DNA from: a virus
Length of the DNA: 25,594 nucleotides
Strand: one strand, 5' to 3'
Virus record (IMG/VR): IMGVR_UViG_3300046002_002135
Coordinates: 1 to 25,594 of that record
The position numbers were made by a program, and so were the translations under genes. The notes below the pieces were generated by a model. That model had not been told where the DNA came from. It searched no databases and saw only the letters and a program-made list of their open reading frames with translations. Within the stretch, counting starts at the first letter, position 1. Each line of letters opens with the position of its first letter. Below are positions 1 to 25,594 of the stretch, piece by piece.

Positions 1-161
1 GAGGATGTTATCGGAACAGAAAGTCTCTCGCCAAAAGCGGATCTAGCAGACGCACCTTCACTTTCAATGTAACCATATTCATTCGCTTGCATAAACGTTT
101 CAAAGAGTGTGACGTTATGCGGTTTCTTATATTCTTGTGTGTCTGTACGCCATTGAGCCAT
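1..161 (-). CDS. N-terminal part of an unrecognised phage protein (runs off the window)
   Basis: The frame is open from an ATG at 161 to the window edge (about 53 residues), beginning MAQWRTDTQEYKKPHNVTLF. A good ribosome binding site (AAGGTG, about 9 bases upstream) fixes the start. I do not recognise the family. The sequence is soluble, with no signal or membrane segment in the visible part. It lies just after the terminator that closes the upstream gene chain, so it needs its own promoter or read-through; I see no convincing promoter in the 30-base gap. Confidence 0.75.
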   Translation of the reverse strand, partial: MAQWRTDTQEYKKPHNVTLFETFMQANEYGYIESEGASARSAFGERLSVPITS

Positions 162-189
162 TATTTTTACACCTTGATCTTTATGTCAC

Positions 190-244
190 AAAAAAACCAT
201 GACAAACTAAGTTAGTATTTCTACTATTTAGTCTATCATGGTTT
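190..244 (-). terminator. Long-stem Rho-independent terminator
   Basis: Read on the minus strand, AAACCATGA (244-236) pairs with TCATGGTTT (202-194). Nested inner stems are ACTAA/TTAGT and TAGT/ACTA, with a six-base loop. The stem runs into a T tract (seven T in total). It ends the gene chain whose last gene stops at 264. Small internal loops make it weaker than a perfect hairpin. Confidence 0.65.
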
Positions 245-263
245 ATAAAATGCAAGTTGTAGC

Positions 264-551
264 TTATTTGCCTTGGAGTATCTTTACCGCTTCCATTAAC
301 TCTGCAATTGTAACGTTTTGTTCTTTGATTGTGTCCGTCTGTTCTCTGATTAGACCGTCTTGTTCTCTAATCAAATCTTCGGCCTGACCGACAAGTTCTT
401 TCGTTATTGTCTGGTAGTTAAGTGCTGCAATGTATACTTTTTTAGTGTTTTCTTTAGCAGCCCTCACCTCATTCAAGCCAAGAAGTGCTGATACAGTAAA
501 GCCACCAAAGAAGAACAACAGATATGGAATCGTTGTTGGATCAAGTGTCAT
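264..551 (-). CDS. Small membrane-anchored coiled-coil protein
   Basis: 95 residues. Residues about 8-25 are a hydrophobic helix (IPYLLFFFGGFTVSALLGL), followed by a charged helix. The C-terminal half carries repeated LIREQ-type units (LIREQDG, LIREQTD, TIKEQNV) with coiled-coil spacing. I infer an inner-membrane anchor with a cytoplasmic or periplasmic coiled coil; no function is recognised. Its ATG overlaps the stop of the 51-residue gene before it (ATGA), so translation is probably coupled. It is the last gene before the terminator at 190-244. Confidence 0.75.
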   Translation of the reverse strand: MTLDPTTIPYLLFFFGGFTVSALLGLNEVRAAKENTKKVYIAALNYQTITKELVGQAEDLIREQDGLIREQTDTIKEQNVTIAELMEAVKILQGK

Positions 552-703
552 TTTATAAGCCCTAGCCTTCTATATTCTTCTTCTTCTATACCAAACTCAA
601 GCCAGTCCATACGCCAATCATATTCGGATAGCGTAATTTCACCCTTCTCCAACTTCTCAATAAGTCTATCACACTCATCAAGATACCATGGTTGCCCAGT
701 CAT
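548..703 (-). CDS. 51-residue acidic protein, unknown
   Basis: Starts MTGQPWYLDECDRLIEKLEK and ends in a run of four Glu, then YRRLGLIK. Its ATG overlaps the stop of the preceding gene (ATGA at 700-703) and its TGA overlaps the ATG of the next (548-551). Two such overlaps in one short frame strongly support a real gene. Rich in Trp, Glu and Asp, with no membrane segment; it may be a small helical regulator or adaptor (inference only). Confidence 0.7.
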   Translation of the reverse strand: MTGQPWYLDECDRLIEKLEKGEITLSEYDWRMDWLEFGIEEEEYRRLGLIK

Positions 704-1014
704 TTCTTAAATCCAATCTGTTCGTTTATCCATGCAATCGCTTCGTTGTAGTCAAAGTGTGATGGTGCTTTGCCACGCCACAAAATGGTTATCGGTTCTC
801 CATTACGCCTAAGAGTGGAATCGTTCATTTCGTCAATCTTGCTAGTGATGTATAGTCTCATATCTGGCGAAAGGCATCCACTCCAACCACCATTGATTAC
901 GTGAAACTTCTGTATGCCGTCTTTAGTGAGACCCGCATCATGGCACCAAAGATGCACACCATATTTAACAGTGCCTATTGCGATTTGAGATTCGTTCTCT
1001 TCTGGGTATGTCAT
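700..1014 (-). CDS. Unknown 104-residue phage protein
   Basis: Soluble, mixed alpha/beta composition, starting MTYPEENESQIAIGTVKYGV, with several Trp and His residues. No family recognised. Both ends overlap neighbours by four bases (ATGA with the genes at 1011 and 703), so it belongs to one translationally coupled chain from 2042 down to 264. Confidence 0.75.
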   Translation of the reverse strand: MTYPEENESQIAIGTVKYGVHLWCHDAGLTKDGIQKFHVINGGWSGCLSPDMRLYITSKIDEMNDSTLRRNGEPITILWRGKAPSHFDYNEAIAWINEQIGFKK

Positions 1015-1187
1015 TTCACATCTTTCTTAGGCTGTAGGGCGGCGCAGGCTTTGGAAGATGACCAACACTCGAAAGAAGGTGGAAAGTCGCCGTCTATTCC
1101 CTTTTCAAAGTATCCTTCAACGTATGCGTCCTCAACAAGCGCCCGTAGCCGCTCGATCTCTGCTTTCAAATCTTCGTTCTCGGTCAT
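1011..1187 (-). CDS. 58-residue coiled-coil protein
   Basis: A longer in-frame start exists at 1238, but the ATG at 1187 (MTENEDLKAEIERLRALVED) has a strong ribosome binding site (AGGGAGAC) and overlaps the stop of the 27-residue gene before it by ATGA, so it is preferred. The N-terminal 25 residues form a leucine-zipper-like helix. The pattern IERLR recurs in the gene at 1267-1464, so the two may be distant relatives. Function unknown. Confidence 0.7.
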   Translation of the reverse strand: MTENEDLKAEIERLRALVEDAYVEGYFEKGIDGDFPPSFECWSSSKACAALQPKKDVK

Positions 1188-1267
1188 CGTGTCTCCCTCT
1201 CGATTATTAATATGACGATGAGGACGAGGAATACACACACTCCTAAGGTAACTAACTCTAAATCCAT
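1184..1267 (-). CDS. 27-residue single-span membrane peptide
   Basis: Reads MDLELVTLGVCVFLVLIVIL and then IIERETR: one hydrophobic helix of about 18 residues with a charged C-terminus. Its ATG shares a base with the preceding stop (TGATG) and its stop overlaps the next ATG (ATGA), an arrangement hard to explain by chance. Small phage membrane peptides can act in lysis timing, exclusion or modulation of host membrane proteins; which applies here is not visible. Confidence 0.65.
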   Translation of the reverse strand: MDLELVTLGVCVFLVLIVILIIERETR

Positions 1268-1464
1268 CACTTATTCTCCTTGGTCATCTCATAGGCGGCG
1301 CGGCATTTATTAATCGCTATCCCAAGATCAATTCGATTATCCAGGACTGCTCCACACGCCTCCCGCAGCCGCTCGATATCTTCAGCTTGTCGGGCAATAG
1401 TATCTCTAGACCACTTGAGAGCCTTGTTCATATCTTCTTCAGTCATATAAACTTTATCGATCAT
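1267..1464 (-). CDS. 65-residue helical protein, unknown
   Basis: Starts MIDKVYMTEEDMNKALKWSR and contains a helix with AEDIERLREACGAVLDNRID, a pattern common in short phage proteins of unknown role. Its ATG overlaps the stop of the HAD-type gene (1461-1464) and its stop overlaps the ATG of the membrane peptide. No membrane segment or metal site. Confidence 0.75.
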   Translation of the reverse strand: MIDKVYMTEEDMNKALKWSRDTIARQAEDIERLREACGAVLDNRIDLGIAINKCRAAYEMTKENK

Positions 1465-2042
1465 GCAACTTCTCCCGTAATGAGTTCATATATTTCTTTC
1501 CAGTTAACAACCGTAATACACGCCTCTGTGCGAATATGACGATTGTGTCCTTGTTGCATCAGAATGGCTTGAAGGCCGATTTTAGCGCCAGCAATAGCAT
1601 TCTCAACTTTATCTTCAACCCAGAACATTCCGCTATCAGCGTATGGAGCTAGTGCTTCATCTTTACTCGCATTTGTGTCAAGACAAATAACGATATCAAT
1701 AGCAGTACCAAACAGCTTCTTCAAGTTCTTTTCGCGCAACTTGGCAGCGTAAGGATCAAGGCCCAAACTTGTGATCACACGAAAAACATAACCATGCTCT
1801 TCATGCAACTTCTTAACATACTTTACGCTATCAAGATAAGGAGCCAAGTGTCCAATGTTTGCTGATTCGTTGAATTGCTTGATTAGCTTGTCGCTTTGCC
1901 ATTCTTCTAGGCCGTAAGCAAGGTCGATATCGTATTCATCATATACGACTTTCCTAAACCTGTGATTGTGCATCCATTGTTCGAACGCTCCAATCCAGTT
2001 CAAAAGAACGCCATCAGCGTCCGTAAGTATCATCTTTTCCAT
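1461..2042 (-). CDS. HAD-superfamily phosphatase, possibly a 5'(3')-nucleotidase
   Basis: 193 residues. HAD motif I is at residues 8-12 (DADGV, nucleophile and general acid Asp), motif II is near residue 91 (VITSLG), a Lys-rich motif III region follows, and motif IV is FWVEDKVENA with its acidic pair. Such phage enzymes usually dephosphorylate nucleotides or nucleic-acid ends; the substrate cannot be read from sequence. GGAG lies seven bases before the ATG. It abuts the gene ending at 2043 and starts the overlapping chain that runs down to 264. A polynucleotide 3'-phosphatase role is an alternative. Confidence 0.8.
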   Translation of the reverse strand: MEKMILTDADGVLLNWIGAFEQWMHNHRFRKVVYDEYDIDLAYGLEEWQSDKLIKQFNESANIGHLAPYLDSVKYVKKLHEEHGYVFRVITSLGLDPYAAKLREKNLKKLFGTAIDIVICLDTNASKDEALAPYADSGMFWVEDKVENAIAGAKIGLQAILMQQGHNRHIRTEACITVVNWKEIYELITGEVA

Positions 2043-2255
2043 TTAGAAACTCCAATGAGTGCGAGGTTCGCCCATGATAAAATGGGCTCCAAAAAGGGCT
2101 TCTTCGTCGACATAAAGATCCATAACCGCATCAACGTGGTCTTTATACTCTGCCAATTCTTTTTGGGTCATCCGATCTTGAGACCAGATATCAGTGCCGT
2201 CTTCGCACGAATAGAAATAACAATTAGTTTGTTTGACTTCTTGGAAAAACAACAT
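2043..2255 (-). CDS. Unknown 70-residue protein
   Basis: Soluble acidic protein starting MLFFQEVKQTNCYFYSCEDG and ending GEPRTHWSF. A strong ribosome binding site (GAGGAG) precedes the ATG. It may be the first gene of the transcript running to 264, with a possible promoter just upstream. No family recognised. Confidence 0.7.
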   Translation of the reverse strand: MLFFQEVKQTNCYFYSCEDGTDIWSQDRMTQKELAEYKDHVDAVMDLYVDEEALFGAHFIMGEPRTHWSF

Positions 2256-2281
2256 TTTATGTCTCCTCTAAGTTACAAGCC

Positions 2282-2310
2282 ACTATAACATAAAAGAGAC
2301 ATAAAATAAA
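2282..2310 (-). promoter_or_regulatory. Possible sigma70-type promoter for the 2255-264 gene chain
   Basis: Minus strand TTTATT, 17 bases, TATAGT. The -10 is good but the -35 is weak and lacks the TTGACT seen in the other promoters of the window. Placed about 25 bases before the gene at 2255. Confidence 0.3.
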
Positions 2311-2336
2311 CTGTTATTTTTAAAATCTACAGCTTT

Positions 2337-3500
2337 TTAAAGCGAGAGCATTTCTGGCGTAACAATAACCTCGCCAACCTTACCATATTCGCTGTGATAT
2401 GTAATACCAGAGGCTTGACGCTCGCTCATCCAACCACCACGGGCAGCATAAGCATCAGAAGCAGCAAGAGTTGGATGTTGGATAACCTTCACGCCAGGAT
2501 GTTCCTTGACTTCTTCATGGTGATAGTGACCCGTGTGAATGTAACGCTTGGTTGTCTGGCCCCAGATTTCTGCATAGCGAGCAGCAAACAGAAGTGGAAG
2601 TGCTTCCTTCTTCTTCTTGTGGCCATGGTGAAAGCCTAACATAGTCTTACCATGCTGATAGACATAATAAGGAACTTCAGAATCATTTACCGTGATTCGT
2701 GGCTCATTCTCATAAAGAGCAGAGAACATTTGACGCAACCAAACCGAAGACGCCATATCATGATTGCCTTCAGCCACAACAAAGTGGACCTTCTTGTGCT
2801 TCATCAATGCAACATCAACGATCCGACGAAGAGTGCGAATTGTCGCATTCACCATTTGCGAGTAGTTGCTAGCCGAATCTACAATGTGGCCACTTGTTGG
2901 TGTAACAGGAGCAAGGCTATCAAAGTGTAAGAAGTCGCCAAGTTGATTAATCACACAGGTCTCAGCGTCTGGAGACATTGCAATCATCTGCTCGAACGAT
3001 CCAATCAGAGTCTTTTCGGCAATCTCAAGGTTCCAGTCAGTTCCAGTTTCTTTCCACCAAGACAACATACCCATATGATAATCCGTAAAGGTATACAGAT
3101 TGCATAGATTTGAATTGGTCGCAATAGGAGCCTTTAGTGGAGTTAGCCGTGGAACAGCGACTAGAGCCTCTTCAATAGCATCATAGATTAACTTGGTTCG
3201 ATGCTGATCATCTAACTTCGTTTTAACCCACTGTTGCTTGATATCGCCTTCAGCGTTATATAGAGTAGAAGTCCCACGTACAACATAAGGAGATGGGATA
3301 TTAACAGTCATGCCACTTTCGGGAGAATAGCCTTGTAGTGCTGCACGTTCGCGAAGTTTCTTCATGGAAGAATAAACTGTTCTAACGTCTACCATATATG
3401 CTTCTGCGGTAGATTTTGCGCCAACGTTTCTAATGGAATTTAGATATTTCCATTGCGTTTCTGTTGCATACTCGTCCCAGTTTGTGTCATGATAATCCAT
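2337..3500 (-). CDS. Metallophosphoesterase with N-terminal helix-turn-helix-like region
   Basis: 387 residues. Residues about 12-60 are helical and look like a helix-turn-helix (AEAYMVDVRTVYSSMKKLRE). A calcineurin-type phosphoesterase core follows: D140-x-H142 (TDYHMG), GD at 188-189 (LGDFLHFD), GNHD at 245-248, HHGH at 291-294 and HTGHYHH at 322-328, i.e. the full set of metal ligands. I infer a nuclease or phosphodiesterase guided by the DNA-binding domain. The ATG at 3500 has AGGATAT upstream. Neighbours give no clear clue. The enzyme class is secure; the substrate is unknown. Confidence 0.8.
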   Translation of the reverse strand: MDYHDTNWDEYATETQWKYLNSIRNVGAKSTAEAYMVDVRTVYSSMKKLRERAALQGYSPESGMTVNIPSPYVVRGTSTLYNAEGDIKQQWVKTKLDDQHRTKLIYDAIEEALVAVPRLTPLKAPIATNSNLCNLYTFTDYHMGMLSWWKETGTDWNLEIAEKTLIGSFEQMIAMSPDAETCVINQLGDFLHFDSLAPVTPTSGHIVDSASNYSQMVNATIRTLRRIVDVALMKHKKVHFVVAEGNHDMASSVWLRQMFSALYENEPRITVNDSEVPYYVYQHGKTMLGFHHGHKKKKEALPLLFAARYAEIWGQTTKRYIHTGHYHHEEVKEHPGVKVIQHPTLAASDAYAARGGWMSERQASGITYHSEYGKVGEVIVTPEMLSL

Positions 3501-3535
3501 AAAATATCCTTAATGTTATTGTTATCGTTTATTTA

Positions 3536-4087
3536 TTAAATCCAAGATGGAACGTCTCTAGACTTCCATGAGTGCATTCTAGCTTTTGATGTTCGATAAT
3601 ACTCTTGGTAGTTCAACACAGGATCATCGCTGATCTTGCATTCTTCTGGCATACATGATGGCATCGGAGTAGCATCCCAATCCTTCAATGCAAAAGGTGG
3701 AGACTGGAGGGTAAGACCGAGTTTAGTAACAGAAGCATAACGCTTACCATAACGATGATAATACTCATCACCAAGAGCGAAAAGGTGATCCACAAGCCAA
3801 TTATAATTTTCAACACTTTGCCTAGCCCAAACGTTAGAAGGGTGATTAACATGAGTAGCAGTATAAAGAATGTCATCGCGGCTGTCCTCTAAAATCCAAA
3901 GCGTTTTCTTTCTGTGCCTGATACCAAAATCATCAATCCATCCCGACACGATTGTCTTTTTGCCATCAAGCACACGGTGTGCAGTAGAAAGAATCTGTGC
4001 AGTCTCAAGGGTCATTTTGACTACATGCTTATCAACCATCCACTCAGCCGCTTGCCGTGGATCTTCAGACAGATAAAAGATATTCAT
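3536..4087 (-). CDS. Conserved phage protein with DKHVVKM motif, function unknown
   Basis: 183 residues starting MNIFYLSEDPRQAAEWMVDK. The segment WMVDKHVVKMTLETAQILST (residues 16-35) is the hallmark of a family frequent in large phages and usually left unnamed. Conserved His, Lys and aromatic residues suggest an enzyme or nucleic-acid binder; I cannot assign a reaction. AGGAAATGAA precedes the ATG. It is separated by 35 bases from the metallophosphoesterase downstream. Confidence 0.75.
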   Translation of the reverse strand: MNIFYLSEDPRQAAEWMVDKHVVKMTLETAQILSTAHRVLDGKKTIVSGWIDDFGIRHRKKTLWILEDSRDDILYTATHVNHPSNVWARQSVENYNWLVDHLFALGDEYYHRYGKRYASVTKLGLTLQSPPFALKDWDATPMPSCMPEECKISDDPVLNYQEYYRTSKARMHSWKSRDVPSWI

Positions 4088-4095
4088 TTCATTTC

Positions 4096-4464
4096 CTACA
4101 GATTATAAGGAGTCCGTGTACCTTTGTAGACACGAACACCAGTGCCGTCATATTCCCATTCGCGCTCGTCAGGGTTTAATGGGAGACCATTAATTTCATT
4201 ATAATCCACTTTGTTGATTAAAGATAGCTTTAATTCATCTGACCACTTAGAAAGATATCCATTATCTTCATCAAAGAGTTCCATATATTCTTCATCAGAT
4301 ATTTCCCTTGAATGAGAAACATCTTCACTAATATGCAACTGGGAAAACTCTTTAATATCGCAATCTATATAATCCATTTCATTAATTGCATCCTGTTCGT
4401 TGTTTGCTTCGATCACATAACGACAACGATGTGATGAAATAGTTTCGATAAGATACTTTGGCAT
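4096..4464 (-). CDS. Unknown 122-residue acidic protein
   Basis: The frame opens at 4515, but the ATG at 4464 (MPKYLIETISSHRCRYVIEA) shares a base with the preceding stop (TAATG) and has GGGAG upstream, so it is preferred. The N-terminal 30 residues look like a small beta-alpha-beta unit (YLIE..RYVIEANNEQDAI) seen in many short phage proteins. The rest is acidic and probably helical. Function unknown. Confidence 0.7.
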   Translation of the reverse strand: MPKYLIETISSHRCRYVIEANNEQDAINEMDYIDCDIKEFSQLHISEDVSHSREISDEEYMELFDEDNGYLSKWSDELKLSLINKVDYNEINGLPLNPDEREWEYDGTGVRVYKGTRTPYNL

Positions 4465-4760
4465 TAGAATTTCTCCCAGATATATTCGCTGTTGCCAGTC
4501 TTGAATTGAACGCATTCAACACTTTGGTCTTCAACCCAATCGGTCCACTCTTTAATGATTTCAGTCACAGGAGTTGTCTGCCAATAATCCTGCGCCGAAA
4601 ACGAACGAGCCATATATGTGCCAACGATCATAACAGCACCAACAAATGGGCGAGCATTTTCAGTTCGTTCTGGTTGTCCGTTTTCATTATAAAAAACAGC
4701 AGAAGACATAGGGCCGCTATCGCCAGCACCGTCTCTTGTTCTACGCAATGAATAAGTCAT
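4464..4760 (-). CDS. Unknown 98-residue protein
   Basis: Starts MTYSLRRTRDGAGDSGPMSS. The middle carries a moderately hydrophobic strand (FVGAVMIVGTYMARSF) typical of a beta-rich fold rather than a membrane helix. The C-terminal part has several Trp and Glu. Overlaps the upstream gene by ATGA and the downstream one by one base. No family recognised. Confidence 0.7.
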   Translation of the reverse strand: MTYSLRRTRDGAGDSGPMSSAVFYNENGQPERTENARPFVGAVMIVGTYMARSFSAQDYWQTTPVTEIIKEWTDWVEDQSVECVQFKTGNSEYIWEKF

Positions 4761-4963
4761 TCACTTGCTTCCTTTTCAAGATATGTATCAGCAAAACGTT
4801 CCATGTCGTCCATTCTGCCGTGATGTTTTGCTAACGTATTATAAACCTCTGCCACTCTCATCGCCTTTTCGCCAGCGCCATACATTTTGTTATCGATAAG
4901 GATCAACTTATAATCTTCCGCTAGAAATGTGCGGGCAAATCGAATCGCTTCTGATAAAGTCAT
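4757..4963 (-). CDS. Unknown 68-residue helical protein
   Basis: Starts MTLSEAIRFARTFLAEDYKL and ends with a charged helix (RFADTYLEKEASE). It joins both neighbours through overlapping start and stop codons (TAATG at 4963, ATGA at 4757). Soluble; function unknown. Confidence 0.7.
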   Translation of the reverse strand: MTLSEAIRFARTFLAEDYKLILIDNKMYGAGEKAMRVAEVYNTLAKHHGRMDDMERFADTYLEKEASE

Positions 4964-5199
4964 TAATCAATCCTCTTGTAACGGTGATAGTTACCGTGTT
5001 CATCTTCAACTTCAATTTCGTTTATGCCACCATTTCGTGCAACAATCCAACCATACTTGGTAAAGAATTCTGTTGCTTTGTCATAACCATCAGACCAACT
5101 TCTATTCGGCGCATTAAAAAATGCAGCAAACATTTCGCCGACAAACATACCAGCAAAAAAACAACTAAGACCAATAAGAAACAAACCAAAATAAACCAT
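4963..5199 (-). CDS. Small membrane-anchored protein
   Basis: 78 residues. Residues 3-25 form a hydrophobic helix (FGLFLIGLSCFFAGMFVGEM) followed by a soluble tail with EIEVEDEHGNYHRYKRID. AGGTG lies about eight bases before the ATG. The anchor plus tail suggests an inner-membrane protein with a cytoplasmic domain; no family recognised. Confidence 0.7.
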   Translation of the reverse strand: MVYFGLFLIGLSCFFAGMFVGEMFAAFFNAPNRSWSDGYDKATEFFTKYGWIVARNGGINEIEVEDEHGNYHRYKRID

Positions 5200-5204
5200 C
5201 TGGT

Positions 5205-5534
5205 TTACACCTCAAAAGTTTCTGGGAATGGTCCATAAACGATCACATTAACCAATCGTTGCCGTTCAATTCGTGGCTCGATGTATTCCTTCCGTAGATA
5301 TGCAAGAGCCTGTTCATAAGTTTTGCCCTCAGAACCAGAAGGTCCACGAGGAACCCAAACATAGTCCGCATCTTCAGGATCACCGCCGAATATCTCATAA
5401 TATCCTTGTGAAGAAAATGTGTTGACCATCTTCTTTTCTGCTTTCAAAAAAGCACACCACTGCCATGAGCCGCTTGACCAAATAGGCTTGATGCAGTAAC
5501 TTTCTTCTAATCCAGGATCATATTTGTATGACAT
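5205..5534 (-). CDS. Unknown 109-residue protein
   Basis: The ATG at 5534 (MSYKYDPGLEESYCIKPIWS) is chosen because AAAGGAG lies seven bases upstream; the longer reading from 5570 lies inside the preceding gene and has no good site. Rich in Trp, Tyr and Gly, probably beta-structured, with a C-terminal helix EPRIERQRLVNVIVYG. Function unknown. Confidence 0.7.
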   Translation of the reverse strand: MSYKYDPGLEESYCIKPIWSSGSWQWCAFLKAEKKMVNTFSSQGYYEIFGGDPEDADYVWVPRGPSGSEGKTYEQALAYLRKEYIEPRIERQRLVNVIVYGPFPETFEV

Positions 5535-5535
5535 C

Positions 5536-6027
5536 TTAAACTCCTTTAATAACAAAATTGGGACCATCAACGGTCACAAAAACACGCTCGACATTTTTGA
5601 TATCGCCCACCAATTTGGTGTAGTCACGACCGCCATCAATATCACAAGTATCGCCAGCACGGTAATCGTGTCGATAACGAGAAATGATAACTTCTCCATC
5701 CTTGTTAACAATCCCATCCATAGTTTCAGAGAAGGCGCTCTCTGCGTTTGTGATAAGCACTTCACCATTCCTGATGAACATGCCGAAATAGTTACTGTGA
5801 CCTTTTGACCGATCTGGATCAGCAACATAGAACACATCTACAGGAGATTCGTTCCAATGATCCCACGCTCTCTTAGTGCACCAGTATCCCATATACTTAG
5901 CATTATATTTTTGGCAAATCTTCTCGATACCATCTGGAGCAAACCAGAAAGCCTTTTCAGGAATCTTTACAAAATACTTTTGCAAGCCAACACCGCTGCT
6001 AAAGCCGCTTTCATCTTCAATAACCAT
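5536..6027 (-). CDS. Unknown 163-residue protein
   Basis: The first ATG is at 6027 (a TTG lies one codon earlier). It overlaps the end of the preceding gene by 11 bases. The sequence is aromatic-rich (YFVKIPEKAFWFAPDG, KYMGYWCTKRAWDHW), suggesting a compact soluble fold. A glycine-aspartate rich segment RAGDTCDIDGGRD lies near residue 130. No family recognised. Confidence 0.7.
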   Translation of the reverse strand: MVIEDESGFSSGVGLQKYFVKIPEKAFWFAPDGIEKICQKYNAKYMGYWCTKRAWDHWNESPVDVFYVADPDRSKGHSNYFGMFIRNGEVLITNAESAFSETMDGIVNKDGEVIISRYRHDYRAGDTCDIDGGRDYTKLVGDIKNVERVFVTVDGPNFVIKGV

Positions 6028-6253
6028 CAATCCATTCCTCTGGTTTATATTTCACATCGCCATCGTATTTAGATGCAAAGTTGTTGGCATCTGTTTCATT
6101 CTCAAATGCCCAACGTCCCAAATCAGAACTTATGTATCTGCCTTGACAGTTTTCTTTACACCATTCACGGGCAGCATTTCTTTTGCTAGCGTGCCATTCG
6201 CCAATTTTGTTGAAGTTTGGTTTAACGCCCCAGTAGGCAGGAGAGTGTTTCAT
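6017..6253 (-). CDS. Unknown 78-residue protein
   Basis: Starts MKHSPAYWGVKPNFNKIGEW; basic N-terminal half, two Cys (WCKENC) and a Trp-rich C-terminus. Linked by ATGA to the membrane protein encoded just upstream. The Cys pair alone is too little to call a metal site. Function unknown. Confidence 0.7.
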   Translation of the reverse strand: MKHSPAYWGVKPNFNKIGEWHASKRNAAREWCKENCQGRYISSDLGRWAFENETDANNFASKYDGDVKYKPEEWIDGY

Positions 6254-6420
6254 TGTCCGTCACCAATCATTCCATAGATAAAGAGATAAATGGTTGCGAT
6301 TAATGTAGCGAGAGAAGCCATTAGCACAACCTTGGGAAATATGCTGGCAATGAAAACGAATCCCGCAGACCCCAAGATAACGCCTAGCGTCAACAGTGCT
6401 GCTTTGAGTTTAAGGTTCAT
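6250..6420 (-). CDS. 56-residue two-span membrane protein
   Basis: Starts MNLKLKAALLTLGVILGSAG. Two hydrophobic helices, about residues 7-27 and 31-50, are separated by a short FPK turn; the ending is MIGDGQ. The stop overlaps the next ATG (6250-6253) and the start lies three bases after the preceding stop. Its size and shape resemble small phage membrane proteins such as holin-like or exclusion peptides, but no family is recognised. Confidence 0.65.
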   Translation of the reverse strand: MNLKLKAALLTLGVILGSAGFVFIASIFPKVVLMASLATLIATIYLFIYGMIGDGQ

Positions 6421-6423
6421 TGT

Positions 6424-6666
6424 TCAATCTATCCTAAACTCATCATCAAGCGCACATACGATACTTATATAAAGTTTAGTATCATGCCCGATCATTTTCT
6501 CTGTCACTATATCCAAACATCTGTGCATAACTAACTCTGCGAACTTTTCCATATGATCATCATAGTTGCAAGACCAATCGATTGTTGCGCCTTCTGGCTT
6601 CCATGACTCATTAGTCCAGAAACAAAATCCTGCTTTCTTGGCTAGTTCTTTAATACGCTTGTTCAT
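6424..6666 (-). CDS. Member 1 of a tandem small-protein family
   Basis: 80 residues. Starts MNKRIKELAKKAG and has MEKFAELVMHRCLDI in the middle, the same layout as the three genes that follow at higher coordinates (MN.RI..LA at the start, KFAELIV.EC in the centre). The helical core repeated in all four suggests a common small fold. Overlaps the next member by ATGA. Function unknown. Confidence 0.75.
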   Translation of the reverse strand: MNKRIKELAKKAGFCFWTNESWKPEGATIDWSCNYDDHMEKFAELVMHRCLDIVTEKMIGHDTKLYISIVCALDDEFRID

Positions 6667-6881
6667 TGTTCAATTCCAAAATGTTGTTTTAATAGATAGG
6701 AAACGTGATTTCGGCTGTCTTGTTCCCAAACTTCAATTTTAAAAAGACACTCTTGCACGACCAACCTCGCGAAAAATTCCACAAAGATTCTTTGCTGCTC
6801 TTCGTGAGATTTGTCATAGTGTTCATTGCCAACATGAAACTCGGCATGGGTCTCTAAAGCATCAATCAGGTCCTTATTCAT
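6663..6881 (-). CDS. Member 2 of the tandem small-protein family
   Basis: 72 residues. The central segment FVEFFARLVVQECLFKI matches the KFAELIV.EC core of its neighbours, and the ending LKQHFGIEQ matches LKHFGVER of member 3. More diverged at the start (MNKDLIDALETHA). Overlaps both neighbours by ATGA. Function unknown. Confidence 0.7.
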   Translation of the reverse strand: MNKDLIDALETHAEFHVGNEHYDKSHEEQQRIFVEFFARLVVQECLFKIEVWEQDSRNHVSYLLKQHFGIEQ

Positions 6882-7087
6882 CGTTCAACTCCAAAATGCT
6901 TTAAGATATGATCGTGGGCTGAGTTTTCATCACCATCAGGTCCACACCAAAAGTCAAATGCCGCGTCTGCACATTCCTTCACAATCAACTCTGCGAACTT
7001 TGCGGATTGCCTAGTGGGCATATCACACCCACAAATGCACATTTCTAATCTAGCCTCAATAGCAAGTTGTCGAATTCGTTCGTTCAT
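6878..7087 (-). CDS. Member 3 of the tandem small-protein family
   Basis: 69 residues. Starts MNERIRQLAIEARLEMCICG, core SAKFAELIVKECADAA, end HILKHFGVER. This is the clearest copy of the pattern. It carries an extra Cys cluster near residues 17-21 (CICGC) absent from the other copies. It shares one base with the gene upstream and overlaps the next by ATGA. Confidence 0.75.
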   Translation of the reverse strand: MNERIRQLAIEARLEMCICGCDMPTRQSAKFAELIVKECADAAFDFWCGPDGDENSAHDHILKHFGVER

Positions 7088-7332
7088 TAGTCGCCCTCAA
7101 AGAGTCGTTGCAAATCCAAAATGTGATTATCGATGTCATCATTGTATTGGCAGACATCTAACTTACCAGTGAAAATATCACAACTCTTAGCAGTCTCAAG
7201 CGAGGTAATGCATTCTTGAACAATCAAGTTTGTGAACCTAGTTACTCGCTTTTGCCACTTGGCTCGATCATGACCAAGCCCATAGACATCAAGCCCAGAT
7301 TCTTTTGTGATCTGGTTAATGAGTTCATTCAT
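7087..7332 (-). CDS. Member 4 of the tandem small-protein family
   Basis: 81 residues from the ATG at 7332, which overlaps the preceding stop (ATGA) and gives MNELINQITKESGL; a start at 7344 would add four residues and lacks this overlap. Core VTRFTNLIVQECITSLE aligns with the KFAELIV.EC segment of the others; end NHILDLQRLFEGD. The most diverged copy. Function unknown. Confidence 0.7.
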   Translation of the reverse strand: MNELINQITKESGLDVYGLGHDRAKWQKRVTRFTNLIVQECITSLETAKSCDIFTGKLDVCQYNDDIDNHILDLQRLFEGD

Positions 7333-7745
7333 GCTACGTTCCAATCATAACCATCCATAGTCATCACAGTTTCTCGCCCATCATATTCATCAATACGATA
7401 CAGAGTGCCAGCAGGAACTTCCTCGATCTCCAACTTAGCATAACTGCCGTTCGCCCTATCGCCAAGTTCTTCTACGACCTGCGCCAAAACAGGGTCAGCA
7501 CGGCTGATATCACGCCTAGAAAAGCACAACGCATTTGACCGAGCATAACGTCCTGGACCCACGGGAGCATTATCTTCTTCTTTGTAGATTTCATTAAATT
7601 CCTCTACAGGACAGAGATAGTAATGATTTCCCCATCTGTCGTTATCGGCATATAGCGTGATGCCCTTGATTTCGGCATAGCGTTCTACTGCTTCATCAGA
7701 GATACTGAAACCACCATAACACGCATTATAAACAATCTTCGTCAT
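7329..7745 (-). CDS. Conserved phage protein (MTKIVYNACYGGFSIS family)
   Basis: 138 residues from the ATG at 7745. The start MTKIVYNACYGGFSISDEAV is characteristic of a family widespread in large phages with no assigned function. A longer reading from 7808 would overlap the 51-residue gene upstream. The second half (AQVVEELGDRANGSYAKLEI) looks like an alpha/beta domain, and the end is GRETVMTMDGYDWNVA. Sits in the chain of overlapping small genes. Confidence 0.75.
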   Translation of the reverse strand: MTKIVYNACYGGFSISDEAVERYAEIKGITLYADNDRWGNHYYLCPVEEFNEIYKEEDNAPVGPGRYARSNALCFSRRDISRADPVLAQVVEELGDRANGSYAKLEIEEVPAGTLYRIDEYDGRETVMTMDGYDWNVA

Positions 7746-7746
7746 T

Positions 7747-7902
7747 TTAACTTCCATACTTTCCATGAGAACAACCTTCTTCAAAGGCTTCTTTAAGCCA
7801 TTTTCCAATTAACGCCAATTCATAATCACTAAAAGAAACTTCTCCGAAATCTTCTGAAAGTTGCTCTTCGACTTTATCAAGCCAATCTGCGAAAGCACTC
7901 AT
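7747..7902 (-). CDS. 51-residue acidic helical protein
   Basis: Starts MSAFADWLDKVEEQLSEDFG and ends EEGCSHGKYGS. The ATG overlaps the preceding stop (7899-7902) and the stop lies one base before the next ATG. Amphipathic helices; no membrane segment. Function unknown. Confidence 0.65.
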   Translation of the reverse strand: MSAFADWLDKVEEQLSEDFGEVSFSDYELALIGKWLKEAFEEGCSHGKYGS

Positions 7903-8135
7903 CGTGCAATCCCCTTAAAACCGCCATCACGAAAAATAACCGTGAAGTTCTTTGAACGCAGATTAGCCTCATCACAGTTCAACTCTGTAAGACGGCCATC
8001 GAGAAACTCAATCTCTAGACAGGTCCAAGTTTCATTGAACCTAGTACGCTCGATAAAACCGATAACTTCACCACGAAAAGTGCCAGAGTATGGGCATTCC
8101 CAACGGACACGATCACCAATCAAAACTTCAGTCAT
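7899..8135 (-). CDS. Small beta-rich (SH3-like) protein, unknown
   Basis: 78 residues from the ATG at 8135 (MTEVLIGDRVRWECPYSGTF), with AAGGAAAAG upstream; the reading from 8162 starts inside the expected promoter leader. The GDRVRW..GEVIGF pattern is typical of small SH3-like or KOW-like barrels. First gene after the promoter at 8163-8191, hence probably the head of the long small-gene transcript that continues towards 4096. Confidence 0.7.
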   Translation of the reverse strand: MTEVLIGDRVRWECPYSGTFRGEVIGFIERTRFNETWTCLEIEFLDGRLTELNCDEANLRSKNFTVIFRDGGFKGIAR

Positions 8136-8162
8136 TGTCTTTTCCTTTTCAAGATATAACAC

Positions 8163-8191
8163 ACTCTAGCATATCAAAAGAAATAAGTCAA
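8163..8191 (-). promoter_or_regulatory. Sigma70-type promoter, TTGACT-17-TAGAGT
   Basis: Minus strand -35 TTGACT at 8191-8186, exactly 17 bases, -10 TAGAGT at 8168-8163. It follows the terminator at 8216-8250 and precedes the gene starting at 8135, as expected for a new transcript. Confidence 0.7.
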
Positions 8192-8215
8192 GCTTTATTT
8201 TATTGTTGTCGTATT

Positions 8216-8250
8216 AAAAAAAGAATCTGCTACATTACATAGCAGATTCT
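8216..8250 (-). terminator. Rho-independent terminator
   Basis: Perfect 11-bp stem (AGAATCTGCTA with its complement), seven-base loop, followed on the minus strand by seven T. It lies ten bases after the stop of the gene at 8260. Confidence 0.9.
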
Positions 8251-8259
8251 CAGTTTCAT

Positions 8260-8622
8260 TTATGCTACGCGAATGATATCAACCCCAGACTTTGCCTTAT
8301 TTTGGCTAGTCTTAAACTTTCTATTCTGCTTGTTTCCGACGCGAGATGCATAAGGAGCCCAAGCTTGTTGCGTAATAGCCAACTCGTTAGGTTGACACTT
8401 AATAAAAAGACTTCCGTAAAGAGGAATATCCAAAAGTTGTTCATACTTGTAGCTACGACCAATACGGCCATTATAGGGCTTAGTCTTCTTGACATCAGAT
8501 TGAGCGGATTGAACTTCTTCGCCCTTAATTTGTTCCAAAACGTTACTGGAACCTTCAAAATACATATCAAGACGCTTTTGGATTTCTTCGCGCATGATAC
8601 GCTCAATCATTTCATTAGTCAT
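8260..8622 (-). CDS. Unknown basic 120-residue protein
   Basis: The frame extends to 8712, but that ATG lies inside the promoter -10, so the start is placed at 8622 (MTNEMIERIMREEIQKRLDM) with GGAAAC upstream. N-terminal helix, then a lysine/arginine-rich tail (KQNRKFKTSQNKAKSG) that suggests nucleic-acid binding (inference). It forms a single-gene transcript between its own promoter and terminator, with a leader of about 80 bases. Confidence 0.7.
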   Translation of the reverse strand: MTNEMIERIMREEIQKRLDMYFEGSSNVLEQIKGEEVQSAQSDVKKTKPYNGRIGRSYKYEQLLDIPLYGSLFIKCQPNELAITQQAWAPYASRVGNKQNRKFKTSQNKAKSGVDIIRVA

Positions 8623-8707
8623 TTCACTGTTTCCATTATTTAACACACCAGAACCGCTGATGCTTCGGTTTCCAACAATATGTTGAGAATTCTTATTTAT
8701 CGAATAT

Positions 8708-8736
8708 AGCATAACCTATCACAAAAAATAAGTCAA
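8708..8736 (-). promoter_or_regulatory. Sigma70-type promoter, TTGACT-17-TATGCT
   Basis: Minus strand -35 TTGACT at 8736-8731 overlaps the stop codon of the gene ending at 8733; 17-base spacer; -10 TATGCT at 8713-8708. Drives the single gene 8260-8622. Confidence 0.75.
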
Positions 8737-8972
8737 CCATTATTTTCAATCTTTACCAATCTTTGCCAAAAGGGCAAACGATCAATATCAATCCTATAGG
8801 TTTTCCAGAAAAAGCGTTTAACTAATTCGCGGCTAGTGCCTTCAGGAAACCATTCAAGAGTGTCGAATGTGACTCCGCACATTCGACCTCTTGGCAAAGT
8901 AGTATATATTAGCCATTCATCGGTCCCAAGGATCGCGTTATGTTGATACTCGATTCTGTATCCATCTTTCAT
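8733..8972 (-). CDS. Unknown 79-residue protein
   Basis: The ATG at 8972 (MKDGYRIEYQHNAILGTDEW) shares a base with the preceding stop (TGATG). Aromatic and basic, probably soluble; end FWQRLVKIENNG. Its stop codon is part of the next promoter. Function unknown. Confidence 0.7.
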   Translation of the reverse strand: MKDGYRIEYQHNAILGTDEWLIYTTLPRGRMCGVTFDTLEWFPEGTSRELVKRFFWKTYRIDIDRLPFWQRLVKIENNG

Positions 8973-9208
8973 CACTTAACCTTTCGAATAAGGCGAGCGA
9001 CATCTTTGTCTTGGTAGTTTCCATCATAATACCAAACTCGTGCGGCTACGCATTCAGTGGAAGAAGCCTCGCACTGAGATTGCATAGCACAAGTATAACA
9101 TGGAATCTCTCGTTTGTTGTTTGGAGATTTAGAGATCATAGCTGAATGCGTACACACCCCATTGGTGTAAGACATATCTGTCGAGATAGAAAGATTATCT
9201 AAAGACAT
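8972..9208 (-). CDS. Small cysteine-rich protein, possible metal binder
   Basis: 78 residues from the ATG at 9208 (MSLDNLSISTDMSYTNGVCT), with AAGGA eight bases upstream; the longer frame to 9235 starts at the expected transcription start. Five Cys: one near residue 19, then PCYTCAMQSQC and ECVAARVW. The spacing C-x2-C-x5-C-x6-C could bind zinc or an iron-sulfur cluster. First gene after the promoter at 9241-9269. Confidence 0.65.
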   Translation of the reverse strand: MSLDNLSISTDMSYTNGVCTHSAMISKSPNNKREIPCYTCAMQSQCEASSTECVAARVWYYDGNYQDKDVARLIRKVK

Positions 9209-9240
9209 AACGCGATCCTTGATCGTTGATAACAATTCAT

Positions 9241-9269
9241 AAACTAACGTATCTAATTTATAAAGTCAA
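9241..9269 (-). promoter_or_regulatory. Sigma70-type promoter, TTGACT-17-TAGTTT
   Basis: Minus strand -35 TTGACT at 9269-9264, 17-base spacer, -10 TAGTTT at 9246-9241. It follows directly on the terminator at 9273-9307. Confidence 0.65.
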
Positions 9270-9272
9270 CTG

Positions 9273-9307
9273 AAAAAAAGGGGTGACCCAAAAAATCACC
9301 CCTTTTT
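9273..9307 (-). terminator. Rho-independent terminator after the replication block
   Basis: 12-bp stem made of AAAAAGGGGTGA and its complement with a nine-base loop. On the minus strand the stem ends in T-rich sequence (seven T). It ends the transcript of the gene at 9312 and of helicase/UvsX upstream; the symmetric A/T flanks could also stop plus-strand transcription. Confidence 0.85.
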
Positions 9308-9311
9308 ATTT

Positions 9312-9515
9312 TTATGCAGCTTCGGCGTTCCTAGTTTTGATCAAAAAGAAAGGCGGAGTCCATCCATCAAAGAATGCACCAAAGTTAAACTCCTTACACC
9401 TATCTTTAGCTTCGGATAAAGGCATATCAGTTACTACGAGTTGATCAGTCGCAGTTTCTAAAATGTCGCAGCGTAACTTGTTTTGGTCTACGTTAACAAC
9501 CTTGTACGATACCAT
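9312..9515 (-). CDS. Unknown 67-residue protein after the helicase gene
   Basis: Starts MVSYKVVNVDQNKLRCDILE and ends FFLIKTRNAEAA. The ATG shares one base with the helicase stop (TAATG), so it is probably co-translated with it. Compact alpha/beta composition. Position suggests a link to replication, but no family is recognised. Confidence 0.7.
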   Translation of the reverse strand: MVSYKVVNVDQNKLRCDILETATDQLVVTDMPLSEAKDRCKEFNFGAFFDGWTPPFFLIKTRNAEAA

Positions 9516-10915
9516 TATTTGAAATCCTTAAATCCTGATTTGTTGAACTTGGGCTTAGACTCTTCTTCATATCGATGACCGTAATCAGACTTGTCCATTA
9601 CTGGTCTATCATCAACGAGATCATCTTGTGCAGATTGCTCTACATCATATAGTTTCATCTTAGAACGATTGATACCTATAACGAACCGCTTGTAGTAGTT
9701 TGGGTCTCCGTATCGGTTCTTCAGTTGCTTGACCATGATCTGGTCCAACGCTTGAAGTTCTTCACTGGTAATAGCCGCAATCATAAAGTCGGCTGTTGCA
9801 GGAAGACCAAACGATTCAGAGGTGTCTTCCAAACCAACATCAGAATTGCTGAAGCCCGAGCGAGTTGTCTGTGTTGCCGAAATCAGAGGCACATTGAATT
9901 CAACTGCAAGACCACGAAGTTCTTCGGCGATAGATTTGACGTATGTATATGAATTTACGTTTGCACCAGCCTTGATACGAGAACTAGAGCAGATGTTAAG
10001 ATAGTCGATATAGATAACATCTGGGACAAAGTTCTTCTTCAACTTCAGTTCTTGAAGCAGATATCGGAAGTTAGCGCTACCAGCAGACGCTGTTGGGTAT
10101 TCTTTAACAATCAGTTTACCCGTTGTCTTACGCTTAATCCTATCAATCTTCTTTTCATAAGCCTCCAAAGACATCTCTTTCAGTTGGTCAAGTGGCGTAT
10201 CCATAAGATTAGCATCGATGCGTTCTGCAATCTTTTCTTCAGACATTTCTAGAGTGATGTACAGGACGTTCTGTCCTTGTGTTAGGTTATGCGCCGCCAT
10301 ATGACACATGAACAAACTCTTACCAACCCCTGTACCCGCTAGGATGATGTTAAGCGTCTTTCTAGGCAAGCCACCACCAGTGATCTTATTAAGGAAGTCA
10401 AGATCAAACGGAATACGAACCTCTTTCTTATGATAGAACTCGTAGCGTTCTACCGAATCTTCAAGGAAGTCATGACCGATATTGGTGTCAAAAGAAACGG
10501 CCAAGGCGTCTGATAGAATCTTAGGGATCGCTCCCACAGAAATATGATCGTCTTTCTTATCCACAATTTTGATAGATTCAATCAAAGCATTATAGATCGC
10601 TTTGTCCTTACAGAAAGCCTCTGTTTTATCTAGAAGCCAATCAATATCTAAATCGTCAGTAACTGAAATGCTTCTGATTTGATCTTTAGCATTCTTGTAT
10701 ACCTCTTCGTTAATCCCCGTCTTATCTGATAGGTCAATTTCCAACGCCTCCTTTGTGGGGAAAGCGTTGTACTTTTTGACGTATTCATCAATCAAACCAA
10801 ATACGATCTGGTCAGAGTTATTGTTGAAGTATTCAGGCTTTAGAAAGGGAATAACTTTGCGAGCATAATCTTCATTATGGATTAGATTTTCAAAGATTAC
10901 GTTCTCAATGTTCAT
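9515..10915 (-). CDS. 41: Replicative DNA helicase (DnaB-like, T4 gp41 type)
   Basis: About 466 residues, near the size of T4 gp41. Walker A GTGVGKS at about 194-200, TLEMSEE near 221 (typical of the DnaB/gp41 family), Walker B VIYIDYLNIC at about 300-309, ATQTTRSG near 347 and a C-terminal GINRSKMK. Unwinds duplex DNA 5' to 3' at the fork as a hexamer, with primase and polymerase. Follows uvsX with a one-base TAATG overlap, matching the T4 order uvsX-41 (no gene 40 homologue between them). The acidic/lysine tail resembles the flexible C-terminus of gp41. Assignment is firm. Confidence 0.93.
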   Translation of the reverse strand: MNIENVIFENLIHNEDYARKVIPFLKPEYFNNNSDQIVFGLIDEYVKKYNAFPTKEALEIDLSDKTGINEEVYKNAKDQIRSISVTDDLDIDWLLDKTEAFCKDKAIYNALIESIKIVDKKDDHISVGAIPKILSDALAVSFDTNIGHDFLEDSVERYEFYHKKEVRIPFDLDFLNKITGGGLPRKTLNIILAGTGVGKSLFMCHMAAHNLTQGQNVLYITLEMSEEKIAERIDANLMDTPLDQLKEMSLEAYEKKIDRIKRKTTGKLIVKEYPTASAGSANFRYLLQELKLKKNFVPDVIYIDYLNICSSSRIKAGANVNSYTYVKSIAEELRGLAVEFNVPLISATQTTRSGFSNSDVGLEDTSESFGLPATADFMIAAITSEELQALDQIMVKQLKNRYGDPNYYKRFVIGINRSKMKLYDVEQSAQDDLVDDRPVMDKSDYGHRYEEESKPKFNKSGFKDFK

Positions 10916-11994
10916 TAGTTATCCTCGTCTAGGTCTGTGTAAACTTCAGCGGTGTTGTCTTCGGTAGAAATAATAGCACCATGGGAGATGCAATACTTTT
11001 TGTCAATGTAATTATTGAATGACTTTGACTTCAAAATAGACATCCAAAACTCTTTGTTATTGGTGTCTGCAACTCGGTATAGCTTTTCTTTTTCATCAAC
11101 TTCACCAGTTTCTGGATCGGTCTTTTGATACCAACCCATCTTGGGCTTATGGATATGACCAGACTCTAGAGCCATTTCCATCAACCCAGACCACTTTGAT
11201 AGACCGCCGTCAAATGATACAGTGATAGGAATCTTAGACTTTTCGCGAACGTAACGAGACTTCTCAACGTTAATGATGAAGTTATATCCAGTAAGATCTG
11301 TACCGTCTTTTTCTTGTTGACGCCCAAGAATGAAGATGTTATCAGCAGAGTAGTATGAACCCGTACCACCGCCAACAACGTCCTTGGCATACATCTCAAG
11401 AGTCTTATAGGTATGATTGACCACGACCATAGGAATATCCTTCATGGTCAAGTGTGGCGTTACCATACGGAACAGAGACTTCAGTTGCTTTGCGCGAGAC
11501 ATATCAGCGACCGACTTGCCATCCAACGCATCATCAACTTCTTTCTTAGAAGCCAAATTGCCGATAGAGTCGATAATGATGATGATGTGATCGCCACGAG
11601 CCAAACCGTTGATCTGTTGCATAATATCAAACTTCAACTGTTCTACGTCTGTAATAGGCGTATGCATAACTCGTTCTGTTTCGATGCCAAGAGATTCGAA
11701 ATAAGCCTTTGGCGTTCCAAACTCAGAATCATAGAATAGCATAATGGCGTCAGAATACTTATCCATATAGCTCTTGGCCATAATCAAACTGAACATGGTC
11801 TTGAAGTGCTTGGATGGTCCAGCCCACATTGTCAAGCCAGGAGTAAGACCGCCGTCGATCTTACCAGATAGAGCGATATTGATAGCTGGAACGCTCGTAG
11901 AGATCATATCCTTCTTGTTAAAAAACTTCGAATCAGAAACTAAAGCAGATTCTTTAATTGTAGTATTTTTCTTCAACTTATCTAATAGTGACAT
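10915..11994 (-). CDS. uvsX: UvsX, RecA-like recombinase
   Basis: 359 residues. Walker A GPSKHFKT at 59-66 closely matches the T4 UvsX form; Walker B is HIIIIIDSIG near 136-145; FDGGLSKWSG and KSRYVREKSKIP follow the UvsX pattern. Forms filaments on single-stranded DNA for strand exchange, recombination-dependent replication and repair. GAGGAG precedes the ATG, and a promoter-like TTTATA-17-TATAAC lies just upstream. Acidic C-terminus (EVYTDLDEDN) as in RecA proteins. Overlaps the helicase gene by one base. Confidence 0.95.
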   Translation of the reverse strand: MSLLDKLKKNTTIKESALVSDSKFFNKKDMISTSVPAINIALSGKIDGGLTPGLTMWAGPSKHFKTMFSLIMAKSYMDKYSDAIMLFYDSEFGTPKAYFESLGIETERVMHTPITDVEQLKFDIMQQINGLARGDHIIIIIDSIGNLASKKEVDDALDGKSVADMSRAKQLKSLFRMVTPHLTMKDIPMVVVNHTYKTLEMYAKDVVGGGTGSYYSADNIFILGRQQEKDGTDLTGYNFIINVEKSRYVREKSKIPITVSFDGGLSKWSGLMEMALESGHIHKPKMGWYQKTDPETGEVDEKEKLYRVADTNNKEFWMSILKSKSFNNYIDKKYCISHGAIISTEDNTAEVYTDLDEDN

Positions 11995-12015
11995 AGTATC
12001 TCCTCTGTTATCAGT

Positions 12016-12044
12016 GTTATAGTATATGTTGTATTTCGTATAAA
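12016..12044 (-). promoter_or_regulatory. Probable promoter for uvsX-helicase
   Basis: Minus strand TTTATA, 17 bases, TATAAC, about 20 bases before the uvsX ATG. It lies in the 61-base gap between polymerase and uvsX. The -35 is not of the TTGACT type. Confidence 0.5.
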
Positions 12045-12055
12045 CAAAGCATTAA

Positions 12056-14542
12056 TCATTGAAACCAATCGTTAAGCGTTGCTTTTTTTTCTATAGACCA
12101 GCCGATAGTGCTGATAATACTCTTGATAGGTTCTTCAAATGATTTGTTAAATTGTGTTTCGTAGTCGATATACTTTTCCATTTTAAATTCTGGCGGCAAA
12201 GCACTTGGACATGATAATACCGCGATAGAATGTGGATTGGGTCGTTTCATATAACAAAACTTGATCTTATCACCATTGGTAATGGTTTCGTATTTATCAC
12301 CAAGATCGGTTTCTTTAATGATGTTGTTATAGAAAATAGCACCCTTAACATGAATTGGCGTACCACTATCATAAGTGATAGATTTGTTTTTGTGCCATTT
12401 CTTGATATCGCTTACGCCACGAGGGAACGCAATCTGTTCAAAATTCATAGCATTAAATTCGTTCCTGAAGTTAGATACGAATCTGTGAAGATCCACTTCA
12501 GTTTCATTCATGATAATGCTAAGAGCCTTCTTAATGTTATCGCGACAAGCAGACGGAGTGGATGATCTTACCGCCTCGATGCCCATCATCTTAAGTTTAG
12601 GGGCATCGTACTGCACACCCTCGCTGTTCCAGACGTTGAGGATATACATTTTCTTAGCTTTCCAGATGCCCTTGTTAGCAATATTCTCTCGCTTCATCTG
12701 CATCTTCTGATCATATGCATACATCATCTCAGCCAACTCTTCATAAGCCTTATCGATGAAAGGCTCGATCTGTTGCTTACAAGCCTTATCAATGAACGCT
12801 ACGATCTTACGCTCATCTGTCTCGTTAGGCATCGCGAGTTTAACTAACGGCTCAAGGGTTACGTAGATAGAGTCTGTGTCAGAAGCAATTACATAATCCA
12901 CGTTCTTCGTTTTGAACAGTTTGTTTAGATATTGGTTTATCTTCTTTTCAATCCAACGAATAGACAACTGACCAGACATGGTGATAGCCTCAGCATGGTT
13001 AAGGTCAAACCAACGGAACCACTGATTTCCGAGAGCACCATATGCAGAGTTCAACTGAATCTTCTTAGCCATCTGAAGATTGTCAAGGCGAGAAATCTCT
13101 TTGAGCAATTCTATGTTCTTAGTTTTCTCGTACTCTTTTTTGACCTCGATCATCTGCTTTTTATAGATGGTACGATCGTTATACATCTTTTCCATCAAAG
13201 CAGGAAGGAAACCCTGTTTATCTTTGGAGTAAAGACATCCGTTAGCGGCAGACGAATATCCTGTATTTGGTACGTCATAACCAGCCAATATCTGATCAAT
13301 GGTTGGAAATACTCGTTGCCTAGAAACAAAGGTCTCTGGGCTAATATTGTATTGCATAATCAAGTGTGGATATAGGCTGTTCAAGTCAAAAGACACAACC
13401 CATTTACTTAGACCGATCCTTGGGTCTTTGACATGACCGCCAACAAGCGGCTCTCCTGTGTTCTTGTTCTTATACTGAGGGATAACGCGATTGCGGTCCA
13501 TTAAATAGTTATGCGTAATGATATCCCACTGTTTAACAGAAGCAAGGGTGTCTTCATAGTTGATCTTCGCATCATAAGCCATAGCAAAGACAAGTTCGAT
13601 CAACTTCATCTTATCTTCTAGGCGTTCAACCAACTCAACGTCATGGATGTTGTATTCCATATAGAGTTGGAAGTTCTTTTCATACAAATCTTGTAGACCC
13701 GTATAATCAGAATAGTCTAGCTTGCGTTCGCCAAGTTCTACAAAGGCAATATGATCTAAGCGATAAGATTCTTGGTGGGTATAAGTGAATTTCTTGTACA
13801 GAGCCATATAATCAAGAACATTAACACCCAATGGACTAAACACTTGATTCTTCTTACCTCGAATCTCCACTTCATATTGCTTCAGTACACCCCAAGGCGA
13901 TAACTTGCTCGCAGCTTTAGCACCAAGGACGCGAGAAATACGATTGATCAAATACGGAATATCAAAAAACTCAATGTTCCATCCTGTAATGACATCTGGG
14001 TCAAACTCTGACGACTGCCAGATTTCGAGGAAACCATCAAGCATAGCAGCTTCATCGGCAAACTTGTAGTACTTAATGTTTGGCTTGTGTGGCGTATAGT
14101 CTTTGTAACCAAAACAAACCTTCTTACCATTGCGGCCAAGCGTGATAGCCGTTATTGCGTTCTCAGCCACGCTGATATCAGGGAACCCTCCTTTGACTTC
14201 AGTTTCGATATCAATAGAGCACACAGACACTAAAGACGGATCATACTTAATCTGTTCTTTAAAGTGATCTTGGATAAACAGATAAACCCAATCAGTCAAG
14301 CCATAGATGGACATACCAGCTACGTCTTTATAAGTCTCAAGAAACTCTTTGGCTTCTGACATAGATCCGAACTCCATCTTAGCGACAGACTCGTCTTTTA
14401 GCGTTCGGAATTTGGTAACTTCTTTTGACGGAACAAATAAATATGGGCGATACTTGTAAGACTTTTTGAAAGGTCTATCGTTCTCAATACCACGAACTAG
14501 AATTTCATTACGTTGTCGAATAACACTTGTGTAAAACCGCAT
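12056..14542 (-). CDS. 43: Family B DNA polymerase (T4 gp43 type)
   Basis: 828 residues, slightly shorter than T4 gp43. Exonuclease motifs: I SIDIETEV (D111, E113), II WNIEFFDIPYL (N189, D194), III NIHDVELV (D301). Polymerase motifs: A SFDLNSLYPHLI (D386), B KKIQLNSAYGALGN (about 494-507), C IASDTDSIYV (D555, D557). All catalytic residues are present, so it should be an active replicative enzyme with proofreading. The C-terminal tail (WSIEKKATLNDWF) probably binds the sliding clamp, as in T4. AAAAAGGAG precedes the ATG. Clamp and clamp loader genes are not in this window. Confidence 0.96.
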   Translation of the reverse strand: MRFYTSVIRQRNEILVRGIENDRPFKKSYKYRPYLFVPSKEVTKFRTLKDESVAKMEFGSMSEAKEFLETYKDVAGMSIYGLTDWVYLFIQDHFKEQIKYDPSLVSVCSIDIETEVKGGFPDISVAENAITAITLGRNGKKVCFGYKDYTPHKPNIKYYKFADEAAMLDGFLEIWQSSEFDPDVITGWNIEFFDIPYLINRISRVLGAKAASKLSPWGVLKQYEVEIRGKKNQVFSPLGVNVLDYMALYKKFTYTHQESYRLDHIAFVELGERKLDYSDYTGLQDLYEKNFQLYMEYNIHDVELVERLEDKMKLIELVFAMAYDAKINYEDTLASVKQWDIITHNYLMDRNRVIPQYKNKNTGEPLVGGHVKDPRIGLSKWVVSFDLNSLYPHLIMQYNISPETFVSRQRVFPTIDQILAGYDVPNTGYSSAANGCLYSKDKQGFLPALMEKMYNDRTIYKKQMIEVKKEYEKTKNIELLKEISRLDNLQMAKKIQLNSAYGALGNQWFRWFDLNHAEAITMSGQLSIRWIEKKINQYLNKLFKTKNVDYVIASDTDSIYVTLEPLVKLAMPNETDERKIVAFIDKACKQQIEPFIDKAYEELAEMMYAYDQKMQMKRENIANKGIWKAKKMYILNVWNSEGVQYDAPKLKMMGIEAVRSSTPSACRDNIKKALSIIMNETEVDLHRFVSNFRNEFNAMNFEQIAFPRGVSDIKKWHKNKSITYDSGTPIHVKGAIFYNNIIKETDLGDKYETITNGDKIKFCYMKRPNPHSIAVLSCPSALPPEFKMEKYIDYETQFNKSFEEPIKSIISTIGWSIEKKATLNDWFQ

Positions 14543-14575
14543 CGCATCTCCTTTTTGCTGGTTACATAGAATCTA

Positions 14576-14604
14576 AATATAACTTGTATAACACTAATAA
14601 CCAA
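14576..14604 (-). promoter_or_regulatory. Probable promoter for DNA polymerase
   Basis: Minus strand TTGGTT, 17 bases, TATATT in the 72-base divergent gap between polymerase and endolysin. A plus-strand -10-like TATAAC (14588-14593) with a poorly spaced TTACAT (14563-14568) could serve the endolysin. Confidence 0.5.
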
Positions 14605-14614
14605 TGAGGATAAC

Positions 14615-15040
14615 ATGATTAGTAGTAGAAAAATTGAAGACCTCCACCCAATCGTCGCCGCTAAGGCAAGAGCCCACATTGCAGCATGTGATGCAATTGG
14701 AATTGATATCATCATCACCTGCACATATCGAGACAGCGCAGAGCAAGATCGTCTGTATGCTATCGGAAGAACTGCTCCAGGGTCTAAGGTGACGAATGCC
14801 AAGGCTGGTCAATCGCTCCACAACTACCGAGTTGCGTATGACGTTGTGCCACTTCGTCATGGCAAGCCTGTATGGGGCACCAAAGGCGAAGACGGTGTGC
14901 TATGGCAGAAAGTCGGCGCTGCCGGTAAAGCCCAGGGATTAGAATGGGCGGGAGACTGGAAAACTTTTAAAGAGTTTCCGCATTTCCAGTTTACGAATGG
15001 GCGTAAACTGGCTCACTTCCAAGCAGGGGGTTCATTGTAA
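14615..15040 (+). CDS. Endolysin, M15-family peptidase (L-Ala-D-Glu or VanY-like)
   Basis: 141 residues; the only plus-strand gene in the window. Zinc ligands fit the M15 pattern: S67-L-H69 with D76 (SLHNYRVAYD) and H123 (FPHFQF), with E110 or D114 (GLEWAGDWKTF) near the catalytic position. The usual glycine in SxHxxGxAxD is Arg72 here. It cleaves the peptide cross-bridge stem of peptidoglycan for host lysis. There is no signal peptide, so a holin must be encoded elsewhere. AGGAT precedes the ATG, and a strong terminator follows six bases after the stop region. Confidence 0.9.
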   Translation: MISSRKIEDLHPIVAAKARAHIAACDAIGIDIIITCTYRDSAEQDRLYAIGRTAPGSKVTNAKAGQSLHNYRVAYDVVPLRHGKPVWGTKGEDGVLWQKVGAAGKAQGLEWAGDWKTFKEFPHFQFTNGRKLAHFQAGGSL

Positions 15041-15043
15041 TAA

Positions 15044-15076
15044 AAAAGAGGGGATTTCGGTCCCCTCTTTTCTTTT
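15044..15076. terminator. Bidirectional Rho-independent terminator
   Basis: 11-bp stem AAAAGAGGGGA with its complement and loop TTTCGG, T-rich on both sides. It stops the endolysin transcript on the plus strand and the hsp20 operon on the minus strand; these genes converge here. Confidence 0.9.
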
Positions 15077-15176
15077 AGATTACAGAAAAGGCAGTCAAAA
15101 TTACTACCGTGGTGAGCGCCGCACCAAAAACAAGACTCGCTCTTGTTGCTGCTTTAGTTACAAATTGAGTTGACAT
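15075..15176 (-). CDS. 33-residue single-span membrane peptide
   Basis: Starts MSTQFVTKAATRASLVFGAA and ends LTTVVILTAFSVI. Residues about 13-33 are hydrophobic after a basic N-terminus, so it should insert with the N-terminus inside. AAAGGAAT lies a few bases before the ATG, within the end of hsp20, so the two are probably co-translated. Short enough to be missed by routine annotation. Role unknown. Confidence 0.6.
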   Translation of the reverse strand: MSTQFVTKAATRASLVFGAALTTVVILTAFSVI

Positions 15177-15177
15177 T

Positions 15178-15672
15178 TTATTCCTTTAAAAATTGACTTT
15201 TGTCTGTTGGCTTTTCGCCAGCGTTGATATCGATCTTCTTTGGCTTCTTGTGTTCTGGAATGATTGCTTCCAACCAGACCTTCAACATACCATTGAACAG
15301 ATCAGCGTTCTTCACTTCTACGTTATCCGCAAGAGTGAACTTGCGAGTAAACCCACGATCGGCAATACCCTTATGCAAGAATGTTTGCTTGATGCCATCA
15401 GCCGTTAGTTGGTCGATAGTCTCAAGTTTACCATTGATTGTAAGAGTGCTGTCCTCGATAGTTAACTCGATATCTTGCTTGCCGAATCCAGCAACAGCCA
15501 TCTCAATAACATACTTGTTATCGTCAACTTTCTTGATATTGTATGGAGGATAGTTCTTTACGGCTTCAGCAGCCTGTTTGACCATTCTTGCGTATTGATC
15601 AGCAACTTGGTCTTTACCAACCAAAAACTTTTCGAATTCCACAAAGGGATCGGTCCATTTAATATAACTCAT
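15178..15672 (-). CDS. Small heat-shock protein (Hsp20/IbpA type)
   Basis: 164 residues. The alpha-crystallin domain spans about 45-145: YVIEMAVAGFGKQDIELTIE, LTINGK, then FLHKGIADRGFTRKFTLADN and FNGMLKVWLE; the C-terminal IDI may be the oligomerisation motif. An ATP-independent holdase that keeps unfolding proteins soluble. Hsp20 genes occur in several T4-like phages, where they are thought to help virion protein folding or host stress survival. The final motif is followed by a lysine-rich tail. A weak promoter (TAGTCA-17-TATAAA, 15760-15732) may lie upstream. Confidence 0.9.
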   Translation of the reverse strand: MSYIKWTDPFVEFEKFLVGKDQVADQYARMVKQAAEAVKNYPPYNIKKVDDNKYVIEMAVAGFGKQDIELTIEDSTLTINGKLETIDQLTADGIKQTFLHKGIADRGFTRKFTLADNVEVKNADLFNGMLKVWLEAIIPEHKKPKKIDINAGEKPTDKSQFLKE

Positions 15673-15744
15673 AGTTATCTCCTGTTAAGCGAGAGTTTGT
15701 GTTAAGCCAACCCGAAGCATTGGCAAGGTTATTTATATTAGACT

Positions 15745-15933
15745 TTAGTCTTTTTGACTAGCATTTTTAATTAAAAGTGCGACGCCGTCCCAGATTGTAA
15801 AAAACGAAAACAAAACAAAAAACAAAATAGAAGCTTCACCGACAGTGAATTCAATCCCATCGCTGTAATACCTAACAGCAATAAGAGCAACAGTTGAGCA
15901 CGCAGCCCACAATAGGTTATTCTTGGGGTCCAT
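15745..15933 (-). CDS. Small two-span membrane protein
   Basis: 62 residues. Helices at about 7-22 (LLWAACSTVALIAV) and 33-54 (ASILFFVLFSFFTIWDGVAL) with a short polar loop between; ends LIKNASQKD. Its ATG shares a base with the stop of the deaminase gene (TAATG). No family recognised. Confidence 0.7.
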   Translation of the reverse strand: MDPKNNLLWAACSTVALIAVRYYSDGIEFTVGEASILFFVLFSFFTIWDGVALLIKNASQKD

Positions 15934-16358
15934 TATACAGATTCCTTATATGCGACTGCAATACCAGCCTCTTCAAACATTTGTAGGGTAATATCCCAGT
16001 TGAAAGTATCTTCTCGATTGGGAGTTCGTGTAATCACCTTAGAGATGCCACACTGAATTATCGACTTGGCGCACTCATTGCAAGGAAGGAGAGGTACAAA
16101 CATTGTGCATCCTTCAACGCTGAGAGGAGCATTGTCGAGTGCATTTCTTTCAGCATGGCATACGAATAGATGTTTAGTAGGGCGATCATTGTATCGGTCT
16201 TCCTTGTCTAGGACTCCTCGTGGGAATCCGTTGTAACCGATAGAAACAACTCGGTTCTTGTCGTCAACGATAACAGCGCCAACTTTGGTTCGGGGATCAT
16301 GTGACCATTCACCAATGTGTTCTGCTAGTTGTAAAAACCTATCTGCCCATTTACCCAT
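15933..16358 (-). CDS. dCMP deaminase
   Basis: 141 residues from the third ATG (MGKWADRFLQLAEHIGEWSH), chosen because related proteins begin in this way; earlier in-frame ATGs are at 16370 and 16364. Zinc site CHAERN (H68, E70) and PCNEC (C93, C96), plus DPRTKVGAVIVD and the substrate-pocket motif GYNGFPRG. Converts dCMP to dUMP for thymidylate synthesis. It overlaps the end of the preceding gene by eight bases. Assignment firm; the exact start is uncertain by four residues. Confidence 0.92.
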   Translation of the reverse strand: MGKWADRFLQLAEHIGEWSHDPRTKVGAVIVDDKNRVVSIGYNGFPRGVLDKEDRYNDRPTKHLFVCHAERNALDNAPLSVEGCTMFVPLLPCNECAKSIIQCGISKVITRTPNREDTFNWDITLQMFEEAGIAVAYKESV

Positions 16359-16575
16359 AAACATTTGCACCGAAATATTCTGCCACAGCCGTAAGATGCT
16401 TCAGTTGCTTCTTGTTGTCGTCTAGGTCTTCTTGCTCATATGGCTTCAGACCCTCGCTCTTCTTCTTAGCCTTTAGATTTTGGATAAAGTCCCTTACATA
16501 TCCAATTTGCTCCATAATAGCTTCAATCACCAATCGGTCAATCACATCGGGGTGTACTTCAACAGTTTTCATCAT
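16351..16575 (-). CDS. Unknown 74-residue helical protein
   Basis: Starts at the ATG at 16575 (MMKTVEVHPDVIDRLVIEAI), which overlaps the preceding stop by ATGA. Long amphipathic helices with many Lys and Glu; no membrane segment. It may regulate or pair with the deaminase encoded next, but only the position suggests this. Confidence 0.65.
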   Translation of the reverse strand: MMKTVEVHPDVIDRLVIEAIMEQIGYVRDFIQNLKAKKKSEGLKPYEQEDLDDNKKQLKHLTAVAEYFGANVYG

Positions 16576-16874
16576 GATTTTGGTCCTAACCATTGGATAA
16601 AGGTTTCAAGTTGTTCGGTTCGTGTAATATCTTCTTCTGTCACTATAGCCAATTTGTGTATGAGATTAACACACTTGGCAGTTGCTTCTCTTCTAGCAGT
16701 TTCCCGTTTGACAATATCTTCTGCCCAATATTCATAACTTCGAACAATTTGAGTAGACTCATACTGTCTAATAATGTCGAAATGTTCTCTTGGTGGGACT
16801 TCTACAGGTTCAATTGGCATTCCAAATTGTGGATTTTTTTCCATGTAAAACCTCATATGAGGGCTGATGGTCAT
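16572..16874 (-). CDS. Unknown 100-residue protein
   Basis: Starts MTISPHMRFYMEKNPQFGMP, followed by a proline-rich stretch (PIEPVEVPPREHF) and a charged helical region. Overlaps both neighbours by ATGA. Function unknown. Confidence 0.7.
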   Translation of the reverse strand: MTISPHMRFYMEKNPQFGMPIEPVEVPPREHFDIIRQYESTQIVRSYEYWAEDIVKRETARREATAKCVNLIHKLAIVTEEDITRTEQLETFIQWLGPKS

Positions 16875-17068
16875 TCATCATCTCCATAAATCCATTCGCC
16901 GTTCTCATCGGTATAACCATATTCGTCCAGCAATACCGCCGCATCTTCAGGGTCGCCGCCTTCAAGCAATCCATAAATCGCTTCAGCAAGACGATCGGCA
17001 CGATTGCCAAGTTCACTCACATGCTTGAGTGATATATCCAACGCTGCTTCAAAAAAGTCTTTAGCCAT
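16871..17068 (-). CDS. Unknown 65-residue acidic protein
   Basis: Starts MAKDFFEAALDISLKHVSEL with a helix-rich first half, then an acidic tail DEYGYTDENGEWIYGDDE. GAGGAG precedes the ATG strongly. The acidic tail could mimic DNA or bind basic proteins (inference only). Confidence 0.7.
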   Translation of the reverse strand: MAKDFFEAALDISLKHVSELGNRADRLAEAIYGLLEGGDPEDAAVLLDEYGYTDENGEWIYGDDE

Positions 17069-17118
17069 ATTATCTCCTCTATCTCACAGTAACATCATAA
17101 TCATTAGGACGAGAAATG

Positions 17119-17589
17119 TCAATCTTTTTTTGCATCATCTTTCTGATCCATATATCTATCGTACAAACTTCTTTCACGACCAAAAGCTTCTATTTCCCAA
17201 GGAGCATCAAAATAGCGATGCTCATTTTTCTTAAAACGAACAGTTTTACCCATCCATTTATGTTTTGGTCTAGAAACACCAAACTCTGATTCGTATTCGT
17301 TTTTTGCACTTTGCTTAAGATGTACCATCTCGTGCGCTAAGCACTGTAAAACTTCGTCGTCGTCATCTTTACATCGTAATGATATAGTGAAAATACGAGG
17401 ATTCTTTTTGTCTTCTTCGCAAACGCATTCTGCCATATTATCAAGTTCTGGATCGAATTCTATGTCTAGAATTATATCTTCTGCCATCTTTTTGGGAAGA
17501 AGAATCTTAGCATAGAACTCGGCAGCGTTTTTGATTTCTTCATAATCAATCGTTTTTATTTTGTGTGGGTTATAAAAGGTGATTTGCAT
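17119..17589 (-). CDS. Putative zinc metallopeptidase (HExxH)
   Basis: 156 residues from the ATG at 17589 (a TTG lies two codons earlier). The catalytic motif LAHEMVHLKQ has two His and the Glu of HExxH at about residues 86-90. A downstream DAPWEIEAFGRE probably supplies the third ligand (Glu), as in SprT-like or ImmA-like zincins. Typical phage members are small and their substrates unknown; cleavage of a host regulator is possible. Start and stop lie next to the zinc-ribbon gene and a short gap. Confidence 0.75.
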   Translation of the reverse strand: MQITFYNPHKIKTIDYEEIKNAAEFYAKILLPKKMAEDIILDIEFDPELDNMAECVCEEDKKNPRIFTISLRCKDDDDEVLQCLAHEMVHLKQSAKNEYESEFGVSRPKHKWMGKTVRFKKNEHRYFDAPWEIEAFGRERSLYDRYMDQKDDAKKD

Positions 17590-17591
17590 AA

Positions 17592-17834
17592 TCAACCCAT
17601 TCTTTCCAAACGATAGTGTTCTATTTCTTCTTTACGGTCTTCGTCACACATGTCGCATAATCCATATTCATCGATCGGGTGATCATGGCTAGGCCAAATT
17701 GTCTTACAATTATCACACGCAATGATGTAATCTATATGATAGGTTTTACCGTCATCAAGCTTGATCAGTTCTGAAGCGTCGTAATGGATCAATTCTTCAT
17801 CACTCAAACTCATATCTTCACAGCGATAAGACAT
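17592..17834 (-). CDS. Small protein with C-terminal zinc ribbon
   Basis: 80 residues. Two CxxC knuckles: ACDNCKTIW (about 39-47) and GLCDMCDED (about 58-66), spaced as in a zinc ribbon or treble clef. N-terminal part acidic (SLSDEELIHYDASELIKLDD). Probably binds nucleic acid or protein. AAGGGTGAAG lies before the ATG, and a promoter lies at 17862-17890. Placed directly before the metallopeptidase gene. Confidence 0.75.
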   Translation of the reverse strand: MSYRCEDMSLSDEELIHYDASELIKLDDGKTYHIDYIIACDNCKTIWPSHDHPIDEYGLCDMCDEDRKEEIEHYRLERMG

Positions 17835-17861
17835 ATCTTCACCCTTTTTGATCTAAGATTT

Positions 17862-17890
17862 AGTATAACTTATATGTTCTAATATGTAAA
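17862..17890 (-). promoter_or_regulatory. Sigma70-type promoter, TTTACA-17-TATACT
   Basis: Minus strand -35 TTTACA at 17890-17885, 17 bases, -10 TATACT at 17867-17862, about 30 bases before the gene starting at 17834. Both hexamers are close to consensus. Confidence 0.65.
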
Positions 17891-17911
17891 GTTGAATTAT
17901 AAAAATAAGGG

Positions 17912-18009
17912 ACCTCCTTGGGTGCGCTTCTACGAGAGGCGTTGGAGGTTCTGTTAGTTGGCGCAAGGTTCACGGTACTGCCCCGTGTTCTCTAGTTTTG
18001 GAGACTAAC
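17912..18009. other. Strongly structured non-coding element next to hicA
   Basis: No gene between 17835 and 18037. ACCTCC (17912-17917) pairs with GGAGGT (17944-17949) around a perfect 7-bp stem (17925-17931 with 17935-17941, three-base loop). A second domain is closed by GTTAGT (17953-17958) and ACTAAC (18004-18009) around CACGG/CCGTG. The stems suggest an RNA; the strand is uncertain. There is no T tract and no tRNA T arm. It lies between the hicA stop and the next promoter. Confidence 0.45.
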
Positions 18010-18037
18010 ACATCACTTTAATGCTTAACCCGCAAGT

Positions 18038-18262
18038 TTAGATATATCCTGCATGTTGGTGTGCTTGTCTAGCAACACCTATGCTAATATCTCTATGGTA
18101 TGGGAGAACGATAACGTTCTTATTCGTATGATGTTTATATTTTTCGTGATTGGTTCCGCCATGAGAAACCCAACCATCTGCCTTCAAACGTTTTACTAGA
18201 GCCGCTTTATTCGTCTCAATAGCATTTTTCTTTTCAGCAACGAAACCTTTAAACGATAACAT
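18038..18262 (-). CDS. hicA: HicA-like mRNA interferase with a capsid-targeting-like N-terminus
   Basis: 74 residues from the ATG at 18262. A longer frame to 18313 runs into tRNA-Asn and is rejected. Residues 20-74 match the HicA fold: LVKRLKADGWVSHGGTNHEK, catalytic His39 in GTNH, VIVLPYHRDISIG, and a final helix AHQHAGY. HicA enzymes cleave mRNA and arrest translation. The first ten residues MLSFKGFVAE resemble the T4 capsid-targeting sequence (MKTYQEFIAE), which is cut after the Glu by the prohead protease. No HicB antitoxin is encoded nearby. I infer a toxin packaged in the head and delivered with DNA; an ordinary intracellular RNase is the alternative. Confidence 0.8.
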   Translation of the reverse strand: MLSFKGFVAEKKNAIETNKAALVKRLKADGWVSHGGTNHEKYKHHTNKNVIVLPYHRDISIGVARQAHQHAGYI

Positions 18263-18302
18263 AAAACTGGCCCTTTTATTTTTATTTATGTTATTTGGAT
18301 AT

Positions 18303-18377
18303 TGGCTGGACAAGTAGGACTCGAACCTACAACAACCGCATTAACAGTGCGGGACTCTACCATTGAGCTATTGTCCA
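18303..18377 (-). tRNA. tRNA-Asn(GTT)
   Basis: Acceptor TGGACAA/TTGTCCA, anticodon stem CCGCA/TGCGG with loop CTGTTAA, T arm GTAGG-TTCGAGT-CCTAC, discriminator G, and encoded CCA. Canonical cloverleaf; first of three adjacent tRNAs. Confidence 0.95.
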
Positions 18378-18384
18378 TCAATTT

Positions 18385-18460
18385 TGGCGCCCCCAGCAGG
18401 ATTCGAACCCACGACATCCAGTTTACAAAACTGGCGCTCTACCAACTGAGCTATAAGGGC
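18385..18460 (-). tRNA. tRNA-Thr(TGT)
   Basis: Acceptor GCCCTTA/TGGGGGC with two wobbles, anticodon stem CCAGT/ACTGG with loop TTTGTAA, T loop TTCGAAT, encoded CCA. Confidence 0.95.
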
Positions 18461-18468
18461 ATTAACTT

Positions 18469-18543
18469 TGGTACCCGAGGACGGGATTGAACCGCCGACC
18501 CTCTCCGTGTAAAGGAGTTGCGCTACCGCTGCGCCACTCGGGC
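18469..18543 (-). tRNA. tRNA-Val(TAC)
   Basis: Acceptor GCCCGAG/CTCGGGT, loop TTTACAC with anticodon TAC, T arm GGCGG-TTCAATC-CCGTC, encoded CCA. One mismatch at the top of the anticodon stem. Confidence 0.93.
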
Positions 18544-18554
18544 ATATGTGTTAT

Positions 18555-18761
18555 TTATACGTCAATAAGACCAAGAATCTCATTATCATATCGTTCAGCG
18601 ACATAGTTGTTGCCGTATTGATCTTGAAATGCTAGATAGATATAGCTACCATCCCTAGCCAACACAGTACCAACATCAGTTGTGCCCCAAAAAGACAGAT
18701 CCTTATTATGAAGCCGAATAGGCATAGCGAATTTGACTTTACTACCGATCTCAGGGAACAT
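18555..18761 (-). CDS. Unknown 68-residue beta-rich protein
   Basis: Starts MFPEIGSKVKFAMPIRLHNK with strands SFWGTTDVGTVLARDGSYIY, resembling a small SH3-like barrel. The ATG shares a base with the preceding stop (TAATG). Followed within ten bases by tRNA-Val. Function unknown. Confidence 0.7.
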   Translation of the reverse strand: MFPEIGSKVKFAMPIRLHNKDLSFWGTTDVGTVLARDGSYIYLAFQDQYGNNYVAERYDNEILGLIDV

Positions 18762-19024
18762 TAGGAATACCGAACCCGCGTGTTATCGGTGTTTAGAAAC
18801 TGATCCGCCTGAGAAAGATTTGTACGAATTCCAGGATTGCCTTCCTTGACTTCAGTTTCGCTAAGATAACGGAAGCCATTATAGTTTCCACTTTCCATCA
18901 AAATCTTCTCAATGAAGATCATAATCGCGACACGTTCTTCTTTCGAAGAAAAGTCAGCGGCGAGGATCGTGTTAGCTAAGTCCTTACAAAAATCAACTTC
19001 AATAGTCTTGCGACGAGGTGTCAT
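18761..19024 (-). CDS. Conserved small phage protein (NGFRYL family)
   Basis: 87 residues. ESGNYNGFRYLSETEVKEGN in the middle and DNTRVRYS at the end recall a family of short phage proteins of unknown role. The N-terminal half is helical (ILAADFSSKEERVAIMIFIE). AAGGAAATG precedes the ATG, with a promoter at 19051-19079. Confidence 0.75.
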   Translation of the reverse strand: MTPRRKTIEVDFCKDLANTILAADFSSKEERVAIMIFIEKILMESGNYNGFRYLSETEVKEGNPGIRTNLSQADQFLNTDNTRVRYS

Positions 19025-19050
19025 GTCATTTCCTTTTCAATTGGTAGATC

Positions 19051-19079
19051 ATATTAACATTATATAGCGCACAAGTCAA
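19051..19079 (-). promoter_or_regulatory. Sigma70-type promoter, TTGACT-17-TAATAT
   Basis: Minus strand -35 TTGACT at 19079-19074, 17 bases, -10 TAATAT at 19056-19051, about 25 bases before the gene starting at 19024. It should also transcribe tRNAs Val-Thr-Asn and hicA. Confidence 0.7.
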
Positions 19080-19294
19080 GCAAAAAATATACGGTAAAGC
19101 GTATAAGGTAAAAAGTGATGGATGAAAAACTATGTCGGGCTAGCCGAGGTCTTTCCAGTCCTGCTGCTCCACCAACAGCGCCCTCTCTCACGCGAACCTA
19201 AAGGGTCCAATCTTTAAGCCGAGAGGCGTAGGCTATCTGTAATCACGTCTTGGACAAAGATCGCTTAAGATTGCAGGATAGGTTCTACGGCACA
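19080..19294. other. Gene-free structured stretch
   Basis: No gene seen. GGCTAGCC at 19138-19145 is a perfect palindrome. CAATCTTTAAGC (19208-19219) pairs with GCTTAAGATTG (19263-19273) with one bulge, and TAGCC (19141) can pair with GGCTA (19231). No tRNA T arm and no terminator T tract found. It lies between a small gene and a promoter, so it may be a processed RNA or a leader. Confidence 0.3.
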
Positions 19295-19522
19295 TCACCA
19301 TTTGAAGTGTGAGATTATCTTTCCGCCCGACAATTGCTCTTGGTCAGTGATTTCGTCAATATGATTTAACATAGAATCGCTGATCGATCCATACTCAGCC
19401 AGTTGTATCAGAACCATTGTCCAATACGTTATTGCCCATTCAGATTTAGTCGTTTCTAAAATCTTGAGGACTGCTTCAGACCCAGAGTCCTTGGTAGTAT
19501 TTGCCGAAGAGTTTTGTTCCAT
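19295..19522 (-). CDS. Unknown 75-residue protein
   Basis: Starts MEQNSSANTTKDSGSEAVLK with AGAGGA well placed upstream, although it overlaps the preceding gene by 47 bases. Low-complexity polar start, then helices (WTMVLIQLAEYGSISDSMLN). Function unknown. Confidence 0.6.
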   Translation of the reverse strand: MEQNSSANTTKDSGSEAVLKILETTKSEWAITYWTMVLIQLAEYGSISDSMLNHIDEITDQEQLSGGKIISHFKW

Positions 19523-19922
19523 TCATAATCCTCTTTTCATATTCAGCACATGCATCAAGATCATATTTGCCTGTGGCAAAAAAACGATCACCCTCTTCTG
19601 GCTTTTCAATCCAGAAATCTTGTGACTTGTCATCGATGATATTAGCAAAAGCCCAGACCATTTCATTGATCACATAATCATGCCGTGCTTCATGAAACTC
19701 ATCAGGATCAAACTCGTATTCTTTTGGACCCGCTGCTGTTGATCGGATTGCCTCTGGCACATCTTCGTCATCAACATTGAACGAGCCATGAGCGCATTCT
19801 TGATACTTCAGTAGCATGGGGTGGATAACATGAGCAAGTGTGTTGTCCATATTATAGACATCATCCTCGATAATATTGACCACGGTCTTTGGATTTTTAC
19901 CGTATGTAATATTTACTTTCAT
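19476..19922 (-). CDS. Conserved phage protein (DDEDVPE family), function unknown
   Basis: 148 residues. The string NMDNTLAHVIHPMLLKYQE, then HGSFNVDDEDVPEAIRST, a His-Asp pair (ARHDYVINEMVWAF) and the ending GTKLFGKYYQGLWV are hallmarks of a family found in many phages, often near metabolic genes. Usual members carry a longer N-terminal region; this one starts close to the core (MKVNITYGKNPKTVV). Function unknown. Confidence 0.75.
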   Translation of the reverse strand: MKVNITYGKNPKTVVNIIEDDVYNMDNTLAHVIHPMLLKYQECAHGSFNVDDEDVPEAIRSTAAGPKEYEFDPDEFHEARHDYVINEMVWAFANIIDDKSQDFWIEKPEEGDRFFATGKYDLDACAEYEKRIMNGTKLFGKYYQGLWV

Positions 19923-19940
19923 AACATAATCCTTTGATGA

Positions 19941-20014
19941 TGGAGCGGAATATCAGACTCGAACTGATTTCTTTAGCTTGGAAGGCTAAGGCACAACCCA
20001 TATACCAATCCCGC
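19941..20014 (-). tRNA. tRNA-Gly(TCC)
   Basis: Acceptor GCGGGAT/ATTCCGC, anticodon stem TTAGC/GCTAA with loop CTTCCAA, T loop TTCGAGT, discriminator T, encoded CCA. Confidence 0.92.
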
Positions 20015-20028
20015 GTGATCTTATTTAG

Positions 20029-20107
20029 TGGAGTGACTGAGTAGGAATCGAACCTACGCCATTGCGGTAGTGAAGCCGCCGCTCTATTCCAGTTAAGCTA
20101 TCAGCAC
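20029..20107 (-). tRNA. Abnormal tRNA-like element with 8-base anticodon loop
   Basis: T arm (GTAGG-TTCGATT-CCTAC) and D arm (GCTT/GAGC) are normal and CCA is encoded, but the 3' acceptor strand has one extra base (GTGCTGA against TCAG-T-CAC), and the anticodon stem GCGG/CCGC closes an eight-base loop CTTCACTA. Depending on which base is 33, the anticodon reads TTC, TCA or CAC. May be a decayed gene or a frameshift-type tRNA. Confidence 0.6.
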
Positions 20108-20243
20108 ATATTATTCTGTGGCAGGTGCGGTATCCGACATTATGTCTCCCATGCTCCTCTTATCGAAATGATCATTCCGACCCAAAATCTTTAAAATGGG
20201 AGCGACCCAAGTCTTAGATTTCGGCTTTCCTTACCACAAGTAT
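20108..20243. other. Gap between tRNAs, nothing convincing
   Basis: 136 bases without tRNA arms. CGACCCAA occurs twice (20179 and 20203 areas). A 13-codon minus-strand frame (MGDIMSDTAPATE, start 20152) follows AGAGGAG but is too short to call. Confidence 0.3.
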
Positions 20244-20321
20244 TGGATGCGGGAGAGGGATTTGAACCCTCGACCTCTTGGTTATGAGCCAAGCGCGCTA
20301 ACCGAACTGCGCCATCCCGCA
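20244..20321 (-). tRNA. tRNA with CAT anticodon (Met or lysidine-type Ile)
   Basis: Acceptor TGCGGGA/TCCCGCA, anticodon stem CTTGG/CCAAG with loop CTCATAA, T arm GAGGG-TTCAAAT-CCCTC, encoded CCA. The first base pair is U-A, so a classical initiator (no 1:72 pair) is unlikely; elongator Met and modified Ile cannot be told apart here. Confidence 0.92.
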
Positions 20322-20329
20322 ATAAATAT

Positions 20330-20409
20330 TGGCGACTGTAATGGAATTCGAATCCATCTGAACATTCCGCGTGACAGGCGGACGACCACACCAAGCAGTC
20401 CCTACAGCC
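20330..20409 (-). tRNA. tRNA-Asp(GTC)
   Basis: Acceptor GGCTGTA/TACAGTC, anticodon stem TCCGC/GCGGA with loop CTGTCAC, T arm ATGGA-TTCGAAT-TCCAT, encoded CCA. The variable region is a few bases longer than usual. Confidence 0.9.
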
Positions 20410-20536
20410 GTATTCCGTACACCTTATCGGTTTAGCCCTTTCATGAACGAGGTCAGCAATCCGATATTCGCAAAGTTTCCCCTCTGTTGGCTTTGCTAGG
20501 TCTCTCCAGCATGTCTAGAATACTGGATAATTCTGA
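20410..20536. other. Structured gap between tRNA genes
   Basis: No tRNA T arm. Two perfect 6-bp stems can form: TATCGG (20425-20430) with CCGATA (20461-20466), and GCAAAG (20470-20475) with CTTTGC (20491-20496). May be a spacer folding during tRNA processing. Confidence 0.3.
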
Positions 20537-20624
20537 GGTGGCCAAGGGACTCGAACCCTCGCTTAACTTCTGAACAAGTCTGCCTATCAGTTCAGGGACA
20601 AGCATTCAGACAACCAGTTCCACC
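20537..20624 (-). tRNA. Abnormal tRNA-like element, Leu/Ser/Tyr-type length
   Basis: Clear T arm (GAGGG-TTCGAGT-CCCTT) and a closing stem GGTGG/CCACC, with GGTGGAACTGG resembling the D arm of tRNA-Leu. Acceptor pairs 6 and 7 are mismatched, no 5-bp/7-base anticodon arm can be drawn, and CCA is not encoded. A candidate variable arm is ACTT/AAGT. Identity not assigned; a pseudogene is possible. Confidence 0.4.
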
Positions 20625-20698
20625 ATAATGTCTCTGGACTTACCGTGTACAACACGCGCCGAGTAATTCAATTAGACAAGCGTTGAACTTTCTTCAAC

Positions 20699-20772
20699 TG
20701 TTGTGGATGGATTCGAACCATCATCTATCCAGCTTCCACCAGAACGCTTTACCATTTCCAAGCTACACAATA
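20699..20772 (-). tRNA. Abnormal tRNA-like element, apparent anticodon GGA
   Basis: D arm GCTT/AAGC and T arm GATGG-TTCGAAT-CCATC are normal; acceptor TATTGTG/CACAACA has one A-C mismatch; the anticodon loop GTGGAAG gives GGA (Ser), yet the variable loop is short as in non-Ser tRNAs. No CCA encoded. Enclosed by AGACAAG/CTTGTCT (20674-20680 and 20773-20779), with a hairpin at 20682-20698. Confidence 0.5.
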
Positions 20773-20787
20773 CTTGTCTTCTCTTTC

Positions 20788-20858
20788 ACCTAAGCTAGTC
20801 GCGACACTCACTTAGGTTACAAGCCTTTTAACATTATATAACAATTATGTTAAAAGGC
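20788..20858. repeat. Two hairpins between tRNA-like elements
   Basis: A 7-bp inverted repeat ACCTAAG/CTTAGGT (20788-20794, 20811-20817) is followed by a perfect 12-bp inverted repeat GCCTTTTAACAT with its complement (20823-20834, 20847-20858, 12-base loop). No T tract follows on either strand, so these are more likely processing or structural stems than terminators. Confidence 0.6.
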
Positions 20859-20902
20859 CCTTGTCTTTGGACTTATCCGTTCGTCACGGCGCCAAGTTTG
20901 TT

Positions 20903-20986
20903 GTCAGTTGGAGGAATCGCACCCTCTGCGCCATGAACGCCCACCTCCAGATTAACTATCTGGTGCTCACTTTGAGCCATACCGAC
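20903..20986 (-). tRNA. Abnormal tRNA-like element, anticodon-position GTT
   Basis: Acceptor GTCGGTA/AACTGAC pairs at six of seven positions, the D stem GCTC/GAGC has only a five-base loop lacking the GG pair, the anticodon stem CCAGA/TCTGG is perfect with loop TAGTTAA (A instead of T at position 33), the variable region is about 20 bases, and the T loop is TGCGATT. No CCA encoded. Clearly tRNA-derived but far from canonical. Confidence 0.45.
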
Positions 20987-21127
20987 ATAAGTTATTTAGA
21001 TTGTATTGCGAGCGGTTTTGGATGAGACTCGAACTCATATCCCCAGCCATCGCTGGTATCCTAACCTGCTAGACGAACAGAACCACACACCATGCATTGT
21101 GTTCGCAATACAAACCAAATAACTTAT
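20987..21127. repeat. Long interrupted inverted repeat enclosing a tRNA-like element
   Basis: ATAAGTTATTT (20987-20997) pairs with 21117-21127, then after three unpaired bases TTGTATTGCGA (21001-21011) pairs with 21103-21113; both arms are perfect 11-bp matches with equal spacing. The tRNA-like element 21014-21084 lies inside. Confidence 0.85.
21014..21084 (-). tRNA. Abnormal tRNA-like element lacking an anticodon loop
   Basis: The D arm resembles tRNA-Asp/Glu (CGTCTAGCAGGTTAGGAT), the T arm ATGAG-TTCGAGT-CTCAT is good, and acceptor GGTTCTG/CAAAACC has one mismatch and one extra base before it. The anticodon arm is CCAGC-GATG-GCTGG, a 5-bp stem with a four-base loop, so there is no decoding triplet. 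No CCA encoded. Confidence 0.5.
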
Positions 21128-21300
21128 TTCGCTAACACTACAACATAAAGTCGGGACTTAAACCCAAACCTCCCACTATCTTCGCCCTGATCGCGGCGCA
21201 GCTTTGCGTCACTCTGGAGCTATTGTTGTTCGTTGTGCTACTTACACCACATCTACTTTATCGCTTCGAACCGATGCCGTAGTGTTAGCGAAATAAGTTA
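21120..21300. repeat. Perfect 22-bp inverted repeat enclosing a structured element
   Basis: Arms 21120-21141 and 21279-21300 are exact reverse complements over 22 bases. The left arm overlaps the outer right arm of the neighbouring inverted repeat (21117-21127), so the two long stems compete for the same strand. Confidence 0.9.
21142..21278 (-). other. Degenerate tRNA-like or other structured RNA
   Basis: The minus strand has a T-arm-like segment TTGGG-TTTAAGT-CCCGA next to an acceptor-like ATAAAG/CTTTAT stem at 21148-21265, with GTG/CAC and CGCC/GGCG stems between. At 137 bases it is too long for a simple tRNA, and no anticodon can be named. First element downstream of the promoter at 21328-21356. 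Confidence 0.35.
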
Positions 21301-21327
21301 CAATGTCAAAGATCATTCTACAATTTA

Positions 21328-21356
21328 TATATAGCGCGTCTATTTATGTAAGTCAA
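21328..21356 (-). promoter_or_regulatory. Sigma70-type promoter for the RNA cluster, TTGACT-17-TATATA
   Basis: Minus strand -35 TTGACT at 21356-21351 overlaps the end of the peroxiredoxin gene; 17 bases; -10 TATATA at 21333-21328. Transcription would begin near 21321, about 20 bases before the 22-bp inverted repeat. Confidence 0.75.
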
Positions 21357-21919
21357 CGATTATTTTCTAACCAAGCCAAAATATTTTCAGGTGAAGTTTC
21401 CCCATATGGATCGGTTTCGCAGTTGTCTTCTTTTCCTGGCTCTTCAAACAGTTGCTCAATCGTGCCGTTATTCACAACCATAGCATACCGCCATGAACGA
21501 GCGCCAAACCCAAGATTTTCCTTATCTACCATCATGTTCATCTGGCTCGTAAACCAACCATTCCCGTCTGGAATAACTTCGACATTATTAAGTTTCTGTG
21601 CCTTAGCCCATGCATTCATAACAAAAGCATCGTTCACAGAGATACAATAGATTGCATCGATGCCCAGAGCGGTAAACTTCTTATGGTTTTCTTGAAATCC
21701 AGGAAGTTGCATCGTCGAACATGTAGGAGTGAATGCGCCAGGAAGAGAAAACAGAACGACTCGCTTATTAGCAAAGTAGTCAAAAGAATTCTTTAGAACC
21801 CACTTGTATGGATTTGGCGATTTGGCATCATAAAGATCAAAATCAAACTCTCGTGTGCGAAACTCTACGTTTGGAACAGTGGTCTTTGGACGTTCCCAAA
21901 ATGTTGTAAATGCAGACAT
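21353..21919 (-). CDS. Peroxiredoxin (Prx5/AhpC-TSA type)
   Basis: 188 residues from the ATG at 21919 with AAGGAA upstream; the frame from 21934 adds five residues. Peroxidatic site PGAFTPTCS (C67) with Thr64; FDYFANKRVVLFSLPGAFTP and WRYAMVVNNGTIEQLF follow the Prx5 family. Further Cys at 92 and 167 could resolve the disulfide. Reduces peroxides in the host cytoplasm, probably protecting the infected cell. Unusual in phages but reported in some large ones. Confidence 0.9.
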   Translation of the reverse strand: MSAFTTFWERPKTTVPNVEFRTREFDFDLYDAKSPNPYKWVLKNSFDYFANKRVVLFSLPGAFTPTCSTMQLPGFQENHKKFTALGIDAIYCISVNDAFVMNAWAKAQKLNNVEVIPDGNGWFTSQMNMMVDKENLGFGARSWRYAMVVNNGTIEQLFEEPGKEDNCETDPYGETSPENILAWLENNR

Positions 21920-21940
21920 ATTATTCCTTTTCATAATATT

Positions 21941-22017
21941 TGGTAGACCCTCTGGGATTCGAACCCAGCACCTTTCGATTAAAAGTCGAACGCTCTAACC
22001 AGATGAGCTAAGGGTCC
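21941..22017 (-). tRNA. tRNA-Lys(TTT)
   Basis: Acceptor GGACCCT/AGGGTCT, anticodon stem TTCGA/TCGAA with loop CTTTTAA, T loop TTCGAAT, encoded CCA. Confidence 0.95.
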
Positions 22018-22025
22018 ATAAAGAT

Positions 22026-22100
22026 TGGTACTTGTGGATAGAATTGAACTACCGACCCTCGCGTTATCAGCACGATGCTCTACCACTGAGCTACACAAGC
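22026..22100 (-). tRNA. tRNA-Ile(GAT)
   Basis: Acceptor GCTTGTG/CACAAGT, anticodon stem TCGTG/CGCGA with loop CTGATAA, T arm GGTAG-TTCAATT-CTATC, encoded CCA. Confidence 0.94.
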
Positions 22101-22107
22101 ATAGATG

Positions 22108-22320
22108 TTATTTAGGCTGTTGACGCAAAGAAGCAATAAATGCGACGATAAAAACGAGAACGCCAAACCCTAGCAGAACTACAAATGGACCCCAGAGTGG
22201 TGCAGTGACCCACCACCAAGACCAAGTGATAACGTTTGTTAGCTTGAGCGTGATGAATACGATGGCCAACAGACCAAAGAACCCGATGCCGCCCGATTGG
22301 GTGTTATTATTCTCAGCCAT
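22108..22320 (-). CDS. Small conserved membrane protein, two spans
   Basis: 70 residues from the ATG at 22320 (MAENNNTQSGGIGFFGLLAI) with AAGGAAA upstream. Hydrophobic helices at about 11-32 and 40-62 with WSWWWVTAPLWGP between them, a pattern seen in many small bacterial and phage membrane proteins of unknown role. Ends two bases after the preceding stop region. Confidence 0.75.
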   Translation of the reverse strand: MAENNNTQSGGIGFFGLLAIVFITLKLTNVITWSWWWVTAPLWGPFVVLLGFGVLVFIVAFIASLRQQPK

Positions 22321-22321
22321 A

Positions 22322-22711
22322 TTAAACATTTCCTTCATTTAACAAAAGTGCCAGTAGCTTCTTACGGCCATCTGGTTCTAGGTCTTGAACTTCGGCCAGC
22401 TTGGCCATTCTATTAAGCATATCTTGCTTAATTTCGGTGATAGTTTTCTCAAATCGAAAATCAGGATTCGCTAGCATATTTTTCCACCATAGAAAATCGC
22501 CAGCAGTTAACAGGATGCTGTAATTAGTCATCCTTTCTTTCTTCAAAATTCCAACAACACTAAGGCTACCAAAACTATTACACGCTTCTGTTGGAAGGGA
22601 TTCAACCAGCCCGCGATAAAACACTAGAAATTCCTGGTACTCAGTATTTCGCTTAGTCTTATTCGAAACAATGATATCACCCAGAGACTTAAACATATCA
22701 ACATTAATCAT
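22322..22711 (-). CDS. Unknown 129-residue protein after the RNA ligase
   Basis: Starts MINVDMFKSLGDIIVSNKTK, mostly helical with a lysine-rich C-terminal part (GRKKLLALLLNEGNV). Overlaps the RNA ligase gene by ATGA, so it is probably co-translated with it and may work in the same pathway. No family recognised. Confidence 0.7.
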   Translation of the reverse strand: MINVDMFKSLGDIIVSNKTKRNTEYQEFLVFYRGLVESLPTEACNSFGSLSVVGILKKERMTNYSILLTAGDFLWWKNMLANPDFRFEKTITEIKQDMLNRMAKLAEVQDLEPDGRKKLLALLLNEGNV

Positions 22712-23730
22712 CGGTCATTCCTTTCATTGAGTTTCTTAATATACCACTTCTTAGCGCTATTGGCAAGCGCACCAGCCATTTTCTTTGGATCGATTTGATT
22801 TTCAAAAATCGTATCCTGTTCTTCCTTCATAACGTCATGGTAAATCCAACGAAGGAAATCGCCCATAGATGTCATCTCAAAAGGCTTCAGTTGTTCACGA
22901 ACAAGATTATCTAGTCCCTGCTCAAGTCGTGATTCGGTGAGAACGGAATCGATGAAAGCGTTCATGCTCTCAATTGCCTCAACATCAACAGGAGCAAGAG
23001 TCTTTACCTTGGACGTCGAATGCTTCTCACCCTTAACCTTGAACCAGTAATTGGAACTTTCCCATCCTGGCGTCACACACTTCCAGACAACACCTTCACC
23101 AATTCCCGAGTTACCGAAAAACATCCCGACTGGACATTCTGCTTCGACTTCTTCCGTAATCTCGATCATCAGATTTTGTGCAATCTCGGGCTTATCGAAA
23201 TCAATGTTAATGCTATAAACATTAAAATCTTGAATGCTATAGATTCCATGGTCAGGCTCATGACCAACAAATTTACACCAGACGAAATCGCTTTCAGGGG
23301 TTTCTTGGACCTTAATAGCGAAGACAACAAACATCTTAGGCAAACCGTTAATAGCAACACCCTTTTGGATATTACCACCACACCATTCTCCGTAGATTAC
23401 AACCTTTGACGTATGAAACGCATATGGAGCAAACATTTCACGAAGAATATTTTCTTTGCCGACCATATCTCGCATAAATCCAGCATTATCTTCTTCAAGA
23501 CACAATACACGTTCGCGCGATTGGTACTGGAAAGTATCAGTTTCGATATCCCAAACAATACCAGCATTAGTTCCATGAAGCTTAACGGTGCCTTGGAACA
23601 TAAGAGTTGGCATTGGCACATTTCGATCCATGATGTATTCGCCATCAGCATCTACACCAACACATTGTGTCTTATGTCGAACGTTCCGAATCACATTTCG
23701 AAACTGTTCAATAGACGGAAATTTGTACAT
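22708..23730 (-). CDS. RNA ligase, Rnl2 family
   Basis: 340 residues, close to T4 Rnl2. Nucleotidyltransferase motif I is TVKLHGTNAG with adenylated Lys50; motif III VIYGEWCGG (about 111-119); IIIa FVVFAIKV; motif IV EGVVWKCV (212-219); motif V FKVKGEKHS (230-238). Seals nicks in double-stranded RNA after adenylation, which can repair cleaved tRNA or mRNA. AGGAGAATA lies before the ATG. Placed among many tRNA genes, which supports RNA repair. Ends in a helical C-terminal domain. Confidence 0.92.
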   Translation of the reverse strand: MYKFPSIEQFRNVIRNVRHKTQCVGVDADGEYIMDRNVPMPTLMFQGTVKLHGTNAGIVWDIETDTFQYQSRERVLCLEEDNAGFMRDMVGKENILREMFAPYAFHTSKVVIYGEWCGGNIQKGVAINGLPKMFVVFAIKVQETPESDFVWCKFVGHEPDHGIYSIQDFNVYSINIDFDKPEIAQNLMIEITEEVEAECPVGMFFGNSGIGEGVVWKCVTPGWESSNYWFKVKGEKHSTSKVKTLAPVDVEAIESMNAFIDSVLTESRLEQGLDNLVREQLKPFEMTSMGDFLRWIYHDVMKEEQDTIFENQIDPKKMAGALANSAKKWYIKKLNERNDR

Positions 23731-23741
23731 AGTATATTCTC

Positions 23742-24017
23742 CTACCAGCTTCTAGCTGAACAAACCGTAGAGCCATCGCGACCCTTGATGCACTCAAAAT
23801 GACTTTTGGTGCAAGTGTAAACAGGAACAATCGTAGAACTACAACTGTTTTTATCACAACTCATTTGAGTCATATATGTAGTCACGCCTTCGTCACAGAT
23901 GCTACGCCAAGAAGCATGTGATGGAAACGCATATTCAAAAAGCGCCCAAAGAAGTAGAAATACACCAACAACAATCGCAACCGTTTTTAGTATGCGCTTT
24001 AGAGCGTCATGTTCCAT
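23742..24017 (-). CDS. Membrane-anchored cysteine-rich protein
   Basis: 91 residues from the ATG at 24017 (MEHDALKRILKTVAIVVGVF). Basic start, one hydrophobic helix (about 10-29), then a domain with six Cys (SIC, MSC, NSC, YTC, FEC, TVC) suited to three disulfides in the periplasm. I infer an envelope protein, perhaps a superinfection-exclusion factor; no family is recognised. AAGGGATATGTT precedes the ATG, with a promoter at 24049-24077. Confidence 0.7.
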   Translation of the reverse strand: MEHDALKRILKTVAIVVGVFLLLWALFEYAFPSHASWRSICDEGVTTYMTQMSCDKNSCSSTIVPVYTCTKSHFECIKGRDGSTVCSARSW

Positions 24018-24048
24018 AACATATCCCTTTATCAACTTTGTAAGACCG

Positions 24049-24077
24049 ACTTTAACGCATAAAAAAGAACAAGTCAA
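24049..24077 (-). promoter_or_regulatory. Sigma70-type promoter, TTGACT-17-TAAAGT
   Basis: Minus strand -35 TTGACT at 24077-24072, 17 bases, -10 TAAAGT at 24054-24049. It lies 23 bases after tRNA-Met and before the gene starting at 24017; it probably drives the RNA ligase too. Confidence 0.7.
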
Positions 24078-24099
24078 TACAAAGTTGATTATTATTTTT

Positions 24100-24176
24100 T
24101 GGTACGCCGAGAGGGACTCGAACCCCCAACCATCCCGTTATGAGCGGGAGGCTCTAACCAATTGAGCTATCAGCGC
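24100..24176 (-). tRNA. tRNA-Met(CAT), elongator type
   Basis: Acceptor GCGCTGA/TCGGCGT, anticodon stem TCCCG/CGGGA with loop CTCATAA, T loop TTCGAGT, encoded CCA. An Ile tRNA with a modified C cannot be excluded. Confidence 0.93.
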
Positions 24177-24183
24177 GTAATTT

Positions 24184-24269
24184 TGGTGGAAGTGGATGGA
24201 ATCGAACCAACTCACCTAATAGGAAGGGATTTACAGTCCCTCGCGCCTCTCCAACTGCGCCGCACTTCC
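24184..24269 (-). tRNA. tRNA-Tyr(GTA)
   Basis: Acceptor GGAAGTG/CACTTCC, anticodon stem AGGGA/TCCCT with loop CTGTAAA, long variable arm (CCTATTAGG), encoded CCA. Confidence 0.94.
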
Positions 24270-24461
24270 TTACTTATTAGTCCAGTCAATATGAGTGACT
24301 GTATCTGGAATTAAATGTACAGTCGATGGTCTAATAATAGGACCGTATGCAACTTTTCTGTCAACATCATACGCTTGACCATAACCATCATAATCAATGA
24401 AAAACCCTGTTTCTACATAATCCTTAAACTCGTCAATAGGTATTATATCTAAGTCGTTCAT
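24270..24461 (-). CDS. Unknown 63-residue acidic protein
   Basis: Starts MNDLDIIPIDEFKDYVETGF and ends TVTHIDWTNK. Rich in Asp and Tyr, no membrane segment. Its stop directly abuts the 5' end of tRNA-Tyr, so they share a transcript. Function unknown. Confidence 0.65.
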   Translation of the reverse strand: MNDLDIIPIDEFKDYVETGFFIDYDGYGQAYDVDRKVAYGPIIRPSTVHLIPDTVTHIDWTNK

Positions 24462-24463
24462 TT

Positions 24464-24640
24464 TTAATCATTCCAATGTCGAATAACGCCAGACAATATA
24501 AACAGATTCGTGATTATATAACACGAAACAATGATGGTTCTGATTATGGCAATCTGGTCTGCTTCGCTATCTGTATCACCAGATTTCTCTCCCAAAGCTT
24601 TAGCCCACAATTTCCACAATTTCCGTAGTCTCTTTACCAT
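24464..24640 (-). CDS. 58-residue conserved membrane protein
   Basis: Starts MVKRLRKLWKLWAKALGEKS; an acidic segment GDTDSEADQ, then a hydrophobic helix (IAIIRTIIVSCYIITNLFIL) and the ending GVIRHWND. Proteins with this layout (KALGE, acidic linker, one span, IRHW end) recur in phages. It overlaps the end of the preceding gene by 41 bases. Role unknown. Confidence 0.7.
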   Translation of the reverse strand: MVKRLRKLWKLWAKALGEKSGDTDSEADQIAIIRTIIVSCYIITNLFILSGVIRHWND

Positions 24641-24839
24641 GTGTAGAATATCCTACCATTTTGAAAAATTGAACAAACCAACCATCTTCAACAAACATTT
24701 TAGCCATATGGAGCGCCCTTTCTTCAGATTGATATCTCATCATGTGAGAGTCTAAAAAACTCCAAAGATCTTTTTGAATATACACAACCCAAATATAACC
24801 ACCTTGATCGTTTTCAGATGTTAAAACAAATTTAGCCAC
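24600..24839 (-). CDS. Unknown 79-residue protein with GTG start
   Basis: No ATG fits: those at 24884 and 24878 lie inside the preceding gene. A GTG at 24839, one base after the preceding stop and with GGAG seven bases upstream, gives MAKFVLTSENDQGGYIWVVY. Compact alpha/beta composition with aromatic residues. Function unknown. Confidence 0.65.
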   Translation of the reverse strand: MAKFVLTSENDQGGYIWVVYIQKDLWSFLDSHMMRYQSEERALHMAKMFVEDGWFVQFFKMVGYSTHGKETTEIVEIVG

Positions 24840-24840
24840 A

Positions 24841-25137
24841 TTACCACTCCGGTCCTGACACCTTTTCGGTGCGTTCATAAACATATGCGAAATCTAAACC
24901 ATAGGCAGGACAGACAAGAATCTTCTCTGGCATGTTGTTATCGTCTTTCGCGCCAAGTTCACCAGAGATGAAGTATGCATCAGGGAACTTTTCAGCATAA
25001 GTGGAACGAATGATCTTCATTGCCGATTCGTATGCAAGTTTGTATTTTGCTAGTTCGCATTCTAAGTCCGTAATCTCATCCGTAAATTCTTCAAGAACTT
25101 CTTTGCTTATCATTCTATCTGCCCGAAGTTTTATCAT
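24841..25137 (-). CDS. Unknown 98-residue protein
   Basis: The frame runs to 25185, but its first part is tRNA-Leu sequence read as protein, so the start is set at 25137 (MIKLRADRMISKEVLEEFTD); the ATG at 25113 is an alternative. An N-terminal coiled coil (EITDLECELAKYKLAYESAM) is followed by a C-terminal domain ending SGPEW. Function unknown. Confidence 0.65.
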   Translation of the reverse strand: MIKLRADRMISKEVLEEFTDEITDLECELAKYKLAYESAMKIIRSTYAEKFPDAYFISGELGAKDDNNMPEKILVCPAYGLDFAYVYERTEKVSGPEW

Positions 25138-25155
25138 AACATTCACTTTCACATT

Positions 25156-25239
25156 TGGTGCGGACGGCGAGACTCGAACTCGCACTCCCTAAAGAAGGGG
25201 ATTTTAAGTCCCCTGCGTCTACCATTCCACCACGTCCGC
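25156..25239 (-). tRNA. tRNA-Leu(TAA)
   Basis: Acceptor GCGGACG/CGTCCGC, D arm GTGGAATGGTAGAC, anticodon stem GGGGA/TCCCC with loop CTTAAAA, long variable arm, T loop TTCGAGT, encoded CCA. Confidence 0.95.
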
Positions 25240-25249
25240 ATATTAAATT

Positions 25250-25326
25250 TGGCGTCCCCTGCTGGATTCGAACCAGCGACCACCTGCTTAGAAGGCAGGT
25301 GCTCTATCCAACTGAGCTAAGGAGAC
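25250..25326 (-). tRNA. tRNA-Arg(TCT)
   Basis: Acceptor GTCTCCT/AGGGGAC, anticodon stem CCTGC/GCAGG with loop CTTCTAA, T arm GCTGG-TTCGAAT-CCAGC, encoded CCA. Reads AGA, a codon often rare in Gram-negative hosts. Confidence 0.95.
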
Positions 25327-25332
25327 ATAAAT

Positions 25333-25408
25333 TGGTCTGGGTATCAAGACTTGAACTTGAAACCTCTAGCTTCCAAAGCCAGCACTCTACCGATTGAGCT
25401 ATACCCAG
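25333..25408 (-). tRNA. tRNA-Pro(TGG)
   Basis: Acceptor CTGGGTA/TACCCAG, anticodon stem CTGGC/GCTAG with loop TTTGGAA, T loop TTCAAGT, encoded CCA. Confidence 0.93.
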
Positions 25409-25412
25409 ATAA

Positions 25413-25502
25413 TGGCGGAAGGGGTGGGATTCGAACCCACGGAGGGCTTTCACCCCCTCAGGTTTTCAAGACCAGCGCATTCGGCCACTCTGCCACCCTT
25501 CC
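25413..25502 (-). tRNA. tRNA-Ser(TGA)
   Basis: Acceptor GGAAGGG/CCCTTCC, loop CTTGAAA with anticodon TGA, long variable arm (GAGGG...CCCTC), T arm GTGGG-TTCGAAT-CCCAC, encoded CCA. One T-T mismatch in the anticodon stem. Confidence 0.94.
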
Positions 25503-25594
25503 TAATGTATCTCTAACCGTGGAGATACGCGGGACTGTTAAGCGTCCAACCTTAGTGTTAGACCTTACTTACGGCAACACGCAAAGTGCCAAGA
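25503..25594. other. Gene-free end of window with a hairpin
   Basis: No gene or tRNA arm seen. GTATCTC (25507-25513) pairs with GAGATAC (25522-25528) around an eight-base loop. Similar in kind to the structured gaps of the 19.9-21.3 kb RNA region, so another tRNA cluster may continue beyond the window. Confidence 0.3.

Follow-up and report, generated by a model that had tools for sequence, protein, structure and literature searches.

A HicA-like gene with a capsid-targeting-like N-terminus in a T4-like phage of aquatic bacteria: a candidate packaged and injected toxin

Capsid-targeting tags have been described in T-even coliphages, in which the characterised tagged cargo, the internal proteins IP1-3, consists of restriction inhibitors. 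The internal proteins of T4 carry a ten-residue capsid-targeting sequence (CTS), and suppressor genetics assigned residues 4 and 7 of this sequence to targeting and residues 8 and 10 to processing and cleavage (PMC9026906). In T-even phages, a leader of this kind marks the proteins that are injected (PMC12373910). The HicA toxin of phages has been described together with its partner HicB (PMC10865869). In the literature searched, no capsid-tagged HicA without a HicB was found.

The stretch of DNA that we analysed (the window, 25,594 nucleotides) is a 25.6-kb fragment of an IMG/VR record without head genes. It belongs to a T4-like phage, with genes for DNA polymerase, UvsX and primase-helicase and 15 tRNAs, and its source is a virus of aquatic bacteria. 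The nearest named matches of the DNA polymerase were cyanophages, and the nearest named match of UvsX was Stenotrophomonas phage DLP6 (61% identity). The original prediction of an open reading frame at 18038-18262 held as a real gene of 74 amino acids, with a correction of the strand, which is minus: the hicA-like gene starts with ATG at 18262 and stops at 18038-18040, scores above the PF07927 cut-off and is under purifying selection. A probable ribosome-binding site, AAAAGGG, was read from the sequence at 18271-18277 (minus). The gene is located among tRNAs, with tRNA-Asn immediately upstream (18303-18377, minus) and a tRNA-Trp-like cloverleaf immediately downstream (17959-18033, minus; anticodon CCA, unusual T-loop); in T4, too, ipI is found close to the tRNA cluster. 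The cloverleaf at 17959-18033 was not called by ARAGORN or Rfam. It is conserved behind hicA in two further contigs (L002, 6241-6316; L003, 665-740), with the T-loop GGCAGTA or GGCGGTA and one compensatory pair change. Another structured-looking stretch lies between tRNA genes at 19100-19290 of the window, where neither an evident gene nor an Rfam match was found.

The gene product is a HicA-fold protein. The Pfam profile HicA_toxin (PF07927) matched residues 22-72 with E=1.2e-7 and 32.1 bits (cut-off 27), and PHROG 353, 'toxin', was concordant with this assignment; the NCBIfam search of the product gave no match. In the PDB sequence search, Y. pestis HicA3 and B. pseudomallei HicA were matched from residue 17-20 onward. 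The AlphaFold model (pLDDT 79) has a low-confidence helix at residues 4-12, followed by an alpha-beta-beta-beta-alpha fold (dsRBD-like), and its best seven matches in the PDB were HicA (7/7). From Pfam, the PDB sequence search and the model, the HicA domain was placed at residues 20-72 (18047-18205, minus), in agreement with the previously proposed start at about residue 20. The candidate catalytic histidine, His39 (codon 18146-18148, minus), had been described as intact and is in place within the context GGTNHEKY, invariant across all homologues aligned. The loop preceding it is one residue longer than that of B. pseudomallei HicA; in the alignment with the latter, His39 adjoins the position of catalytic His24 and falls in register only when a one-residue gap is shifted before His39. 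Synonymous change among the hicA homologues was saturated or far above non-synonymous change (dN 0.011 and dS 0.39 for L002 vs L003), and the protein is therefore under constraint. RNase activity is predicted for the window HicA.

The N-terminus of the product reads MLSFKGFVAEKKNAIETNKAALVKRLKADGWVSHGGTNHEKY..., and codons 1-10 (18233-18262, minus) encode the capsid-targeting-like tag MLSFKGFVAE, with a predicted protease cut after Glu10. The same pattern matches the tag of T4 IPII and IPIII, MKTYQEFIAE. At the key positions of the CTS, the window HicA has F4, F7, V8 and E10. Aromatic residues at the targeting positions were found as F4 and F7 in the window and in four phage homologues, and the processing positions hold V, L or I at 8 and E at 10 across the homologues, which start with MLSFKEFLAEKR (L002), MLTFKEFLAEKR (L003) and MLSFKEFIVEKR (both L139 and L140). 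All four hicA homologues on T4-like contigs have thus retained the tag, at identities as low as 65%. The window tag, with G6 and V8, is the least typical compared with the four homologues, and Val at position 8 is rare, occurring in 3 of 253 tagged open reading frames among the matches listed. Among the phage HicA homologues, the linker that follows the tag is variable in both length and sequence, and bacterial plasmid and prophage HicAs beside HicB start at about residue 17 of the window HicA, without the tag; we therefore regard the tag as an N-terminal module added to HicA. One scan for a tagged hicA in sequenced bacterial species found none.

To the proposal of a match to the T4 capsid-targeting pattern, these alignments add conservation in four homologues beside a varying linker, and related phages add an excess over chance, together with many other genes carrying the same ten-residue pattern. 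Across nine related records, with the HicA contigs left out, the pattern was present at 31 of 852 predicted gene starts vs 8 of 3919 internal Met (odds ratio 18, p=6e-17), the internal control giving a chance rate of about 0.2% per Met. When each position was left out of the pattern in turn, residue 10 was Glu in 26 of 34 cases (background 8%), residue 4 was Phe in 24 of 27, and residue 7 was Phe or Tyr in 26 of 31. A chance match of the tag was ruled out by the internal-Met control and the conservation. The tagged bodies in the relatives included cytidylyltransferases, DUF6267 proteins and HAD or polynucleotide-kinase-like proteins. On about 150 kb of T4, the pattern recovered ipII, ipIII and gp61.1 with a few internal or out-of-frame matches. 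T4 gene 61.1 (L131, 18966-19130, minus) starts with MKTFKEFIKE, a near-perfect CTS, which makes its product a predicted internal head protein.

Two pattern scans of IMG/VR returned 253 tagged open reading frames in 98 clusters among the matches listed, and their bodies were unrelated. Because these loci were chosen by the tag, they show the breadth of cargo, not enrichment, and the count of 98 clusters is an upper estimate on account of false positives such as a tagged HTH protein (L295), which resembles a bacterial antitoxin and was probably not cargo. Tagged and untagged pattern loci listed were not separated by T4-core hits (79/191 vs 20/47). The named tagged bodies included S-AdoMet lyase, the anti-CBASS protein Acb1, ART-PolyVal ADP-ribosyltransferase, zeta toxin, GNAT, NT5C and cytidylyltransferase. 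One viral contig (L185, 5915-9422) harbors an apparent cargo operon of seven tagged genes, most of them adjacent to one another, whose bodies differ and one of which is ADP-ribosyltransferase-like. Another (L326, 6884-7330) encodes Acb1 with the tag MISFKQFLHE, which suggests virion delivery of Acb1 in some phages. A second toxin-family cargo is a zeta-toxin-family kinase with the tag MKTFKQFIEE (L241, 12946-13677, minus). We consider it likely that aquatic T4-like phages load a large and exchangeable set of injected effectors by means of one short, generally used N-terminal tag. This set would include the anti-CBASS nuclease, SAM lyases, ADP-ribosyltransferases, kinases, nucleotidyltransferases and, from the toxin families, HicA and zeta. 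If so, virion-delivered effectors would be predictable from metagenomes by the tag alone.

A promoter box of the T4 late type, CATAAATA, lies at 18283-18290 (minus), 20 nt before the hicA ATG. The form [TC]ATAAATA occupies the same place before hicA in L002, L003, L139 and L140, that is, in five of five contigs including the window; the same T4 late promoter form also precedes gp18, gp19 and gp22 in relatives. In these relatives, the box was more common before tagged genes (6/31) than before other genes (43/821; p=0.006). The count of YATAAATA in the window by itself was not above chance (4 found, 3 expected), so only the position and the conservation of the box count as evidence. Since the window has no head genes, the presence of the gp21 protease was checkable on relatives only, as was the absence of HicB phage-wide. 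In relatives (G001, G002, G003 and G012), the head clusters encode a gp21-type protease, as well as a gp23 whose mature start is preceded by a site of the L-x-E type, the cut sites being inferred from T4.

Virion proteomes of other phages were compared with the tag. For the cyanophage S-CREM2, whose virion proteome was published with coordinates (PMC10665884 Table 3), tagged proteins were in the virion in 4 of 5 cases vs 48 of 214 for the others (annotated proteins, published mass spectrometry; p=0.012). The four are a SAM hydrolase (MKDFDSFLEE), an APH/ChoK-like kinase (VKRFDAFLTE), a cytidylyltransferase (MKNFSSFLTE) and gp13 (MKDLHSFLTE). A virion kinase of S-CRM01, cited as such in PMC10665884, starts with MISFDQFLSEKK, and the virion cytidylyltransferase of S-SZBM1 starts with MRFRQFIIEA. 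What the reports for S-CREM2, S-CRM01 and S-SZBM1 give is the presence of these proteins in virions. The NMNAT reported in virions of S-CBWM1, a non-T4 cyanophage, has no tag, which means that presence in virions does not require one. The authors of the S-CREM2 study could not exclude co-purification (PMC10665884); for the tagged proteins, the shared address tag argues against it. Separately, S-CREM2 gp12 (L127, 7704-10313, minus), a Cas9-annotated nuclease detected in the virion, has a tag-like LRFASFMAEA at about residue 17, not at the start.

We assign a probability of roughly 0.7 to the reading that the window protein joins a CTS to a HicA mRNA interferase and belongs to the internal head proteins, being packaged, trimmed and injected. 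Packaging, cleavage after Glu10 and injection are what the tag would predict for this HicA, the putative role of the tag being based on T4 genetics and on the correlation in other phages. HicA would be expressed late in infection and docked onto the prohead core by Phe4 and Phe7 of the tag, and a gp21-type protease would cleave after Glu10 to leave a free 64-residue HicA within the capsid. The freed HicA would then enter the next host together with the ejected DNA and cleave mRNA there in the first few minutes, alongside other host-takeover and counter-defence enzymes of a mixed cargo. The cutting of host mRNA at once is plausible and is the least certain of these steps.

The closest rival keeps packaging and injection and changes the target. 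The injected HicA would be a counter-defence factor and not a general mRNA cutter, for example by titrating host HicB or by interfering with a host toxin-antitoxin or RNA-based defence. In its favour, T4 IP1-3 all act against restriction (PMC12373910), and anti-CBASS Acb1 and SAM lyase are among the other tagged proteins. Against it, purifying selection has preserved the His39 loop along with the entire core, which is more in keeping with an active enzyme, and we regard this alternative as unlikely. More doubtful still is a late HicA that stays unpackaged and degrades RNA in the producing cell, its N-terminus being an amphipathic extension with another role. Such a protein would suit a gene with a late-type box in the tRNA cluster of a T4-like phage; against it, the extension fits the tag pattern, is kept across 65% identity and is missing from bacterial HicAs, and tagged proteins of other T4-like phages were found in virions.

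The orphan status of the gene bears on the least probable explanation, in which an ordinary phage HicAB toxin resembles the tag by coincidence and has its HicB encoded at another place of the genome. Phages with HicAB pairs have been described (PMC10865869), and the window is only a fragment. However, the HicB profiles PF15919 and PF05534 had no match in the window or in the four other T4-like hicA contigs (searched as G000, G024, G025, G029 and G030), in line with the claim that no HicB-like gene lies nearby, and the control prophage record, G031, returned its HicB with PF15919. The adjacent HicB antitoxin gene expected of a type II HicAB system was not found on the five contigs, all of them fragments, and the absence of HicB holds for these contigs. 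A chance tag rate of about 0.2% per Met and the conservation of the tag in distinct lineages also stand against a coincidence, which we judge very improbable.

If HicA is packaged as proposed, the upkeep of an orphan toxin would be explained by late synthesis, storage in the head and release only in the next host. The natural fusion of the tag to HicA would be, to our knowledge, the first toxin of a toxin-antitoxin system to act as an injected phage effector. The tag would also account for the kinases, cytidylyltransferases and SAM hydrolases that recur in cyanophage virion proteomes and that the authors were unable to tell apart from contaminants (PMC10665884), and would provide a simple sequence rule for finding further packaged effectors.

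Compared with known systems, the HicAs of HicAB pairs (B. pseudomallei, 6g26 and 4c26; Y. pestis HicA3, 4p78) share the fold, the sequence core and probably the catalytic-type His with the window HicA, which differs from them by an extra 16-residue N-terminus, the missing HicB neighbour, the late-type promoter box and the placement in a T4-like tRNA cluster. T4 IPI, IPII and IPIII resemble HicA in their small body, in a ten-residue tag at the N-terminus that agrees at the key positions and, in the case of ipI, in a location in the tRNA region; for HicA, the cut after Glu is predicted. The T4 internal proteins are restriction inhibitors without known enzyme activity, whereas the body in the window is a predicted RNase of a toxin family. 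T4 Alt, a packaged and protease-trimmed ADP-ribosyltransferase delivered for the takeover of host gene expression (PMC9026906), resembles the role proposed for HicA; however, the two have no sequence relation, and Alt starts with MELITELFDED, without this form of the tag. Finally, CTS fusions of staphylococcal nuclease, EcoRI and GFP in T4 heads demonstrated tag-driven packaging and the delivery of a nuclease (PMC9026906, PMC3012670). Those fusions are man-made, whereas the tagged HicA would be a natural case.
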